A stretch of DNA of 64,000 nucleotides. It comes from Spirosoma oryzae (lineage in GTDB: Bacteria; Bacteroidota; Bacteroidia; Cytophagales; Spirosomataceae). The notes under the pieces were generated by a model. That model searched no databases. It was given only the letters and a program-made list of their open reading frames with translations, and was not told the DNA's origin. The stretch covers positions 248,001 through 312,000 of the forward strand of contig NZ_PVTE01000005.1 in NCBI RefSeq assembly GCF_003002825.1, read 5' to 3'. Position numbers and translations under genes: made by a program. Shown here one piece after another: positions 1 to 64,000 of this stretch (positions within the stretch are counted from its first letter, which is position 1; each line of letters starts with the position of its first letter).

Positions 1-419
1 AGGACTAGAAAATGGGGTCTGGTAGTCAGCTGTAACGGCTCTTGACTAGATTTCTTCATCAGGCTGGCCTGCGTCGGAGCAGGCATGGTTCACTAGCCAA
101 AGCAGAAAACCGATCGATTATATGCATCAGGACAAGCGTTGTTGACCACCCGGCGACAGTCCGACCGGATTGACAGGTCGGGAGAAGACAATGTGCTTGC
201 CGGGTTAGTAACAAGGCGTGGATATGAAAAAGCCGCTACCCGAGTGGGGGAGCGGCTTCTTGTTTGCCTGACGAAGTAAAAAAGTGAACGGTGGGTATTA
301 TTCAGGTTGTAAACACATACGGGTGGTGCATGATCTATGTCGGAACTACCTCAGTATGGTAAGTGGATGGTAACACAAGAGCGTCGGGCAGGCAGTGCCA
401 CGCACAACTGCTGTATCAG
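1..419. other. Gene-free left edge of the window
   Basis: I see no convincing coding region here in either strand. The only structure I can support is the hairpin at 230-258, listed separately. The stretch may hold the 3' side of a spacer whose gene lies outside the window. Confidence 0.5.
227..258 (-). terminator. Rho-independent terminator-like hairpin
   Basis: AAGCCGCT (230-237) pairs with AGCGGCTT (251-258) across a 13-nt loop. Read on the minus strand the stem is followed by a run of T (AAAA at 227-230 on the plus strand). It lies about 160 nt beyond the end of the minus-strand gene at 420-716 and could end that transcript. Confidence 0.55.
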
Positions 420-716
420 TCAGGCAACGACAGTCCGGTTATCGGCTACTTTTAGTTGCTGCATGATCGCGTAGCGGTCAGACTCGACCAGCATACCCAG
501 TTCCGCTAGCAGCAATGCCTGCGCCGGAATACTGAGCGTCTGAAATCCGTTCGCTGCCCGGACGACAACCCGGTAAACGCCGTCGGTTCGTAATTGGTGA
601 GCCTGGTAATGGCTAACGCCCGGAACTGCCAGGTCGACTAATTTCTGAAAGAGTTCGCCGAGCGAGGCCGGTTCGATCGTGGTTTCGTTTGCTGTAGCTG
701 ACATGATGAAATGCAT
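420..716 (-). CDS. Hypothetical protein, 98 aa
   Basis: I do not recognise a family. The protein is soluble, with no signal peptide or membrane segment. It begins MHFIMSATANETT and has a central stretch GVYRVVVRAANGFQTLSIPA that suggests a small beta-rich fold, followed by a helical C-terminus. The start at 716 is favoured because AAAGAGG lies about 8 nt upstream on the coding strand, one of the few Shine-Dalgarno-like sites in the window. A second in-frame ATG lies at 704. It stands alone, divergent from the S41 peptidase gene that starts at 912. Confidence 0.6.
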   Translation of the reverse strand: MHFIMSATANETTIEPASLGELFQKLVDLAVPGVSHYQAHQLRTDGVYRVVVRAANGFQTLSIPAQALLLAELGMLVESDRYAIMQQLKVADNRTVVA

Positions 717-911
717 GGTGATTGCCTCTTTTGTGTTTGTAAATCAAAATTGGTAGTCTATTAAGTGAAAATGCTGATCTTTCGATGAATGGTAGAAAAT
801 GGGGGATAAGCTATCAGAAACGGGCTAAAATCGTCCTTTGACTACCGTTTTTTAATGATTTATTTGTCATTCAATCTATTGATAATCAAGTTCTAGTCTG
901 TTCTTTAGTAT

Positions 912-2381
912 ATGCGTGCTTATTTGCTGGGCTTACTGATCGGCTATCCCCTCTTCACCACGGCTCAATCTGCCACTCCGCCCTGCGATTGCCCATCGGT
1001 ATTGCAGCAGGTCAGCCGTAAAGTAGCCGACAATTACGCCGGCTGGACCGATAAGGTGACGGCCAAAACAAAGCCTGCGCACACCCGACTGCTGGATAGT
1101 CTGCAACAGCAGGCCACCAAAGCAACAACCGATGCCGACTGCTTTCAACTACTGAAAGCGTATAAGGCGTTCTTCCGGGATGGGCACTTTCAGGTAGAGC
1201 TGCGCAATACCGGCTCAGCGGCAACACCAACCCCAGCGCCCGTGGTTGGCGTTCGGACTATCCCGCTGTCGGAAGCGCAGGCTCAACAATTGCTGCTGGA
1301 CAAAGCGAAAAAACACCACCCTGTCGAGGGAATCTGGGAGACGCCCGAGCGGAGCTACAAACTGGCGATCATCCCCGATCCGCAATCGGCGGATTCGCTG
1401 GTTGGGGTCGTACTCGCATCGACGAATCCCCGGTGGACGCCGGGCCTGGTCAAGCTGAAACTGGCTACCCGCAATCCGGCTGCCGGTCAGGTGTTGTACC
1501 GCAACGGAGCGTTTGAAGAGGAGTCGCTCCGGCTGGCGCAGACGGGTAATCTGTTTCGGATCGGCGGGTACGGGTACTGGCTACGGCGCTTTCCTCAGGC
1601 GGTAACGGAGGCCGAGCAGCAAACCGTTGCGCGCCAGGCGATCCCGATCGAGTTTCGCCAGCTTAGTCCGCAGGTAGCGTATCTGCGGGTGACCAGTTTC
1701 AATACGCCCAAAGCACAGGTGGATAGTATGGTCCGGGTACATCAGTCGGCGCTGCGCCAGACGCCCACGCTGATTATCGACATTCGCGACAACGGGGGCG
1801 GTAGTAACTCGTCGTTCGCATCGCTGCTGCCACTGATGAATACCAACAACTTTCAGGATACGCACACTTACATGCGAACATCGCCCGACAACATTGCCGC
1901 TGAAGAAGCGATGATCGCCCGCGCCCGCGCCGGTCATTGGGATACCGATAGCGTGCTCAACGTTTGGGCCACCGACGTCGCGCAGGCGAAAGCGCATCCC
2001 AACCAGTTGTACCGTACCGAAGGCTCACTCCTGAAGATGGACTCGGTATTGACCAATCCGGTTCGGGTCGCCGTGCTCATGAATGCAAACTGCTACAGTA
2101 GCGCGGAGTATTTCGCCTTCTACGCCAAACAGAGCCGTAAAGCCACACTATTCGGCCAGCATACGGGGGGCGTCATGGATTATGGCAACGTCCGGAATCA
2201 GGTGCTGGACTGTCCCCACTTTGTGCTACGCCTGCCCACCACCCGTTCGGGCTGGGTCGATACGGCTCCGATCGATAATCGGGGCTTTCAGCCCGACGTC
2301 GTTATTCCGGCTACCGAACCCGACTGGGTCGATTATGTCGTTCGCTATTATCAGTTGCCGACTGAGCAGCCCCGGCGATGA
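912..2381 (+). CDS. Secreted S41-family peptidase
   Basis: A 489-aa protein with an N-terminal signal peptide (hydrophobic residues 3-17, ending TTAQS), so it should act in the periplasm or outside the cell. The C-terminal half carries the S41 (C-terminal processing / tail-specific protease) fold. DIRDNGGGSNSSF lies near residue 290, and NCYSSAEYF near 393-401 holds the expected catalytic serine just before Ala-Glu. The segment FGQHTGG follows at about 414-420. In Tsp-type enzymes a catalytic lysine sits in that segment, but none is visible here, so this is probably a tricorn-like S41 branch that does not use a Ser/Lys dyad. No PDZ domain is obvious. The N-terminal region, with a CDCP motif after the signal, resembles the helical lead-in found in Bacteroidota S41 proteins. 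It appears monocistronic. Confidence 0.85.
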   Translation: MRAYLLGLLIGYPLFTTAQSATPPCDCPSVLQQVSRKVADNYAGWTDKVTAKTKPAHTRLLDSLQQQATKATTDADCFQLLKAYKAFFRDGHFQVELRNTGSAATPTPAPVVGVRTIPLSEAQAQQLLLDKAKKHHPVEGIWETPERSYKLAIIPDPQSADSLVGVVLASTNPRWTPGLVKLKLATRNPAAGQVLYRNGAFEEESLRLAQTGNLFRIGGYGYWLRRFPQAVTEAEQQTVARQAIPIEFRQLSPQVAYLRVTSFNTPKAQVDSMVRVHQSALRQTPTLIIDIRDNGGGSNSSFASLLPLMNTNNFQDTHTYMRTSPDNIAAEEAMIARARAGHWDTDSVLNVWATDVAQAKAHPNQLYRTEGSLLKMDSVLTNPVRVAVLMNANCYSSAEYFAFYAKQSRKATLFGQHTGGVMDYGNVRNQVLDCPHFVLRLPTTRSGWVDTAPIDNRGFQPDVVIPATEPDWVDYVVRYYQLPTEQPRR

Positions 2382-2538
2382 GTAGCTGTACGGTAGTGGA
2401 CTGCTGCCCGTACGGAAGCGGACAAGCATAAGTTGGCATAGATGGTTAATATGCTGACAGTGAGTATGGTAGTTTAGCTGGCACGAGAGTTGGCTTTTAG
2501 TGGTCAATCGAATCAATCACTAAAACAAACAAGTACCA

Positions 2539-2940
2539 ATGACTTCGCTATTGACTACCGCCTTCGTAAAATCAGTTATCGCCCTCCACCTGCTGGCCAG
2601 TCCCACCACTGTACTATCAACTGACAAACCAGCCACACCGGAATCGTTTGAGGCTAGCGCGTACGTAAACAAGGAACGGAAAATCCGACTGTCGATCGAT
2701 AAGTCGGCCGCCGAAGCTATGACCGTCAACCTGCGTCCGGTTGGAAAGGCGGCAACTGTGTTTACTGAACATGTTGGACGCAGGGCGACGAAGGCGAGAC
2801 TGTTGCTTAACGTGGATCAACTGCCGGACGGCCTTTACGAACTGGAGTTGCGGACGGCAAGTGGCCAGTTGACCCGGCGTATCGATCTGAAAACGCCCGT
2901 AGAAACAGTGTTGCCACAGCGGCTACTGACGATTCGCTAG
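2539..2940 (+). CDS. Small secreted protein with a sorting-domain-like tail
   Basis: A 133-aa protein with a probable signal peptide (hydrophobic residues 3-27). The remainder reads as a single beta-sandwich of about 90 residues. Its end, LPDGLYELELRTASGQLTRR, resembles the GlYxlxlxxxxGxxxxk pattern of type IX secretion type-A C-terminal domains and of the small DUF3244-like proteins common in Cytophagales. That likeness is by pattern only. Several basic residues (RKIRL, RRATKAR) are unusual for a sorting domain, and the protein may simply remain periplasmic. No operon partner is visible. Confidence 0.6.
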   Translation: MTSLLTTAFVKSVIALHLLASPTTVLSTDKPATPESFEASAYVNKERKIRLSIDKSAAEAMTVNLRPVGKAATVFTEHVGRRATKARLLLNVDQLPDGLYELELRTASGQLTRRIDLKTPVETVLPQRLLTIR

Positions 2941-3121
2941 GCCAGCCTATAGTCAGCCTGACCGGCAATTAGTACAGGAATGGGTTGTTGCCGGGGCCTT
3001 CGTTCGGAAGACAGCATAATCGTCTGTTTTATTTAAAAAAAAAGACACATGGGTAACATATGATTTGTGGCGTGAATGATGCATTTTTGAGAAGGTATCC
3101 CACTCCTCTCTATTGATCGAT

Positions 3122-3307
3122 ATGCGCGTTACATTCACTCCCTGTTGCCCCCATTGTCGGTGCGATGATGGCTTCTACCGAGTCAGACAGCCCATCTGGA
3201 GTAAAGTAGTACTGTTCCCATTCCGACGCCGAGCGTACTACTGTCACCATTGCGACCATTCGTTTCTGTTGCTAGGCAACCGCCAACGCCGGCTTACGAC
3301 GAGCTGA
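3122..3307 (+). CDS. Zinc-ribbon protein, 61 aa
   Basis: A very small protein with two Cys pairs, CPHC near residue 8 and CHHC near residue 41, separated by about 30 residues. This is a four-cysteine zinc-ribbon layout. The context (YRVRQPIWSKVVLFPFRRRAYYCHHCDHSF) resembles the small zinc-ribbon proteins in which a basic Arg-rich strand precedes the second pair. Function is unknown; nucleic-acid or protein binding is possible. I chose the ATG at 3122 over the in-frame TTG at 3113. A strong hairpin follows the stop codon. Confidence 0.6.
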   Translation: MRVTFTPCCPHCRCDDGFYRVRQPIWSKVVLFPFRRRAYYCHHCDHSFLLLGNRQRRLTTS

Positions 3308-3327
3308 CAAAAACGAAGCCTATCAGA

Positions 3328-3364
3328 ACTCCGCAGTTGTGGGTAACCCCCATGACTGCGGAGT
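3328..3364 (+). terminator. Terminator hairpin after the zinc-ribbon gene
   Basis: AACTCCGCAGT (3328-3338) pairs perfectly with ACTGCGGAGTT (3354-3364). The loop itself can pair (GGGT with ACCC). It is followed by TTGCTG, so the T tract is short. It lies between convergent genes and may serve both. Confidence 0.6.
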
Positions 3365-3446
3365 TTGCTGTTCAAGGAGCAGAATAGCCAACTGACTGCC
3401 ATAAACGGTGTCTAAAACCGTTCAGGGCGGCAACTACGCCGACTAA

Positions 3447-4328
3447 TCACGCGGGTTCGATATGAATCAGCACGTCATAAACCGATGGCTTGGCCGTCAG
3501 AATGGCCGCTTTGACCGCGTGGGCAATGTCGTGCCCCTGCCTGACGGTCAGGTCGCCGGGTACTTTTACATGCAGGTCGACAAAGTATTCGAAACCTGTC
3601 TTGCGAACCCGGTACTTATCGATACCCTGCACCTGCGGAACGCTCAGGGCGATCGTGGTCAGTTCGGCCTTCCAGTCACCCGCCGGGGCTTCGTCCATGA
3701 TTTCGCCGAAGGAGGGACGGAAGATGCGGTACGCGTTGAAAATGATAAAGCCTGAGGCCAGTAAAGCCGCCCAGTCGTCGGCGCTTTCGTAACCGGGGCC
3801 ACCAATCAGGGCAATGCTGATACCGACGAAAGCGGTCAGCGAGGTGATGGCGTCGCTGCGGTGGTGCCAGGCATCCGCTTTCACGGCCTGACTTTCGGTT
3901 TCCTGTCCCACCTGCTCGATCCGGCGGAAAAGCACTTCTTTGACGATAACGACCCCCGCCAGTACCGCCAGTGTGAATGGGGCCGGTACTTCGTGCGGAA
4001 CCCGGATATTACGGATGCTCTCGACGGCAATGAATATGGCCGCGCCCACCAGCGCAACTGATACAACGATAGCCGCCAGCGGTTCGGCCTTACCATGCCC
4101 GTACGGGTGGTCTTCGTCGGGCTGGCGGGCGGCTACCCGCAGACCCAGCCAGACAAACGTAGACGTGACGACGTCTGTGCCCGATTCGATCGCGTCGGCA
4201 ATCAGCGCGTAGGAGTTGCCCAGCCAGCCGGCAATGCCTTTCACCAGCAGCAGCACGATACTGACCGCGATGCCGATCAGGGTGGTTTTCTGGCCACGTT
4301 CCGCCTGACGTGGGGTTAACTGTTCCAT
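3447..4328 (-). CDS. CDF-family cation efflux transporter
   Basis: A 293-aa cation diffusion facilitator, which would exchange divalent metal for protons across the inner membrane. About six membrane segments are followed by a cytoplasmic ferredoxin-like domain (residues about 205-293, ending DVLIHIEPA). The metal site is readable: ADAIESGTD in the second segment and HHRSD in the fifth, with HPYGHGKAEPL between segments 2 and 3. The first ligand position is Glu where the YiiP-type site has Asp (E/D/H/D rather than D/D/H/D), which may shift metal preference. It is the last gene of the minus-strand metal-export operon, 63 bp after the RND adaptor, so it probably moves metal from cytoplasm to periplasm for onward export. 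Confidence 0.9.
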   Translation of the reverse strand: MEQLTPRQAERGQKTTLIGIAVSIVLLLVKGIAGWLGNSYALIADAIESGTDVVTSTFVWLGLRVAARQPDEDHPYGHGKAEPLAAIVVSVALVGAAIFIAVESIRNIRVPHEVPAPFTLAVLAGVVIVKEVLFRRIEQVGQETESQAVKADAWHHRSDAITSLTAFVGISIALIGGPGYESADDWAALLASGFIIFNAYRIFRPSFGEIMDEAPAGDWKAELTTIALSVPQVQGIDKYRVRKTGFEYFVDLHVKVPGDLTVRQGHDIAHAVKAAILTAKPSVYDVLIHIEPA

Positions 4329-4391
4329 AAAAGTGATAGTGTTATAATGAACGTGTCATGAAGGTGTATGGGGTATCGCTGTAATCAACCA

Positions 4392-5582
4392 TTAGCCGGC
4401 GAGTTTGGCCCGCTCGGCGCTGATAAAATAAGCTCCCTGCCGAACAATGGCAGTGGGGTCGATACCCCCAGGCAGCTTTATTTCCGTCTGATGGTTCTGG
4501 CTGATACCGGTCCGGACCGGAACGAGCTGAAACTGATACGTACTGGTCGGACTGCCACTTCGCCGGACGTAGACAAAGGTTTGATTGCCTTCCCGCACTA
4601 GTGCATCGTCGGGTAGGGCCATAACTCGCCGGGGAGCCGATAGAATTGTGGCGCGAACGTACGAGCCGGCAAACAGCCGTCCGTAGTTCTTGGGGGCCAG
4701 ATTTGCGTGTACCAGTACCGTTTTCGTCTGCGTATCAAATGCCTGCCCCACCCGGTATACGCTGGCCTTCATCGGACCGGTCTGCTGCTGAGGAATGGTA
4801 AACTGAACCGCTTGACCTTCCCGAATCTTGCGGATGTCGTTCTCGAACACGCGCAGCTCCAGGTACAGGTGTTCTTTGCCAACGATTTCGACCAGCGCAT
4901 CGGTCGTGCCGACAAACTGACCCAAATGCAGGTCTACCTTGTCAACATACCCACTGATCGGTGCCAGTAGCGGAATTGTCCGGACGATAGTGCCTTTGCG
5001 AAGGGTGGGTAGCGGAATGTGCAACTGCGACAGCTGGGCTTCCAGCGAGCTGAGCAGGGCCTGCGTAGTCTGGTAATCGGCCGTCGATTGCTGAAAATTA
5101 CGCCCGACCCCGATAGCGGCCTGGCTTAATTCGGTCTGCCGGTCCAGCTCCTGCCGCTCAAACCGGCTACGGGCTATCGCCTGCAAGTATTCCTGCTGTA
5201 GCTTGATGTAGTCGGGGTGTTCCAGTTGAGCCAGCACCTGGCCTTTCCGGACGAAATCACCTTCCACCAGCCGGGTTGAGCGGACGAAGCCGCCCATGGG
5301 CGCGTGAACACTGGCCCACTGGTCGGGTGGCGCTTCGAGTTTACCAGTGGCCTGAATGCTTTCGCCCAGCGTCAGCGTATCGGGAGCGCCCAGTTGAATG
5401 CCTGTTTCCCGAAACTGATTGGGGCTGATGGCAATGGTTTGCGGGCCTTGGCGAGTTGTATCCTTGGGGGAAGCGGCCGTTGCCTGTTCGGTGGTTTCCG
5501 TCGAACCCGAGCAGGCGAACAGGCTCAGCAGCAGGCCGACGCACAAAAGTCGGAGTGGCTGCGGATTGATTCTAGAACGCAT
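4392..5582 (-). CDS. RND efflux periplasmic adaptor, lipoprotein
   Basis: A 396-aa membrane-fusion protein of the CusB/CzcB type. It links the RND pump in the inner membrane to an outer-membrane channel. The N-terminus is a lipoprotein signal (LLLSLFACSGS, lipobox Cys near residue 24). A half-lipoyl segment (ASVHAPMGGFVRSTRLVEGDFVRKGQVLAQLEHPD), a long helical hairpin (residues about 130-190, rich in Gln, Leu and Arg) and beta-barrel and membrane-proximal parts follow in the usual order. There is no His- or Met-rich N-terminal metal-binding extension. It starts 19 bp after the end of the pump gene on the same strand. Confidence 0.92.
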   Translation of the reverse strand: MRSRINPQPLRLLCVGLLLSLFACSGSTETTEQATAASPKDTTRQGPQTIAISPNQFRETGIQLGAPDTLTLGESIQATGKLEAPPDQWASVHAPMGGFVRSTRLVEGDFVRKGQVLAQLEHPDYIKLQQEYLQAIARSRFERQELDRQTELSQAAIGVGRNFQQSTADYQTTQALLSSLEAQLSQLHIPLPTLRKGTIVRTIPLLAPISGYVDKVDLHLGQFVGTTDALVEIVGKEHLYLELRVFENDIRKIREGQAVQFTIPQQQTGPMKASVYRVGQAFDTQTKTVLVHANLAPKNYGRLFAGSYVRATILSAPRRVMALPDDALVREGNQTFVYVRRSGSPTSTYQFQLVPVRTGISQNHQTEIKLPGGIDPTAIVRQGAYFISAERAKLAG

Positions 5583-5601
5583 AATCTTATCCGTGAAAAG
5601 A

Positions 5602-8600
5602 CTAATGAATAAAGGTTGATACGGCTTGGTCAGTAGCCGATGGATGACTATCCGGTGCCCGGCGCGTGGCTATCAGACTATACAGGACCGGTAAAACAAC
5701 CAGTGTCAGGAGCGTGGCCGATACCAGTCCGCCGATGACGACCGTTGCCAGCGGTTTCTGTACCTCAGCACCGGCCGAACTCGACAGCGCCATCGGTAAA
5801 AAGCCCAGCGAGGCTACGGCCGCCGTCATGACCACCGGACGAAACCGAACGGCTGTCCCCTGCTTGACCCGCTCGATGACGTTTGTTACGCCCTCGGCTT
5901 CGAGTTGATTGAAATAGCTGATCAGAACGATTCCGTTGAGTACCGCAATGCCGAAGAGGGCGATAAACCCAACCCCGGCGGAGATACTGAACGGCATACC
6001 GCGCCCGACCAGTGCCAGCACACCACCGATGGCTGACAGCGGAATCGCCGTGAAGATCAGCAGCGCCTGATTGACCGAGTTGAAGGTTAGAAAGAGCAAC
6101 AGGCCGATCATCACCAACGCCAGCGGCACGGCAATACCCAGTCGCCCCTTGGCTTTAACCAGGTTTTCGAACTGCCCGCCGAATGTGTAGCTGTAACCCG
6201 CCGGTAGCGGGACGTCTTTGTCGAGTACGGCTTTCATTTCACCCACCAGACTTTCCACGTCCCGGCCCCGTACGTTGATGCCGATGGTGATGCGTCGCCG
6301 GGCGTTATCCCGCGAAATCTGCATGGGCGCGTTCTCGTAGCGGATCGTCGCCAGTTCGGCCAGCGGTACCTGCTGCCCGTCGGGCAGATCGACGTAGAGC
6401 TGACGGATGTTATCGATGTCCTGCCGGTAGGTGCTGTCGAGCCGGACGACCAGATCGAATCGTTTTTCGCCCTCGAAGACGGCCCCGGCGGTTTCACCCG
6501 CAAAGGCAGCTTTCAGAATCCGGTTGAGGTTGGCCACCGACACGCCGTACTGCGCCAGCCGCTGCCGGTTATACGATACCAGCATCTGCGGCAAACCACT
6601 GATCTGCTCGACTTTCAGATCGCCGACGCCCGGTATGGTCCTGATCCGGGCAGCGGCCTGATTGGCTTTCGCAAACAGCGTAGCCAGGTCTTCACCGTAA
6701 ATCTTCACGGCAATGTCCGACTTGACTCCCGTCATCAGCTCGTTGAAACGCAGCTGAATCGGTTGTGTAAATTCGGTTGTGATACCGGGCAACACGCTCA
6801 GCGACCGTTCCATCTGCTGAATCAGCGCTTCCTTCGTGTGAGCCGACGTCCATTCGCTCGGTTCCTTCAGCAGTACCATTACGTCGGCTGCTTCGATGGG
6901 CATCGGATCGGTGGGGATTTCGGCGGTACCAATTTTAGAAATGACGTCTTTTACTTCCGGGAAACCGTTCTTCAGAATCGTCTCGATCCGGCCGGTGGTC
7001 TCGATGGTCTGCCGCAGCGATGAGCCCGGTTTGAGCGACAGGCTAATGGCAATGTCACCTTCGTCCAGGTTGGGAATGAACTCACCGCCCATCGTACCAA
7101 ACAGGCCTACGGCTCCGGCCAGTAGCAGTACCGATGCCGCGATGATTGCCTTCGGCCAGCGCAACGCCCGGTTCAGCAGGGGTGCGTAGCCTCGGTACAG
7201 AAAGGTCATGATCCGGTCGGCGAGGGTGCCTTCTTCCTGAATATCTTTTCGGAGCAGCGTGGCCGATACCATGGGTACGTAGGTCAGGCAGAGAATCATG
7301 GCACCGATGATGGCGAAACTGACCGTCAGCGCCATTGGTCGGAACATCTTGCCTTCGATACCCGTCAGCGACAGAATCGGAACGTATACGATCAGAATAA
7401 TCAACTGCCCGAACAGCGCCGACCGCATCAGTCGGCTGGCGGAATGCTGCGCAATAGCATCCATCGACTGGTGTCTGCTGGCCTGATCGTGTACGATGCT
7501 GAAGATCATGCTCTCGACGATGATAACGGCCCCGTCGACCAGTAAGCCGAAGTCGATGGCACCCAGGCTCATCAGGTTAGCCGATACGCCAAAGACATGC
7601 ATCATACCGAGCGCAAATAGCATACAGAGCGGAATCACGGAGGCTACGACGAGTCCGGCCCGCCAGTTACCCAGCAGGAGCAGTAGTATGCTCATCACAA
7701 TCAGCCCCCCTTCGATCAGGTTCTGGGCAACGGTATGGATGGCCTTGTCGATGAGTGTTTTACGGTCCAGAAACGGCTCGATGACCAGACCCGGCGGTAA
7801 GCTCTTCTGAATCTCGCCGATGCGCGCTTTCACCCCTTCGATTGTCTTTTCCGACGACGCGCTTTTGAGCATCAGCACAATCCCGCCGACCACTTCGCCC
7901 CGTCCGTTGCGGGTCATGGCCCCGTAGCGAACAGCATGGCCGAAGCCGACCTGGGCTACGTCGCGTACCAGCACGGGCGTATTGCCAATGGTTTTGACGA
8001 CTATCTGACCAATCTCATCCGGGGTACGGACCATGCCTTCGCCCCGGATAAAAAAGGCTTCCGGCCCTTTTTCGATGTAGCTGCCGCCCGTATTGGCGTT
8101 GTTGGCAGCCAGCGCGTCCATTACTTCGGTCAGGCTGGTATTCATCCCGTGTAGCCGCTCCGGGTCGATCTGTACTTCGTACTCTTTCAGATACCCACCG
8201 ATGCTGCTGATGTCGACAACACCGGTTACGCCCGACAACTGCCGCTTGACGATCCAGTCCTGAATGGTACGCAGGTCGGTGGCTGAGTAGCGCGTATCGG
8301 CTTCATTTTCCGGCCGGATCACGTACTGGTAAATTTCGCCCAGGCCGGTCGTGATGGGGGCCAGCTGTGGTGACCCCGCCGTGAGGCTACCTTCTGCTGC
8401 TTTCAACTGTTCGGCCACCAGCTGCCGGGCCTGAAGCGTGGGCGTTGTCTCGTCGAACACTACGGTGATCACCGAGAGACCAAAGCGCGAAATCGATCGG
8501 ATTTCCGTGACGCCCGGTACGTTGCGAAGCGTCGTTTCGAGCGGAAAGGTGACGAACTGTTCGGTTTCCTGGGCCGCCAGCGAGGGTACCTGCGTAACGA

Positions 8601-8745
8601 CCTGAACCTGATTGTTGGTAATGTCGGGAATGGCGTCGATGGGCAACTGCGTCAGGGCGTAACTTCCCCAGGCAATCAACGCCACTACGCCCAGCCCCAC
8701 CAGTAGTTTCTGGCGGATGCTGAACTGAATGATTTTTTCTAGCAT
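5602..8745 (-). CDS. CzcA/CusA-type heavy-metal RND efflux pump
   Basis: A 1047-aa inner-membrane proton-driven pump of the heavy-metal RND (HME) family, close to the family's usual length. Twelve membrane segments are implied by the duplicated topology (N-terminal TM1 near residues 13-31, then segments near 340-540 and 870-1030). The fourth segment reads DFGLLVDGAVIIVE, with acidic residues D398, D404 and E411. This is the D/D/E proton-relay pattern of CzcA-type Zn/Co/Cd/Ni pumps and differs from the CusA copper/silver pattern. In many Bacteroidota the channel protein is fused to the C-terminus of this pump. Here the protein ends normally, and no TolC-like gene is in the operon, so the channel must be encoded elsewhere. 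Metal specificity is inferred from the motif and from the neighbouring CDF gene. Confidence 0.95.
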   Translation of the reverse strand: MLEKIIQFSIRQKLLVGLGVVALIAWGSYALTQLPIDAIPDITNNQVQVVTQVPSLAAQETEQFVTFPLETTLRNVPGVTEIRSISRFGLSVITVVFDETTPTLQARQLVAEQLKAAEGSLTAGSPQLAPITTGLGEIYQYVIRPENEADTRYSATDLRTIQDWIVKRQLSGVTGVVDISSIGGYLKEYEVQIDPERLHGMNTSLTEVMDALAANNANTGGSYIEKGPEAFFIRGEGMVRTPDEIGQIVVKTIGNTPVLVRDVAQVGFGHAVRYGAMTRNGRGEVVGGIVLMLKSASSEKTIEGVKARIGEIQKSLPPGLVIEPFLDRKTLIDKAIHTVAQNLIEGGLIVMSILLLLLGNWRAGLVVASVIPLCMLFALGMMHVFGVSANLMSLGAIDFGLLVDGAVIIVESMIFSIVHDQASRHQSMDAIAQHSASRLMRSALFGQLIILIVYVPILSLTGIEGKMFRPMALTVSFAIIGAMILCLTYVPMVSATLLRKDIQEEGTLADRIMTFLYRGYAPLLNRALRWPKAIIAASVLLLAGAVGLFGTMGGEFIPNLDEGDIAISLSLKPGSSLRQTIETTGRIETILKNGFPEVKDVISKIGTAEIPTDPMPIEAADVMVLLKEPSEWTSAHTKEALIQQMERSLSVLPGITTEFTQPIQLRFNELMTGVKSDIAVKIYGEDLATLFAKANQAAARIRTIPGVGDLKVEQISGLPQMLVSYNRQRLAQYGVSVANLNRILKAAFAGETAGAVFEGEKRFDLVVRLDSTYRQDIDNIRQLYVDLPDGQQVPLAELATIRYENAPMQISRDNARRRITIGINVRGRDVESLVGEMKAVLDKDVPLPAGYSYTFGGQFENLVKAKGRLGIAVPLALVMIGLLLFLTFNSVNQALLIFTAIPLSAIGGVLALVGRGMPFSISAGVGFIALFGIAVLNGIVLISYFNQLEAEGVTNVIERVKQGTAVRFRPVVMTAAVASLGFLPMALSSSAGAEVQKPLATVVIGGLVSATLLTLVVLPVLYSLIATRRAPDSHPSATDQAVSTFIH

Positions 8746-8835
8746 CAGACTGACTAATTCGTTGAGAAACAGGGACAGACTACCCGATCAGACAGGGTGT
8801 CCAACGGGAAGAGAGTCACTATGAACGAAGTCGAA

Positions 8836-9234
8836 TTAGCCTAGCTGGGGCGGCTGGAAGAGGAACGACGTATTCTGGTAGGCATACAGGTTCTGATAGG
8901 CAGAATACACCTGGGGCCAATGCATCACGACCGCTGGTTCGCTGACGATCTCCTGCTTGGGAGCCATCGGCAGTGTAAAGACAAAACCAAGCGAGAGGTG
9001 ATTGTAGAGGGGGATTTTTACGCCATCGTGGGGCAGCTTCGCGTGCGTCGACGATGCGTTGTAGTGCATGTCGAGAAACTGCCAGAAATCGAAATCCTGC
9101 CCGGCGCTTTGCTTGTGTAGCTGATAGTGCGAAACCAGACCCGGAATTTTGTACACTTCTTCTACGTCCGTCTGCGGAAACAGACTGCCGACCAGTAGCA
9201 GGAGACCCAGAAAAAGTGAGGTAACTGATTTCAC
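8836..9234 (-). CDS. Small secreted His-rich protein of the metal-efflux operon
   Basis: A 132-aa protein starting with GTG, with a signal peptide (MKSVTSLFLGLLLLVGSLF). The mature part holds several histidines in close spacing (SHYQLHKQ, DMHYN, THAKLPHDG, YNHLS, VMHWP), which would suit a periplasmic metal binder. I do not recognise a named family. It precedes the RND pump by 90 bp on the same strand and is probably the first gene of the operon. A role as a metal-binding accessory or sensor partner of the efflux system is inference from composition and position only. Confidence 0.65.
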   Translation of the reverse strand: MKSVTSLFLGLLLLVGSLFPQTDVEEVYKIPGLVSHYQLHKQSAGQDFDFWQFLDMHYNASSTHAKLPHDGVKIPLYNHLSLGFVFTLPMAPKQEIVSEPAVVMHWPQVYSAYQNLYAYQNTSFLFQPPQLG

Positions 9235-9318
9235 CCTGTAAAGATAACACCATCAGCCCAAAATCGACGCGCTGACCAACGCCAATCTAACGAAGCCCTG
9301 CGTAGGCTGGCCCTAAGC

Positions 9319-9355
9319 AAAACGCCTTCCTTGATAGTAAGGAAGGCGTTTTTCA
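9319..9355. terminator. Bidirectional rho-independent terminator
   Basis: AACGCCTTCCTT (9321-9332) and AAGGAAGGCGTT (9339-9350) form a perfect 12-bp stem with a 6-nt loop. A T tract follows on the plus strand, and an A tract precedes it, so it can act on both strands. It lies downstream of the minus-strand surface-repeat gene that ends at 9421, which it most likely terminates. Confidence 0.85.
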
Positions 9356-9420
9356 TTGCGGCAGTTGCCGGTAATTACGCAGTACCGAATATACCGATCG
9401 ACCAGTAATCGATAATAGTC

Positions 9421-10782
9421 TTATTTCTTCATCAACTGCTTGACCAATTGTTTCAGTTCGTCGATTTCGCTCTGTTGCTTGTCAAGACGTTTCTGCTGAT
9501 CGATACCGTACAAGGTCAACTCCTCGACTTTTTCCAGCAGCAGACTGTTCATCTTCACCAGATCGACGCCCTCTGTTTTGACTTGCTCGGCCGAGGGAAC
9601 ACCCGGCAGATGGCCCTGCTCACGCACGTAGTTGGCAACTGCACTCAATGGTCGTAGTTGGTAGGTAGGGCTGAACACCTTGTCGCTCCACTGGCTCACG
9701 TCGCTGATGCGCAGCTGGTAGCGGGCCTTGACCACGTCACCCTGCGCGTTGACCGTCAGAAACTGATCGGTAGTCAGCGCCGATGGACTGTTCGTGGTCA
9801 GGCTGGTCAGGCGCAACCCACTCTGATCGGCTTGCGGACTAACTACTTCCAGCCGGGTAGCGGGCGCTGAGGTACCGATCCCGACGTTGACCCCGTTACC
9901 CAGAATCAGCGCATTACTAACGGCTACCCGCGAGCCCGCCCCGATCGCCGTAGCATTATGCAGCCCGTCCTCCGCCTGACTGTTGTAGCCCATCAGCACG
10001 TTATCACTCCCATCGGTGATGGCCGTCCCCGACATCGGCCCAACGATGATGTTGTTGCTACCGGTCGTTATGTTTCGCCCTGCCTGATAGCCAACCAGCG
10101 TGTTGGACGAGGAGGTAAGATTATAACCAGCCTGGTAACCAAGCAACGTGTTTTGATTGCCACTCTGGTTTGTATATCCCGATTTAGATCCTAGAAACAC
10201 ATTGCCTGATGCTACGTTATTTAATCCCGTTGAATCGCCAATGAGTACGTTGTTGTTGCCTAGGACCGTCAACGTGTTTGGTTGACCTGCGCCCGCCTTC
10301 ACGCCTATAACGACGTTGCTGAAACCATTCGATTTAAACCTACCGGCTTCGCTACCCAAAATAGTATTGAATGAGCCGTCTGGATTGCGACTACCCGCAG
10401 CATGCCCTAGATAAGTATTAGAAGAACCGGTATATAGTAGTCCACCACTGCTGTTGCCAACAGTTACGTTCTGTGATCCCGTTCTGTTGTAGTAACCTGC
10501 TTGGGAGCCAACAAATATGTTATTGCTACCCTCTGTATTAGACTGACCAGCCAATGCACCCATGAATGTATTTGCCCCCCCAGTTGTAGTTTGATTGCCA
10601 GCGTTGTAGCCAACAAAACTATTATTGTTACCAGATGTAATCACGCTTCCTGCTTGTGGGCCAACTAGTGTGTTGTTTGTACCCGGTGTCTGCGAATTAG
10701 CCGTATTCGCCACGTAATTAGTCTGTGCCTGAAGTGAAAGAGAAGTGACTAAGATAAGCGCTGCTACGTAAAAAAACTTCAT
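9421..10782 (-). CDS. Surface protein of YadA-head-like repeats with coiled-coil tail
   Basis: A 453-aa secreted protein when started at ATG 10782 (MKFFYVAALILV), which gives a clean signal peptide. An upstream in-frame start at 10842 would add 20 residues without a purpose. Residues about 25-290 are roughly a dozen degenerate repeats of 20-25 residues built on N-T-x-x-G-x-x-A-G and T-G-S-N-N (for example NTLLGYQAGYNLTSSSNT). This is the left-handed beta-roll pattern of trimeric adhesin heads. VGIGTSAPATRLEV then leads to a C-terminal part with WSDKVF, HLPGVPSAEQV and LLEKVEELTLYGIDQQK, a tail very common in Bacteroidota tail-fibre-like surface proteins and ending in a coiled coil. No S74 endosialidase chaperone or T9SS domain is obvious. 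An adhesive or structural surface role is inferred. Confidence 0.8.
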   Translation of the reverse strand: MKFFYVAALILVTSLSLQAQTNYVANTANSQTPGTNNTLVGPQAGSVITSGNNNSFVGYNAGNQTTTGGANTFMGALAGQSNTEGSNNIFVGSQAGYYNRTGSQNVTVGNSSGGLLYTGSSNTYLGHAAGSRNPDGSFNTILGSEAGRFKSNGFSNVVIGVKAGAGQPNTLTVLGNNNVLIGDSTGLNNVASGNVFLGSKSGYTNQSGNQNTLLGYQAGYNLTSSSNTLVGYQAGRNITTGSNNIIVGPMSGTAITDGSDNVLMGYNSQAEDGLHNATAIGAGSRVAVSNALILGNGVNVGIGTSAPATRLEVVSPQADQSGLRLTSLTTNSPSALTTDQFLTVNAQGDVVKARYQLRISDVSQWSDKVFSPTYQLRPLSAVANYVREQGHLPGVPSAEQVKTEGVDLVKMNSLLLEKVEELTLYGIDQQKRLDKQQSEIDELKQLVKQLMKK

Positions 10783-11003
10783 GGATGATTGATTAAATGA
10801 AGTACGAAAAATGGACACAATATACAGATGAACTATATACAAACTGGCAATTCTGATAAGCTAGAGGAAACTCTATTTCCCTGCCGAATGCTACCAACAA
10901 AACCGCATTACTTATGCCATTCGATGGATACTGAGATGACCTGGATAGGTGGGCGCTGTGCTAACGAAGAAGCTGTCGGCAGCGACACAATACGCTGGGG
11001 TCA

Positions 11004-11036
11004 ATAAAAAAGCCGCTCAGTTGATCTGAGCGGCTT
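11004..11036 (-). terminator. Terminator of tRNA-Thr
   Basis: AAGCCGCTCAG (11010-11020) and CTGAGCGGCTT (11026-11036) form an 11-bp perfect stem with loop TTGAT. On the minus strand it is followed by a run of six T. It lies 7 nt past the tRNA 3' end. Confidence 0.85.
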
Positions 11037-11042
11037 CCAAGA

Positions 11043-11114
<72 letters not shown>

Positions 11115-11132
11115 TTTTGCTGTTTTGAGGTG

Positions 11133-11164
11133 CAAATATACAGTCAGTTCCGGCATTCGCGCAA
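11133..11164 (-). promoter_or_regulatory. Bacteroidota-type promoter of tRNA-Thr
   Basis: On the minus strand TTG (complement of CAA 11162-11164) is followed after 21 nt by TATATTTG (complement of 11133-11140). This matches the Bacteroidota -33/-7 consensus, TTG then TAnnTTTG. Transcription would start a few bases before the tRNA 5' end at 11114. Confidence 0.7.
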
Positions 11165-11241
11165 CTGGTGTTGCGCTTTTTTTTAATGCAATCGGTTACA
11201 TGAATAGCATTAGATTCTTTATGTCGCTGTCTTTTAGCCGC

Positions 11242-12654
11242 ATGACACAGCAATCAACTACCCTAAGCCGCCGGGCTTTTCTCGACGTAGCCGCGAAAGG
11301 AACACTGGCATCGTCTGCCCTCATCAGTGGATTTCCGACGATCGTTCCGGCGTCGGTATTTGGTAAAAACGCACCCAGCAACCGGATCAATGTCGCGGCC
11401 ATCGGGACGGGACGCATCTCCCGGGGGCACGACATGCCCGGCGTGTGGCAGTACGACAACGCCCGCATCATGGCCGTCTGTGACCTCGACAGTCAACGGG
11501 CTGAGGATGCCAAACGGCTGGTCAACGAGTATTACGCGAAGAAATCAGGAAAGGATTACGACGGGGTACGGGTCTACACCGACTACCGCGACCTGCTGAC
11601 AAACAAAGACATCGACGCGGTAATCGTCAGCACGCCCGATCACTGGCACGCGCCGATTGTCATTGATGCAGTTCGGGCGAAGAAAGACGTGTACATGCAG
11701 AAACCGGCTTCGCTAACCATTGCCGAGGGCCGTATGATGGCCGACGCCGTGAAGCAAACGGGCCGAATCGTGCAGGTGGGCAGTCAGCAGCGATCGTCGC
11801 CCCAGTTTCGCTACGCAGCCGAACTGATTCGCAACGGCCGCATCGGACAGCTTAAAACGGTATATGTCGGCCTGCCGGGCGATCCGTCGGGCGATGAGGA
11901 ACCGCAGATGCCGGTGCCGAAAAACCTGAACTACGATATGTGGCTCGGTACCACGCCCGACGTGTACTATACCGAAAAGCGGGTGCATCCACAAATGGGT
12001 TACGACCGGCCGGGCTGGCTGCGTTGCGAACAGTTTGGGGCGGGTATGATTACCGGCTGGGGCGCACACCACATCGACTGCGCCCACTGGGCGATGGACA
12101 CCGAACATACCGGCCCCGTCGAAATATGGGGCAAGGCTGACTTCCCGAAATCGGGTCTATGGGACGTACACGGTATTTTTCGTACGGAAGCGCTGTATGA
12201 TAATGGTGTGCACATGGTCGTCAGCAACGAGATTCCGAACGGTATTCGCTTCGAAGGAACGGAGGGCTGGGTTTTCGTGTCGCGGGGCGACGCAGCCGTT
12301 ACGGCCAGTGACCCGACGGCGAAACAACAGGCGGCTAAAAAGCTCGACGCCAGCGACCCAAAGCTGCTAACCTCGAAGATCGGGCCGAATGAGATTCACC
12401 TGCCCGTTAGCAACGAGCACCACGGTAACTGGCTGGAAAGTATCGTCAGCCGGAAAGAGCCGATTGCGCCGGTCGAGGTGGGGCATCGGTCGTGTACGGC
12501 CTGTCTGCTGCATCATGCCGCTATGAAACTCAACCGGCGACTGTACTGGGACCCGAAAAAAGAGCAGTTCAAAAACGATGCGGAAGCCAACGCCATGCTG
12601 TCGCGTCCGCAGCGCAACGAATACGCGATCAAAGCCGTCGCCAGTTCACGTTAA
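11242..12654 (+). CDS. Gfo/Idh/MocA oxidoreductase, Tat-exported
   Basis: A 470-aa NAD(P)-dependent sugar or cyclitol oxidoreductase homologue. The N-terminus, TLSRRAFLDVAAKG, is a twin-arginine signal, so the enzyme should be exported folded with its cofactor to the periplasm. A Rossmann domain follows (INVAAIGTGRISRGHDMPG; AVCDLD; DAVIVSTPDHWHAP; MQKPASLTIAEG), then the C-terminal alpha/beta dimerisation domain with GAHHIDCAHWAMD. The EKP-type Lys appears as QKP. I chose ATG 11242 just before the Tat motif; ATGs at 11200 and 11221 are in frame. It is followed 18 bp later by another oxidoreductase, so the three genes from here to 15351 look like one catabolic unit. The substrate cannot be read from the sequence. 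Confidence 0.88.
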   Translation: MTQQSTTLSRRAFLDVAAKGTLASSALISGFPTIVPASVFGKNAPSNRINVAAIGTGRISRGHDMPGVWQYDNARIMAVCDLDSQRAEDAKRLVNEYYAKKSGKDYDGVRVYTDYRDLLTNKDIDAVIVSTPDHWHAPIVIDAVRAKKDVYMQKPASLTIAEGRMMADAVKQTGRIVQVGSQQRSSPQFRYAAELIRNGRIGQLKTVYVGLPGDPSGDEEPQMPVPKNLNYDMWLGTTPDVYYTEKRVHPQMGYDRPGWLRCEQFGAGMITGWGAHHIDCAHWAMDTEHTGPVEIWGKADFPKSGLWDVHGIFRTEALYDNGVHMVVSNEIPNGIRFEGTEGWVFVSRGDAAVTASDPTAKQQAAKKLDASDPKLLTSKIGPNEIHLPVSNEHHGNWLESIVSRKEPIAPVEVGHRSCTACLLHHAAMKLNRRLYWDPKKEQFKNDAEANAMLSRPQRNEYAIKAVASSR

Positions 12655-12672
12655 GTCATTTCATCTCACCGT

Positions 12673-14049
12673 ATGCAGTATCGTTTTATTATCGGCACAG
12701 TCATGCTGTCGCTTTGTCTGATGGCGTATCATCTGCCTGAACCCATCCGGCTGATTACCCTCGACCCCGGCCACTTCCACGCGGCACTGGTCCAGAAATC
12801 TGATTATCCGAACGTCGATAAAACAGTGCGGGTCTATGCCCCTGCTGGCCCGGATCTACAGCAACACCTCGACCGGATCAAAGGCTACAACAACCGGGCG
12901 GAGAACCCGACGCACTGGGACGAACAGGTGTACACTGGCCCGGATTTTCTCGAAAAAATGCTGGCGGAGAAAGCGGGGAACGTAGTCGTGATGGCGGGCA
13001 ACAACCGGCTCAAAACCGATTACATCCTGAAAAGCGTGGCGGGCGGATTCAACGTGCTGGCCGATAAGCCGATGGTGATTCAGGCGGCTGCGTTCGACAA
13101 ACTGAAAGAAGCTTTTGCGACGGCGGCTGCGAAGAAGGTACTACTGTACGACATCATGACCGAACGCTACGAGATCACGACGCAGTTGCAGCGGGCGTTT
13201 TCGCGGCAACCGGGCCTGTTTGGTACGCTGGTGAAGGGTACGCCCGACAACCCGGCGGTGGTCAAGGAAAGTGTTCACCACTTCTACAAAAACGTGTCGG
13301 GCAGTATCCTGACCCGCCCGGCCTGGTTTATGGACGTCGATCAGCAGGGCGAGGGGATCGTCGACGTGACGACGCACCTGGTCGATCTGGTGCAATGGGC
13401 TTGCTTCCCGGAGCAGATTCTCGACTACAAACGCGACGTACGGCTTACCTCCGCGCGACACTGGCCGACGACCATGAACCGGAATCAGTTCAAGGCCATT
13501 ACGAAACTGTCGACCTTTCCTGATTACCTGAAAAAAGACGTCGTCGGCGACAGTGTATTACGGGTATTCAGCAACGGCGAAATCAACTACCAACTGCGCG
13601 GCATCAACGCGCGGGTAGCGGTGACGTGGTCCTACAAAGCGCCCGAAGGCGGGGGCGATACGCACTACTCGATCATGCGCGGCACCAAAGCGAATCTGGT
13701 TATCAAGCAGGGTGCCGAGCAGCGCTATAAGCCGATGCTGTACATCGAACCAATCGTCGGGAACACCAAACTCGACAGTGATCTGCAAGCGGCCTTGCCC
13801 GTCGTTCAACGCGAATTCCCCGGTATCGACCTGAGCAAAACGCCGACGGGCTGGCAGGTAACGGTACCCGAGAAGTACAACGAAGGGCACGAAGCGCATT
13901 TCGGGCGGGTCATGGAAAAATACCTCGACTACCTGAACGCCGGTAAGCTCCCCGCCTGGGAAGTCCCCAACATGCTGGCGAAGTACTACACCACAACGCA
14001 GGCATTATCAATGGTGAAAGAGCGAAACCGGGCTACAGGGCGGAGATAA
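12673..14049 (+). CDS. Putative oxidoreductase of the Gfo/Idh/MocA superfamily, divergent
   Basis: A 458-aa protein with a short signal-like N-terminus (residues 1-20). The Rossmann part is atypical: IRLITLDPGHFHAAL replaces the usual GxGxxG, but ADKPMVI keeps the DKP/EKP lysine motif. The rest resembles the Bacteroidota family annotated as putative oxidoreductase with its own C-terminal domain. GHFHAALVQK could bind a metal or substrate rather than a dinucleotide. The gene begins 18 bp after a Tat-exported Gfo/Idh/MocA gene and probably shares its transcript. Whether it still binds NAD(P) is uncertain. Confidence 0.8.
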   Translation: MQYRFIIGTVMLSLCLMAYHLPEPIRLITLDPGHFHAALVQKSDYPNVDKTVRVYAPAGPDLQQHLDRIKGYNNRAENPTHWDEQVYTGPDFLEKMLAEKAGNVVVMAGNNRLKTDYILKSVAGGFNVLADKPMVIQAAAFDKLKEAFATAAAKKVLLYDIMTERYEITTQLQRAFSRQPGLFGTLVKGTPDNPAVVKESVHHFYKNVSGSILTRPAWFMDVDQQGEGIVDVTTHLVDLVQWACFPEQILDYKRDVRLTSARHWPTTMNRNQFKAITKLSTFPDYLKKDVVGDSVLRVFSNGEINYQLRGINARVAVTWSYKAPEGGGDTHYSIMRGTKANLVIKQGAEQRYKPMLYIEPIVGNTKLDSDLQAALPVVQREFPGIDLSKTPTGWQVTVPEKYNEGHEAHFGRVMEKYLDYLNAGKLPAWEVPNMLAKYYTTTQALSMVKERNRATGRR

Positions 14050-14050
14050 A

Positions 14051-14113
14051 CCGGGCCGCCGGGCGGAGCGAAAGTAAGGCATCTGTAGCTGATCGCCGGG
14101 TTGAAACCCGGCG
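14051..14113. repeat. Intergenic palindromes with a GC-rich module
   Basis: Two bases after the stop codon lies CCGGGCCGCCGGGCGG (14051-14066). Its reverse complement is identical to 42068-42083, which sits inside an unrelated repeat. A second hairpin, CGCCGGGTT (14094-14102) with AACCCGGCG (14105-14113), follows and could act as a terminator. Confidence 0.6.
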
Positions 14114-14235
14114 CGAGTGAAGACAGGGTTAGCTACTGTTATTATTACTAATTGCACCGGGGTTTAACCAGGTAATCTGCTCATCTGCTCCTGATCGTTA
14201 CTCATTCACTCAATCACTCATTCACTCTTTTGTAT

Positions 14236-15351
14236 ATGGAACGACGTAATTTCCTGACTGCTGCCGCCGGACTGGTGGCGCTACCTGCCTTGTCGACTGT
14301 TGCGCAGGCGGCTGTACAGCCTGATCTGCGTGGAGCGAATCGAATCAAATTTGCCGCTGTCGGACTGAACCACGGGCACATTTACGGACAGGTTGAAGCC
14401 GTAATTCGGGGTGGGGGCGAACTGACTTCGTTCTACGCCAAAGAGCCGGATCTGGCCGCTGCCTTTGCCAAACGCTATCCGCAGGCGAAACAGGCCCGTA
14501 GTGAGCAGGAAATTCTGGACGACAAGTCGATTCAACTGGTAGTGAGCGCCGGTATCCCCGTCGACCGGGCTCCGCTAGGTATCCGCGTGATGCGGGCTGG
14601 AAAAGATTATATGTCCGACAAGCCCGGTATCACGACGCTCGATCAACTGGCCGAGGTGCGGAAGGTGCAGCGCGAGACAAAGCGCATCTACTCGATCATG
14701 TACAGCGAACGGTTCGAAAACCGGGCGACGGTGAAAGCGGGCGAACTTGTGAAAGAGGGTGCCATCGGTAAGGTGATTCAGACGATCGGGCTGGGGCCGC
14801 ACCGCATAGCCCTGATGTCCCGCCCGGACTGGTTTTTCGACAAAAAGCAGTTTGGCGGTATCCTCTGCGACATTGGTTCGCATCAGTTCGACCAGTTCCT
14901 GTATTTCACCGGTTCAACCAAAGCCGACGTGGTTGCGTCGGAGGTGGGTAACGTGCACTATCCGCAGCATCCGCAGTTCGAGGATTTCGGCGACGTAATG
15001 GTGCGCGGCAACGGCGGAATGGGTTACGTCCGCGTCGACTGGTTTTCACCGGAGGGGTTGAAAACGTGGGGCGACGGACGATTGACCATTCTGGGAACGG
15101 ATGGCTATATCGAAATTCGCAAGAACATCGACATCACCAAAAGCGACAAGGGTAATCACCTGTATCTGGTCAACCAGAAAGAAACGCGCTACATCGACTG
15201 CGCCGACGTGCCCCTGCCGTACGGACAGCAACTGGTCGATGACGTGCTGAACCGGACCGAAACGGCAATGTCGCAGGCGCACTGTTTCCTGGCCACCGAG
15301 CTAGCCCTGAAAGCCCAGAAGCGGGCTGAAGTGGTCAAACTGAAGGTTTGA
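14236..15351 (+). CDS. Gfo/Idh/MocA oxidoreductase, Tat-exported
   Basis: A 371-aa oxidoreductase homologue with a Tat signal at the extreme N-terminus (MERRNFLTAAAGLVALPAL, then AQA). The Rossmann part reads IKFAAVGLNHGHIYGQ, a GxNHGH variant of the nucleotide loop, followed by the lysine motif MSDKPGI where the family usually has EKP. The C-terminal domain includes GGILCDIGSHQFDQFLYFTG, the usual substrate-site helix with D and H. The start is the ATG at 14236; the longer frame begins with TTG at 14230. It is the third oxidoreductase in a row but is separated from the second by 186 bp with repeats, so it may be transcribed separately. Confidence 0.86.
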   Translation: MERRNFLTAAAGLVALPALSTVAQAAVQPDLRGANRIKFAAVGLNHGHIYGQVEAVIRGGGELTSFYAKEPDLAAAFAKRYPQAKQARSEQEILDDKSIQLVVSAGIPVDRAPLGIRVMRAGKDYMSDKPGITTLDQLAEVRKVQRETKRIYSIMYSERFENRATVKAGELVKEGAIGKVIQTIGLGPHRIALMSRPDWFFDKKQFGGILCDIGSHQFDQFLYFTGSTKADVVASEVGNVHYPQHPQFEDFGDVMVRGNGGMGYVRVDWFSPEGLKTWGDGRLTILGTDGYIEIRKNIDITKSDKGNHLYLVNQKETRYIDCADVPLPYGQQLVDDVLNRTETAMSQAHCFLATELALKAQKRAEVVKLKV

Positions 15352-15353
15352 TG

Positions 15354-15530
15354 TTTTTGGTTTAAGCGTTTAAAGTTAATGCGTGTGTAGACTGAACCTC
15401 CAGGTCCAAGCAGGCGGGATAGCGACCCAAAAAGCTACCGCCTGCATAAGTTAGCCTGGCGGCTACCAGACCTAGAGGTCTGGGCTACAAACGCGCCAGC
15501 CAACATTAAACCTCAAACCACAAACGTTAA
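15354..15530. repeat. Nested inverted repeat: GTAGCC-type element inside TTTAA-type arms
   Basis: A palindromic element of about 102 bp (15387-15488) starts GTAGACTGAACC and ends AGGTCTGGGCTAC. It is one of five related copies in the window. It is flanked by a second inverted repeat, GGTTTAAGCGTTTAAAG on the left (about 15360) and CATTAAACCTCAAACC on the right (about 15503). One element therefore appears to sit in the loop of another. Confidence 0.7.
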
Positions 15531-15581
15531 CCCCACAAAACTACCGGAATTTAAACCCATACAGATCGGTTTACTTTCTGG

Positions 15582-15589
15582 TAACTTTG
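15582..15589 (+). promoter_or_regulatory. TAACTTTG -7 element next to the ABC-F start
   Basis: TAACTTTG matches TAnnTTTG exactly and ends 4 nt before the ATG at 15594. No clear -33 TTG is at the right distance. If used, the transcript would begin at or almost at the start codon. Confidence 0.45.
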
Positions 15590-15593
15590 TGCT

Positions 15594-17537
15594 ATGATTT
15601 CCATTACCAACCTATCGTATTATCTCGGCAGTCGGGCGCTCTACGAAAACGCGTCGCTGCACATAAAGCCAAACCAGAAAATCGGTCTGATCGGTCTCAA
15701 CGGTACGGGCAAATCGACGCTGCTGCGGATTATCAACGGTGAATACCAGGCCGATGGCGGTACGATCTCCAAAGCGGGCGACGTAACGCTGGGCTTCCTC
15801 AATCAGGATCTGCTGTCGTATCAGACCGAAGATTCGATTCTGTCGGTAGCCATGCAGGCGTTTGAGCGGCAGAACAAGCTTCAGAAGCAGATCGACGAGG
15901 TGCTCCACGAAATGGAGACTGACTACAAAGACGAACTGGTCGACAAGCTGGGTAAGTTGCAGGAGGAGTTCGAAGCCCTCGACGGCTACTCGGTACAGTC
16001 GAAGGCAGAGGAAATCATGGAGGGGCTTGGCTTCTCGACCGACGATCTGCAAAAGCCGCTCCGGCAGTTTTCGGGGGGTTGGCGGATGCGCGTGATGCTG
16101 GCGAAACTGCTGTTGCAAAAGCCGTCGCTGCTCATGCTTGACGAGCCGACCAACCACCTTGACCTGCCCTCGATTCAGTGGGTGGAAAAATACATTCAGA
16201 CCTACGAAGGTGCCGTTATCGTCGTTTCCCACGACCGCGAATTCCTCGACAACGTCATCGACGTGACGGTTGAAGTGGCGAACGGTAAGCTGAACTACTA
16301 CGCGGGTAACTACTCGTTCTACCTGGAAGAAAAGGCGCTGCGCAACGAAATCCAGAAAGGCGCTTACGAGAATCAGCAGGCTAAAATCCGGCAGACCGAA
16401 CGCTTCATCGAACGTTTCAAAGCCCAGGCCACAAAAGCCAAGCAGGCCCAAAGCCGGGTGAAGCAACTGGCGCGCATGGAACGCGTCGATGACGTGATCG
16501 ATGAGTCAGCGCGGGTAAACTTCAAGTTTCAGTTCTCGACCCAGCCGGGCCGCCATATCCTGCACCTGGACGATGTTACGAAAGCGTATGGTCCGAAAAA
16601 AATTCTGACCAAAGCAGACATCCGGCTTGAGCGGGGCGATAAAGTGGCGCTGATCGGTGCCAACGGGCGCGGTAAGTCGACGCTGCTGCGAATTATTTCG
16701 GGTTCTGAACCTGTCAACGAAGGCAACCGGCAGCTGGGGCACAACGTATCGTTTAGCTTCTACGCCCAGCACCAGCTTGAGTCGCTAAGCGTAGAAGACA
16801 CCCTGCTCGATGAGTTGAAACATGCCAACCCGACCAAGAGCGAAGGTGAACTACGGGGCGTTCTGGGGTGCTTCCTGTTCTCCAACGACGAAGTATTCAA
16901 GAAAATCAAAGTCCTGTCCGGGGGCGAAAAATCGCGCGTGGCACTGGCGAAGGTGCTGCTTTCACAAGCCAACTTCCTGCTGCTTGACGAGCCGACCAAC
17001 CACCTGGACATGCAGTCGGTGAACATCCTGATTCAGGCGCTGGAGCAGTACGAAGGCACGTACGTCGTCGTCTCCCACGACCGGTACTTCGTATCGCAGA
17101 TTGCCAACAAAATCTGGTACATCGAAGACGAGCAGATCAAGGAATACCACGGCACGTACGACGAATACGAATGGTGGATGGAGGAACGCAAAGCCGGTAA
17201 AGCCGAAGCACCACCCGCCCCACCGAAGCCTGCGCCTACGAACGGGGCTACCAACGGTAAGAAAAACGGCTCCGACGATGAGCGCCGGGAATGGCAGAAA
17301 ACCCTGAAGAAGCTGAACCAGCAGGCCGAAGAGTCGGAAACGAAAATCGGTCAGCTGGAGGAACGTAAAAAACGGCTTGAAATCGAACTGGCTGATCCGG
17401 CTACCTACGGCGACGACAAGCTGATGCAGGCCAAAAACGACGAGTACAGCCGGGTGAAAGCGCAGATCGGGCAGTTGCAGGATGAGTGGGAAACCGCCAT
17501 GCTCGACGCCGAAGAATGGGAGAAGAAGCTGGCGTAA
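15594..17537 (+). CDS. ABC-F family ATPase
   Basis: A 647-aa soluble protein with two ABC domains and no membrane part, of the ABC-F type that acts on ribosomes rather than transporting. Domain 1 has Walker A GLNGTGKST (about 34-42), signature FSGGWRMRV and Walker B LLMLDEPTNHLD. Domain 2 has GANGRGKST (about 355-363), signature LSGGEKSRV and LLLDEPTNHLD. The interdomain linker (about residues 240-300, rich in Lys, Arg and Gln) is the tRNA-reaching P-site motif region. A charged C-terminal extension with Ala/Pro then coiled coil (about 545-647) is Uup-like. Whether it is a housekeeping factor or an antibiotic-protection type cannot be told from sequence alone. It begins a monocistronic unit. 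Confidence 0.93.
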   Translation: MISITNLSYYLGSRALYENASLHIKPNQKIGLIGLNGTGKSTLLRIINGEYQADGGTISKAGDVTLGFLNQDLLSYQTEDSILSVAMQAFERQNKLQKQIDEVLHEMETDYKDELVDKLGKLQEEFEALDGYSVQSKAEEIMEGLGFSTDDLQKPLRQFSGGWRMRVMLAKLLLQKPSLLMLDEPTNHLDLPSIQWVEKYIQTYEGAVIVVSHDREFLDNVIDVTVEVANGKLNYYAGNYSFYLEEKALRNEIQKGAYENQQAKIRQTERFIERFKAQATKAKQAQSRVKQLARMERVDDVIDESARVNFKFQFSTQPGRHILHLDDVTKAYGPKKILTKADIRLERGDKVALIGANGRGKSTLLRIISGSEPVNEGNRQLGHNVSFSFYAQHQLESLSVEDTLLDELKHANPTKSEGELRGVLGCFLFSNDEVFKKIKVLSGGEKSRVALAKVLLSQANFLLLDEPTNHLDMQSVNILIQALEQYEGTYVVVSHDRYFVSQIANKIWYIEDEQIKEYHGTYDEYEWWMEERKAGKAEAPPAPPKPAPTNGATNGKKNGSDDERREWQKTLKKLNQQAEESETKIGQLEERKKRLEIELADPATYGDDKLMQAKNDEYSRVKAQIGQLQDEWETAMLDAEEWEKKLA

Positions 17538-17606
17538 GCGTACGCGTCAGGCCAGCTTCTTCCCAAAAAGAGTTACGTAGCCGTGGGTTAGCGCCTGCGG
17601 CTACGT
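17523..17606. terminator. Two hairpins between convergent genes
   Basis: AAGAAGCTGGC (17523-17533) pairs with GCCAGCTTCTT (17551-17561), spanning the ABC-F stop codon. ACGTAGCCG (17575-17583) pairs with CGGCTACGT (17598-17606), followed by TGTTTTG. The second stem overlaps the 3' end of the convergent dipeptidase gene. Either could terminate the ABC-F transcript. Confidence 0.6.
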
Positions 17607-18322
17607 TGTTTTGTAGCCGGTCGATGAAGTGTCTTGGCGATCTCGTCGAACGAAAGGTCGAGCAGCTCGAACGTCGTATTGGTCTTGTAGTTGTAATGCC
17701 ACCATTCGACGGGGTCGACCGTGAAACCGTGCGCCTGCATTGTCGCTTTCAGGAGGTCCCGATTGCGAATCACGTCGGCAGGCAGGCGGTCGAAGTTGGG
17801 GTGGGAGGCATAGACCAGCGCATCGAAGGGCGTCGGCATGCGCAGCTCGTTCCCCGTTTTCAGGTCGATGAGTGTCAGGTCCAGCGCGACGCCCCGGTTA
17901 TGACGGCTTCCCTGCCGGGGCAGTCCCATGTAAACGGTATCGGGCAGCATCTCGAACATCTGACAGGTAACCGAGTACGGCCGGTACGCATCATACACTT
18001 TCAGCCCGACGCCTTTGCTGGCCAGGTCCGTCTGTACAGCCGCCAGTGCCTTAGCAACCGGGAGCCGGACGTAGGCGCGTGGCTGTTTGTACAACTGGGT
18101 GTAAAACACATTCTGCGTCGTCGCGTACTTGATGTCGAGGGCGATGGTTGGTGCGTAGTCGGTGATCTCGACAAACGCTTTGTTGCTGTCCAGTTCAACC
18201 GTGCGGAGGAAAGCAGGAACGTCGTTGATGATGGAAAGGCCGTACGGATTGGCCCGTTGTGCGTCGACGGCCTGACAGGTGAGCACCAGCAGAGCGACGA
18301 AAAGATAAAAACGTAGGAACAT
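17588..18322 (-). CDS. M15 D-alanyl-D-alanine dipeptidase, secreted
   Basis: A 244-aa zinc peptidase of the VanX/DdpX (M15D) type, which cleaves D-Ala-D-Ala and would recycle cell-wall dipeptides in the periplasm. A signal peptide is present (FLFVALLVLTCQAVDA). The metal and catalytic motifs are complete: SRHNRGVALD (His and Asp ligands) at about 150-159 and EWWHY (general base Glu and His ligand) at about 210. The Arg of DAYRPY is also in place. It stands alone with no vanH/vanA-like partners, so a resistance role is not indicated. It is convergent with the ABC-F gene. Confidence 0.9.
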   Translation of the reverse strand: MFLRFYLFVALLVLTCQAVDAQRANPYGLSIINDVPAFLRTVELDSNKAFVEITDYAPTIALDIKYATTQNVFYTQLYKQPRAYVRLPVAKALAAVQTDLASKGVGLKVYDAYRPYSVTCQMFEMLPDTVYMGLPRQGSRHNRGVALDLTLIDLKTGNELRMPTPFDALVYASHPNFDRLPADVIRNRDLLKATMQAHGFTVDPVEWWHYNYKTNTTFELLDLSFDEIAKTLHRPATKQRSRRR

Positions 18323-18402
18323 AGTGGAATGAGTGGTGGCTCAAAAGTAGCCGCTGTCCGTCTATTTCAGGGCGTAATACAACCAGATTTCTGTAGGTGT
18401 CG

Positions 18403-19314
18403 CTACGCCTTGCCCGTCAGGACGGTTGGGGTTGGGTGCTCAAATCCTTGATGCACCGTTTTGTAAATTGTCTGGCAGATAGAGTCGAGGGGCAGGTCAT
18501 TTTCGTCGGTGCCGAACGGATTTTCCACTTCTTCGGCCAGAATTTCCAGACTCGCCAGTACGTAGAATACAAACATGGTGAACGGCACGACCAGGTAATG
18601 CAGGCTGAAGGTAAAGCCAATGGGCAGCGTCAGGCAGTAGCTGACGATGAATTTTTTGATGAACGAACTGTACGAGTACGGAATCGGTGTTTTCTTGATG
18701 CGCTCGCAGGCCCCGCAGATGTCCATGAACGATTGCAGTTCGGAGTTCAGCACCAGCAGATGCTCCGGCCGTAGTACACCCCGCTGTTCCAGCGCAAACG
18801 CCTGCCCGAACATAGCCGACGCCAGCTGATTTGGCAGGTGTTCGTCGGCGCGCAGGTCATTGAAACGCAACAGGGGTGTGTCGACAAAATCACCTGGTCG
18901 TATATGATCGCGCAGGTGGTTTCGCAACACAAGGGCAAAGTTAGGAATGGCTGCCTGATAAAACTGCCGGACCTGTACTTCCGAAAGGGGTAGCATCTGA
19001 TGCAGTTTCAGCCCCAGATTCCGGCTGTTGTTGACAAGTGAACCCCACAGTCGTCGTCCTTCCCACCACCGGTCGTAGGCCGTGTTGGTACGAAATACCA
19101 GCAGCATCGAAATGACGAAGCCGAGCAGCGTGTGTAACAAAGTGACGTTGCGCAGCACCGACTCGTCGCTCAGGTGCAGTACGTGTTTTTCGAGCAACAC
19201 AATCCCGAGTGCATACGCGCCGAACGTCAGAATGTAAGGGGCCAGTTTGCGGGCGGTGTCGCTACGTTTGAGGGTGAACAGGTTAAACCACTGCTTGGGC
19301 TCGTAGGGAATCAT
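18403..19314 (-). CDS. Bestrophin-family anion channel
   Basis: A 303-aa membrane protein of the bacterial bestrophin (UPF0187/YneE) family, pentameric channels of the inner membrane. Residues 25-75 hold two membrane segments, followed by RTNTAYDRWWEGRRLWGSLVNNSRNL, the family's most conserved stretch. FTFSLHYLVVPFTMFVFYVLASLEILAEEVENPFGTDENDLPLD closes the membrane part with the acidic cluster also seen in bestrophins. The ion carried is not predictable; bacterial members include cation-selective ones. It is divergent from the T9SS plug gene, with 123 bp between the start codons. Confidence 0.9.
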   Translation of the reverse strand: MIPYEPKQWFNLFTLKRSDTARKLAPYILTFGAYALGIVLLEKHVLHLSDESVLRNVTLLHTLLGFVISMLLVFRTNTAYDRWWEGRRLWGSLVNNSRNLGLKLHQMLPLSEVQVRQFYQAAIPNFALVLRNHLRDHIRPGDFVDTPLLRFNDLRADEHLPNQLASAMFGQAFALEQRGVLRPEHLLVLNSELQSFMDICGACERIKKTPIPYSYSSFIKKFIVSYCLTLPIGFTFSLHYLVVPFTMFVFYVLASLEILAEEVENPFGTDENDLPLDSICQTIYKTVHQGFEHPTPTVLTGKA

Positions 19315-19437
19315 AAGGCTGTAAAGGCGAAATGGCCGGAACGTCGACCTGGTTTATCAACCCGTCAGCTGCTCCGAAAGTTGACAGACACAGCAATGCG
19401 GATTTTATTCGTAACGTTAGGTTCTCAAACGCTACTT

Positions 19438-20739
19438 ATGCGATTTCTCTATCTTCTGTTTATTGGTTTGTTTGTTTTCGGTACGTCTACGGCCATCCGT
19501 GCCCAGACACCCGCGCTCCCGACGATCGATCACATTTACGATCCCAACGTGCAGACGGCACTGCTGTTTCCGTTGGTCAGTGCAAATCCGTCTGATCCGG
19601 CCCTTACTCTCAACCCGCCCATTATTTCGCTGGACGAGCCGACGGTGCTGCAACTTGAATTCGACGACCTGACGGCAGATTACCGTTCATTTCGCGCCCG
19701 GCTTATCCACTGCAATGCCGACTGGCAGCGATCGGTGCTGAACGACATCGAGTTTACGTACGAATACAACGACATGCCGATTACGGATTACCAGGTGTCG
19801 ATCAATACCAAGGTTCAGTATTACCACTACCGCTTTCAGGTACCCCGCGTGAAGCTGCCGGGTAATTATCTGCTGGTGGTCTACGACGAACGTAACCGAA
19901 CCAACATCATCCTGACGCGCCGATTTTCGACCTACCAGAATCGTATCGGCGTTAGTGCGGCCGGCCGCTTTTCCGTCGATCCGGCGCGACAGTTCAGCGA
20001 TCAGCAGATCGATCTGGCCATCAGCTACAAAGGCTATCAGGTGATCTCGCCACAGGATGATTTCAAGGTCGTGATCCGGCAGAACTACCGCGACGATCGG
20101 GAAATTCGGGGCCTGAAACCCACTAACGTGCAGGCGTTCGACCAGACGCTGCAATACAATGTTGCGGACCTGAGCAATACCATGCCGGGGGGTAACGAAT
20201 ACCGCTTCTTCGATACGCGTACCATCCTGTCCCGCGCCAACTACATCGACCGTATCGAGCGCCCGGCCGACCGCAACATCGCTTATGTACAGGTCGATCA
20301 GCCACGGAGTCAGGGGCCATACATTCAAAGTGACGACTTCAACGGCCTGTTCGTGATCGACCATCGCGAAACGGGCAATGGCGACGTCAACGCCGATTAT
20401 ATCGAAACGGTGTTTACGCTCCGCGCTCCGCAACTGTCGGGCGATGTGTATGTCAACGGGGCCTTCAATTTCTGGCAGCGTAACGACCGCAATCGTATGA
20501 CGTTCGATCCCGCTACGGGTACGTACCGGGCGGCTATCCTGCTCAAGCAGGGAGTGTACAACTACGATTATGCACTACTCGCGAATCAGACGCCCCCGAC
20601 GGTCAACGAAACGCTGATCGAAGGTGATTTCTCCGGTACCGAAAACGACTACGAAGTTTTTGTCTATCACCGCCCCCCGGCTGCCCGAGCCGATCAGTTA
20701 GTGGCGTATCAGCGGCTGGGCGTCAATAAACGCAAGTGA
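19438..20739 (+). CDS. Type IX secretion system plug protein (DUF5103)
   Basis: A secreted beta-rich protein of about 433 aa matching the DUF5103 family. That family is known as the plug that closes the T9SS translocon pore when the PorV shuttle is absent. The start at 19438 (MRFLYLLFIGLFVFG) gives a normal signal peptide ending IRAQ; ATG 19396 is an alternative that adds 14 residues. Recognisable parts include the early HIYDPNVQTALLFP, then DDLTADYRSFRARLIHCNADW, and near the C-terminus GDVYVNGAFNFWQRNDRNRM, an Ig-like strand pattern. Its presence implies a working T9SS in this organism, consistent with the type-B sorted protein at 48122-49651. Confidence 0.88.
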   Translation: MRFLYLLFIGLFVFGTSTAIRAQTPALPTIDHIYDPNVQTALLFPLVSANPSDPALTLNPPIISLDEPTVLQLEFDDLTADYRSFRARLIHCNADWQRSVLNDIEFTYEYNDMPITDYQVSINTKVQYYHYRFQVPRVKLPGNYLLVVYDERNRTNIILTRRFSTYQNRIGVSAAGRFSVDPARQFSDQQIDLAISYKGYQVISPQDDFKVVIRQNYRDDREIRGLKPTNVQAFDQTLQYNVADLSNTMPGGNEYRFFDTRTILSRANYIDRIERPADRNIAYVQVDQPRSQGPYIQSDDFNGLFVIDHRETGNGDVNADYIETVFTLRAPQLSGDVYVNGAFNFWQRNDRNRMTFDPATGTYRAAILLKQGVYNYDYALLANQTPPTVNETLIEGDFSGTENDYEVFVYHRPPAARADQLVAYQRLGVNKRK

Positions 20740-20890
20740 TTGTCAGGAGAATCGGGAAACCTATCCACTTGCGTACAACTACACGCAGGTAGTTACTGCT
20801 TCCAAGTCGCGGAGAATGTGAAGCGTCCGAAAATCCGTACGCCGTTCATTCGTCGTCGCCAGGAAACCGTTTGTGTAGTGCCAGGCTGCA

Positions 20891-20935
20891 TTGGTCGAAA
20901 TAAGTTTTGACTACCATGTGTTATCGCATAATTTG
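20891..20935 (+). promoter_or_regulatory. TTGGTCGAA site next to a Bacteroidota promoter
   Basis: TTGGTCGAA (20891-20899) lies 6 nt upstream of TTTG (20906-20909), which is followed after 19 nt by TAATTTG (20929-20935), a close fit to TTTG-N19-TAnnTTTG. The same TTRGTCGAAATAARTTT stretch recurs at 21551 upstream of the ABC operon. A site just upstream of the -33 box suggests an activator. Confidence 0.5.
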
Positions 20936-20968
20936 GGAAGCTATTCAATCTCCCTACACGATAACACC

Positions 20969-21187
20969 ATGAAAATTAAACTTGGGAACGCAGTGCTGAA
21001 TCAGCGGGCTCTGGTTAAGCTGTTTCTCATCTTTTTCCTGACTGGCATACCGATCGGGGTAGCAGTCGCAACGCTGAAAGCGGGTAAGTCTGTAAAGTTG
21101 CTTTCCTTCCTACCGATTTACGTCATCGTTCTTCCGATATTGATACGCGGCATCCGAAAAGAAATCGCAAACGAACGTCCGTTGTAG
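20969..21187 (+). CDS. Small membrane protein, 72 aa
   Basis: A hypothetical protein starting at ATG 20969 (MKIKLGNAVLNQRALVK) with two predicted membrane segments (about residues 19-36 and 45-60) and a basic C-terminus (IRGIRKEIANERPL). The longer frame from 20891 would overlap the promoter. Its layout resembles the 71-aa protein at 21296: both begin M-x-I-x-x-G, have an Arg near residue 17 and two short hydrophobic segments with a Pro in between. They may be distant paralogues. The stop codon TAG lies inside the terminal GTAG of a dispersed repeat. Function is unknown; a link to the downstream ABC transporter is inferred from position and shared control sites. Confidence 0.55.
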   Translation: MKIKLGNAVLNQRALVKLFLIFFLTGIPIGVAVATLKAGKSVKLLSFLPIYVIVLPILIRGIRKEIANERPL

Positions 21188-21278
21188 AGACGCGACCCTT
21201 CGCGTCTCAGCGCGCGTCAGCAATTGTATCGTCAGTATAAACCATCCGGCGGTGAGACGCGAAGGATTGCGTCTCTAT
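21184..21278. repeat. GTAGAGACGCG-type palindromic element, copy 1
   Basis: GTAGAGACGCGACCCTTCG at the left end pairs with GAGACGCGAAGGATTGCGTC at the right. The middle carries the GCGTCAG and CCATCCGGCGG segments shared with copies at 27504-27617 and 44920-45055. Its first four bases contain the stop codon of the preceding gene. Confidence 0.85.
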
Positions 21279-21295
21279 CAAAAACTCCCTTAATC

Positions 21296-21511
21296 ATGAA
21301 CATCAGAATCGGCTCAGTCATCATCAGTAAGGTTGTCTGGATACGGGTTGGCTTAGCCATCCTGTTGGTAATTCTGCCCACTGCCCTCGGTCTACCATTC
21401 CTGTATTTTCCGGCTGTCAGCTTTCCTGCCATTCTGCTGGCCAGCCGTGCCACGAAGCAGTTTCGCATCGACAATGGGTACGAAAATAGCGATGACATGC
21501 CAACGCATTAG
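21296..21511 (+). CDS. Small membrane protein, 71 aa
   Basis: A hypothetical protein starting at ATG 21296 (MNIRIGSVIISKVVWIRVG), with two hydrophobic segments (about residues 17-34 and 37-50) and a polar tail ending DDMPTH. The upstream in-frame start at 21224 lies in a dispersed repeat and is not credible. It follows another small membrane protein of like design and precedes an ABC transporter operon. I do not recognise a family. The control repeats at 21508-21559 begin within its last codons. Confidence 0.55.
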   Translation: MNIRIGSVIISKVVWIRVGLAILLVILPTALGLPFLYFPAVSFPAILLASRATKQFRIDNGYENSDDMPTH

Positions 21512-21559
21512 TCGAAGTCAATGCCCATATTGGTCGAAAAAATCCGGGCATTAGTCGAA
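21508..21559 (+). promoter_or_regulatory. Three phased TTRGTCGAA direct repeats
   Basis: TTAGTCGAA (21508-21516), TTGGTCGAA (21530-21538) and TTAGTCGAA (21551-21559) lie 22 and 21 bp apart, which is two helical turns. A 9-bp direct repeat at 21-22 bp is the layout bound by LytTR-type response regulators. They lie about 100 bp upstream of the ABC ATPase gene. The regulator class is inferred from spacing only. Confidence 0.6.
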
Positions 21560-21660
21560 ATAAATTTCTGCTGCGAGCCGGTATCCGTTGTTTCGTATCA
21601 GCTTTTCGCTGCTGTCCATCCACTATAACTTGTTTTTCACGAACCTTCCCCTTTTTCACT

Positions 21661-22590
21661 ATGAACCTACTGATCGACGGTCTGACCAAAACCTACGACA
21701 ACGGTGTCAAGGCGCTCAACGGAATCTCGTTGACCATTGAACCGGGTCTGTTTGGCCTGCTGGGCCCCAATGGAGCCGGTAAGTCATCGCTGATGCGTAC
21801 CATTTCCACGCTACAGTTACCCGATCAGGGGCGAATCGTGTTGCAGGATGTCGAGGGCCAGGATATCGACGTCCTGGCCCAACCCGATGAACTCCGTAAA
21901 GTGCTGGGTTACCTGCCGCAGGATTTCGGCGTTTACCCGCGTATCGACGCTGTTACGCTGCTCGACCACCTGGCCGTGCTGAAGGGTATTCACAACCGTA
22001 AAGAGCGGAAAGAAACGGTTGAAACGCTGCTCCAGCGGGTCAATTTGTGGGAGGCTCGCAAGAAAAACCTGAGCGGTTATTCGGGTGGGATGCGGCAGCG
22101 GTTTGGCATTGCACAGGCGCTGCTGGGAAACCCTAAACTGATTATCGTCGATGAACCAACGGCCGGTCTCGACCCCGCCGAGCGCAACCGGTTTCTGAAC
22201 CTGCTGGCCGGACTAGGGCAGGAAGCCATCGTTATTCTCTCGACGCACATCGTGGAAGACGTACAGGAACTGTGTGCGCAGATGGCGATCATCAATAAAG
22301 GTAACGTACTGCTGTCGGGACACCCGCTCGATGCAGTGCAAATGGTACAGGGTGTAATCTGGAAAAAGAGCGTAGCCCCCGGCGACCTCGATCTGATGCA
22401 TCGCATGTACGCCGTTATCAACGATCGTATGGTAGCGGGTCAGCCGATGGTGTACGTGTACGCCACGTCGCAGCCGGGCCCCGGTTTCGTCCGGGTCGAG
22501 GCCGGTCTGGAAGAAGTGTACTTTACCGAAATTACCGATGCCGAAAACCGGTATCACGCCCAGCGAACCGTTCCTATCCCCGCCCACTAA
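21661..22590 (+). CDS. ABC transporter ATP-binding protein
   Basis: A 309-aa ATPase of the ABC-2/drug and peptide export type. Walker A is GPNGAGKSS (about 38-46), the Q-loop is LPQDFGVYP, the signature is YSGGMRQRFG and Walker B is IIVDEPTAGLDPAERNR, followed by the H-loop in LSTHIVED. Residues beyond about 225 form the extra C-terminal domain common in this class. It is followed after 12 bp by the permease/aminopeptidase fusion, with which it must work. Three phased direct repeats precede it. The substrate is unknown. Confidence 0.93.
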   Translation: MNLLIDGLTKTYDNGVKALNGISLTIEPGLFGLLGPNGAGKSSLMRTISTLQLPDQGRIVLQDVEGQDIDVLAQPDELRKVLGYLPQDFGVYPRIDAVTLLDHLAVLKGIHNRKERKETVETLLQRVNLWEARKKNLSGYSGGMRQRFGIAQALLGNPKLIIVDEPTAGLDPAERNRFLNLLAGLGQEAIVILSTHIVEDVQELCAQMAIINKGNVLLSGHPLDAVQMVQGVIWKKSVAPGDLDLMHRMYAVINDRMVAGQPMVYVYATSQPGPGFVRVEAGLEEVYFTEITDAENRYHAQRTVPIPAH

Positions 22591-22602
22591 GCTCCCTACA
22601 CC

Positions 22603-25600
22603 ATGAATTGGTTATCGATTTTTCGCTTCGAGTTTCGCTACCGGCGGAACCGACCGGCTACCTATTTGTATTTTGCGATCCTGCTGATCATCAGCTTCTG
22701 CGCTGTTACGACTGATCTGATTGACAGCTTGTCCGGCGGGGCTGTCAAAGAAAACGGAACGCGCCCCGTTGCTACGCTTAGCCTGATTCTGTACCTGACA
22801 ATCGGGGTATTAATAACGTCGGCGATCATGGGCGTGGCTGTCGTCCGCGACTTCGAACACCGCACCGACGCGTTGTTTTTTACGAAACCCATCCGGCGCT
22901 GGGAGTACCTGACGGGTCGGTATCTGGGTGCGATGACGATTCTGATTCTGACGCTAACGGCCATTCCGATGGGGATGATGATCGGCGAATGGATGCCCTG
23001 GCGCGATGCCGACCGGCTGCTACCGTTTCGGGCTGCTACCTACTGGCAACCGTACCTGACGCTGATCATACCGAACGCAATTATCGTGGGGAGTATTTTC
23101 TTCGCGGTAGGTGCGCTAAGCCGGAAGATGCTGGTGGTCTTTACGCAGGGAATGGTTTTTCTGATGCTGTACCTGGTGTCGGGAACGCTGATGGCGCAGA
23201 TCGACCGGCGGGAAACGGCTGCCCTCTTCGACATCTTTGGTCTGCGGGCGTTGTCGTACACGACGCAATACTGGTCAATCGCACAACAGAACAATCAACT
23301 GATCACGCTGACCGACACGTTACTCTACAACCGGCTGATCTGGCTAGGTGTCGCGCTGCTGGTAATGGGCGTTACCTATTCCTTCTTTTCCTACGAACAT
23401 TCAGCCGGACCGGCTGGCAAACGGCGTAAAGCAGCTGAACAGACGGCGCTCGGCGCGGCTGCACTCCGTCGGCCGTTACCGCGCGTCAGCCGTCAGTTCG
23501 GTACGCTGTCATGGCTGGCGAGTCTCCGGCATCAGACCCAGTTCTACGCGAAAGTTGTGCTCAACGACCTGCCGTTTCTGGCGCTGAGTATTGGCGGACT
23601 TGGCATGTTCCTGTTTCTGGCCCTCGACGACGCAGGGGCGTGGTACGGATCGCGGACGCTGCCCACGACGTACGTGATGCTGGGCAAGATGAACATCTTC
23701 ACCGGGCTGTTTCTGTTCATTCTGATGGTGCTCTACGTCGGCGATCTGATCTGGAAAGAGCGCGACGTGCGGATCAGCCAGATCAGCGACGCCTTACCCG
23801 TACCCAATTGGGTATCGCTGCTAAGTAAGTACCTGGGGCTGGCGCTGGCCTTTTTCCTGACGCTGACCGTTGCCATTGGCCTGGGTGTATTGATGCAGGT
23901 CATCAAAGGGGGGGCATCGCTGATCGAATGGTCAGTATACGCCACCGAACTCTATGTGGGGGCCTTGCTCAACCTGCTGATTTTTATGTTGCTCGGCTTC
24001 TTCGTACACGTACTGGTCAACAATAAATTTGCCGGGCACGCCATCGTTATTCTGTTTTTCGTCGTGCTGGGCCTTATGGCCTATCTGGGTGTCGAACACC
24101 GGCTGCTGTTATTTGACGATGCCAGTCTGGGGCAGTATTCCGACATGAACGGCTTTGGCCATAACGTCACGCCCTTCTCCTGGTCGACCGTCTACTGGGC
24201 TGCGTTTGGCGTGTTGCTCTTCGCCGGGGCGGTGGTGCTGTCGGTTCGTGGTTCGGAGGAACTGTTGAAACTGCGGCTGCGCATCGGTCGGCATCAATTA
24301 ACCCGCCCCCTGCTAACGGTCGTGCTGGCCATGCTGATCGTCTTCTTGTCGAGTGGCTCGTACATTTACTATAACACCAATGTGCTGCACGACTACCAGA
24401 ACAGCAAGAAAAACGAGGCCGAGCAGGCGCGTTATGAGACGACGCTGAAGAAGTTTGCTACGCTGCCACAGCCCCGTATCACCGACATCAACGTCAACGT
24501 AGAACTGTATCCCGATGTGCGCGACTTCTCGGCGAAAGGCTATTACTGGTTGAAAAACAAGACAACGCAGCCGATCCGTCAGATTCACCTGCAAACCTAC
24601 CCCGCCGACGAAATGCAGGTAAAGCAACTGAGTCTGTCGCGGCCGGGCCGTTTCGATGATCGCTACGTACACGACTTCGACTACCACATCTATCAGCTCG
24701 ACCAGCCGCTGCAACCCGGCGACAGCCTGCAACTGAATTTCGATCTGCTTTACCACACCAGCGGATTCAAAAACGGCCGGGAGAACGTCGATATCGTGCA
24801 GAACGGGACGTTTTTTACGAACCAGTATTTTCCTAACATCGGGTACGACGAAGGGTACGAACTGGGTGCTGATGATAAGCGAAAAGACAATGGCTTAAAA
24901 CCCAAGGAGCGGATGCGCGCGCAGAACGACCCCGTTGGTCTGCGGCAAAGTGTCATGGGCGATGATGCCGACGAGGTTCGCTTTGCTATGACAATCGGTA
25001 CCACGCCCGATCAGGTGGCGATCGCACCGGGCTATCTGAAAAAGGAGTGGCTGGGTAAAGGGACGGATGGTAAACCACGCCGGTTCTTCAGCTACCAGAT
25101 GGACGCGCCAATGGCCAATTTCTATTCGGTCGTGTCGGCAAAGTACGTCGTGAAGAAAGAGAACTACAAAGGTGTCAATCTGGAGATTTACTACCATCCC
25201 GGTCACACCCGCAACCTCGACCGGATGATGAAGGCGATGCGGACGTCGCTGGACTACTACCAGCAGAATTACGGTCCGTATCAGCACCGGCAGCTACGCA
25301 TCATGGAGTTTCCGCGCTATCGGGGCTACGCCCAGTCATTTGCCAACACGATTCCGTTTGGGGAAGACATGGGCTTCGTAGCCAACATCGACGACGCCAA
25401 AGACATTGACATGCCGTTCTTCGTAACGGCCCACGAAACGGCGCACCAGTGGTGGGGGCATCAGGTAACGGAAGCCGACGTGAAAGGTGGGGCCATGCTG
25501 TCGGAATCGCTGGCTGAATACAGCGCGCTGATGGTGATGAAACAACAGTATCCAAAAGAGCGGATGCAGGAGTTTCTGGGCTACGAACTGGACTACTACC

Positions 25601-26220
25601 TCAGCGGTCGGCGTGGCGAAAGCAAGAAGGAACAGCCGCTCAGCCAGACCGAGCATCAGTCGTACATCCACTACAACAAGGGCGCGCACGTGCTCTATGC
25701 CTTGCAGGACCAGATCGGAGAGGCTAAACTGAATCAGGCGCTGCGGACCTACCGCGACAAGTGGAATGTCTCGCGGGTGGCTCAGACGGGCATCTATCCG
25801 ACGGCTGCCGACCTGACCGCCGAAATTCGCGCTGTCACGCCCGATAGCCTGCGTGGTCTGATCGACGACTGGGTCAACGCCATTACGCTCTACGAACTCA
25901 AAACGGATCGTATTACCGTCAAGCCGGTCGGCAAACAGTACGACGTGACCATGACGATCTCGGCGGAAAAGGTGCGGGCCGATAGCCTGGGGAACGAATC
26001 AGCTCGTCCGCTCAACGAGTGGATGTGGGTGGGGGTCTACGCGCCGAAGGCGAAGGGAAGCCCGACCGAAAAGCTGCTTTACTACCAGCGACACCGCATC
26101 ACCAAGCCAAAGCAGCAACTTACGGTACGCGTCGATCAAAAACCTGATCGCGCCGGTATCGACCCGCTGAACCTGCTCATCGACCGTCACCCCCGCGATA
26201 ACGTCAAGACGATCGAGTAA
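22603..26220 (+). CDS. ABC-2 permease fused to M1 aminopeptidase
   Basis: A 1205-aa fusion. Residues 1 to about 595 hold about twelve hydrophobic segments in two ABC-2-like sets (segment 1 near 20-38; a second set near 320-560), the last near 568-588. Residues from about 620 are periplasmic, with the M1 N-terminal beta domain (ARITDINVNVELYPD-like start) and the metallopeptidase domain. The zinc site reads HETAHQWWGH with H944, E945 and H948, and the third ligand is E968 in SESLAEY. Spacing to the third ligand is one residue longer than in typical M1 enzymes. The GAMEN exopeptidase motif is not visible; SFANTIPFGEDMGF takes its place. The fusion is known from Bacteroidota genomes but its substrate is not. 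A strong terminator follows. Confidence 0.9.
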   Translation: MNWLSIFRFEFRYRRNRPATYLYFAILLIISFCAVTTDLIDSLSGGAVKENGTRPVATLSLILYLTIGVLITSAIMGVAVVRDFEHRTDALFFTKPIRRWEYLTGRYLGAMTILILTLTAIPMGMMIGEWMPWRDADRLLPFRAATYWQPYLTLIIPNAIIVGSIFFAVGALSRKMLVVFTQGMVFLMLYLVSGTLMAQIDRRETAALFDIFGLRALSYTTQYWSIAQQNNQLITLTDTLLYNRLIWLGVALLVMGVTYSFFSYEHSAGPAGKRRKAAEQTALGAAALRRPLPRVSRQFGTLSWLASLRHQTQFYAKVVLNDLPFLALSIGGLGMFLFLALDDAGAWYGSRTLPTTYVMLGKMNIFTGLFLFILMVLYVGDLIWKERDVRISQISDALPVPNWVSLLSKYLGLALAFFLTLTVAIGLGVLMQVIKGGASLIEWSVYATELYVGALLNLLIFMLLGFFVHVLVNNKFAGHAIVILFFVVLGLMAYLGVEHRLLLFDDASLGQYSDMNGFGHNVTPFSWSTVYWAAFGVLLFAGAVVLSVRGSEELLKLRLRIGRHQLTRPLLTVVLAMLIVFLSSGSYIYYNTNVLHDYQNSKKNEAEQARYETTLKKFATLPQPRITDINVNVELYPDVRDFSAKGYYWLKNKTTQPIRQIHLQTYPADEMQVKQLSLSRPGRFDDRYVHDFDYHIYQLDQPLQPGDSLQLNFDLLYHTSGFKNGRENVDIVQNGTFFTNQYFPNIGYDEGYELGADDKRKDNGLKPKERMRAQNDPVGLRQSVMGDDADEVRFAMTIGTTPDQVAIAPGYLKKEWLGKGTDGKPRRFFSYQMDAPMANFYSVVSAKYVVKKENYKGVNLEIYYHPGHTRNLDRMMKAMRTSLDYYQQNYGPYQHRQLRIMEFPRYRGYAQSFANTIPFGEDMGFVANIDDAKDIDMPFFVTAHETAHQWWGHQVTEADVKGGAMLSESLAEYSALMVMKQQYPKERMQEFLGYELDYYLSGRRGESKKEQPLSQTEHQSYIHYNKGAHVLYALQDQIGEAKLNQALRTYRDKWNVSRVAQTGIYPTAADLTAEIRAVTPDSLRGLIDDWVNAITLYELKTDRITVKPVGKQYDVTMTISAEKVRADSLGNESARPLNEWMWVGVYAPKAKGSPTEKLLYYQRHRITKPKQQLTVRVDQKPDRAGIDPLNLLIDRHPRDNVKTIE

Positions 26221-26225
26221 GAACG

Positions 26226-26265
26226 AAAAACGGTCCCGTCTGGCAATCAGACGGGACCGTTTTTT
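26226..26265 (+). terminator. Rho-independent terminator of the ABC/M1 operon
   Basis: CGGTCCCGTCTG (26231-26242) and CAGACGGGACCG (26248-26259) form a perfect 12-bp stem with loop GCAAT, with A run before and T run after. It lies 6 nt past the stop codon. Confidence 0.9.
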
Positions 26266-26281
26266 CGTGTAGCCTAAGTTC

Positions 26282-26383
26282 GTAGCCTGGACGTCCACGT
26301 CCGGGTAGCCGTTAGGCTAACTACTTCAGGCGGATGCTTTTCCAGCCGCGATAGCGGCTACCAGACCTGGAGGTCTGGGCTAC
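26282..26383. repeat. GTAGCC-type palindromic element
   Basis: Starts GTAGCCTGGACGTCCACG, ends GACCTGGAGGTCTGGGCTAC, with inner arms CAGGCGGATGC and AGCCGCGATAGCGG. This copy lacks the GC-rich module seen in the copies at 42057 and 51564, and so serves as the reference for their insertions. It ends 6 bp short of the YchF stop codon. Confidence 0.8.
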
Positions 26384-26388
26384 ACAAC

Positions 26389-27489
26389 TTACGCGCTGTG
26401 CAGGAACTCCATGATGTCGCCGTCCTGAACGACGTATTCTTTTCCTTCGACAGACAGCTTACCGGCTTCGCGAACACCCGCTTCGGTTTTGAACTGTTCG
26501 AAGTCGGGGAGCTTCATTACCTGTGCCCGGATGAACTTCTTCTCGAAATCGGAGTGAATAACGCCAGCGGCCTGTGGCGCTTTCCAGCCCCGGTGAATCG
26601 TCCAGGCACGGACTTCTTTGACACCCGCCGTGAAATAGGTAATCAGGCCCAGCAGCTTGTACGACGCCTTGATCAGCTTACTCAGCCCCGATTCGGTCAG
26701 ACTGTATTCGCCGAGGAACAGTTCGCGTTCTTCAGGATCTTCCATCTCCGCAATCTGCGACTCGATACCCGCGCTGATGACGATGACTTCGGCACCTTCG
26801 TCTTTCACTGCTTCCCGCAGCGCATCCGAATACGCGTTGCCGTTGGGCAGTGACCCTTCGTCGACGTTCGCTACGTAAATGACCGGTTTGATGGTCAGCA
26901 GCGCAACATCCCCGATAGCTGCTTCACGCTCGTCGGGCGTCAGGTTGACGGTACGTGCGCTTTTGCCGGCTTCGAGGGCCGTTTTGTACTGTTTCAGAAT
27001 TTCCAGTTCGGCTTTTGCCTTGGCATCACCGACTTGAGCCGCCTTGCCAATCCGCTGGATCTTCTTGTCGACCGACTCCAGATCTTTCAGCTGTAGTTCG
27101 GCGTCGATGATTTCCTTGTCCGATACCGGATTGACTTTCCCTTCGACGTGTACGATGTTGTCGTCTTCGAAGCAGCGGATAACGTGCACGATGGCGTCTA
27201 CTTCGCGGATGTTGGCCAGGAATTTATTACCCAGGCCAGCTCCCTGACTAGCGCCTTTTACCAGTCCGGCAATGTCGACGAACTCAATGATCGTCGGCAC
27301 CACTTTCTGGGGTTTTACCAGCCCTTCCAGCGTATCGAGCCGTTCGTCGGGTACCGTTACGACGCCCACGTTTGGTTCTATCGTACAGAACGGGTAGTTG
27401 GCTGCTTCGGCCTTCCCGCTCGAAATTGCATTAAACAGCGTCGATTTGCCGACGTTCGGCAAACCCACGATTCCACATTGTAGGCCCAT
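26389..27489 (-). CDS. ychF: Redox-regulated ATPase YchF (Obg-like)
   Basis: A 366-aa P-loop ATPase of the YchF/Ola1 family, involved in translation and stress response and found in nearly all bacteria. The G domain begins directly [19 protein letters not shown] (P-loop at about 8-16), with [18 protein letters not shown] as the switch II region and VIYVANVDE in place of NKxD, which accounts for ATP preference in this family. A coiled-coil insertion lies near 130-180 and a TGS domain closes the protein ([23 protein letters not shown]). I placed the start at ATG 27489. The frame continues upstream to 27660 only through a dispersed repeat. Confidence 0.95.
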
Positions 27490-27503
27490 GTTTGGTTGAA
27501 TTT

Positions 27504-27617
27504 GTAGAGACGCGACCCCTCGCGTCTCACCGCCGGATGGTATTACCGACCGGATGGTACCACCCACTGGATGGTATTGGCTGACGCACGCTGAGACGCA
27601 ATGGATTGCGTCTCTAC
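27504..27617. repeat. GTAGAGACGCG-type palindromic element, copy 2
   Basis: Starts GTAGAGACGCGACCCCTCG and ends GGATTGCGTCTCTAC. Inside are three or four GGATGGTAYY units (27535-27577) and TTGGCTGACGCA, a segment shared with the loop of the 33-bp palindrome at 32232. It begins 15 bp upstream of the ychF start, so it lies in that gene's leader. Confidence 0.85.
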
Positions 27618-27671
27618 AGGTTTTCCACAAAATTACGGTTTCGTCAACGGACCACCGCAACAGCAGACCGT

Positions 27672-27701
27672 AAAAAAAGCCTTCGGTATATGACGAAGGC
27701 T
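27672..27701 (-). terminator. Terminator of the DUF3276 gene
   Basis: AGCCTTCG (27678-27685) pairs with CGAAGGCT (27694-27701). On the minus strand a run of seven T follows. It lies 45 nt beyond the DUF3276 stop codon. Confidence 0.85.
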
Positions 27702-27745
27702 AAGCAATGAAACGAGTTGTACCGCTGACGGGATTAGAGACTGCA

Positions 27746-28105
27746 TTAGTCCCACTTCAGCTCTGTACTCAGGTCATCGAGTTGATCGCGGTCGCGCTGA
27801 GCAAACTGCGAAAAGTCGACCTCAGGCATCAGTTCGGTTTTGACGTGACAGAGTGTTTCCTGTAGGGCTTCGAGAAATTTATCGAAGTCCTCTTTGTACA
27901 AAAACAACTTCTGCTTTTCGTAGGTGTAGCTTTCGCCCTGCCCTTGCCGCCGGCTTTCGGTAATGGTCAGGTAGTAGTCGTTCGAGCGCGTGGCTTTCAC
28001 GTCGAAGAAATACGTTCGTTTACCCGCCCGTACACGTTTTGAGTAGATTTTCTCTCGATCTCTGTCCTCCACAGGTTTGCTTAAGTTAGCCGGTAAGTTC
28101 GCCAT
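27746..28105 (-). CDS. DUF3276 (Pur-alpha-like) nucleic-acid-binding protein
   Basis: A 119-aa protein of the DUF3276 family, small PUR-domain proteins found mainly in Bacteroidota and in spirochaetes. PUR domains bind single-stranded DNA or RNA. The readable core is KIYSKRVRAGKRTYFFDVKA, YYLTITESRR and FLYKEDFDKFLEALQETL, a beta-beta-beta-beta-alpha repeat. The last 25 residues are acidic (DRDQLDDLSTELKWD). It has its own terminator and is divergent from the rlpA-like gene. Its cellular target in this phylum is not established. Confidence 0.88.
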   Translation of the reverse strand: MANLPANLSKPVEDRDREKIYSKRVRAGKRTYFFDVKATRSNDYYLTITESRRQGQGESYTYEKQKLFLYKEDFDKFLEALQETLCHVKTELMPEVDFSQFAQRDRDQLDDLSTELKWD

Positions 28106-28218
28106 AAAGTACGTGGAATCAGGTCATAATAAAAAAAACGGCACCTTTTTTTGTGGAAAATACGTCACGAATTTCAGCACTGTTGTGGAGCCGTTTCCAC
28201 GGTTTTTCACCTAAATGC

Positions 28219-28249
28219 TTGGTTATAAGGGGAGGGGCGACTATCTTTG
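28219..28249 (+). promoter_or_regulatory. Promoter of the RlpA-like gene
   Basis: TTG (28219-28221) is followed after 20 nt by TATCTTTG (28242-28249), an exact TAnnTTTG. The predicted start of transcription is near 28256, downstream of the ATG at 28215 and upstream of the ATG at 28341. It therefore decides the start codon of the gene. Confidence 0.7.
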
Positions 28250-28340
28250 TTTAACGGGAGTTGTACTTTTTGGAGATTTCGGCCACGCAGCCATCGTTTT
28301 TCGGCAACTGGTCAGTCCGCAAACCTTAACCAAAAGTCGA

Positions 28341-28772
28341 ATGAATTTACTCGTGTCGTTGCTGCTCCTGATGGGTGGCGTCAAGTCTGCGGAGAAGTCG
28401 GCAGGCGTGTCACAAAAGGGAAAAGCAACCTATTACGCGTCGAAATTTGCCGGTCGAATGACGTCGTTCGGCGAGCGCGTTAACCTCAAAGCGTTTACAG
28501 CGGCTCACCGTACGCTTCCCCTCAATACGCTGATTGAAGTCACCAATCTGAAGACCATGAAGTCGGTCGTCGTTCGTGTGAATGACCGGGGTCCATTTAC
28601 CAAAGGGCATATCGTCGATCTGTCGCACGCAGCCGCCAGCGCCATCGGGCTGATGGGCAAAGGCGTTACCAACGTAACGCTACGCGTACTCGACAAAAGC
28701 CGGGTTGGCGATCTGATGTCGGTGCTGACGGTGCCCGACATGAACCAGTCGCTGATGCAGCCGGTACTGTAA
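28341..28772 (+). CDS. RlpA-like septal-ring lytic transglycosylase
   Basis: A 143-aa secreted protein with a double-psi beta-barrel domain of the RlpA type. In RlpA this domain cleaves glycan strands lacking stem peptides at the septum. The signal peptide is short (MNLLVSLLLLMGGVKS). The domain reads GKATYYASKFAGRMTSFGE, AAHRTLPLNTLIEVTN, VVVRVNDRGPF and HIVDLSHAAASAIG, and keeps the conserved His and Asp (AHRTLP, NDRGPF). There is no SPOR domain. The family lipobox Cys is missing, so it should be soluble in the periplasm. A frame continuing upstream to 28215 would start before the promoter. Confidence 0.9.
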   Translation: MNLLVSLLLLMGGVKSAEKSAGVSQKGKATYYASKFAGRMTSFGERVNLKAFTAAHRTLPLNTLIEVTNLKTMKSVVVRVNDRGPFTKGHIVDLSHAAASAIGLMGKGVTNVTLRVLDKSRVGDLMSVLTVPDMNQSLMQPVL

Positions 28773-28859
28773 GCCGCTCGATCGGCTTCCGCCACACATA
28801 CCACGGCCGCCCGGCGCATCGTTGGTAGGATAGGTACATCCTTTTGTGTACCTTCCGGC

Positions 28860-29771
28860 ATGAAGCAATCCCTTAATCTTGGGCAGGTTCGCGCGTTCGG
28901 CAATGTCGAGTTTCTGGCCCGACAGATGGTCGAAGGGTTTATCACGGGACTGCATAAATCGCCCTTCCACGGCTTTTCCGTCGAGTTTGCCGAACACCGG
29001 TTGTACAACACCGGCGAAACGACGCGCCACATTGACTGGAAAGTGTTTGGCAAGACAGAAAAGCTGTTCGTCAAACGCTACGAGGAAGAAACCAACCTGC
29101 GCTGTCACTTGCTGATCGATACGTCGTCGTCGATGTATTATCCCGATGCCAATTACGGCAAAATGACGTTCAGCGTGATGGCTGCCGCCTGCCTGGCCTA
29201 CATGCTACAGCGGCAGAAAGACGCCGTCAGCCTCACCACCTTCGCCGATACGATCGACGTACAAACGCCGGTCAAATCGACACCCTCCCACGTTCATAAG
29301 CTGTTTACGCAACTCGACCTGCTGATGCAGCAGCCAAAGCCGCTGCGTCGTACGTCGGCGGCCGATGTGATTCATCAGGTTGCGGAAAAGATCAACAAGC
29401 GGTCGTTGGTTATCATCTTCAGCGACATGTTCGAGAACGTGTCGAAAAGCGATGCGCTGTTCTCGGCCTTGCAGCACCTGCGGCACAACCTGCACGAGGT
29501 TCTCCTGTTTCACGTCACCGACAAGAAGACGGAGGAAGATTTCGCCTTCGATGAGCGCCCGTACGAATTTATCGATCTGGAAACGGGGGAGAAGGTAAAG
29601 CTACAGCCGGGACAGGTACGGGCATCGTATCAGCAGGCGGTGAAGCAGCAGTTTCAGGAACTGCGGATGCGCTGCGGTCAGTACAAGATCGACTTTATCG
29701 AAGCCGACATCGCGCAGGGCTTCGATCAGATCCTGACGGCCTATCTGGTGAAGCGGACGAAAATGAAGTGA
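28860..29771 (+). CDS. DUF58 domain protein
   Basis: A 303-aa soluble protein of the DUF58 family, a von Willebrand A-like domain usually encoded beside a MoxR ATPase. DTSSSMYYP is the MIDAS-like DxSxS motif near residue 89, and TGETTRHIDWKVFGKTEKLFVKRYEEE is the family's conserved stretch before it. No MoxR gene or other vWA gene is adjacent, so it is an isolated copy here. The rest (QVRASYQQAVKQQFQELRMRCGQYKIDFIEADIAQGFDQIL) is typical of the C-terminus. The function of these proteins is thought to be assembly of protein complexes but is not defined for this one. Confidence 0.88.
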   Translation: MKQSLNLGQVRAFGNVEFLARQMVEGFITGLHKSPFHGFSVEFAEHRLYNTGETTRHIDWKVFGKTEKLFVKRYEEETNLRCHLLIDTSSSMYYPDANYGKMTFSVMAAACLAYMLQRQKDAVSLTTFADTIDVQTPVKSTPSHVHKLFTQLDLLMQQPKPLRRTSAADVIHQVAEKINKRSLVIIFSDMFENVSKSDALFSALQHLRHNLHEVLLFHVTDKKTEEDFAFDERPYEFIDLETGEKVKLQPGQVRASYQQAVKQQFQELRMRCGQYKIDFIEADIAQGFDQILTAYLVKRTKMK

Positions 29772-29779
29772 TTTTTTGA

Positions 29780-29868
29780 TTAAACACAGAGAGCACGAAG
29801 GTTTACACAGAGAACACAGAGAAAAACTCTGTAGCCTCCGTGATACCCTCTGTGCTCTCTGTGTTTAA
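29780..29868. repeat. ACACAGAG-type inverted repeat
   Basis: TTAAACACAGAGAGCAC (29780-29796) pairs perfectly with GTGCTCTCTGTGTTTAA (29852-29868). Inner ACACAGAG units (29815, 29821) pair with CTCTGTG. It lies between convergent genes and ends 3 bp before the stop of the next gene, so it can act as a terminator for both. Confidence 0.85.
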
Positions 29869-29871
29869 CCT

Positions 29872-31350
29872 TTATTTCTTAGTGGCGGCTTTAGTCGTTG
29901 CTACGGGCGCTTTGGCCGTGGCTGCCTGCTGCTTTTTGTGGAATTGTACGAAATCTTCCAGTTGCTCGGGTGGCAACTTGCGGGCAATGATTTTCTTCTG
30001 CTTGTCGAGCACGTAGACCGTGGGCGTTGTCCAGACGTCGAAGCGAGTGCGGAAGTCGGTCTGATGCTTGTAATCGTAACCGTTGATGACGTTGCCAAGC
30101 TTGAATTCACGAATAAACTTTTTCCACTCGGCGGGTGTCTGCTCGATGGCGATTGCCATTACTTCAACGCCCTTGCCTTTATTACTATCGGCAAACTTTT
30201 TCAGGGCGGGAGCACTCTCGCGACAGTGCCCGCAGTGCGGATCGTAGAAATACACGACCGTGTAATCAGCTTTGATAGTCTGGAAGTTGATGGGGCGGTT
30301 CAGCGTATCGCTTACCATGGGAGCAGGCAGTGTCTTGCCGACTAGCAATGGCTTCAGGGTAGCTACCCGTTCGCCAATGCTTTTCAGGGTCGAGCTATCC
30401 GAGACGGGCATGATTCCCGTCTTGTAATATTTCTCGAACATGTGGACAAACAACCCGTCTGTACCCACAACTTTGGGCCGCTCATACTGACTGGTGATAT
30501 AGTAAATCACGTACGAAGTCACGTCTTTATTCTTACCAGCCTGCGCCTTCGCGACCACGTAGTCCGCTTCCTTAACCAGCGAATCCGGGTTTTGAACGGT
30601 CAACTCCTTGATATATCGGTCCAGCTTGCGTTGGAGAATGTTGGTGCGAACAAAGCGCTCGTCTGAGAAATCGTAGTCGTCCCAGAAGTGCTTTTTGAAA
30701 TAGTTGAACACCCACACCGAATCGGGTCGGCCGTTGGCGGCTTTCGGGGCGGTGGGTACTTCGGGTTCACTAGCAGCTTTGATAATCTTTACGGCAAACG
30801 AGTTTTTGTTGTTCGTAAAAAACTGATCGCGTTCAACCTGCGCCCGCTTTTGCAAATCCGCCATTTTTTTGTCGACATCCGCATTGGCTGCGGCATCGCC
30901 CGGCTTCTTTTGCTGCCCCAGCACTTTAGCTTCTTCGTATAATTTATTCAAGCCCTGCTGATAGCCGTAAAACAGTTCGTTTTCTTTCGAACCCGTGATT
31001 TTCATGTTCTTCACGATACCCGCCGTATCCGTGGCAAATGAGAAGTTCTGGTCGCTGTCGATCAGGAATTCAACGTAGCCGTTCTTCGGCGTTACAAGCA
31101 GGTACAAGCCTTCTGGCAGCGGTTTGGTACCGGTAAATACCATGCGCCCCTCGCGATCGGTACGGGCCGTATCTTTGGGAATGTATTGCGTGGTGCCGTA
31201 ATAGTGCGCCAGCACGCAGGTCGTATCCGCCACCCCACGAATCTGTCCGTTGATGGTGTAGGCTTCCCCGCCGGTTGCCGGAGCCGACTGCGCCAGTAAG
31301 CCTGTGATGGAGGCTACTGTCAGCAGGATCGTTAGAAAGAGATGGTTCAT
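29872..31350 (-). CDS. Secreted thioredoxin-like protein of the TlpA/AhpC-TSA class
   Basis: A periplasmic protein of about 492 aa with a signal peptide ending LLAQ. Residues about 25-130 form an Ig-like DUF4369-type domain (YTINGQIRGVADTTCVLAHYYG). A helical middle of about 200 residues follows, and the C-terminal thioredoxin domain reads VVYFYDPHCGHCRESAPAL, with the redox pair in CGHC. The tail (AATAKAPVATTKAATKK) is low-complexity. The fold and CxxC suggest a thiol-disulfide reductase at the outer face of the inner membrane. I favour ATG 31350, because a TAAATTTG box at 31385-31392 leaves it a leader of about 25-30 nt. ATG 31374 is possible and would be almost leaderless. Confidence 0.87.
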   Translation of the reverse strand: MNHLFLTILLTVASITGLLAQSAPATGGEAYTINGQIRGVADTTCVLAHYYGTTQYIPKDTARTDREGRMVFTGTKPLPEGLYLLVTPKNGYVEFLIDSDQNFSFATDTAGIVKNMKITGSKENELFYGYQQGLNKLYEEAKVLGQQKKPGDAAANADVDKKMADLQKRAQVERDQFFTNNKNSFAVKIIKAASEPEVPTAPKAANGRPDSVWVFNYFKKHFWDDYDFSDERFVRTNILQRKLDRYIKELTVQNPDSLVKEADYVVAKAQAGKNKDVTSYVIYYITSQYERPKVVGTDGLFVHMFEKYYKTGIMPVSDSSTLKSIGERVATLKPLLVGKTLPAPMVSDTLNRPINFQTIKADYTVVYFYDPHCGHCRESAPALKKFADSNKGKGVEVMAIAIEQTPAEWKKFIREFKLGNVINGYDYKHQTDFRTRFDVWTTPTVYVLDKQKKIIARKLPPEQLEDFVQFHKKQQAATAKAPVATTKAATKK

Positions 31351-31384
31351 AAACGAGTGGAAGTATATCTTCATGCTTAACTCT

Positions 31385-31392
31385 CAAATTTA
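31385..31392 (-). promoter_or_regulatory. TAAATTTG -7 element before the thioredoxin-like gene
   Basis: The complement of CAAATTTA is TAAATTTG, an exact TAnnTTTG, ending 10 nt before ATG 31374 and 34 nt before ATG 31350. No -33 TTG is at the usual distance. Confidence 0.45.
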
Positions 31393-31449
31393 CGGGTTTT
31401 GCGCCCATAATCTGCATCGTTACAACGTCTGTGCCACCTGCGCTAGTCT

Positions 31450-32232
31450 ATGTTTTTCTTCTTTTCTAAAACGCTGAATTACTTGCTTACCCCAGCGGGC
31501 TGGCTGGTTGCCCTACTCCTGTGGGCTTTTTTTACCCGCAAACCACATCGTCGTCGCTGGGGTGTCGGATTGGCCATTTGCCTGTTCTGGTTGCTGGGCA
31601 ATTCGCTGCTGACAAACGAACTGGCGCGCTACTGGGAATTCCCGCCGTCGGCATTGCCCGGCGTCGATAGTACCCGCTCAGTAGCCGTCGTGTTGACAGG
31701 AGGTACGACGAACAGCCATATCGACATGCTGGATGGGCATCCGTCGCTGGGGCCGGAATCTGACCGGCTGGCGCAGGCGCTGTACCTCTACAAGCGGGGT
31801 GTTGTTCGGAAAATCCTGATTAGTGGCGGTAGTGGTAGCTTACCGCTTGGCCCCGCGCCCGTTACCGATGAAGGGCATGAGGGGGGGCGCTTCCTGATCC
31901 TGGCTGGGGTTCGGCCAGCCGACATCTGGCTGGAAAACAAGTCGCGCAATACACGCCAGAATGCGCTGTTCACCAAACGGGTATTACGCCGGCAGTTTCA
32001 GACGAACCGTTGCGTGCTGGTTACCTCGGCATCGCATATGCGCCGGGCTGTGAAATGCTTTCAGAAAGTAGGGGTCGACGTGCTACCGTACCCCGGCGGA
32101 TTCCGGCAGGCTCCGCGTTCGTTAGCCGTGGCAGAATGGCTCTTCCCGAACGAAACCGCCTTCCTCGACGCTTACCACCTGATCCGGGAGATCGTCGGCT
32201 ACGTCGTATACCGGGTGGTGGGGTACATATAA
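31450..32232 (+). CDS. YdcF/ElyC-family membrane-anchored protein (DUF218)
   Basis: A 260-aa protein with two N-terminal membrane segments (about residues 10-27 and 36-55) and a periplasmic DUF218 domain. Motifs are VVLTGGTTNSHIDM, KILISGGSGSLP, WLENKSRNTRQNALF and LVTSASHMRRA, which is the ElyC/SanA/YdcF pattern. ElyC in E. coli affects undecaprenyl-phosphate-dependent envelope synthesis, so an envelope role is plausible here. The enzymatic activity of the domain is not established. The stop codon touches a 33-bp perfect palindrome. Confidence 0.87.
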   Translation: MFFFFSKTLNYLLTPAGWLVALLLWAFFTRKPHRRRWGVGLAICLFWLLGNSLLTNELARYWEFPPSALPGVDSTRSVAVVLTGGTTNSHIDMLDGHPSLGPESDRLAQALYLYKRGVVRKILISGGSGSLPLGPAPVTDEGHEGGRFLILAGVRPADIWLENKSRNTRQNALFTKRVLRRQFQTNRCVLVTSASHMRRAVKCFQKVGVDVLPYPGGFRQAPRSLAVAEWLFPNETAFLDAYHLIREIVGYVVYRVVGYI

Positions 32233-32316
32233 TTAGTGAATGAGCGAATGGTGAATGAGTGAATTGGCTGACGCAACCAAACTATTCACTCATTCACCAT
32301 TCGCTCATTCACTAAT
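32232..32316. repeat. 33-bp perfect palindrome of TGAATGAG units
   Basis: The left arm (32232-32264) and the right arm (32284-32316) are perfectly complementary over 33 bp, with a 19-nt loop (32265-32283). The arms are built of short TGAATGAGYGAAT units. The palindrome exactly fills the gap between the stop codons of two convergent genes. The loop carries TGGCTGACGCA, shared with the loop of the repeat at 27504. Confidence 0.9.
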
Positions 32317-33290
32317 CAGACACTTAGTATCTTCACCATCCGCAGCAGGTCTTCGCTGATGGGTTTGGGCAGGCGGATGGTATCGCGGAAGGGCGTGTAG
32401 ACGAGTTCGTTGTTGACGACGCCCGCCATGACGTTCTTCTCACCATTCATTAAGCCTTCGAGCGCACCCAGTCCGAGTCGGCTGGCCAAGATACGGTCGT
32501 AAGCGGTTGGGATACCGCCCCGCTGAATGTGGCCCAGCGTTGTGACCCGCATATCAACTTTTGGTTCGACCTGCGCCCGAATTTTCTCGGCAACTTCCGT
32601 AGCAATACCGGCTTCTTCCCCTTCCGCAATGACCACGATCGACGACGACTTCTGCCGGCTCCAGCCCGCTTTCAGCGTTTCGACCACTTCCGAAATTGGG
32701 GTCAGTACTTCTGGTACCATGACCATTTCGGCCCCGCCCGCGATACCCGACTGAATGGCGATATAGCCTGAGTCGCGGCCCATCACTTCGATGAAGAAGA
32801 TCCGGTCGTGCGAGTCGGCGGTGTCGCGAATTTTATCGATGGCTTCCAGAGCGGTGTTAACGGCGGTGTCGAATCCAATGGTGTAGTCGGTACCGTAGAG
32901 GTCGTTATCGATCGTACCCGGTGCCCCGACCGTCGGGATGCCGTATTCGTCGAAGAACAGCGTTGCGCCCGTAAACGTACCGTTGCCACCAATGGCGATC
33001 AGCCCTTCGATACCGAACTTTTGCAGTTGTTCGGCCGCTTTGGCCCGACCTTCCGGCGTCATGAATTCTTTACTACGGGCTGATTTCAGAATCGTACCGC
33101 CCCGCTGAACAATATTGCTCACCGAGTGCGAGGTCATCTGAAAAATATCCCCATTTATCATTCCGCTGTACCCCCGGCGAATTCCGAAAACTTCGATACC
33201 GTGATAGACCGCCCCCCGGACAACGGCCCGGATGCAGGCGTTCATACCCGGCGCGTCGCCACCCGAGGTAAAAACAGCTATTCGTTTCAT
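32316..33290 (-). CDS. pfkA: ATP-dependent 6-phosphofructokinase
   Basis: A 324-aa glycolytic enzyme that phosphorylates fructose 6-phosphate, in the cytoplasm. The family's length is standard. Motifs are IAVFTSGGDAPGMNAC (ATP site, residues 4-19), RRGYSGMINGD, IGGNGTF, GTIDNDLYGTDYTIGFDTA with the catalytic Asp, and FIEVMGRDSGYIA with the substrate Arg/Met residues. Gly after the GGD and the Gly-Gly-Asn of GGNGT fit the ATP-type rather than the PPi-type enzyme. The stop codon TGA sits at the edge of the 33-bp palindrome. A TAAATTTG box lies 64-71 bp upstream of the start (33354-33361, minus strand). Confidence 0.96.
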   Translation of the reverse strand: MKRIAVFTSGGDAPGMNACIRAVVRGAVYHGIEVFGIRRGYSGMINGDIFQMTSHSVSNIVQRGGTILKSARSKEFMTPEGRAKAAEQLQKFGIEGLIAIGGNGTFTGATLFFDEYGIPTVGAPGTIDNDLYGTDYTIGFDTAVNTALEAIDKIRDTADSHDRIFFIEVMGRDSGYIAIQSGIAGGAEMVMVPEVLTPISEVVETLKAGWSRQKSSSIVVIAEGEEAGIATEVAEKIRAQVEPKVDMRVTTLGHIQRGGIPTAYDRILASRLGLGALEGLMNGEKNVMAGVVNNELVYTPFRDTIRLPKPISEDLLRMVKILSV

Positions 33291-33462
33291 AGGTTAAAGA
33301 CTAAGTTTTCGCAGAAAAAGGACAAAAAGGCTAATAAGGATCGGATTCAGGGCCAAATTTATGGTCATTCTTCTGTAAAAAGCACATTGGACCTACTTAT
33401 CACGCCTTTTCCGTTAAAATTTAAAAAAATCATAATCGCCGTACCGTATTTACCCGCCCGTT

Positions 33463-34617
33463 TCAGGACTGATGGGCTTCTTCCGATACCAGGGCTGCCA
33501 GCTCCGCATACGCTGTTTGGACCTGTTGTTGTAAGCCTGATGCGACCTGTTCGGCTGCCTGCCGGCCTGCTACAACCTGCGCTGGCGTCAGCGAAGTCAG
33601 GTAAGCGGCTACGGCAGTGTCGATGGGCTGTCGGGCGTCAATCAGTTGGACGGCTTGTTGTAGCAATACGTAACTGTCGCTGTCGGGGCTACCGCAAAAC
33701 AGCACGGGTGAACCTGACCCAACGGCGCTGAGGGCTTTGGACGGAACGGCAATATGCGTCCATTCAGGCAGCAGGCTGACGAGCTGAACGTCGAGATAAT
33801 GCAGCTGACTACGCGGAATGTTGGCTAGCCGAATGATACCCGCCTTACCTTCGCTAGCCCGCAGTACAGCCGCAGCTTTGGTACCGTACAGCGCCAGAAC
33901 AAGCCGGAAACGGGTTGGGTCCAGGTGGCGGATAACGCTTTCCAGAAACTCCGCTGAATGCGCCTGCCCGACATTGCCCGCATAGCCAAGGTAGATCAGG
34001 CCGTCGGTTGGGTCGCGCCAGGGTGGGCAAACGGGATCGCGCTCCTGATGCATCAGGACGCCACAGGGCAGGATCGTTGTGGGTATCGCTTTACCGTACT
34101 GTTGCCGAACGTGTTCTGCCTGCCGGGGGCCAAGGGCGATCAACTGCCGGGGGGCGTTGCGGTAGGTTTGCCGGATCACCCAGCGGTACAGCGGATTCGT
34201 CGGACTGACCTTGCCTTCGGCGGCAAACCCTTCGGGAAACAGATCCATCGACCAGAGCCAGTAGGGCGTACGCCGAAGCAGGAGCGAGGCCCAGAACGGC
34301 AGCATCGGCGGACTCGTCATGATGAGCAGTGGCCCCCGCCTGACTTTTAGCGCCTGGCGAATCAGCAGGAAACCGTCGAGCAGCCCCGCGATGAGTTTGA
34401 GCAGCCCGTTTTTACCGGCGTAGACCGTTTTGACGCCGTGCGTTTCGCCCACCGGCTGCCGGATGGCTCCACCCCCGTCGTAAGTGCGTTCGATATGCAC
34501 CACTACGACGTCGATGCCGTGCTGTTCGATCAGGTACCGCGCCAGATCCCAGGCCGACTCCCCGGTAATGCCCGGATTCGGCGGATAGTGGCGATTGACG
34601 ATTGTGAGGGATGGCAA
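33463..34617 (-). CDS. GT4-type glycosyltransferase
   Basis: A glycosyltransferase of about 384 aa, GT-B fold and GT4/WcaI-like. It would transfer a sugar from a nucleotide donor onto a lipid-linked or polysaccharide acceptor. N-terminal SLTIVNRHYPPNPGITGESAWDLARYL is the acceptor-side Rossmann start. GYAGNVGQAHSAEFLESVI opens the donor domain, where a canonical EX7E is replaced by a KALSAVGSGSPVLF loop. I propose the TTG at 34617 as the start. In-frame starts at 34692 (ATG) and 34704 (TTG) would force translation through an intergenic repeat. It is the last gene of the glycan operon. Confidence 0.85.
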   Translation of the reverse strand: MPSLTIVNRHYPPNPGITGESAWDLARYLIEQHGIDVVVVHIERTYDGGGAIRQPVGETHGVKTVYAGKNGLLKLIAGLLDGFLLIRQALKVRRGPLLIMTSPPMLPFWASLLLRRTPYWLWSMDLFPEGFAAEGKVSPTNPLYRWVIRQTYRNAPRQLIALGPRQAEHVRQQYGKAIPTTILPCGVLMHQERDPVCPPWRDPTDGLIYLGYAGNVGQAHSAEFLESVIRHLDPTRFRLVLALYGTKAAAVLRASEGKAGIIRLANIPRSQLHYLDVQLVSLLPEWTHIAVPSKALSAVGSGSPVLFCGSPDSDSYVLLQQAVQLIDARQPIDTAVAAYLTSLTPAQVVAGRQAAEQVASGLQQQVQTAYAELAALVSEEAHQS

Positions 34618-34620
34618 AGG

Positions 34621-34721
34621 GTTGAGTGATTGAGTGGTTGAGTGATTGAGTGGTTGAGTGATTGAATAGGCTGACGCGAACAGACCAATCATTCTATCAC
34701 TCAATCATTCTATCATTCAAC
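34621..34721. repeat. TGATTGAG-type inverted repeat
   Basis: The left arm (34621-34667) is a tandem of GTGATTGAGTGGTTGA units. The right arm (34688-34721) is CATTCTATCACTCAATCATT-like. The loop contains AGGCTGACGCG, again the shared loop segment. The right arm overlaps the last codons of the preceding glycosyltransferase gene and provides its ATG-ATT-GAG-TGA ending. Confidence 0.85.
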
Positions 34722-35983
34722 AATTGGTACAACTGTAGGTGCTGGCTCACCACTACCCTCTCCCCATAGTGCGTTTCGGCGAAGTGGCGGGCGTTGTGGC
34801 GCAGGGTGGCTGGGTTGGGGTGGCGGAGCAACTGAATGATGCCATCGGCAAGGTCGGCGGTATTGCCGACGTCGGCGAGGTAGCCCGTTCGGCCGGGTTC
34901 GATCATTTCGGGAATACCCCCTGTGCGAAAGCCTACTACGGGCGTACTACAGGCGAGGGCTTCCATGATCGTATTGGGCAGGTTATCTTCCAGCGACGGT
35001 ACGATCAGCGCATCGGCCGCATTGTAAGCCGCTACGATGTCGTCGGCTTCGCGCAGCACGCCCAGATGCCGAACCGTGTACGGAATTTCGTTGAACAGAT
35101 AGGTTTTCCCCTTGCCGAAGACAAGCAGTTCGATGGCTAGGTCCGGGTTGTTCTGGTGCACGCGTTGCAGTGCGTCGGCCAGAAACCGGAATCCTTTCCG
35201 TTCGTCGGTGACGTTGGCGCTACCGAACAGCAGCCGCATCGCGTTAGTGGCCGGTAGATCGAGCCGGGCGTTGGCGTCGGCGCGGTCAACGGGGCAGAAC
35301 AGCGCCTGATCGATGGTGTTGGGGATGACCGTCATCGGTGCATTGCGTAGCAGCGTACTCCGGCGAAGGTCATCGCCCAGCCACTGACTTGGCGGTACGA
35401 AATGCGGCATGTGCTGAGCAAACAACTGCTTTTTTCGCTCGAACAGGCGATACGACAGATCGTGCTCGCCCGGCTTTTTCAGGTAAGGGCATCGATGGCA
35501 GTGGGTTTGGTAATGCGAGCAGGTCCGGCTGTAGTGGCAACCACCCGTAAACGCCCACTGATCGTGAATGGTCCAGAAGACGGGCTTGCCGAGATCGAAC
35601 AGCGCCTGCAAACCCGACAGTGACAGAAAGCCAAAGTTGATCCAGTGCAGGTGCAGAACGTCAGCCTGCTGAATCGCTGGGTGAAACGTCAGATTGGCAC
35701 CGAACGCGGCTGGTGAGAAACCAAACCGGACCGCTGCACTTCGTTCGTAGGGTAGAAAATAGAGCCGTTCGGCAACGAACCGGCCGAACGCCGTTTGCTC
35801 CGCCAGGAAGTTATTCGCCAGGTAGACGACGCCTTCTTCCGGCTGATGCCGTTCGAGCCGGTTCGGAATACCTACCAGCAAGGTCGACGCTACGCCCTGT
35901 GCCAGCATGGCGCGGTGCAGCCGTGTGGCCGCAACGCCTGCGCCACCCGACAGGTGATAGGTACTCAGGTGGACGACATTCAC
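34697..35983 (-). CDS. GT4-type glycosyltransferase (WcaC-like)
   Basis: A 428-aa GT-B enzyme. The N-terminus NVVHLSTYHLSGGAGVAATRLHRAML has the glycine loop typical of WcaC-like and family 4 enzymes. HLHWINFGFLSLSGLQALF and TIHDQWAFTGGCHYS follow, and the latter region contains a Cys cluster (CHYSRTCSHYQTHCHRCPYL) that could bind a metal. The donor domain ends with PSLEDNLPNTIMEALACSTPVVGF, which holds the EX7E motif (E and E around 335-343). It starts with GTG, overlapping the upstream FkbM stop by 4 bp (GTGA), so the two are translationally coupled. Confidence 0.9.
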   Translation of the reverse strand: MNVVHLSTYHLSGGAGVAATRLHRAMLAQGVASTLLVGIPNRLERHQPEEGVVYLANNFLAEQTAFGRFVAERLYFLPYERSAAVRFGFSPAAFGANLTFHPAIQQADVLHLHWINFGFLSLSGLQALFDLGKPVFWTIHDQWAFTGGCHYSRTCSHYQTHCHRCPYLKKPGEHDLSYRLFERKKQLFAQHMPHFVPPSQWLGDDLRRSTLLRNAPMTVIPNTIDQALFCPVDRADANARLDLPATNAMRLLFGSANVTDERKGFRFLADALQRVHQNNPDLAIELLVFGKGKTYLFNEIPYTVRHLGVLREADDIVAAYNAADALIVPSLEDNLPNTIMEALACSTPVVGFRTGGIPEMIEPGRTGYLADVGNTADLADGIIQLLRHPNPATLRHNARHFAETHYGERVVVSQHLQLYQLLNDRMIE

Positions 35984-36786
35984 GGGCGGTACGCGAAGAT
36001 GTTGAGTTGCAGATCCATCAGGTCGTTGCCCCGGTAACGGTGATTGACCAGCGGCCGTGTCCGTCCCTGATTGCTATCCATGTAGTAGCGAAAACCGGCT
36101 GCTTCCAGCACCTGAATAACCTCGCCCAGCGTTTGTGGGTAACCGATGTAGGCGTGAAACTCAACGAACAGGTTCTGCACGTGTGCCAGGGCATCGCGAC
36201 AGTCGGTAAGCACGGCGGTTTCTGCCCCTTCGATGTCGATTTTGAGCATATCGATGCGGGGTTCGCGGAGCAGGTAGTCGCGCAGCCGCACCGACGGAAC
36301 CCGCCGACGACCGGTGTCCGAAAACATCGACGCAGCATCGGCGTCGCCCGTGCCGAAGTCCAGTCCCTGCTCATCGATCCAGACGGCCTTATTGACGATT
36401 TCGATGTCGGGAATGTTGTTGTCGCGCAGATTTTTTGTCAGCACCTCACCGATGGCCGGGTCAGCTTCGAAAGCGATGATCCGGGCAGCGGGGTAAGTTT
36501 GCCGGAAATAAGCCAGGCTCGTGCCAATGTTGGCACCACAGTCGAGAATGACCGGGTGGGTAGCTGTTGTGTTAAACCGGTACGATTCGTCGGCGAAGAT
36601 CTCTTTAAACTGCCAGACGAACGACAGCGCGTCGGGTACCTGAAAGCGGTAGTTGTTAAACGAAATCGAACCCGCCTGATGCCGTGGCCGACCAGCATAG
36701 CGGAAAAACAGCCAGAGCAGCTGTCGGCCATCTGCCGTTTGCACCGCCCGGTACAGGTTCGTAAACAGGTATTTGAAAAGCCACAT
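35980..36786 (-). CDS. FkbM-family methyltransferase
   Basis: A 268-aa SAM-dependent O-methyltransferase of the FkbM type, common in surface-polysaccharide clusters where it caps or decorates sugars. Motif I is VILDCGANIGTSLAYF, motif II IIAFEADPAIGEVL, then the FkbM-specific RDYLLREPRIDMLKIDIEGAETAVL. The N-terminal 70 residues form a helical lead-in. The stop overlaps the GTG of the next gene. Upstream lies a 124-bp spacer occupied by a TTTACGG-type repeat. Confidence 0.9.
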   Translation of the reverse strand: MWLFKYLFTNLYRAVQTADGRQLLWLFFRYAGRPRHQAGSISFNNYRFQVPDALSFVWQFKEIFADESYRFNTTATHPVILDCGANIGTSLAYFRQTYPAARIIAFEADPAIGEVLTKNLRDNNIPDIEIVNKAVWIDEQGLDFGTGDADAASMFSDTGRRRVPSVRLRDYLLREPRIDMLKIDIEGAETAVLTDCRDALAHVQNLFVEFHAYIGYPQTLGEVIQVLEAAGFRYYMDSNQGRTRPLVNHRYRGNDLMDLQLNIFAYRP

Positions 36787-36789
36787 AGT

Positions 36790-36911
36790 GGGTTTACGGT
36801 TTACAGTATTCGGTTTATGGTTTTCGGGGTATGGCGGCTAACGTGTACGCTCGATGTCATCAGACATCGTGTGACGGGCCACCGTACACCGAAAACTGAA
36901 TACCGAAAACT
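36790..36911. repeat. TTTACGG/TTTACAG-type palindromic element
   Basis: Left end GGTTTACGGTTTACAGTATT and right end CGAAAACTGAATACCGAAAA are complementary in long blocks. The middle has GATGTCATCAGACATC and GTGTGACGGGCCACCG. Three more members are at 43602, 51526 and 56222. It abuts the stop codon of the preceding methyltransferase gene. Confidence 0.85.
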
Positions 36912-37756
36912 CACAGGAAAGAAAAGCCGATGCCGGCACCGGGGTACCAGTGATCTTTGGGCACTTCGGGATAGTATACGAACTTACGGCCTGCGTCAAG
37001 CGAGAGCTGCGCCAACGAACTAGCAACGTGCGCGTTGTCGCTGAGCAGAATGCCGGTAGGGGTTAACTTCGGGAGCACGACTTTATACTCTTCGAGTTCG
37101 TAAGTTGCGGAGTGGTCGCTGTCGTTGATAAACAGGTCGATGGGCTTGTCGAAGGCTTTCAGACTGGTGATCGAGTCGCCGTACAGCACTTGGCCCACTT
37201 CCTTGTAAATGCCGTCGAGCAGGTAGCCCGCTTTCGGGGCGATGTCGGTGCCGTAATAGCGACCCGGTGCGCCTTCGGCCCGGTTGCGGAGTAAGGCCGA
37301 ACACAGCAAGACCGCACCCAGTCCTTTGTCGACACCCGTTTCGATAACGACACCCGGCTTCATGATTCGCACGAGCGCATACCAGCCCAGCCGACGACCA
37401 AACTCGACGCGCAGATCGGCCACGCGCCGGTACGACGACGTTCGGGTTTTTTCCAGCACATAGTCGCGCAGGGCTTCGTCGGTTTGTGCCTCGCGAAAAT
37501 ACTGCTGCACCGTTGCCGGCGATACCCCTGATACGACCGCTACCGTGTGCGCCAGATAAAGCAGACTATCGTCGGTAAGGGCGTAGGTGTAGTTGGTGTC
37601 TTCCCGTGAGTCGACGCTCCAGCGCAGAATCTGTCCGTAGCGATAGTTATAGGCGCGGGTAGCCTGCCGAAGCCGGGGCAGGTAGTTGACCACCCGCGAC
37701 TTGCGAATTTTATAAAGTCGGTCGAGGCCGAACAGATCGATCAGTAGTTTGCGCAT
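36911..37756 (-). CDS. Class I SAM-dependent methyltransferase
   Basis: A 281-aa protein when started at ATG 37756 (MRKLLIDLFGLDRLYKIRK); the longer frame begins in an intergenic repeat. Residues 100-280 carry a Methyltransf_24-like fold, with GVVIETGVDKGLGAVLLCSALL as motif I, YYGTDIAPKAGY as motif II and IDLFINDSDHSATYELEEYK, a DxDH motif common in metal-dependent enzymes of this class. The N-terminal 90 residues are helical and unassigned. It sits between the flippase and the FkbM gene of the glycan operon, so a sugar substrate is likely. Confidence 0.82.
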   Translation of the reverse strand: MRKLLIDLFGLDRLYKIRKSRVVNYLPRLRQATRAYNYRYGQILRWSVDSREDTNYTYALTDDSLLYLAHTVAVVSGVSPATVQQYFREAQTDEALRDYVLEKTRTSSYRRVADLRVEFGRRLGWYALVRIMKPGVVIETGVDKGLGAVLLCSALLRNRAEGAPGRYYGTDIAPKAGYLLDGIYKEVGQVLYGDSITSLKAFDKPIDLFINDSDHSATYELEEYKVVLPKLTPTGILLSDNAHVASSLAQLSLDAGRKFVYYPEVPKDHWYPGAGIGFSFL

Positions 37757-37766
37757 ACATCGGTAG

Positions 37767-37848
37767 ATGAAAGAAAAAAGAGGAAAGAAGAACGATCGAA
37801 CGGGAATGACCACGCGTCTTTCTTCTGGTATCTTTTCTCTTTCTTCTC
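37767..37848. repeat. GAAAGAAAAAAG-type inverted repeat
   Basis: GAAAGAAAAAAGAGGAAAG (about 37769-37787) pairs with CTTTCTTCTGGTATCTTTTC and CTCTTTCTTCTC (37818-37848), with one interruption. The arms are purine-rich on one side and pyrimidine-rich on the other. It fills the spacer between flippase and methyltransferase. Confidence 0.75.
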
Positions 37849-37869
37849 AAAAGACAAAGATAGGCGATG

Positions 37870-39372
37870 TTAGCGAACCCGGCGGATACGTTGCCAGATG
37901 GTTGCGGCCATACTGCTGGCGTCGGACGACAGGTTCAGGCCAATGATGCCGCCGACAAACAAGCCGGTTATCAGCGCTGACCGCCACGCCATGTCGAGCA
38001 GTGTCTGCCAGATCGGGACGGTCGGGGCGGGGTAAGGAATCTGTACTGCTACCCACCAGACGACGAGACCCAGGGCGATAACGGCTGCATTGTGCCAGGT
38101 GAACGGCTGCATGCGAAAGGCAAAGCCGACAAACAGGGTACGGGCGAGGTTGAACAACCCCGTTGCCAGTGCTGCACCGATGGCCGCCCCCGTAATGCCG
38201 TACTGCGGAATAAGCGCGAGGTTAACGGCGATGGTGATAAAAATCAGCCCGATGAAAAACAGCGAATCGTAGGCGTAGTACCGCGAGGTCGATAGAATCA
38301 TACCGTTGACACCCGTTGCCATGTCGAAAAGCTTGCCCAGCCCCAGCCAGAGAATGACGTAATAGCCGGCTTCGTAGCCTGCGGGCAGAAACCGAAACAC
38401 GCCCGGTAGGTTAGCCGCCACACCGACGAACACCAGACAACCGGCAACCAGCTGATTCAGGCAGCTCTTGCGGTAAATCATCCGGATGTTATCAAGGTCG
38501 TTGGTTTTCCAGGAGTCGGCGATGAGCGCCCCCGACACTTTATACAACGCCGTGGCCGGTACGGCGATGACAGCTGCGAAGTACGACGCTGTTCCGTAGA
38601 TACCCGTATTGTCCAGCCCGAGCTTATCGGAAATCATAACCTTGTCGATTGCCAGAATAACCTGCGATGACAGAGCCGTAGCCAGACTCAGGGCCGAATA
38701 GCGGACGATGTCACTGCGTAGTTGAGCCGTAACGGAAACGAATCGATGATCCAGAAAAAAGGCATCGTCGCGGATGACCTTGGCTATCATCAGCATCGCT
38801 GCCAGCAGGAAAGCCGTGAGCCAGAGGTATAGAAACTGCTCGAACGTCAGCCAGCCGAACCAGTAACACACGCCCGACGCCAGAATCAGAACACGCAGCA
38901 CAAACTGCTGGAGTAGCGTACCGGTAACGGGGTCGTAGAGTAGCCGGGCGTAGTTATCGAATACAGAGAAAATCAGCGTAAAGAGCGTCAGCGGAATGAG
39001 CAGGTAGTAGTAATCGACAAACAGGGGCGAGTCATTGCTATAATTGGCGAGTACCAGCGGGCGGGCCAGCCAAAGCCCCAGTACGCTCAACCCAAAACCG
39101 GCCAGCATCGTCACGAGACTGATAAGCAGGTAGCCGTTGTGCTGTCGGTCGGCATTACGGAAATAGGTGAAGTAGCGACCACCGGCGCTGTTCAGACCCA
39201 GCGTACTGGCCTGCGTCAACACCTGCGCCAGCGATACTAGTAACGTCAGTAGCCCAATTTCGGCTTTGTCAAAAAGGTACGGAAAAAACAGACCCTGCGT
39301 CAGGAAACCCACGGCCACGCCTGCATACGTGTACACCGAACTCTGTATGGTCTGCCGTTTGATGATGCCCAT
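37870..39372 (-). CDS. Wzx-like oligosaccharide flippase
   Basis: A 500-aa integral membrane protein of the MOP/polysaccharide-synthase superfamily with about 12-14 hydrophobic segments. It would flip undecaprenyl-linked glycan units across the inner membrane. GIIKRQTIQSSVYTYAGVAVGFLTQGLFFPYLF is the usual N-terminus. Charged residues inside the membrane part (for example DKVMISDKLGLDNTGIYG) match Wzx pores. The basic, Arg-rich tail is cytoplasmic. It follows the Pse genes in the same direction, so the flipped unit probably carries pseudaminic acid. Confidence 0.9.
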   Translation of the reverse strand: MGIIKRQTIQSSVYTYAGVAVGFLTQGLFFPYLFDKAEIGLLTLLVSLAQVLTQASTLGLNSAGGRYFTYFRNADRQHNGYLLISLVTMLAGFGLSVLGLWLARPLVLANYSNDSPLFVDYYYLLIPLTLFTLIFSVFDNYARLLYDPVTGTLLQQFVLRVLILASGVCYWFGWLTFEQFLYLWLTAFLLAAMLMIAKVIRDDAFFLDHRFVSVTAQLRSDIVRYSALSLATALSSQVILAIDKVMISDKLGLDNTGIYGTASYFAAVIAVPATALYKVSGALIADSWKTNDLDNIRMIYRKSCLNQLVAGCLVFVGVAANLPGVFRFLPAGYEAGYYVILWLGLGKLFDMATGVNGMILSTSRYYAYDSLFFIGLIFITIAVNLALIPQYGITGAAIGAALATGLFNLARTLFVGFAFRMQPFTWHNAAVIALGLVVWWVAVQIPYPAPTVPIWQTLLDMAWRSALITGLFVGGIIGLNLSSDASSMAATIWQRIRRVR

Positions 39373-39375
39373 GGA

Positions 39376-39466
39376 TTGAATAATCGAGTGATAGAAGGAT
39401 TGAATGGTTGAGTGAATGGGCGCGTAAGGCAGTCAATCACTCACTCATTCGATCACTCAATCATTC
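39376..39466. repeat. TGATTGAG-type inverted repeat
   Basis: Left arm (39376-39418) with GTGATAGAAGGATTGAATGG, right arm (39433-39466) with CAATCACTCACTCATTC-like units. The right arm overlaps the last four codons of pseI and provides its ATG-ATT-GAG-TGA ending, the same ending as the gene at 34697. Confidence 0.8.
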
Positions 39467-40514
39467 CCCATGAAAGTGCCGTTCCGGCTGCGATGTCCTG
39501 AGTGGCGGTTTTGCCCAGAATATCGTCGTAATAGCGGGTGTGCAGGCCGTTGGCGGGGCGAATGCTACGGACGGTATCGGGTGTGAACGATTCGCCCGCT
39601 TTCATGTCGCGCACGACGTAGAGTGACCGTTTGAATTGCAGGCTTTTGCACTCTTTGGGTGTCAACGTGTAGCTGACGTGACCCAGTGCCAGTTTGGCCC
39701 GTTCAGTTTCGATAACCAGTGCTTTCAACTCATCGGGTTCAAGCGAGAACGCGGAGTCGACACCGCCATCGGCCCGGCGCAGCGTGACGTGTTTTTCCAG
39801 TACGACGGCCCCCAATGCGACTGCGGCCACAGCCGCGCCGATTCCCATGGTATGGTCAGATAAGCCCACCGATACGTCGAAGAGGGTACTCATGTGCGGA
39901 ATCGTAAGCAGGTTGGTGCTTTCGGGCGTGGCTGGGTAGGTGCTCGTGCATTTCAGCAGTACCAGTTCCGTGCAACCATTCTCGCGCAGCACCCGTACCG
40001 ACTCTTCCAGATCGGCTACCGATGCTACACCCGTACTCATGATAACAGGCTTGCCGGTCCGTGCCACTTTTTTGAGCAGGATATGATCGGTGTTCTCGAA
40101 CGACGCGATTTTATACAGCGGCACGTCGAGCGATTCCAGAAAATCGACAGCAGTCGTATCGAAGGGCGAACTGAACGGAATCAGTCCCCGCTTCCGGGCG
40201 TGTTCGAAAATGGGCTTGTGCCACTCCCAGGGCGTGTACGCGTCCTGATACAGTTTGTAGAGGTTTTTATCAGCCCAAAGCGACTTGTCATCGCGGATAT
40301 AAAACTCCTCTGACCCACCGTTGAACGTAATTGTGTCGGGCGTGTAGGTCTGAAGCTTGATCGCCTGCGCACCGGTGTCGGCCACCGCATCGACAATCTC
40401 CAGCGCCCGGTCGAGTGACTGATTATGGTTTCCCGACATTTCAGCGATTACAAAAGGCCGGGCATCGGGGCTAATCGTATGGTGAGCAACCTGAATCGGT
40501 TGGGTTCTGCTCAT
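39453..40514 (-). CDS. pseI: Pseudaminic acid synthase
   Basis: A 353-aa NeuB-family enzyme that condenses 2,4-diacetamido-2,4,6-trideoxy-L-altrose with phosphoenolpyruvate to give pseudaminic acid. The TIM barrel begins PFVIAEMSGNHNQSLDRAL and continues IKLQTYTPDTITF, with KIASFENTD and MSTGVASVADLEE, and metal-binding histidines near VGLSDHTMG. The C-terminal SAF domain (SLYVVRDMKAGESFTPDTVRSIRPANGLH) is complete. The substrate is assigned to Pse rather than sialic or legionaminic acid because of the six neighbouring pse genes. It overlaps pseH by 4 bp. Confidence 0.93.
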   Translation of the reverse strand: MSRTQPIQVAHHTISPDARPFVIAEMSGNHNQSLDRALEIVDAVADTGAQAIKLQTYTPDTITFNGGSEEFYIRDDKSLWADKNLYKLYQDAYTPWEWHKPIFEHARKRGLIPFSSPFDTTAVDFLESLDVPLYKIASFENTDHILLKKVARTGKPVIMSTGVASVADLEESVRVLRENGCTELVLLKCTSTYPATPESTNLLTIPHMSTLFDVSVGLSDHTMGIGAAVAAVALGAVVLEKHVTLRRADGGVDSAFSLEPDELKALVIETERAKLALGHVSYTLTPKECKSLQFKRSLYVVRDMKAGESFTPDTVRSIRPANGLHTRYYDDILGKTATQDIAAGTALSWGMIE

Positions 40515-41005
40515 GGTGTATTCACGTAAAGCAAGCTCATTTTGCCGCTTGCTGGATCTGTAAATTTACCGGTTTCTCCTAAGAATGTAAATCCGGCCTG
40601 CTCGAAGGCCCGGATCGATGCTCGATTGTCGGGTTTAATGTACGCATGAATTGGCACGTCGCCCCACTGCTTTCGACAGGCTGCATACCCCTGCTGAATT
40701 AGTTGACTGGCCAGCCCCTGCCCACGGAATGATGCATCCACCGATAGGCCGATGATTACTTCGTCGGGCATGTCGGCTTCGGGTTGTCGCTCAAATCGAA
40801 CCTGCCCGACGGGCTCACCGGCTTCGTTTTCAAACACCAGCAGCAGGGCGTTGGCGTCGATCAGTTTGCGCGTAAACCAGTTTGCGTGCGTTTCGGGCGA
40901 AATAGGGTTACTGGTAAACGACTGTCGGCGTGTATCGGGATCGTTGGCCCAGTCGAAGTACAGGGCGGAGTCGTCGGGTCGGGCGGGTCGGTAGGTGAGG
41001 GTCAT
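40511..41005 (-). CDS. pseH: GNAT acetyltransferase of the Pse pathway (PseH)
   Basis: A 164-aa GNAT-fold enzyme, predicted to N-acetylate UDP-4-amino-4,6-dideoxy-N-acetyl-beta-L-altrosamine using acetyl-CoA. It starts TLTYRPARPDDSALYFDWANDPDTRRQSF, a pattern shared by PseH-like acetyltransferases. The acetyl-CoA loop is SFRGQGLASQLI, and EQAGFTFLGETG lies near the end. ATG 41005 is the likely start; a longer frame would run into pseG. The 22-bp gap from pseG and the 4-bp overlap with pseI show tight coupling. Assignment as PseH rather than a generic GNAT rests on this context. Confidence 0.85.
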   Translation of the reverse strand: MTLTYRPARPDDSALYFDWANDPDTRRQSFTSNPISPETHANWFTRKLIDANALLLVFENEAGEPVGQVRFERQPEADMPDEVIIGLSVDASFRGQGLASQLIQQGYAACRKQWGDVPIHAYIKPDNRASIRAFEQAGFTFLGETGKFTDPASGKMSLLYVNTP

Positions 41006-41027
41006 GGGTGAATGCTGTCGGAGGCAA

Positions 41028-42047
41028 TTAATGAAACAACGCCCGGAAACGATCGGGTGATCGGCCATCGAAATAACGGCGCTGATTGGCCAGCGACTTT
41101 TCGATCTGCTCAGGGGTAAACTGCATCGACTGGATGGCGAGTTTGAGCATCGTTTTCAGTGAAATAGATGGGTCCATTCGACTGAGTAGCTGCGGAAAAT
41201 GTACGGACAACGCTAATTTTTCGTCGCTCAGGAAACGGGCAATACGGTCCTGATTATCGGCTGTCAGGATACCGATCAGTGGGCGATTGACGGCGCAGAC
41301 TTCGTACGCAATCGTGCTGCAGGCGGTGATGGCCAGACTACATTGCCTCAACTCTACTACCATCTGACCGGCGTCCAGGTTTTGTAGAACGGTCAGATTG
41401 GGTAAAGTGGCTTGCAGGGTATCGATACTGGCGCGGTGCGCATACAGTGGCCCCAGTACGAGTCGGATCGCCTGCTTCGGATCGAGCTCATGGATGGCCT
41501 GCACGACGGTCAGCGAATAATTAGCCGGGTCGGCCCCGCCCAGACTGACGAAATACGGCCCATCGACCGGAGTTGGACCAAAGCCTTCCGGGTTCAAAAA
41601 CGGTGGCCGTAACAATGCATACAGCGGTCCCAGGCAGAAAGTAGTATCTGGGTCGGCGTCATAGTCGGCTGGTGTAACGTTGCCCGCGTGGTTGATGATG
41701 ACGTCGGCAGTCTGATGACCGTCCACCAAATCGTCAATAAAATACAGCCGTTTTACCCGCGCTTTGATCGTCTGCTGGTATGCACTGTCGAACGAGTACC
41801 CGTCTAGCACAACCTGATCCTGTTCGTTGAGCAAGGTCAGCAAGTCAGTGTCCGCAGTAGCTGCGGTTAATGCGATTACCCGAACACCCGTCTGCTCAAG
41901 CATCGACTGTACGGCCGGGTCGGGTTCTATGATCGCCATATACCGGTCAACCGACGGACCAAGTATGTTTGCCAGCGCCAGGCAGCGCATGACGTGGCCC
42001 AGCCCAATTTGACTATTAGCGTCGGCGCGGAAAATGATTCGGTTCAT
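41028..42047 (-). CDS. pseG: UDP-sugar hydrolase of the Pse pathway (PseG)
   Basis: A 339-aa GT-B-like hydrolase that removes UDP from UDP-2,4-diacetamido-2,4,6-trideoxy-beta-L-altrose. The N-terminus IIFRADANSQIGLGHVMRCLALANIL is the PseG signature with the catalytic-region His (GHVMR). The donor-side segment FVSLGGADPANYSLTVVQAI and the nucleotide loop (SLAITACSTIAYEVCAVNRPLIGI) follow. The stretch after about 300 is unassigned. It follows pseF after a 132-bp repeat-filled spacer. Confidence 0.93.
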   Translation of the reverse strand: MNRIIFRADANSQIGLGHVMRCLALANILGPSVDRYMAIIEPDPAVQSMLEQTGVRVIALTAATADTDLLTLLNEQDQVVLDGYSFDSAYQQTIKARVKRLYFIDDLVDGHQTADVIINHAGNVTPADYDADPDTTFCLGPLYALLRPPFLNPEGFGPTPVDGPYFVSLGGADPANYSLTVVQAIHELDPKQAIRLVLGPLYAHRASIDTLQATLPNLTVLQNLDAGQMVVELRQCSLAITACSTIAYEVCAVNRPLIGILTADNQDRIARFLSDEKLALSVHFPQLLSRMDPSISLKTMLKLAIQSMQFTPEQIEKSLANQRRYFDGRSPDRFRALFH

Positions 42048-42056
42048 ATGAATTGT

Positions 42057-42183
42057 GTAACCCAGACCCGCCCGGCGGCCCGGTCCAGGTCTGGTGGCCG
42101 TCAGGCCAATAAAGCTGCCGCTATAATCAGTTAGCCTACGGCTACCAGACGTGGACCCGTGCCGGCGGACCGGTCTGGGCTAC
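42057..42183. repeat. GTAGCC-type element with two GC-rich inserts
   Basis: It begins GTAACCCAGAC and ends GGTCTGGGCTAC. Compared with the copy at 26282, CCGCCCGGCGGCCCGG (42068-42083) is inserted in the left arm and CCGTGCCGGCGGACCGG (42157-42173) in the right arm, at nearly mirror-image positions. The TAG of the terminal GTAG (minus strand) is the stop codon of pseF. Confidence 0.85.
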
Positions 42184-42869
42184 TCTTTATGCATCAGTCG
42201 GTATTTAAATTCTGCGATCAGCCAGTCTTCTTCGGTGTCGATGTCGTGAGCATGTAACTCGGGGATGATCAGTCCGCCAGCGTTGTCGGTGATCAGTCTG
42301 CCGGTTTTCTGGAACACGTTTGGGCGGAATACGTAGAACTGTCCGGCATCGTGGTAAGCAGGTTCGAGATCCTGCGAACGGGTCAGCGCGTAGTCGGGGT
42401 TGAGCCAGGCCACGCGATTGTCGCGTACCGTAATCGCCCGCTGTACGGCGAAACTAAACCGTTGCACCGGGTAAACCGTATCAAACTGCCGATCAACCAG
42501 CAGGTCGACGGCGCGTTTGAGCAAATCGGCTGTGACAAATGGGGCGGTCGGGTACAGGCAGCATGCTAGCTCGAACGACTGACCCAATTGCGCATATTGC
42601 TCGAGTACTTCGGTCAGAACGTCGGCAGTCGTTGCATAGTCGTCGGCGGTCGTTGCGTGTCGGCGAAACGGTACCGACGCGCCGTACTGCCGGGCAATGG
42701 CTGCAATCTCGTCGTTGTCGGTCGAAACCATCACATCATCAAACAGGCCCGACTGCCTGGCCGCGTCGATGCCGTAAGCCAGAATGGGCTTGCCCAGAAA
42801 GGACCGGATGTTCTTGCGGGGGATGCGTTTGCTGCCGCCCCGCGCCGTGATGATCGCAATGGCTGTCAT
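42180..42869 (-). CDS. pseF: Pseudaminic acid cytidylyltransferase
   Basis: A 229-aa CMP-sugar synthetase that activates pseudaminic acid with CTP. The nucleotide loop is IAIITARGGSKRIPRKNIRSF and LGKPILAYGIDAA follows. VMVSTDNDEIAAIARQYGASVPFRR and the metal-binding Asp near the C-terminus (HDIDTEEDWLIAE) are as in the family. The length is standard. The stop TAG falls inside the end of a dispersed repeat. Product: CMP-Pse, the donor for a glycosyltransferase that should be encoded nearby. Confidence 0.94.
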   Translation of the reverse strand: MTAIAIITARGGSKRIPRKNIRSFLGKPILAYGIDAARQSGLFDDVMVSTDNDEIAAIARQYGASVPFRRHATTADDYATTADVLTEVLEQYAQLGQSFELACCLYPTAPFVTADLLKRAVDLLVDRQFDTVYPVQRFSFAVQRAITVRDNRVAWLNPDYALTRSQDLEPAYHDAGQFYVFRPNVFQKTGRLITDNAGGLIIPELHAHDIDTEEDWLIAEFKYRLMHKE

Positions 42870-42875
42870 AGGATG

Positions 42876-42932
42876 ACCTCACCCCCAACCCCCTCCCGCG
42901 ACGGCGGACCGCCTAAAACAGGAGAGGGGGCT
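42876..42932. repeat. CCCCCTCC-type hairpin with a GC-rich insert
   Basis: CCCCCAACCCCCTCC on the left and GGAGAGGGGGCTC on the right form the common polypyrimidine hairpin of Bacteroidota spacers. The loop is interrupted by CCGCGACGGCGGACCGC (42896-42912) before CTAAAACAG. This is the same GC-rich module seen in other repeat families. Confidence 0.7.
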
Positions 42933-42956
42933 CTTCCAGGGATAGCGTTTATGTAA

Positions 42957-43598
42957 TTAATTTTTACGTAAAAGGTACATGACGTCCTGATTGCCGCTCT
43001 CCGCCTGATTGATATAGGGATACAGCGTCTGTTTCTCCAGTGTCAGGGCGGGGAACTGCTGCTGGAACAGCGCGGCATAATCGGCTTTCCAGAGAAAACC
43101 ATCGTTACCCCGATACGGTACGCTGGTCAGCGACGGACTGTAGTATTCGAAGCCCCAGATGTACTGCCGGCTACAACGAACCATCTCACCCATGATGCGG
43201 GGCAGATCGTCGGGGGCGATATGAATCAGGACGCCATTCGTGCAGACCAGGTCGAAGAAACCATCGCGGAAGGGTAAGTCAAAACCTGACCCCTGAACGA
43301 TGTTGATGCCCTGCGTCTGCTGCTTCGCTTTCTCCACCGCGTAGGGCTGTAACTCGACGCCGTAGAGGTTGGTGAAGCCCATGTCCTGCAAACCACGCAG
43401 TTGCATACCCGTGTTGCAGCCGACCTCCAGAATGCGGGCGTCTCGGGGCAGATCAGCCAGAAAAGCCGCGTTCATGTCGGTCTTGGTAAGCCCCCAGTTC
43501 TGCCGGTAAAAGTCGTCCCATTCGGCTCGGTCGCGGGTATTACGGTCGGTATAGCTTTGGCCGAAGTCACCGGCCCAGAATTGTTCCTGTTGGGTCAT
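42957..43598 (-). CDS. Pseudaminic acid biosynthesis-associated methylase
   Basis: A 213-aa class I SAM-dependent methyltransferase that matches the family annotated as pseudaminic-acid-biosynthesis-associated methylase. Motif I is RILEVGCNTGMQLRGL, and the region QNWGLTKTDMNAAFL, GVLIHIAPDDLPRIM and SVPYRGNDGFLWKADY is distinctive for that family. Such genes occur inside Pse clusters. The methylated position is not known to me. It lies between pseC and pseF, both on the same strand. Confidence 0.9.
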   Translation of the reverse strand: MTQQEQFWAGDFGQSYTDRNTRDRAEWDDFYRQNWGLTKTDMNAAFLADLPRDARILEVGCNTGMQLRGLQDMGFTNLYGVELQPYAVEKAKQQTQGINIVQGSGFDLPFRDGFFDLVCTNGVLIHIAPDDLPRIMGEMVRCSRQYIWGFEYYSPSLTSVPYRGNDGFLWKADYAALFQQQFPALTLEKQTLYPYINQAESGNQDVMYLLRKN

Positions 43599-43601
43599 AA
43601 A

Positions 43602-43721
43602 TGGTTTTTAGTTTACGGTCTCCGGTTTACAGTTCTCTGTCAGACAATTTCCATAGCGGTAACCTACCGTGCGACGGACCGAGCCACAGCGGCCGCCGTA
43701 AACTGAAAACTGTAAACCGAA
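43602..43721. repeat. TTTACGG/TTTACAG-type palindromic element
   Basis: The left end is GTTTACGGTCTCCGGTTTAC and the right end GTAAACTGAAAACTGTAAACC. The centre contains CCGTGCGACGGACCG (43666-43680), close to the GC-rich module, and AGCGGCCGCCG. It fills the pseC-methylase spacer. Confidence 0.85.
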
Positions 43722-43726
43722 ACCCC

Positions 43727-44905
43727 TTATTTCAATCCCAATTTTACCGACTCGATCACGTAGGCCTGCTCGTCGGGGGTGAGGGTGGGGAACATGGGGA
43801 GACTCAGGCAGCGGGCGTAGTAACGCTCGGCGTGCGGGAAGTCGCCGGGTTGCCAGCCAAACTGCCGGTAGTACGGCATCAGATGCACCGGTATGTAGTG
43901 TACCTGTACCATGATGTTGCGGCTCCGCAGAAAGTCGTATAACCCCTTCCGGTCGTCGGTCTGCACAACATAGAGGTGATAGGCATGGCCGACGTTGGCC
44001 GGTGGGACGATGAGGTCGAGGCCGGGCGTGTTGGCGAAGGCTTCGTCGTACCGGCGAGCGATAGCGGCCCGCTCGGCAAACATCGTATCGGCACGGCCGA
44101 GCTGACTCAGGCCCAGAGCTGCCTGGAAATCGGTCAGGCGGTAGTTGTAGCCCAGTTCCTGCATCTCCATGTACCAGCCCCCGCGCTCCGGTTCGCCCGG
44201 ATAGGGCTCCGTAAAGTCACCGGCTTTGTTGGTGATGCCGTGGGTGCGTAGGCGCAACAGGTGATCGTACAAGGTTTTGCTAGCCGTCGTAATCATGCCC
44301 CCCTCGCCAGCCGCAATGTGCTTGACGGGGTGGAAGCTGAAAATCGCTAGATCGGCCAGTGAGCCGTCGCCACAGCGGTGCGTCTGTCCGGTTGCATCCG
44401 TGAAAAAGCCGCCCGGTGCATGACAACTGTCTTCGATCAGCCACAGCCCATGCGCATCGGCCAGTGCGCGGAACTCGTCCATCGGTACCGGATAACCCGC
44501 GAAGTCAACCGGGATGATTCCCGAGAAATACCCCGCCGGATGCTGCTCGATCAACGCCCGTACGGCGTCGATGGAGAGCAGCGCGGTCGTCGGGTCGATA
44601 TCGGCAAAGTACACCTCGCCCCCGCAGTACCGCACGCAGTTGGCCGAGGCCGAAAAGGTAATGGGCGTGGTAATGACGCGTGTCCCCGGACCAACGCCGA
44701 GTGCCATGCAGCACAGGTGCAGGGCGGCTGTCCCATTGGCAACGGCAACGGCGTAAGGTGCGTTGACATACTGCGCGAAGGCTTCTTCGAACTGCGCAAT
44801 GGTCGGACCCTGCGTCAGGAAAGGGCCGCGCAGCACAGTATTGACGGCGGCAATATCTTCGTCGGTAATATGCTGCCGACCGTACGGAATCGGTTTTTCA
44901 GGCAT
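43727..44905 (-). CDS. pseC: PLP-dependent aminotransferase of the Pse pathway
   Basis: A 392-aa DegT/DnrJ/EryC1-type enzyme that aminates UDP-4-keto-6-deoxy-L-N-acetylaltrosamine at C4. It starts PIPYGRQHITDEDIAAVNTVLRGPFLTQGP. PLP binds Lys in SFHPVKHIAAGEGG (about residue 195), with ANGTAALHL and IEDSCHAPGG forming the cofactor site. Length fits the family. It follows pseB after a repeat-filled spacer of 146 bp. Confidence 0.94.
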   Translation of the reverse strand: MPEKPIPYGRQHITDEDIAAVNTVLRGPFLTQGPTIAQFEEAFAQYVNAPYAVAVANGTAALHLCCMALGVGPGTRVITTPITFSASANCVRYCGGEVYFADIDPTTALLSIDAVRALIEQHPAGYFSGIIPVDFAGYPVPMDEFRALADAHGLWLIEDSCHAPGGFFTDATGQTHRCGDGSLADLAIFSFHPVKHIAAGEGGMITTASKTLYDHLLRLRTHGITNKAGDFTEPYPGEPERGGWYMEMQELGYNYRLTDFQAALGLSQLGRADTMFAERAAIARRYDEAFANTPGLDLIVPPANVGHAYHLYVVQTDDRKGLYDFLRSRNIMVQVHYIPVHLMPYYRQFGWQPGDFPHAERYYARCLSLPMFPTLTPDEQAYVIESVKLGLK

Positions 44906-44919
44906 TGGTTCAGTTTTTT

Positions 44920-45055
44920 GTAGAGACGCGACCCTTCGCGTCTCGATACCCGGATGGTATCACCGCCGGATGGTTTGGCTGATACCAAATGTCTCAGTAA
45001 AACCATCCGGCTACTGAGACGCGAAGGATCGCCGGTCCGCCGGTGCGGTCTCTAC
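44920..45055. repeat. GTAGAGACGCG-type element, copy 3, with a GC-rich insert
   Basis: Starts GTAGAGACGCGACCCTTCG and ends with GGTCTCTAC. Where copies 1 and 2 read GGAT then TGCG, this copy has CGCCGGTCCGCCGG inserted between them (45030-45043). The terminal GTAG on the minus strand supplies the stop codon of pseB. Confidence 0.88.
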
Positions 45056-46068
45056 ACAGAAAAATCAGCGTCAACGTGCTGGCGGACCTGATCGCGGAGT
45101 TGATCGACGGTTAGCCAGTCGGTGTTAGTGCCGGAATTGTATTTGAAGCCCATCTCGACCTGCCGACCGTTGAATGCCTCCATGTACTCGTCGGTGCTCC
45201 AGATCGGCGTCGACGGGGTGATGACGTAGTATTTGTCGGTCTCGATCGTGTTCAGCGCGTCGGTTTCGGTAATCATCTCCTCATGTAGCTTCTCGCCCGG
45301 CCGGATACCCACCAACTTCTGCTCACAGTCGGGGCCGATGGCCGTGGCTACGTCGGTGATGCGGTACGACGGAATTTTGGGAACGTAGATTTCACCACCC
45401 CAGGCATGCTCCAGGGCGTACAGCACCATTTCGACACCCTCTTCGAGCGAGATGTTGAACCGCGTCATGTCAGGATGCGTGATGGGCAGTACACCGTCTT
45501 TGCGCTTTTCCAGGAAGAACGGCACCACCGATCCCCGCGACCCGATGACATTACCATACCGTACGACCGAGAAACGCAGGTCGCGGCTGCCTTTCGCATT
45601 GTTGGCGGCCACAAACAGCTTGTCGGAACAAAGTTTGGTAGCGCCATAGAGGTTGATGGGTGCAGCCGCTTTGTCGGTCGAGAGCGCCACGACCCGTTGG
45701 ACACCCATGTCCATGGCCGCGTTGATGACGTTCTCCGCCCCGAACACGTTGGTTTTGATGCACTCGATCGGGTTGTATTCAGCCGCCGGAACCTGCTTGA
45801 GCGCAGCCGCGTGTATGATGACATCGATGCCTTCGCAGGCCCGCCGGAGTCGGTCGGCATCGCGCACGTCGCCGATGAAAAAGCGAATCGACTTGTATTT
45901 TGATTGCGGATAATACTGACTCATCTCGAACTGCTTCAGTTCGTCGCGCGAGTAGATCACCAGCCGTTTCAGATTCGGATAGCGCTGGTAGACCATCTCA
46001 ACGAACTTCTTACCGAACGAGCCGGTACCGCCCGTAATCAGAATGGATTTATTGGTTAAATCGAGCAT
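45052..46068 (-). CDS. pseB: UDP-N-acetylglucosamine 4,6-dehydratase (inverting)
   Basis: A 338-aa short-chain dehydrogenase that starts the pathway: it makes UDP-4-keto-6-deoxy-L-N-acetylaltrosamine from UDP-GlcNAc. The NADP loop is ILITGGTGSFGKKFVEMV; the catalytic stretch VALSTDKAAAPINLYGATK has the Asp-Lys pair and Tyr of the inverting FlaA1/PseB type. ATG 46068 is the start; a TTG lies 6 nt before. Its stop TAG is part of a dispersed repeat. It begins 15 bp after the GNGPSL protein gene, so both share a transcript. Confidence 0.95.
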   Translation of the reverse strand: MLDLTNKSILITGGTGSFGKKFVEMVYQRYPNLKRLVIYSRDELKQFEMSQYYPQSKYKSIRFFIGDVRDADRLRRACEGIDVIIHAAALKQVPAAEYNPIECIKTNVFGAENVINAAMDMGVQRVVALSTDKAAAPINLYGATKLCSDKLFVAANNAKGSRDLRFSVVRYGNVIGSRGSVVPFFLEKRKDGVLPITHPDMTRFNISLEEGVEMVLYALEHAWGGEIYVPKIPSYRITDVATAIGPDCEQKLVGIRPGEKLHEEMITETDALNTIETDKYYVITPSTPIWSTDEYMEAFNGRQVEMGFKYNSGTNTDWLTVDQLRDQVRQHVDADFSV

Positions 46069-46083
46069 AAACAAATGGACGGG

Positions 46084-47031
46084 TTAGGCCGGTTGCGACA
46101 GCGGGTCGGGACCGGGTGCCGGGGTAGTAACAGCAGGTGAGGGTTGTGAAATAACGACGCGGGGGAAGGCGTCGATGTAGCTTTTTACGCTGGCGTTCAG
46201 TACCGACACACCGCGATAACGGGCGTAGGCCTGCAGGCGTTCATACCCCCGAAAGACTTTATGCAGGGAAAGAAACTGCGACGCCATCGACCAGGTCTGC
46301 TGCTGAGCGGCATCGGCATAGACGGGCACGTGCGCGACCTTGCTGGCATCTTCGTAAAAATGTGTCTGCTGCATCAGCAACTGATTCTGATCGCTGACCC
46401 GAATCTGCTCATGCCAGGACGTATCGGCCCCGAATAGGTAGATCGTTGAAAATCGGCGATTGATCATCAGGGCCAGCGTGGCGATAATCACGTTCTGCGA
46501 CTGCATCATGCCAAAACCGTTGGCGCACAGCCAGAACGTCAGCCGCTGGAATCCGTCGACGACCGTGTAATTGAACCAGGCGATGGCGATGCGCGGATTT
46601 TTCTCGGCGAGCAGGCGCAGCAGGTAAGATCCTTTGGCGAACTGCGGTACGTAAAGCGTCATCGGCCAGTCGACCTGCTCAACAAAGGCGGTGATGGTCT
46701 GCCGGATGTCGGGCCGCTCGTCGGGTCCACCCTGGTAGGTAAAATAGGACGGGTCGAACAGGACGTAATTTTGCGGCTTAAGCTGCGCGAATACGGGCGA
46801 ATGCGCGAAATTGTTTACGCAGACAAGCTCGGTCTGGCGTAGAAAGTCGGAGTGCAGCGCGAGCGACTGATTGAGCGAGGGGCCGTTACCCAGCACCGAA
46901 CAGATCGGCTGGCGTGGGGCGGGCAGGCGGGTGCGGTGCTGAAGCCGGACGGCTACCTTGAGCAGCGACAGCAGCGATGCCAGCAGGTTGCTTACCCATT
47001 GATTTACCGACTTGAATCCGCGTTCAATCAT
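46084..47031 (-). CDS. GNGPSL-motif protein (DUF115/GT42-like), candidate transferase
   Basis: A 315-aa protein when started at ATG 47031 (GTG 47043 is an alternative). After a hydrophobic N-terminal region (residues about 10-30, a possible membrane anchor) it reads CSVLGNGPSLNQSL, then ELVCVNNFAHSPVF, LKPQNYVLFDPSYF and, near residue 200, STIYLFGADTSWHEQIRV. The order GNGPSL, VNNF, DPSYF, IYLFGAD+H is the layout of GT42 sialyltransferases (CstII-like) and of the DUF115 domain of Maf proteins, which are linked to pseudaminylation of flagellins elsewhere. It heads the pse operon, so a CMP-Pse glycosyltransferase is the best guess. This is inference; no alignment was possible. Confidence 0.65.
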   Translation of the reverse strand: MIERGFKSVNQWVSNLLASLLSLLKVAVRLQHRTRLPAPRQPICSVLGNGPSLNQSLALHSDFLRQTELVCVNNFAHSPVFAQLKPQNYVLFDPSYFTYQGGPDERPDIRQTITAFVEQVDWPMTLYVPQFAKGSYLLRLLAEKNPRIAIAWFNYTVVDGFQRLTFWLCANGFGMMQSQNVIIATLALMINRRFSTIYLFGADTSWHEQIRVSDQNQLLMQQTHFYEDASKVAHVPVYADAAQQQTWSMASQFLSLHKVFRGYERLQAYARYRGVSVLNASVKSYIDAFPRVVISQPSPAVTTPAPGPDPLSQPA

Positions 47032-47112
47032 ACTGTTGCTCACGTTGGGCGTAAGCCTTTTTCGACAAAAGTAACGAAAAAAACGGCACGGCTGTCCGGG
47101 GCGTCGATGGCG

Positions 47113-48090
47113 TCAGAGCAGCCGTTCGACGGTTGTTTTCAGGGATGTCTGCGCGCCAAGATTACGCTTGAACTGCATCAGACTGGGTTTGGGGGTGCGG
47201 TCGCTGTTGAGCGAAACCCCTAAATCCAGGAGCGCGATCGATTGCTGCTGGCAATACGTCCACAGGCCATCAATCAGCAGCACCATCGGACTGTAGGCAT
47301 CGTAGGCCGGGTCGGAAACGGGCAGGAAATGATAGAGGATACCGGGGCTGACCCGCACGGCAACCACGAGTGCGATAAGCCGGCCAACGTCCCATACGCC
47401 GAATAGGGGAAAGCGGTCGGGAAAGGTTTGAATGAGTTTAGTAAGCTGCGCTGGCGCTATGGTCTGTGCATGGTTACGCTGCTGATGTATCCGTTCGATA
47501 AAAGTAGTCGCTACAAAAATGTCGGGCGGAAACCATTGGGCAAACCGAAATCCGGCGGCTCGGCATTTGCGCAATCGACGCTGTTCGGCGGAGATAATGC
47601 GTTGCTCGAATGGCTGCTGGCTGACAGTCAAGTGGAAATTCTCGTACGTAGCCGTCGTTCGAAAGCCATGCCGGGCGAGCTGGTCTAGTAGCCGGGTGGT
47701 CTGTTCGGGTGCGTAACAGCCAGGGTAATTGACGAGCCGTATCGACGTAGCCCCTGTCGTTTCAGCCAATTTGATAAGTCGCTGAATCAGCTCTACCAGG
47801 ACTGTATCCGGTAGATCGGGGACAAATTCGATCGAGCCAAACGGCGCTGCCAGCGGGCTGACGACCTGTTGGTCATGCTGGAAAAACGTGCACCGGCCAT
47901 CGATATATCCAGTTAGCTGATTGACTGCCAGAATAGTATGAGCCGTGTTGCCCTGCTGACGGAGATGAGCGGGTTCGTTGAAGAAAAAACCGGGTTGGCT
48001 GAACGCACGCGTATCGGCCAGATCAATCCCACAGGCTGATTCGATGACATGCGATACGATGATTGACAAATTGGGTGGCGATAGCTGCAT
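47113..48090 (-). CDS. GNAT/FemAB-like acyltransferase-fold protein
   Basis: A 325-aa protein starting at ATG 48090. Two GNAT-like halves seem present: an N-terminal one with NTAHTILAVNQLTGYIDGRCTFF and FVPDLPDTVLVELIQRLI, and a C-terminal one with FGVWDVGRLIALVVAVRVSPGILYHFLPVSDPAYDAYSPMVLLIDGLW, then LDLGVSLNSDRTPKPSLMQFKRNLGAQ. The last stretch resembles the end of BioF2/FemAB-like acetyltransferases in surface-glycan clusters. It lies 81 bp upstream of the GNGPSL gene on the same strand, so it may act on an amino group of the glycan. The substrate is unknown. Confidence 0.7.
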   Translation of the reverse strand: MQLSPPNLSIIVSHVIESACGIDLADTRAFSQPGFFFNEPAHLRQQGNTAHTILAVNQLTGYIDGRCTFFQHDQQVVSPLAAPFGSIEFVPDLPDTVLVELIQRLIKLAETTGATSIRLVNYPGCYAPEQTTRLLDQLARHGFRTTATYENFHLTVSQQPFEQRIISAEQRRLRKCRAAGFRFAQWFPPDIFVATTFIERIHQQRNHAQTIAPAQLTKLIQTFPDRFPLFGVWDVGRLIALVVAVRVSPGILYHFLPVSDPAYDAYSPMVLLIDGLWTYCQQQSIALLDLGVSLNSDRTPKPSLMQFKRNLGAQTSLKTTVERLL

Positions 48091-48121
48091 AAAGTGACAC
48101 CCCTGCAAAAACCACGCGGGT

Positions 48122-49651
48122 TTAGCGAATCAGCAATAACGGGCCGTGCTGTTTTTCGATGGTCGTTTGCCGATTGCGGGTCAGCTGGTAGCGGACGGTC
48201 CAGGCGTATTCGCCGGCAGAACAAGGTTGCCCCCGAAAGAGACCGTCCCAGCGAAAGGGTTCCTCCTGCGTTTCGAAAATAACTTCGCCCCAGCGGTTGA
48301 CGATCAACAGCGACTGAATCGTGATGTCGCCACAGCCGGTCGTGATAAAGGTGTCGTTGAGGCCATCGTCGTTGGGAGAGAAGCTGTTCGGCGCGTACAG
48401 CTGGCAGTCGCAGCCGCTGTAGTCGATGCTGACGGAGTCGGTCAGGGTGGCGCACTCGTTTTGGACCGTCGCCCGAAATACGTCCGTATGACTGACCTCC
48501 CGGTTAGCCGACAGAAAGCCGTCCTGCCACTGAAACCGGCCGTTGGTCACGTCGGGACTGATGATGTAGGTTTGTGTACCGCACAGCGTCTGATCGGGGC
48601 CAAGGTCGAGTGTCGGTGGTGGTACGTAACGGATCTGAATGGCGTTGAGTACGGCGCAACTGCCTTGCGTAACGCTGACCGAGTAGCTGCCGGGCTGCTC
48701 CACCAGCAATGTCCGTTGCCGTGATCCGTCCTGCCAGCGGTAGGTTGCGCCCGTAATGTCCGGGGCCGCTAGCTGAAGCGACTGACCAAGGCAAAGGGTG
48801 GTATCGCGTCCCAGCGAAAAATCAAGGGCGTAATTGACGCGAATGGAGTCGGTCAGGGCTTTACAGGCTGTAACGACCGTGACGGAGTATTTGCCGGGCT
48901 GCGTGACCTGTAGCGTTGGCTTGATGCTACCGTCGCTCCAGCGATAATCGATGGCCCCCGGTGTGGTAGCGTCGAGTTCGTAGCGGTCATTGCGGCTGCA
49001 CAGTGTCTGGTCGTTGCCCAAGTCAAGCGTAACGCGGGTTAGCGAGATGTCGTCGACGAACAGGTAATAGGAGCCAAGGAAAGGCGGGTCTTTGTAGAAA
49101 CTGCCAATGGTCAGGTATTCTTCGCCACCCCGCGCCGTAATTGTCCCGCTGATACGCTGCCATTGCAGCCGACCCACCGATGCCTTCGGCGTGTTGTCGA
49201 GTACCTGCGGACTGGCGTTGATTCGCTCGGTTGAGCCGGGATTTAGGGCGGGTTCCTTGGAAACGTAAGCGCCGAAGGTTTCGGTGATGTATTTACCCGG
49301 CGTATCAGTCGCAACGAACAGTTCGAAATAGTAGCACTCGTCGGCTTTCAGCGGCTGCGTCAGGCGAATGCCCATGTATTCGGCCCAGCCCCGATCGAAA
49401 AACAGGTGCCCTAATCCCTGGCCGGAATGGGGTGGCAGTAGCATCTGCCCGAAGTCGAAACAGCGGTGGTAAAAGTCGGGAGTCGCGCGGCTGGGGTTGT
49501 ACCAGGGAACGGCTTCGGCCAGCAGATTGTCCTGCCGGGGGCAGGTGCGGTAGGTTTCGAAACTACCGTTCGGTACGAGGTTCTGTGCCCCGACACAGAC
49601 CGGCAGTAGGATAATCAGTCCTAGTAAAAGCCCCGTATACCGTCGCTGCAT
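48122..49651 (-). CDS. Secreted protein with T9SS type-B sorting domain
   Basis: A 509-aa protein with a signal peptide (LLLGLIILLPVCVGAQ; start ATG 49651). Residues about 20-200 are a carbohydrate-binding-like jelly roll (NLVPNGSFETYRTCP; SGQGLGHLFFDRGW; YLFVDDISLTRV). Three Ig/PKD-like repeats follow, each with a YRWQDGS / PGKYSVTV pattern (about residues 205-420). The end is a CHU_C gliding-motility-type domain: YAPNSFSPNDDGLNDTF, LLIVNRWGEVIFET and CSAGEYAWTVRY. The protein should be carried over the outer membrane by the type IX system and may be held on the surface. Ligand unknown. Confidence 0.9.
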   Translation of the reverse strand: MQRRYTGLLLGLIILLPVCVGAQNLVPNGSFETYRTCPRQDNLLAEAVPWYNPSRATPDFYHRCFDFGQMLLPPHSGQGLGHLFFDRGWAEYMGIRLTQPLKADECYYFELFVATDTPGKYITETFGAYVSKEPALNPGSTERINASPQVLDNTPKASVGRLQWQRISGTITARGGEEYLTIGSFYKDPPFLGSYYLFVDDISLTRVTLDLGNDQTLCSRNDRYELDATTPGAIDYRWSDGSIKPTLQVTQPGKYSVTVVTACKALTDSIRVNYALDFSLGRDTTLCLGQSLQLAAPDITGATYRWQDGSRQRTLLVEQPGSYSVSVTQGSCAVLNAIQIRYVPPPTLDLGPDQTLCGTQTYIISPDVTNGRFQWQDGFLSANREVSHTDVFRATVQNECATLTDSVSIDYSGCDCQLYAPNSFSPNDDGLNDTFITTGCGDITIQSLLIVNRWGEVIFETQEEPFRWDGLFRGQPCSAGEYAWTVRYQLTRNRQTTIEKQHGPLLLIR

Positions 49652-49740
49652 AAAATCTGACCGTTCGGGGTTCGCTGGGTTGGCTTCGTGAACGTCAGAT
49701 GTCGAAGATACAGATTTTTCGTCGGATAATACAAGGTAAA

Positions 49741-49809
49741 TCGACAGGATTACAAGATTGACAGGACTTCTGCGATAGAAAAATCCTGTCAATCTTGTAA
49801 TCCTGTCGA
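49741..49809. repeat. 26-bp perfect palindrome, ATCCTGTCAATC type
   Basis: The arms (49741-49766 and 49784-49809) are perfectly complementary over 26 bp with a 17-nt loop. Each arm contains the tandem ACAGGATTACAAGATTGACA. It lies 23 bp beyond the SusD stop codon and can end the SusC-SusD transcript. The same type of palindrome is common in Bacteroidota spacers. Confidence 0.9.
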
Positions 49810-49831
49810 AAACACAGTACCCTCCGGAGAC

Positions 49832-51517
49832 TTAGTACCCTTCGTTTTGCGTCAGGTAGCCGGGGATGTTCGAGGCACCGTCGATGGCTGTTTGCGGGAT
49901 GGGGAAAAGCCGCTTCCGTACGTCGGTGTTGGTTTTTTCCGTCCAGGTACCCTCGTACTTACCGAAACGAATCATATCCGTCCGGCGCACCATTTCCCAG
50001 TACAGCTCGAAGCCACGTTCGCGGAATAGCAGGTCGAGGTTCATGCTCGTCAGGGCTGGGGGCGCAGTCGGGAATGTACGGGCCGCGCGAACCGTGTTCA
50101 CATCAGCAAGCGCACTAGCGGCATCGTTGCTTTTGCGCAGTTTCGCTTCGGCCCGCATCAGGTATACGTCGGCCAGCCGGAGGATCGAAATGTCCGCGTC
50201 GCCGAGGTTACGGCCGCTGGTCGATTTCTTGCTGAATTCATACTTCTCAACCCGGTAGCCGGTGTTGTAGTCGCTGCCGGCTACGGTGAAGTTTACCTGT
50301 TCGGTGAAATTCACCGGTACCGTAGGCAGGTTACGGGTTACGTTGAACAGCTTGCCGACCTTGTAATTGCCATTCGCGCAGCGTACAAACGCACCGTTGA
50401 CGCGCAGCAAGCCGTACTGCTGACCCCGTAGAATCCCCCGGTTGATGTTATAGTCATTGGCCGATACACACGAGTCAGCCGGATTGCTGTAGATCGACAT
50501 ATTTTGCCGGTAAAAACGCGGGTCGACCGTGGGGTCTTTCGGCGAATAGGCCTGCGCCCAGCTCTGGTAAAAGTCGGGCGTAATCGCTGGTCCGTCGGTG
50601 CCGTTAGCGGCCGGGTAAGCGGGAATCGGAAACTGGTTGCCCGACAGCGAGAAGTAGGCCAGCCGGTTGTTTCCGTTCAGCTCCGCGCGTTGGTCGACGG
50701 CGAAAATCAGCTCCTTATTGCTATGGTTGTCCTGGTTGAAGATTGTGAAGTAATCGCTCACCAGCTGGTACTGACCCGAGTTGATAATCTTGTCGCAATA
50801 CTCGACTACCTTGTCCATGTCGGCCGACTGGAACGTAAACGATGTGGCCGTCCGGTTGCGGTACACGGCCGCGTTCAGGTACATCCGCGCCAGCAGTCCC
50901 CAGGCAGCGCCTTTGCTCAGCCGACCGGGGCCAACCGTTGTCAGCAAGTTAGGTTCTACCGCCAGCAGTTCGCTCAGCACGTAGTTGTAAGCCGCTTCAC
51001 CCCGCAGGATCGCCGACGTACTTTGCGGATCTTCTTTTACGAACACGATACCGAACAGGTCGAGCAGCATCAGGTTGTAATACGCCCGCATCCCCCGTGC
51101 TTCGGCCAGGTAAACCTGCGCGCTGCCGTCCTTAACGGTTGGCAAGGCACTGATCGCCGAAACCGACCGCGACAGGCTTTGGACGAGGTTGTTCCAGGTG
51201 CTCAGCAGGTTTGGGTCCGTGCTGGTCGTGGTATGCTGGTGCAGCGCCAGGTAGATACCGTTGTCGCCCCAGTCGGTACCACCCCGGTACGGCAGAATAG
51301 CCTCATCGGTCGAGATTTCCTGGAGGGCGAAGTAGTTGGTATGCAGGAAGATATTAGGCAGTAGCGCGTAAACCGGCGCAATGTTGCCGTCGGCCAGCTG
51401 CTGATTCGACAGACCCGATACCGACGCTTCGTCGAGTACGTTCTCGGTCAGATTGGTGCAGCTATACGACCCCGTCAGGGCAACAGCTGCGAGTATGGAA
51501 AGGAGTTTCTTTTTCAT
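49832..51517 (-). CDS. SusD/RagB-family outer-membrane lipoprotein
   Basis: A 561-aa surface lipoprotein that caps the SusC channel and binds the nutrient. The lipobox lies at the N-terminus (LTGSYSCTN, Cys near residue 20). Domains in order are a TPR-like helical scaffold (AEARGMRAYYNLMLLDLFG, the RAYYYL-like motif; GAAWGLLARMYLNAAVY), the variable binding region, and the conserved C-terminus (ILRLADVYLMRAEAKLR; ERGFELYWEMVRRTDMIRFGKY; PIPQTAI). It pairs with the SusC gene upstream. The next genes do not encode glycan-degrading enzymes, so the nutrient cannot be inferred. Confidence 0.95.
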   Translation of the reverse strand: MKKKLLSILAAVALTGSYSCTNLTENVLDEASVSGLSNQQLADGNIAPVYALLPNIFLHTNYFALQEISTDEAILPYRGGTDWGDNGIYLALHQHTTTSTDPNLLSTWNNLVQSLSRSVSAISALPTVKDGSAQVYLAEARGMRAYYNLMLLDLFGIVFVKEDPQSTSAILRGEAAYNYVLSELLAVEPNLLTTVGPGRLSKGAAWGLLARMYLNAAVYRNRTATSFTFQSADMDKVVEYCDKIINSGQYQLVSDYFTIFNQDNHSNKELIFAVDQRAELNGNNRLAYFSLSGNQFPIPAYPAANGTDGPAITPDFYQSWAQAYSPKDPTVDPRFYRQNMSIYSNPADSCVSANDYNINRGILRGQQYGLLRVNGAFVRCANGNYKVGKLFNVTRNLPTVPVNFTEQVNFTVAGSDYNTGYRVEKYEFSKKSTSGRNLGDADISILRLADVYLMRAEAKLRKSNDAASALADVNTVRAARTFPTAPPALTSMNLDLLFRERGFELYWEMVRRTDMIRFGKYEGTWTEKTNTDVRKRLFPIPQTAIDGASNIPGYLTQNEGY

Positions 51518-51525
51518 CTTTATGA

Positions 51526-51737
51526 GGGTATACAGTATTCCGTTTTCGGTATACGGTGGAAGTGTAGCCTAGACCCGCGCCGTTGGACCGGTCCACGTCC
51601 GGGTGGGTGCGATAGTAACCAAAATAGTTACCACCTGCGAGCGTTGCCCTGACGGGCACCCGGACGTGGACGTCCAGGCTACATGATACGCGTCAGCTAC
51701 CGTATACTGAAAACTGAATACCGCATACCGTTTTTAG
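51526..51737. repeat. Nested repeat between susC and susD
   Basis: The outer arms GGTATACAGTATTCCG (51526) and ACCGTATACTGAAAACTGAA (51699) belong to the TTTACGG/TTTACAG type. The GTAGCC-type element (51564-51682) is nested inside, with CCGCGCCGTTGGACCGG (51575-51591) inserted in its left arm. The outer arm reaches the susC stop codon. It is transcribed between the two genes and would form a large hairpin. Confidence 0.85.
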
Positions 51738-54700
51738 AATGTCAGATTCAGGCCAACGATAACGGTCCGGGCTTTGGGGTAGGCGAGGTAGTCGATACCG
51801 TACGAGATGACACCGTTGATCGCCTGGTTGCCGTTGACTTCCGGATCGTAGCCGTTGTACGGCGTGATGACGAACAGGTTCTGTCCCGTTACCGACAGGC
51901 GGATGTTGTTAACCCAGCGGTTCATGCCGATGGCCTTGGGGTTCAGGTTGTAGCCCAGGGCGAGGTTGTTGAGCCGGAAGAAACGGCCGTCTTTCAGGAA
52001 GCGCGTCGATACCGGAGCCGAGTTGTTGATTGATTCCTGCGAATACTGGATGGCTTCAGGCGTTACGTTCAGACCTTTCGACAGCCGCAGCTTGTAGAAG
52101 TTGGCGTTGGCCGTATTGTCGTACACCATGTTGCCCGACACCCCGTTAAAGTTGATCGCCAGGTCGAAGCCTTTGTAGGCCAGTGTACTGTTGATGTTGA
52201 ACTGCTTCGTCGGCAGGGCGCTGCCAGCGGCAATCCGGTCTTTATCCGTAATGATACCATCACCGTCGACATCGCGATAGGTGCTGATGCCCTTCTCATC
52301 GAAGCCGGTAAACTCTTTCAGGAAGAACGTACCGATCGGCTGGTTGTTGATGTAGCCGTTGATAGTCGCCGACGTCAAGCCCGATCCGTTGGCCGAACCC
52401 GACGTGATGACCGAGTAGGGTGAGTTCGTAACGACGTTCTTGATGAACGTGATGTTACCGCCGATGTCGAAACGGAATCCGCTTTGGCTGCTGTACCGGT
52501 AGTTCAGGTCCAGTTCAAGGCCCTGGTTGGTAATCCGCATGTCGGGTACGTTGGTCCAGTAGGTGCTGGCGGGTTGAACGGGGTCAGCCGGGATCACCTG
52601 CAACAGAATCTTCTCCGACACTTTCCGGAAATAATCGACCGAACCCGACAGGGCACCGTTGAAGACGGCGAAGTCAACACCCAGGTCGCTCTGTGTCGAT
52701 ACTTCCCACTGAATGTCGGGGTTGGCCAGACGCGTGTACGAAATACCGGCCGGGTAGCTGCTCGAACTGTTGAGCGGGTAACTCGTCGTACCCGACACCT
52801 GCGCGGTGTACAGGGCTTGCGTAATCTTGGCCGGAATTTCCTGGTTACCCGTCTGGCCCCAGCCTGCGCGCAGTTTCAGATCGGTGAACGGACCTGACTT
52901 CAGGAAGTCTTCGTCCGACAGACGCCAGCCTGCCGAGAACGAGGGGAAGATACCGTACTTGTTGTTCGAACCGAACTTGCTCGACCCGTCGGCGCGTACC
53001 GTAGCCGTCAGCAGGTACTTGTCTTTGAAGCTGTACGTGGCCCGGCCGAAGAACGACTGAAGCTCGTTCTGAATCGCGTAGCCACCTGGCTGGTTGTTGG
53101 CCAGCGTCAGATCCTGCCCCAGACCGGGATTGTAAATCGGCTCGACGGGTGTAATCGGGAATTTGTTGATGCTCCAGTTACGACCCTGTATGAAAAACTT
53201 CTGGTATGAATGACCGAGCAACGCCGTCAGGTTGTTATTGCCCCGGTTCAGCGTGTAAGTGAAGTAGTTCTCAACCAGCGTGTTGCGGTTGTTTGTGTAA
53301 TAGCTGTCCAGACGGCCATCCTGCTGGGGTACTGCGTTCGCCAGCGACTGAATGTCCTGCGTAGCGTTCGAATAATCCAGCCCAACGTTCAGTTTGTAGA
53401 CCAGGTTTTTCAGGATTTTGAACGAGGGCGATATGTTCGCAATAACGCGTGTGGTGGCGGTCGCGTCTTTGTTCAGGTTGAGCGCGATGATTGGGTTAAC
53501 ACCGCCTTGATACTGGAATGGCGCGCCGGTTGAATCGTAAGCAGGGTACGTTGGGTTGGCTGCGATGGCACTACCAATCAGGTTGCCGATGGGCGGACGC
53601 TGATTGTCGGTGTAGGCGGCATTCAGGTTGACATCCAGCGACAGCCGGTCTTCCAGCAACTGCTGCGTAACGTTGATACGGCCCGTGTACCGGTTCAACT
53701 GGCTGTTTTTCAGAATCCCCTGCTGGCTCTGCACACCTACCGAGCCAAAATACGTCAGCTTCTGCGAACCACCGTTGAAACCGAGGTTGTAATTCTGCGT
53801 GATAGCCGTGCGGCTCACCACTTTTTGCCAGTCGGTCGAAGCGCCACGGTCGTCCAGAACGCCACCCAGGGCCGTTACGCCTTGCCGGAAGTCGTTCGCG
53901 TTCAGTACGTTCAGTGGGCGGGCCATCTTCGAGATACCCACGCTGGTCGACAACGTCAGGTTCGACGTGCCCGACTTGCCTTTTTTGGTGGTAATCAGCA
54001 CCACGCCGTTCGCACCCCGCGCCCCGTAGATCGAGGTAGCCGACGCATCTTTCAGCACGTCGATGCTCTCGATGTCGTTGGGGTTCAGGAACGTCAGTGG
54101 GTTGGTCGCACCGCCCGTACTTGAATTGTCGAGTGGCAGACCGTCGAGTACGAACAGGGGCGTACTACCCGACCGGATACCACCCGGTCCGCGAATGGTG
54201 ATGGTCTGGTTGCTTCCCGGCTCACCGCTGGCCGAGGTTACGTTGACACCCGCGATTTTACCCTGAATCAGCTGTTCCGGCGAGTTGATAATCCCCCGGT
54301 TAAAATCGGCGCTTTTGATCGACTTGATCGAACCCGTCATGTCGCGTTTGGTCGTGCTACCGTAGCCGATAACCACCACCTGGTTCAGTTCCGACGCCGA
54401 CGATTTCAGCCCGACGTTGATAGCGGTCTGGTTGCCCACGACGACTTCCTGCGATACGAAGCCGATGAAGCCGAAGACCAGCGTTACGTTGCCGTTGGGT
54501 ACCGACAGGCGATAGTTGCCGTTGGCATCGGTCGTGGTACCGCGCTGCGTGCCTTTCACGACGACGCTACAGCCCGCGAGGGCCTCGCCCGTTGCCGCGT
54601 CGGTCACCTGACCCGTAACCGTCACATCCGCAACGGACAGCCGGGTCGTGACGGCCAGGGCCGGATTTTTTGCCTGAGTTGTTAGCGTTAACAAACTCAA

Positions 54701-54769
54701 TAACGTGCAAACAACTGTCCATCGCGGAAACTTGAGCGATGTTAAGAACAGGTACATGTTTATAGTCAT
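51734..54769 (-). CDS. SusC/RagA-family TonB-linked outer-membrane protein
   Basis: A 1011-aa TonB-dependent channel. After the signal peptide (VVCTLLSLLTLTTQA) a CarboxypepD_reg-like domain (VTVTGQVTDAATGEALAG to FGFIGFVSQEVVVG) precedes the plug domain. QVVVIGYGSTTKRDMTG is the TonB-box-like linker and GARGANGVVLITTKKG is the SusC plug motif. The rest is the beta-barrel, ending in the aromatic LTF. No SusC-type N-terminal STN domain is present, so it is not of the anti-sigma-signalling class. ATG 54769 is used; 54757 is possible. SusD follows 216 bp downstream after a nested repeat. Confidence 0.96.
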   Translation of the reverse strand: MTINMYLFLTSLKFPRWTVVCTLLSLLTLTTQAKNPALAVTTRLSVADVTVTGQVTDAATGEALAGCSVVVKGTQRGTTTDANGNYRLSVPNGNVTLVFGFIGFVSQEVVVGNQTAINVGLKSSASELNQVVVIGYGSTTKRDMTGSIKSIKSADFNRGIINSPEQLIQGKIAGVNVTSASGEPGSNQTITIRGPGGIRSGSTPLFVLDGLPLDNSSTGGATNPLTFLNPNDIESIDVLKDASATSIYGARGANGVVLITTKKGKSGTSNLTLSTSVGISKMARPLNVLNANDFRQGVTALGGVLDDRGASTDWQKVVSRTAITQNYNLGFNGGSQKLTYFGSVGVQSQQGILKNSQLNRYTGRINVTQQLLEDRLSLDVNLNAAYTDNQRPPIGNLIGSAIAANPTYPAYDSTGAPFQYQGGVNPIIALNLNKDATATTRVIANISPSFKILKNLVYKLNVGLDYSNATQDIQSLANAVPQQDGRLDSYYTNNRNTLVENYFTYTLNRGNNNLTALLGHSYQKFFIQGRNWSINKFPITPVEPIYNPGLGQDLTLANNQPGGYAIQNELQSFFGRATYSFKDKYLLTATVRADGSSKFGSNNKYGIFPSFSAGWRLSDEDFLKSGPFTDLKLRAGWGQTGNQEIPAKITQALYTAQVSGTTSYPLNSSSSYPAGISYTRLANPDIQWEVSTQSDLGVDFAVFNGALSGSVDYFRKVSEKILLQVIPADPVQPASTYWTNVPDMRITNQGLELDLNYRYSSQSGFRFDIGGNITFIKNVVTNSPYSVITSGSANGSGLTSATINGYINNQPIGTFFLKEFTGFDEKGISTYRDVDGDGIITDKDRIAAGSALPTKQFNINSTLAYKGFDLAINFNGVSGNMVYDNTANANFYKLRLSKGLNVTPEAIQYSQESINNSAPVSTRFLKDGRFFRLNNLALGYNLNPKAIGMNRWVNNIRLSVTGQNLFVITPYNGYDPEVNGNQAINGVISYGIDYLAYPKARTVIVGLNLTF

Positions 54770-55191
54770 TGTTGATTAGATTGGGGTCGCAAATTTCTGG
54801 TCTACAGCGGCCGTTTTGTAGCCGATCGTATATATTTAAAAATTTAATAATATAGGAAAAGGACAAACGGCGGTGCCCGGCTGAGAATATGCATATATGG
54901 CAGGTTAGGGGGGTAAATTATTGACAATGAACGGTGTGTGGTACGCTGGGGCAGATCGCGCAAAGATGGGAAAATTGCAGTAAGTTGTGAAATAATATAA
55001 AAGTAGCTGTTCGGGTAGCTAACCGATAGATCAATAGTTAAAACAATAGGGACATAAAGCAGTAGCCGGTTTTTGCGTCAGCGTACTTGTTTAAAAAACA
55101 ATCGGTACCTGTTAAGAAAAATAAAGAATATAAGTAGTCGCTGGTAATACAGGGGTAATACGGGTCGGCGTGCGGAATTAGCACAAGCAGT
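54770..55191. other. Spacer between divergent susC and metallophosphoesterase genes
   Basis: About 420 bp, A+T-rich relative to its surroundings. No palindromic repeat of the families seen elsewhere is present. I found no clear promoter for susC. The only supported element is the -7 box at 55192-55199. A site for a nutrient-responsive regulator may lie here, but I cannot point to one. Confidence 0.4.
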
Positions 55192-55199
55192 TAGCTTTG
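55192..55199 (+). promoter_or_regulatory. TAGCTTTG -7 element
   Basis: TAGCTTTG is an exact TAnnTTTG, 27 nt before ATG 55227. It lies over the in-frame TTG at 55197, which rules that codon out as the start. No good -33 match is visible. Confidence 0.5.
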
Positions 55200-55226
55200 T
55201 ATGTTTTTCCCCAGTCAAGTGCCCGT

Positions 55227-56216
55227 ATGAAAACAGTTCTCTCTGCTCTGCTCGTTTGCCTTACCATACACGTTTCCCGTGCGCAACGTCCTGTCGATTA
55301 TAGTGGCCAATTGGCGGCTGGCTACGAACTGGGTGTTATCCCCGGTCTGCAAACGCTGGACAATGCGCTGAATTTCGCCGTCATCGGCGACTGGGGGCGA
55401 CAGGGGGAATTTCACCAGCGGGAAGTGGCGCTACAGATGGCGAAGGCAATGGCCGGGCTGGGTGGTAGTTTCATCATCTCAACCGGCGACAACATCTACC
55501 CGCAGGGCGTCGCCAGTGTGCAGGACCCACTCTGGCAAAGTAGCTTCGAGCAGGTCTATCACTACGCCTGGCTTCAGCGCGACTGGTACGCTATCCTCGG
55601 CAACCACGATTATTACGGCAACGTCGATGCGCAGATCGAGTACGGCAAAATCAGTCGGCGGTGGCACATGCCGGCCCGGTATTACACGATGAAAAAGCGA
55701 CTGTCGGGCGGAAAAACTGTGCAGTTCGTTTTTCTGGATACCAACGGACTGGAAAACGGCTACTACAATGATCCGGAAATGGCGGGTGAATTGAGCAGGC
55801 AGGATACGACTGCTCAACTACGCTGGCTGCGCGAAACCCTTGCCGACGCTGACCCCAGCATCCGGTGGCGCGTTGTTGTGGGACATCATCCACTCTATAC
55901 AGCAGGAAAACGGGTAGCGGTCTCCGGTCCGGTGCGCAGTAAGCTGGAGCCGATTCTGAACCAGTACAAAGTCGACGTATACCTGTGTGGGCACGACCAC
56001 GATTTGCAGTACAACAAGGCCGCCGGGCCAACGCATCACTTCTTGTCGGGAGCCGGTTCGGAACTGAGCAATGTACCGCATCAGATGCCCTGGAATGTAT
56101 TTTACAAGGGTGTTAACGGCTTCATGACGTTCTCCGTTCAGCCCGATCAATTCCTCGTCCAGATTATCGACGCCAAAGGGGCTATCCTATACACGAAGCT
56201 GATTCCGAAGGGGTAA
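55227..56216 (+). CDS. Secreted metallophosphoesterase, acid-phosphatase-like
   Basis: A 329-aa calcineurin-like phosphoesterase with a signal peptide (LSALLVCLTIHVSRAQ), close to purple acid phosphatases of the tartrate-resistant type. The metal-binding blocks are all present: FAVIGDWG (Asp), IISTGDNIYPQG (Asp, Asn), AILGNHDYYGN (Asn, His, Asp), VVVGHHPLYT (His) and YLCGHDHDLQY (His, His). The tyrosine that binds iron in purple phosphatases corresponds to the Y in DNIYP. It probably releases phosphate from organic esters outside the cell or in the periplasm. It is divergent from the SusC/SusD pair. Confidence 0.92.
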   Translation: MKTVLSALLVCLTIHVSRAQRPVDYSGQLAAGYELGVIPGLQTLDNALNFAVIGDWGRQGEFHQREVALQMAKAMAGLGGSFIISTGDNIYPQGVASVQDPLWQSSFEQVYHYAWLQRDWYAILGNHDYYGNVDAQIEYGKISRRWHMPARYYTMKKRLSGGKTVQFVFLDTNGLENGYYNDPEMAGELSRQDTTAQLRWLRETLADADPSIRWRVVVGHHPLYTAGKRVAVSGPVRSKLEPILNQYKVDVYLCGHDHDLQYNKAAGPTHHFLSGAGSELSNVPHQMPWNVFYKGVNGFMTFSVQPDQFLVQIIDAKGAILYTKLIPKG

Positions 56217-56221
56217 AGAGC

Positions 56222-56436
56222 GGTTTACAGTTTACGGTATTCGATGTAGCCCAGACCGGGACCGGGTCGCCGGCCACCACGCGGTGGCCGCGATAGCGAC
56301 CGAAAAAGCTGCCGCCTGGCATAGTTGCCCTAACGGGCATCAGACCGGGAGGTCTGGGCTACACGCTAGGCCCCGTGTGACGGATCGCACCACGGTGGCC
56401 ACCGTAGACCGTAAACTGACTACCGTAAACCTACCG
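56222..56436. repeat. Nested repeat: GTAGCC-type inside TTTACGG-type
   Basis: The outer arms are GGTTTACAGTTTACGGTATT (56222) and ACCGTAGACCGTAAACTG (56401). The GTAGCC-type element occupies 56246-56362. After GTAGCCCAGACC it holds a GC-rich stretch, GGGACCGGGTCGCCGGCC, in the place where other copies carry the module. The right flank has CCGTGTGACGGATCGC, also close to it. The outer arm touches the ppx/gppA stop codon. Confidence 0.8.
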
Positions 56437-57315
56437 CTTCTTCCGACTGCAAACCTGTTCGTAGACGAGCTGCATAATCCCGTCTTTCAGGCCCAGATCG
56501 GGAACCATGATCGTACTGGCACCGGCCCAGCGCATCACCGATATGTAAATGTCGGCGGCTGGTACGATTACGTCGGCCCGGTCGGCGTTCAGGCGAAGTT
56601 TATTGATCCGGTCATCCTGACTGAAGCTGGCCACGTAATTACGGATACGCTCGATTTCTTCCAGCGTTGTCGTTGCATCGGAAAGCTTGGCCGCCATGTT
56701 GAACAGCTTGCTGATGTTGCCCCCCGTTCCGACGGCTACTATTTCCTGGCTGGCGTCCATGTGTTCTTCGACCCAGTCCTGCATTTTACGCCAAGCTCCT
56801 TTGGTTTCCTTGCCTTCCAGCAACCGGACCGAACCGATCTTGAACGATTTCGACGCGATCTTCGTCCGGTGCTGGTACAGGTTCAGCTCGGTGCTGCCTC
56901 CACCTACGTCGATGTGAACATACTGCCGATCGTCGAGCGACTGTACGACGACGTTATTGATCAGTTGGGCTTCCTTCTGACCGTCGATAATGTGAATCTT
57001 TATTCCGGTTTGCGCTTCGATGCGTTTGGCAACCTCGTGCCCGTTGTCGGCTTCGCGCATGGCCGATGTTGCGCAGGCCAGACAATGCTCGACCTCGTGC
57101 AGCTCCATCAGCAGTTTATAGACCTGCATCAGCTTGGTCGTACGCGCTTCACTCTCGGGTGTCAGTTCGCCGAAGTTGAATACGTCGTGGCCAAGCCGGA
57201 GCGGGAAGCGAACGTATTCGACCCGTTTAAAACTCACCTGATCGTCGTTGTGCAGAACGGTCGAGATCTGGAGTCGGGCTGCGTTGGAACCGATGTCAAT
57301 AGCTGCCAGTTTCAT
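56431..57315 (-). CDS. Ppx/GppA-family phosphatase
   Basis: A 294-aa actin-fold phosphatase of the exopolyphosphatase/guanosine-pentaphosphatase type, cytoplasmic. The phosphate-1 loop is AAIDIGSNAARLQI, and the second is HIDVGGGSTELNLY, with CATSAMREADNG and VGTGGNISKLFNMA completing the site. It is shorter than E. coli Ppx (513 aa), because the C-terminal HD-like domain is missing, as in many Bacteroidota members. It stands divergent from metH. Whether polyphosphate or (p)ppGpp is the substrate cannot be read. Confidence 0.92.
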   Translation of the reverse strand: MKLAAIDIGSNAARLQISTVLHNDDQVSFKRVEYVRFPLRLGHDVFNFGELTPESEARTTKLMQVYKLLMELHEVEHCLACATSAMREADNGHEVAKRIEAQTGIKIHIIDGQKEAQLINNVVVQSLDDRQYVHIDVGGGSTELNLYQHRTKIASKSFKIGSVRLLEGKETKGAWRKMQDWVEEHMDASQEIVAVGTGGNISKLFNMAAKLSDATTTLEEIERIRNYVASFSQDDRINKLRLNADRADVIVPAADIYISVMRWAGASTIMVPDLGLKDGIMQLVYEQVCSRKKR

Positions 57316-57339
57316 GGGAGACGCACTAGTCGTGACTAA

Positions 57340-57383
57340 AAGAACGAGCGAAAAAAGGCCGTAAACCCATTCCGCTCGTTCTT
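57340..57383. repeat. Inverted repeat between ppx-like and metH genes
   Basis: AAGAACGAGCG (57340-57350) and CGCTCGTTCTT (57373-57383) are perfectly complementary with a 22-nt loop. It lies in the leader of the ppx-like gene, 25-68 bp before its start, and just upstream of the metH promoter. Confidence 0.6.
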
Positions 57384-57406
57384 ACCGGCGCAAAAGTAAG
57401 GGTTTT

Positions 57407-57438
57407 TTGATGGATCAGGGTTTGTCGATGTATCTTTG
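57407..57438 (+). promoter_or_regulatory. Promoter of metH
   Basis: TTG (57407-57409, end of a T run) is followed after 21 nt by TATCTTTG (57431-57438), an exact TAnnTTTG. Transcription would start near 57445, leaving a leader of about 90 nt. That leader shows no cobalamin-riboswitch features. Confidence 0.65.
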
Positions 57439-57534
57439 TCAGTTAAGCATGCCCACCATTCGTTTGGCCACTTTTCCCAGTTTTAGTATTGATACTGAGT
57501 TAGCTTAGTCGATCGGATCAAAATACGATTTCTC

Positions 57535-60500
57535 TTGAAAACAATATACGACCACCTGCGCGACCGCATCCTCGTTCTCGACGGGGCAATGGGCTCTATG
57601 ATTCAGCAGTATAACCTGACGGAGGAAGACTACCGGGGGGCGCGCTTTGCCGACTGGCCACACGACCTGAAAGGAAATAACGACCTGCTGTCGCTGACAC
57701 GCCCTGATGTTATTCAGGAAATTCACCGGCAGTATCTGGAGGCTGGTTCTGATATTATCGAAACCAATACCTTCAGCGGTACGTCTATCGCCATGGCCGA
57801 CTACCGTATGGAGGAGTTGGTCTACGAACTCAATTATGAGTCGGCCCGGATCGCCAAACTCGAAGCCGACGCCATGACGCAGCAAAATCCCGATAAGCCG
57901 CGTTACGTTGCCGGCGCGATGGGACCAACCAACCGCACGGCCAGCCTGTCGCCCGACGTAAACAATCCGGCGTATCGGGCCGTAACGTTCGATGAACTGG
58001 TTGATGCCTACTACGAACAGGTGCGCGGCCTTGTCGACGGCGGTGCTGATCTGCTGCTGATCGAAACTATTTTCGATACCCTCAATGCCAAAGCCGCGCT
58101 GTTTGCGGTCGATAAATATTTTGCGGATCAAGGGAAGCCATCCTTGCCGATCATGATCTCGGGTACGATCACTGATGCCAGTGGTCGGACGTTATCGGGT
58201 CAAACAACGGAAGCGTTCCTGTATTCGGTATCGCACCTGCCTTTGCTGAGCGTCGGACTAAACTGTGCGCTGGGTGCCCGGCCCATGCGTCCTTACATCC
58301 AGACGCTGGCGCAGGAAGCCCCGTTCTTTACGTCGGCCTACCCCAACGCGGGCTTACCCAATGAGTTTGGCGAGTACGATGAGACGCCCGAAATGATGGC
58401 GGAGCAGGTCGAGGATTTTATCCAGAACGGTTTCGTCAACATCGTCGGTGGCTGCTGCGGATCGACACCACCGCACATCAAGGCGATTGCCGACGTCGCG
58501 GCCAAATACCCACCTCGTCCGCTGCCGACGCCGGAGCCGTACCAGAAGCTGAGTGGTCTGGAGCCGCTCAAGATTACGGAGCAAACCAACTTCCTGAACG
58601 TCGGTGAACGGACCAACGTAACGGGATCGAAGAAATTTGCCCGGCTCATCAAGGAAGGGAACTACGATGAAGCCCTGAGCATTGCGCGGGGACAGGTCGA
58701 AGGGGGCGCGCAGGTTATCGATGTCAACATGGACGAAGGTATGCTCGATTCGGTCGAAGCCATGACGACCTTCCTGAACCTGATTGCGTCAGAACCTGAC
58801 ATCGCCCGCGTGCCCATCATGGTCGACTCCTCGAAGTGGGAGGTGATCGAAGCGGGTTTGAAATGTGTGCAGGGGAAAGCGATTGTTAACTCGATTTCGC
58901 TGAAGGAAGGGGAGGAAGCGTTCATCGAACGTGCCCAGCTGATCAAACGCTACGGGGCGGCTACGGTTGTGATGGCGTTCGATGAAACCGGGCAGGCCGA
59001 CTCGTATGAACGGCGTATCGAAATCTGCGAACGGGCGTACCGGATTCTGGTCGACAAAGTCAATTTTGCTCCGCAGGACATCATCTTCGACCCTAACATC
59101 CTGACCGTTGCGACCGGTATCGAAGAGCATAATAACTACGCTGTCGACTTTATCAACGCTACCCGCTGGATTAAGGAAAACCTGCCGCTGGCCAAAGTGA
59201 GCGGTGGGGTATCGAACATCTCATTCTCGTTCCGGGGGAACGATGTCGTACGGGAAGCGATGCACTCGGCATTCCTGTACCACGCGATCCGTGCCGGTAT
59301 GGACATGGGTATCGTGAACGCGGGTCAACTGGAAGTGTACGACAACATTCCGAAAGACCTGCTCGAACGCTGCGAAGACGTGCTGCTCAACCGCCGGGAC
59401 GATGCTACTGAACGGCTCGTCGAATTCGCTGAAACGGTGAAAGCGAAGGGCAAAGCCATTGTGCAGGATGAAAGCTGGCGGCAGGAACCTGTTCGCGAAC
59501 GGCTCAAACACGCGCTTATCAAAGGCTTAACCGACTACATCGATCAGGACGTTGAAGAAATTCGGCAACAGGTAGCCCGCCCGCTCGACGTAATCGAAGG
59601 ACCGCTTATGGACGGCATGAATGTCGTGGGCGATTTGTTCGGCGAAGGGAAAATGTTCCTGCCGCAGGTCGTGAAATCAGCACGGGTGATGAAGAAAGCC
59701 GTGGCGTACCTGACACCCTTTATCGAAGCGGAAAAGAACGGGTCGGGCTCGTCGTCGGCGGGTAAAATTCTGCTGGCTACGGTTAAAGGCGACGTGCACG
59801 ACATCGGTAAAAACATCGTCGGCGTCGTGCTGGGCTGTAACAACTATGAAATCATCGATCTTGGGGTAATGGTGCCAACCCAGAAAATTCTGGATGCCGC
59901 CCGCGAACACAACGTCGATATTATCGGACTGAGTGGGCTGATTACGCCATCGCTCGATGAGATGGTGGGCGTTGCCCGAGAAATGGAGCGGCAAGGCTTC
60001 AAAACACCCCTGTTGATCGGTGGCGCGACAACGTCGCGGATGCACACGGCCGTTAAAATCGACCCGCACTACTCTGGTCCGGTCGTTCACGTCCTCGATG
60101 CGAGTCGTAGTGTACCCGTTGCTGGTCGGCTCGTAAGCGATACCGCAGGGACGAAGGAGCAGATCTTTAACGAAATCAAAGCCGAATACAGCAAGCTGCG
60201 CGACGATCACAGCCGCCGTCGGCAGGATAAGGCCACGCTGACCATCGAAAAAGCCCGCGAAAACCGGACGCCTATCGACTGGACAGCCTTCGAACCAACG
60301 AAGCCGACCTTCCTCGGCAACCGCTACTTCGAGGATTACGACATCGCCGAACTGGTACCTTACATCGACTGGACGCCGTTCTTCCAGACCTGGCAACTGG
60401 CTGGTAAGTATCCCGCTATTCTGGAAGATAAGGTTGTTGGTGCTGAAGCGAAACAACTGTTCGCCGATGCCAACAACATGCTGAAAGACATCATCCGAAA

Positions 60501-61320
60501 CAAGTCGCTCAAGGCAAAAGCTGTGGTCGGTTTCTACCCCGCCAACGCGACCGTAGATGATGTACTACTGCACGATTTTGAAGAAGAGCGTCGGCAGGTG
60601 GCCTGCGAACGGCACGGGTCGCACGAGCACATTCAGTATAAAATCTCGCGGGCATCGGACGTACAAACGGCTGTCGATGCGGCAGGTGAGCTGATCTACG
60701 ACACGAAGACAGTGCTGCACTTCCTGCGGCAACAAAACCAGAAAGCGCCGGGCTTACCCAACTATTCGCTGGCCGATTTCGTAGCCCCGCTCGACAGCGG
60801 TCGGGAAGATTACATCGGCGCGTTTGCCGTGACGGCTGGGGTTGGTATCGAGCCGCTGCTGGAAGCCTACGAACGCGATCACGACGACTATAATAGTATT
60901 ATGCTCAAAGCCATTGCCGACCGGCTGGCCGAAGCCTTCGCCGAGCGGATGCACGAGCGCGTCCGGACGGAGTTCTGGCCCTACGCACCCAACGAGCAGT
61001 TTACGAACGAGCAACTGGTCAAGGAAGCGTATCAGGGTATTCGTCCGGCACCGGGTTATCCGGCTTGCCCCGATCACACCGAGAAAGGCCCCCTGTTCGA
61101 TCTGCTCGATGCCGGTAAAATCGGTATCGAACTGACGGAGAGTTTTGCCATGTACCCGGCTTCGTCGGTCAGTGGGTTCTACTTCTCGCACCCCGCATCG
61201 ACTTATTTCGCGCTGGGTAAGATCAACAAGGATCAGGTACACGACTACGCCCTGCGTAAAGACATGCCGCAGGACGAACTCGAACGCTGGCTGGCCCCCG
61301 TGCTCAATTACGACGCGTAG
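57535..61320 (+). CDS. metH: Cobalamin-dependent methionine synthase
   Basis: A 1261-aa full-length enzyme that transfers a methyl group from methyltetrahydrofolate to homocysteine through methylcobalamin. All four modules are present. The homocysteine module has zinc ligands C244 (GLNCALG) and C307/C308 ([10 protein letters not shown]). The folate module ([17 protein letters not shown]) follows. The cobalamin module has [10 protein letters not shown] with the cobalt-ligand His755. The reactivation module has [15 protein letters not shown] for S-adenosylmethionine. The start is TTG at 57535: no ATG or GTG lies near, and the protein begins exactly where homologues do. It has its own promoter and a 15-bp terminator hairpin. 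It needs external or home-made B12. Confidence 0.97.
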
Positions 61321-61335
61321 TGGTAAAACGACAAA

Positions 61336-61375
61336 ACACAAGGAAGCCCGACCGTCTGGCCGGGCTTCCTTGTGT
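61336..61375. terminator. Terminator between metH and the fasciclin gene
   Basis: ACACAAGGAAGCCCG (61336-61350) and CGGGCTTCCTTGTGT (61361-61375) form a 15-bp perfect stem with a 10-nt loop, 15 nt past the metH stop. It also lies 18 nt past the end of the convergent fasciclin gene and can serve both. The T tract is poor. Confidence 0.8.
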
Positions 61376-61393
61376 CTAAACGACATACGCTGA

Positions 61394-61945
61394 TTACGGA
61401 ATCAGGACGGTGTCGATAACGTGGATAACGCCGTTCGACTGATTGACGTCGGGGATGGTGACGGTAGCGGTGTTGCCTTTCGCGTCTACCAGTTCAACTT
61501 TCTTGCCTTTCATCGTGGCCGTCAGTGATTCGCCGTTGACGGTTTTCAGGGCTGTTTTGCCTTTGCCGTCTTTAATCATTTTCATCAGCTCTTCCGCGCT
61601 AACCTTGCCTGGTACCACGTGGTAGGTCAGGACGCTGGTCAGTTGTTCCTTGTTCTCCGGCTTCAACAGCGACTCGATCGTACCTTTCGGCACTTTGTCG
61701 AAGGCTTTGTTCGTTGGTGCAAATACCGTGAACGGTCCTGGGCCCGATAGTGTCTCGACCAAGCCAGCGGCTTTAACAGCAGCTACCAGCGTGGTGTGGT
61801 CTTTCGAATTGACGGCATTTTCAACGATGTTCTTCGACGGATACATCGGCGCACCGCCAACCATGACCGTTTTTTCCTGAGCAAATGAAACCTGGCAAAA
61901 CGCCAGAAGCGCGATTAATGAGAAAAAAAGTTTGGTAATCTTCAT
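61394..61945 (-). CDS. Secreted fasciclin (FAS1) domain protein
   Basis: A 183-aa protein with a signal peptide (FFSLIALLAFCQVSFAQ) and one FAS1 domain. The H1 box is FTVFAPTNKAFDKVPKGTIESLLKP and the H2 box is NGVIHVIDTVLIP. TYHVVPGKVSAEEL lies between. FAS1 domains mediate adhesion between cells or to polysaccharide. There is no lipobox, so it is probably periplasmic or released. ATG 61945 is the start. A short stretch after the signal (KTVMVGGAPMYPSKNIVENAVNS) is typical of Bacteroidota FAS1 proteins. Confidence 0.92.
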   Translation of the reverse strand: MKITKLFFSLIALLAFCQVSFAQEKTVMVGGAPMYPSKNIVENAVNSKDHTTLVAAVKAAGLVETLSGPGPFTVFAPTNKAFDKVPKGTIESLLKPENKEQLTSVLTYHVVPGKVSAEELMKMIKDGKGKTALKTVNGESLTATMKGKKVELVDAKGNTATVTIPDVNQSNGVIHVIDTVLIP

Positions 61946-62200
61946 TGTAAGCATGTCAGGTGGTTTTGTGTAATGACCCAACTGCCAGACTTACGGCAGA
62001 CAGACACAGCTTAGATTGGTTTACGCCAAAAAAAACGTCGATTAGGAAGTTATCCTGTTGACTAATAGAATATTGCGCAATGTGAAAAAATGATGAGTAG
62101 TCAATTTAGCTAGGTTCATCTACTGATAAACCCGGTTGAAACTACTCAGGATGGAGTTTTGTACGGGTACTAAAATCAGCCAGTATCACTTGTCTGTCAG

Positions 62201-62821
62201 CTAGCCGGACAGGCGAAGCAATTGGTGGCCCAGTTCCTGAAATGACTGCTGAAGCCGTAGAGTTTGTTTTGGCGATGGAAACTCTTTCCCACTGATGAAC
62301 CGGTTGATCGTAGTTAGGTCAATTCCGGAGAGATCAGCAATGTGCGTAGCACGCAGCTGCCGCAGGAACGACCATAGTTCAGTCATGTCATGGCGTATAT
62401 CGAATGCAAGCGTTTCGGGCAAGCCACAGCAGGCGCTTGTCGGATCTACCAACAGACCAGTGAGTATGGTGCGGACCTGCGTTGTCAGACAGGTGGTATC
62501 AGTACCCCGGACAACCAGAAACAACCCATCCAGACTTACCCGTCCCCAAAGCCCGTCGGCGGATTTTTCAATGATTAGTTCCAGCGACTGCACACGTGAC
62601 AACGCCTGCCTCCAGTTGGGAAATGACTGTGTCTGATTGACGCGACGCATCAGGGCGTCGAAGGTTCCGGTGGATAATGGAATGGGACTTTGGGCAGGAA
62701 GTACAATGAGACGATCGTCGGACTGAGCGTCGTCAGGGGTCAATAGTTGAATTTGACTCGTTCTGGTGATTAATCGCCAACCCCGGTTCATGAGCAGCTT
62801 GTTGACGACAACTAATTTCAT
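62201..62821 (-). CDS. Hypothetical protein with a C-terminal helix-turn-helix
   Basis: A 206-aa protein that I do not recognise. The first 150 residues have mixed alpha/beta character, without a signal peptide or membrane segment, and include a CCGLPET stretch near 137. The last 55 residues look like a Cro/C1-type HTH: LRATHIADLSGIDLTTINRF followed by ISGKEFPSPKQTLRLQQSF, with the usual GxxxxxIxxxxxGK spacing. A DNA-binding regulator is possible. No target gene is evident; large empty spacers lie on both sides, and 7-bp inverted repeats upstream (63099-63117) might be its operator. Confidence 0.6.
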   Translation of the reverse strand: MKLVVVNKLLMNRGWRLITRTSQIQLLTPDDAQSDDRLIVLPAQSPIPLSTGTFDALMRRVNQTQSFPNWRQALSRVQSLELIIEKSADGLWGRVSLDGLFLVVRGTDTTCLTTQVRTILTGLLVDPTSACCGLPETLAFDIRHDMTELWSFLRQLRATHIADLSGIDLTTINRFISGKEFPSPKQTLRLQQSFQELGHQLLRLSG

Positions 62822-63273
62822 ATGCGTAGATCGATATGGTAAAACAAGTACCGGGAAACGGATAGTAACCCAAGCCTATCGGTAGATAAGGCAAAGGCTT
62901 AGATCAACGCTGTGTGCAAGTTTGTGACCAGATCGCAGATTAGTGAATAGTATTTTTCGAAAAATGAGCACAAGCGACCGGTCTGTTTATATGGTTATAA
63001 AAAAATAACGATTTGTACTATCTTCTGTAAATCCGATCAATACAACAATACGTATATGGTCATATATCAATCGAGCTACACGCTTTTTGTGTTAGTCAAT
63101 GGTATAACCCATACCATCGGTTTTGCTACCGAAAATCCGTGAAACTGTTGGTTATAAACCATTTATGTCCACCCCGGAATCGCGCGTTGGCACGTTGGGA
63201 TGGACATAAAGTCAGGGATTAATTCGACGATACGATTGCCGGAATACGGCGCTATCGGGTCGCTGTCCTTTGG
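62822..63273. other. Gene-free spacer with two inverted repeats
   Basis: A+T-rich. ATGGTAT (63099-63105) and ATACCAT (63111-63117) form a 7-5-7 inverted repeat, fit for an operator. TTTATGTCCACCCC (63162-63175) pairs with GGGATGGACATAAA (63197-63210) with one mismatch, 21-nt loop. The second lies beyond the 3' end of the gene at 63274 and could be its terminator. Confidence 0.5.
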
Positions 63274-63573
63274 TTAACGAATGGCGTACTGAACCTGATC
63301 AATGGCATTGTGTACAGCGTTCGTCAGTGTTTTCCAGAAAGAAGACCGATGCGCCGAATTGGCTGTACGGTAAATTGTTTCAGGGCTGTTATCAATCGCA
63401 TTATAGTAAATGACCCGGTCTTCAGTCATCTCAACAATCGACAGAATATCGTTGGCCTTCGCCACGCCCGCATCCAGAAGGCCGACGAGGTGCAGACGAG
63501 CATCAGCAAGCGTACGCGTCTGAAGAAACGTCGTCGTCATGCCATTGTTGTGAACGGTCAGGTAAGGGAGCAT
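63274..63573 (-). CDS. Hypothetical protein, 99 aa
   Basis: I do not recognise a family. It is soluble, with no signal or membrane segment. A helix (LADARLHLVGLLDAGVAKAND) is followed by a strand pair (ILSIVEMTEDRVIYYNAID), and the C-terminus (FWKTLTNAVHNAIDQVQYAIR) is amphipathic. ATG 63573 is used; an ATG at residue 12 is an alternative. The gene is isolated, so its reality rests on frame length and composition only. Confidence 0.5.
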   Translation of the reverse strand: MLPYLTVHNNGMTTTFLQTRTLADARLHLVGLLDAGVAKANDILSIVEMTEDRVIYYNAIDNSPETIYRTANSAHRSSFWKTLTNAVHNAIDQVQYAIR

Positions 63574-64000
63574 GGTGGTTGGTCTGGTATAAAATGCTGT
63601 ATGTCAGGTCTATAATTCGTTTACAAGCACCGTGCTAAGTCGGAGGATACACATGCGCATGTATACGTACTACTGTATTTGTAAAGAGTAGGGCGGTTAG
63701 TTGAGAAATAAGCTACCTCCTTATAGAGAAAGGCAGGAAACCAAATAACTCAGTATTGCCTACTTAAGCCATATCGTTACTGTATTGCTTACTATACTGA
63801 CTGGTATTGGTCAAAAGCGTCACTACTATTTGCTGGCTATTTTTTACAGAATCACGACTTGACCTGGTAGTTGATGACGATGGCCTGTCAGGATGGCGTT
63901 TCCTCCGAGGGTAGGCCGTCAGTCGGCGGTTTCTCGGTAGCAGGTGATTCTTCTGGTTGCAACTCCATTGTCCTTATCAGTCGCTTGTTAACGGATCAAT
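63574..64000. other. Gene-free right edge of the window
   Basis: I see no credible gene, repeat of the families described here, or strong hairpin. The region may be the upstream region of a gene outside the window. Confidence 0.4.

Follow-up and report, generated by a model that had tools for sequence, protein, structure and literature searches.

The window, the whole 64,000-nucleotide stretch of Spirosoma oryzae DNA that was analysed, contains palindromic repeats of different families in which copies of a GC-rich module of 15–16 bp are embedded (Table 1). The consensus of the module is CCGC-R-N6-CGGCGGACCG, where R is usually A or G and N6 is an internal base; 14 of its 16 positions are constant over many copies, a figure partly fixed by the choice of search pattern. 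The preliminary description had listed seven strings as members, all of which were found in the window, six where it had placed them and CCGTGCGACGGACCG one base away, at 43667–43681. The copies at 42157, 42896, 45033 (minus strand) and 51575 (two mismatches) are well supported, and the 42068 variant (CGGCGGCCCGG, with one N) was accepted because it recurs at the corresponding position in other repeats of its family (L060, L069 and L077). Two strings are unsupported: the one formerly placed at 43666 is missing the CGGCGG core, and the one at 14051 matches the 42068 variant alone and has no recognisable repeat around it. Two repeats act as internal controls, since the one at 44920–45055 has the module in its right arm only and the one at 51564–51682 in its left arm only. 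The 42896 module recurs, within repeats of its host's type, at L074 and L081 and in the nearest relative, G020, which also has a one-mismatch copy at the place orthologous to 27655; a spacer in G024 that by eye resembles the latter contains an exact copy (L168). An Rfam search over 41900–45300 gave four matches (E 0.052–0.92), all to microRNA models and far under their cut-offs.

Table 1. Module copies, host repeats and module-free reference arms in the window.
Feature	Position	Strand	Remarks
Variant of the 42068 type	14051..14066	-	In no recognised repeat; uncertain member
Module-free family B arm GTAGAGACGCGACCC	21184..21193	+	Empty-site reference; others at 27504 (+) and 27608 (-)
Module-free family A arm GCCTGGACGTCCACGTCC	26289..26297	+	Empty-site reference
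Diverged module CCGCAACAGCAGACCG, two mismatches	27655..27670	+	In spacer
Family A (GTAGCC type) host palindromic repeat	42057..42183	.	Missing from orthologous spacer of G020
Variant module CCGCCCGGCGGCCCGG, one N only, loop A to C	42068..42083	+	Left arm of same repeat as 42157 copy
Module CCGTGCCGGCGGACCG, one mismatch	42157..42172	+	Followed by N17 = G, which pairs with N6 = C
Polypyrimidine hairpin host repeat	42877..42932	.	Holds 42896 copy
Exact module CCGCGACGGCGGACCG	42896..42911	+	Inside polypyrimidine hairpin, between CCCCCTC and CCTAAAACAGGAGAGGGGG
Claimed copy CCGTGCGACGGACCG	43667..43681	+	Without conserved core; rejected as member
Family B host repeat, REPIN-like, GTAG and hairpin at either end	44920..45055	.	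Holds 45033 copy
Module-free left arm GTAGAGACGCGACCCTTCGCGTCT	44920..44943	+	Same repeat as 45033 copy
Exact module CCGCACCGGCGGACCG	45033..45048	-	Right arm, REPIN-like family B; empty relative GTAGAGAC^GCGACC, net 15 bp
Family A host repeat	51564..51682	.	Holds 51575 copy
Diverged module CCGCGCCGTTGGACCG, two mismatches	51575..51590	+	Left arm, family A repeat
Module-free right arm CCCGGACGTGGACGTCCAGGCTACAT	51659..51684	+	Same repeat as 51575 copy

Across the genome to which the window belongs, CCGCNNCGGCGGACCG gave 39 matches against 0 for the reversed pattern and the 11-mer CGGCGGACCGG gave 28 against 3, so the counts exceed what composition would produce, and the condition that would have refuted the preliminary description does not hold. 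The control is a reversed pattern that takes no account of codons; some of the matches within coding sequence may have arisen by chance. Copies also occur in ordinary genes (e.g. DUF72), some of them possibly chance coding matches. A looser pattern, CCGNNNCGGCGGACCGG with 3 mismatches, was discarded (2190 matches versus 1292). The module was present in all 36 Spirosoma genomes examined, and its count exceeded the reversed control in 35, the exception being G007 (1 versus 1). One genome from another genus of the family holds 203 copies. Spread over the order is patchy, with 308 of 390 genomes lacking the module, and the expansions outside Spirosoma are patchy too.

Repeats with and without the module can be aligned, and these alignments define what was inserted. 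Among 152 copies tested in five genomes, 60 had a module-free relative in the available sequence of the same genome and the other 92 had none there; relatives were found for 59/150 (39%) real copies versus 49/836 (6%) in a shifted-window control. In 42 non-redundant cases, under a test that allowed net lengths of 14–17 only, relatives differed by exactly 15 bp (24 cases) or 16 bp (17 cases) in all but one, which differed by 14 bp. The insertion point lies mostly after A or after a shared C, insertions occur in both orientations, and the target is otherwise intact. Module-free copies thus give clean boundaries, as had been claimed, at positions that need shifting: the empty relatives of the 45033 copy are the left arm of its own repeat, whose complement reads GGGTCGC^GTCTCTAC, and window 21264–21278, which reads GGATTGC^GTCTCTA. 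The insert is therefore 15 bp long and enters at C^G, where the preliminary description had put 14 bp from GGAT to TGCG. For GTAGCC-type repeats the module-free sequence is GTGGAC^GTCCAGGC, and the insert there measures 16 bp. A local inverted-repeat score was also tried as a definition of the target; a score of 10 was reached by 48/129 copies versus 19/387 random positions, but since the score misses many repeats despite this enrichment, the empty-site comparison was used instead. An earlier empty-site count of 46/129, obtained with looser rules and a mixed database, is not a basis for conclusions.

Comparisons between genomes, which here are different species and not strains of one species, gave the same picture: homologous genes, and one orthologous spacer, occur both with the module and without it. 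Among 21 aligned rows of IS3 orfB, six, the query included, have an insert of 15 bp, which keeps the reading frame, at GAGAC^GATG, 11 are without it, and the remaining four have a module-like insert at another place in the gene; in the pair L173/L335, from two species, the 15-bp gap at this site interrupts 577 columns of 88% identity. No target duplication at the module ends was seen in the empty-site and IS3 orfB alignments, where the flanks match the empty site and the net length is 15–16 bp. A PDDEXK_2 nuclease gene carries a 16-bp frameshifting insert at one site in 3 of 28 aligned genes and not in the other 25, while a fourth gene of this type (L280) has it at a different site. In an orthologous REPIN spacer, G027, G035 and G026 have the module and G011 and G016 have the same or a similar repeat without it; G035 and G026 were mutually closest among the 30 loci compared, followed by G027, bar one closer pair of other species. 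The spacers of the window's contig that were compared with G020 carry wholly different palindromes there, and G020 therefore yields no module-only difference. Palindromic repeats, to which the module had been confined in the preliminary description, are indeed hosts, and that range was too narrow: besides unrelated palindromic repeats, it occupies further spacers as well as genes from eight or more families of transposases or recombinases (IS1, IS3, IS4/5, IS110, ISL3, resolvase, tyrosine recombinase and PDDEXK_2), in a set of genes that was chosen, not sampled, and gives no insertion rate. Ten further pieces adjoining modules matched no transposase family in Pfam.

The module and its target tend to be complementary at one pair of bases. 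In 136 of 209 copies N6 is Watson–Crick complementary to N17, the first base past the module, versus a mean of 58.3 and a maximum of 86 in 20,000 shuffles, and the mutual information of the two positions is 0.90 bits, the second-best pair reaching 0.23. The pairing is weaker outside Spirosoma and genome G052 (18/32 in a mixed group, equalled in 889 of 20,000 shuffles). N17 is usually part of the target and not of the module; the aligned base of the empty site was unlike N17 in 11 of 42 cases. Since N6 tends to complement this target base, a hairpin spanning module and target can form, N6-CGG-[CGGA]-CCG-N17; the small hairpin is stable. Covariation support for the stem comes from N6:N17 alone, the rest being fixed by the search pattern, and N5:N18 showed no excess as a further pair (42/134 observed versus 54.8 expected). 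A strand preference, as of an RNA hairpin on the complementary strand, was hinted at by A:C mismatches and dropped when more copies gave many G:T on the other strand.

Palindromic interspersed repeats, spacers and transposon genes have all received the module, in many precise insertions. The earlier suggestion of an inserted module or mobile micro-element is supported by the exact empty sites, by the homologous genes and the orthologous spacer that occur with and without it, and by its patchy high copy number; the module is probably a very small non-coding mobile insertion. As neither an enzyme nor a full-length source element was found, mobility in trans is something we only infer: a trans-acting machine may insert a copy as single-stranded DNA or RNA, and the N6:N17 pairing could serve in target recognition or in templating one base. 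Inside a mobile repeat, the module would multiply further as the repeat spreads or its arms are made alike. Copies would thus also arise with the host repeat, and the frequency of the module in repeats would reflect insertion plus hitch-hiking.

Hitch-hiking can account for a large share of the copies in families A and B, and we considered whether this is the entire explanation, with REP/REPIN-type repeats gaining the module on one or a few occasions and its spread since then being due solely to the copying of those repeats by REP transposases (RAYT, Y1_Tnp) or recombination. Within a repeat family the module often lies at the same place and N5N6 is mostly uniform (mostly AC in family B, mostly GC in family A), and both arms of one palindrome often bear the identical variant, as such spread would give. 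We nevertheless think it unlikely as the sole process, given that unrelated repeats and all the transposase, recombinase and nuclease gene types listed above carry the module, that the orthologous REPIN spacer keeps the repeat and misses the module alone, and that Y1_Tnp is out of step with module number (56 modules and no match in G031, 39 and one weak match in G000, and 0–9 matches in 18 module-free genomes compared, the counts being for Y1_Tnp as a whole, of which RAYT is a subset). On these counts Y1_Tnp was rejected as the driver of the module. It is more doubtful still that the module is a footprint, comparable to a solo LTR, left by excision or recombination of a longer transposon with motif ends. 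Its precise net length, the lack of a gene inside and the copies in and near transposase genes would fit a scar, but no longer module-bounded element appeared in the contexts read, in a non-systematic look; the largest neighbouring protein clusters at 160 module loci span 7 loci and by eye resemble ordinary families, with nothing striking; and around close module pairs lie transposase or recombinase genes that the module interrupts, N6 differing in several of the pairs.

A protein-binding or recombination site, offered earlier as an alternative to mobility, is unsupported as the origin of the module, although a module that moves might still serve as a binding site. That a DNA or RNA site with a function, as a protein target, recombination hot spot or RNA hairpin, arose repeatedly by selection on local sequence and not by insertion is very improbable and already largely refuted: the partly pattern-dependent constancy of the sequence, the stable hairpin and the orthologous retention at 27655 would suit such a site, but precise 15/16-bp inserts in aligned sequence, some of them frameshifting transposase-type genes, are unlike convergence by point mutation. 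Finally, a host-run defence that writes a frameshifting 16-bp hairpin into mobile DNA (repeats and transposases) is extremely improbable, for although at least eight transposase or recombinase families are hit and 16 bp shifts the frame, plain survivorship can give this bias as inserts in useful genes are lost, the IS3 orfB inserts are in frame and there is no candidate system.

Returning to the module as a mobile insertion, if it moves by itself it would be among the smallest mobile DNA elements known; its number reaches up to about 200 copies in a genome of free-living bacteria. We tentatively entertain, as a possibility that is probably too strong, that at 15–16 bp it is the smallest such element known, and that an undescribed machine reads at least one target base by pairing with or copying into the hairpin, works in unrelated genera on repeats and transposase genes alike, and may disarm mobile DNA. 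How sequences too short for a gene or a transposon end multiply is an old open question, posed by the small dispersed repeats (SDRs) and by mitochondrial GC clusters; the module makes it testable, being a discrete 16-bp unit with clear empty sites, a rule for its targets and a base-pair signature that can be counted. In this group, REP-like hairpins with GC-rich "extensions" and transposase genes with odd small frameshifts may likewise owe these features to insertion, not decay.

The preliminary description knew of no described element of this kind. This was nearly right, in that a literature search, which reached few subscription papers, found none with the sequence, size and host group of the module; elements that behave similarly have been described, namely the SDRs of Nostoc and the GC clusters of yeast mitochondria. 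We read the module as a mobile micro-insertion working like, yet distinct from, cyanobacterial SDRs. According to Elhai et al. 2008, the SDRs of Nostoc and relatives are reportedly of 21–27 nt and several unrelated sequences, sit inside other repeats, are thought mobile and form a hairpin backed by compensatory changes; we know of no enzyme for them. By that description, the module is likewise very small, dispersed and embedded in other repeats, with compensatory change in its hairpin at the one varying pair, N6:N17. Unlike the SDRs, it adds a net 14–16 bp in 42/42 comparisons (14–17 allowed), is a single sequence, belongs to Cytophagales, enters transposase genes as well and has a base complementary to the target. 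In single-strand transposition of the IS200/IS605 type, guide bases within the element pair with the site at which the target is cut; in the module a single base pair with the target is seen, N6:N17, N5:N18 shows no excess, and a Y1 transposase acting in cis or trans is not matched by the Y1_Tnp counts across module genomes.

GC clusters of yeast mitochondrial DNA (GC42) are described as mobile short GC-rich hairpins with a fixed small AG target and observed empty sites, their mechanism being unsettled and an RNA route discussed (PMC4478555). The module shares the short GC-rich hairpin and the empty sites, whereas GC42 is 42 nt long, resides in an organelle and has AG target nucleotides on both sides (PMC4478555), and the module is 15–16 bp, chromosomal and without visible target duplication. 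Host repeats A and B start with GTAG and resemble the GTAG-tagged REP doublets (REPINs) associated with RAYT transposases, and REPs inserted within other palindromes have been described (PMC3733652, PMC3116915). The module differs from a REP in being shorter, in having no GTAG (or CGTC) tag beside a 20–40 nt palindrome, in lying inside such repeats and in not tracking Y1_Tnp (PMC3733652, PMC3116915). Lastly, like the Rickettsia palindromic elements and the REPs found in open reading frames, which are often in frame, the module is a short palindrome inserted in genes; those elements typically encode 20–30 amino acids or more (PMC3733652), whereas the module adds 5 codons or shifts the frame.

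The preliminary description had pointed to a GC-rich string of 14-17 bp inside several unrelated palindromic repeats; its presence in the window was confirmed, as a module of 15-16 bp. All seven strings listed there as copies were present, one of them misplaced by one base; four proved to be good copies and one a variant, while another is of uncertain membership and the last is not a member. The simplest evidence of insertion is given by two half-filled repeats: the REPIN-like repeat at 44920-45055 has one module-free arm (GTAGAGACGCGACCC) and one arm with the module, and the GTAGCC-type repeat at 51564-51682 carries it in one arm, the other being GTGGACGTCCAGGCTAC. In the region 42180-46074, the genes on either side of module-bearing spacers form a surface-sugar cluster; their products are a cytidylyltransferase, a methyltransferase, a DegT/DnrJ aminotransferase and a Polysacc_synt_2 protein.

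Proposed copies of the module in the window
Position	Strand	Assignment	Remark
42157		good copy	
42896		good copy	
45033	minus	good copy	
51575		good copy	
42068		variant copy	variant recurs in the same repeat family elsewhere (L060, L069, L077)
14051		membership uncertain	
43667		not a member	

Using the reversed pattern as control, the genome that contains the window, 6.57 Mb in 75 contigs, gave 28 matches to CGGCGGACCGG versus 3, and 39 versus 0 with the refined pattern CCGCNNCGGCGGACCG. Among genomes compared at one per species, all 36 Spirosoma genomes examined contained the module at 1 to 64 copies each (controls 0 to 2; in G007 one copy versus one control match), as did 2 of 23 non-Spirosoma genomes counted alongside (1 and 61 copies). 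Across the order, 82 of 390 genomes had a match and 308 had none, with a pattern that fixes 14 bases and undercounts diverged copies, and for which some matches in coding sequence may be chance. Outside Spirosoma, the top counts were 203, 102, 70, 67 and 29 copies for genera within its own family, and 61, 20 and 12 in three genomes from other families. When named genomes were scanned for one type of repeat with the module inside it, 14 stretches emerged, from S. fluviale, S. endophyticum, S. utsteinense and S. luteum, from a single Cytophagales MAG (two records), and from one Spirosomataceae MAG record and one Flavobacterium. The S. fluviale locus was 100% identical over 2,630 bp to G027, a genome of the window's genus, which identifies that genus as Spirosoma. 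Loci were sampled mostly in coordinate order, from a few genomes.

For 152 copies from five genomes, we searched for module-free relatives with at least 23/28 flank identities, allowing lengths of 14 to 17. Such empty sites were found for 60 copies, and the other 92 had none in the sequence compared; windows moved by 30-60 bp gave 49/836 versus 59/150 at the module. The net insert in 42 non-redundant cases was 15 bp (24), 16 bp (17) or 14 bp (1). Typical empty sites, with the insertion point marked ^, are GTGGAC^GTCCAGGC and GAA^CAAGGAA (16 bp inserted, the latter with internal base N6 = G), and GTAGAGAC^GCGACC and GAAC^AAGGAA (15 bp, the latter with N6 = T). The 15-bp form occurs mostly at targets already providing the module's first C. 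As read from these alignments, insertion of the module is demonstrably precise and recurrent.

Genes were also found with and without the module. In an IS3 orfB alignment of 21 rows, six carried it in frame at GAGAC^GATG (one being the query and one having a mismatch), 11 lacked it, and four had a module-like insert elsewhere in the gene, three of these in a 15-nt form with one N. The closest with/without pair among those listed, L173 and L335, came from two species and shared 88% identity. Of 28 aligned PDDEXK_2 nuclease ("putative transposase") genes, three were frameshifted by a 16-bp insert at a shared site; two of them belong to the window's genome and the third to G034. A fourth gene (L280) had an insert at another position. 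Other module copies lay within or next to open frames with matches to Phage_integrase, DDE_Tnp_ISL3, DDE_Tnp_1 (just under the cut-off), Transposase_20 (IS110), HTH_Tnp_IS1, DUF4096 (IS4/5), Resolvase, rve_2/rve_3 and HTH_21. Transposase or recombinase families were matched by 14 of 20 pieces, L385 and L280 below cut-off; since these were hand-picked from 119 non-palindromic copies, and ten further module-adjoining pieces matched no such family, this is not an unbiased rate. Separately, two modules were seen in each of two apparent tyrosine-recombinase genes (L391, L392; G106), three copies in and around genes of an apparently IS3-type element (L351; G001), and an apparent response-regulator frame, judged by eye, stays open across two repeats that each contain a module (L229; G052).

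An orthologous spacer between two conserved genes, queried from G027, was read at seven of 16 loci. Both arms of a REPIN-type repeat carried the module in G027, and the left arm did in G035 and G026; the same repeat type in G011 and a similar repeat (GTAGAGCCGC) in G016 lacked it, and G019 and G008 had other sequences. At another locus, G035 and G026 were 90.6% identical and G027 matched both at 88-89%, the three being mutually closer than to other genomes among the matches listed; given this closeness, the pattern fits one insertion in their common ancestor. The G035 copy in the REPIN of this spacer (L429:2114-2146) is itself split by 16 extra bases resembling a diverged module (CGCAGCTGCGGACGAT, with no second copy in the sequences searched), possibly one micro-insertion nested in another.

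Gene order is conserved over ~339 kb, at ~80% identity, between the window's contig and contig C1 of its nearest relative, G020 (L188-L222), but the palindromic repeats in the compared spacers are unrelated between these species, which points to fast repeat turnover. A 400-kb stretch of that G020 contig (L188-L207) has a T-in-loop variant at four places, always followed by ATG. This variant, which reads CCGCTTCGGCGGTCCG at three of the places and CCGCATCGGCGGTCCG at the fourth, may be a subfamily associated with a repeat of its own. On the window's contig (G000:C5), positions 228490 and 338438 are identical over the stretch compared (CCCTAAATCCCCTGAAGGGGA...), with a module-like CGGCAGCGGCCGACCG (two mismatches) inside a hairpin.

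N6 and N17, the first base after the module, both vary. Among 209 distinct copies they form a Watson-Crick pair in 136 (20,000 shuffles: mean 58.3, never above 86), with G:T or T:G in 32 further copies. Complementarity was found in Spirosoma (71/101 versus 33.2 expected, including up to four copies from Flavobacterium and MAG records), a second genus (26/50 versus 14.9) and G052 (21/26 versus 9.7), and weakly in mixed others (18/32 versus 13.5; equalled by 889 of 20,000 shuffles). Mutual information in the first 134 copies was 0.90 bits for N6:N17 and 0.23 for the next pair. The left neighbour was A in 139/209 copies, and N5 was A or G in 185/209. The empty-site base aligned to N17 was identical to it in 31/42 cases and complementary to N6 in 27/42, so the target usually contributes part of the module hairpin. 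The pairing would reflect either target recognition or one templated base.

Sequence comparisons establish a target rule, hairpin complementarity and hosts that are often mobile themselves; the module would be inserted by a trans-acting machine. None was identified among the genes compared, and at 160 module loci no protein family stood out next to the module, the largest clusters spanning 7 loci. REP transposases belong to Y1_Tnp, which was rejected as driver, being absent from G031 (56 copies) and present in module-free genomes. Within repeat families many copies share a common position and N5N6, so hitch-hiking appears to account for part of the copy number.

A literature search, covering mostly papers available without subscription, returned no description matching the module. 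It has neither the tag nor the enzyme by which REPs are recognized. The module falls outside the size criterion for Nostoc SDRs but would work like them. In how it works it likewise resembles the GC clusters of yeast mitochondria (PMC4478555).
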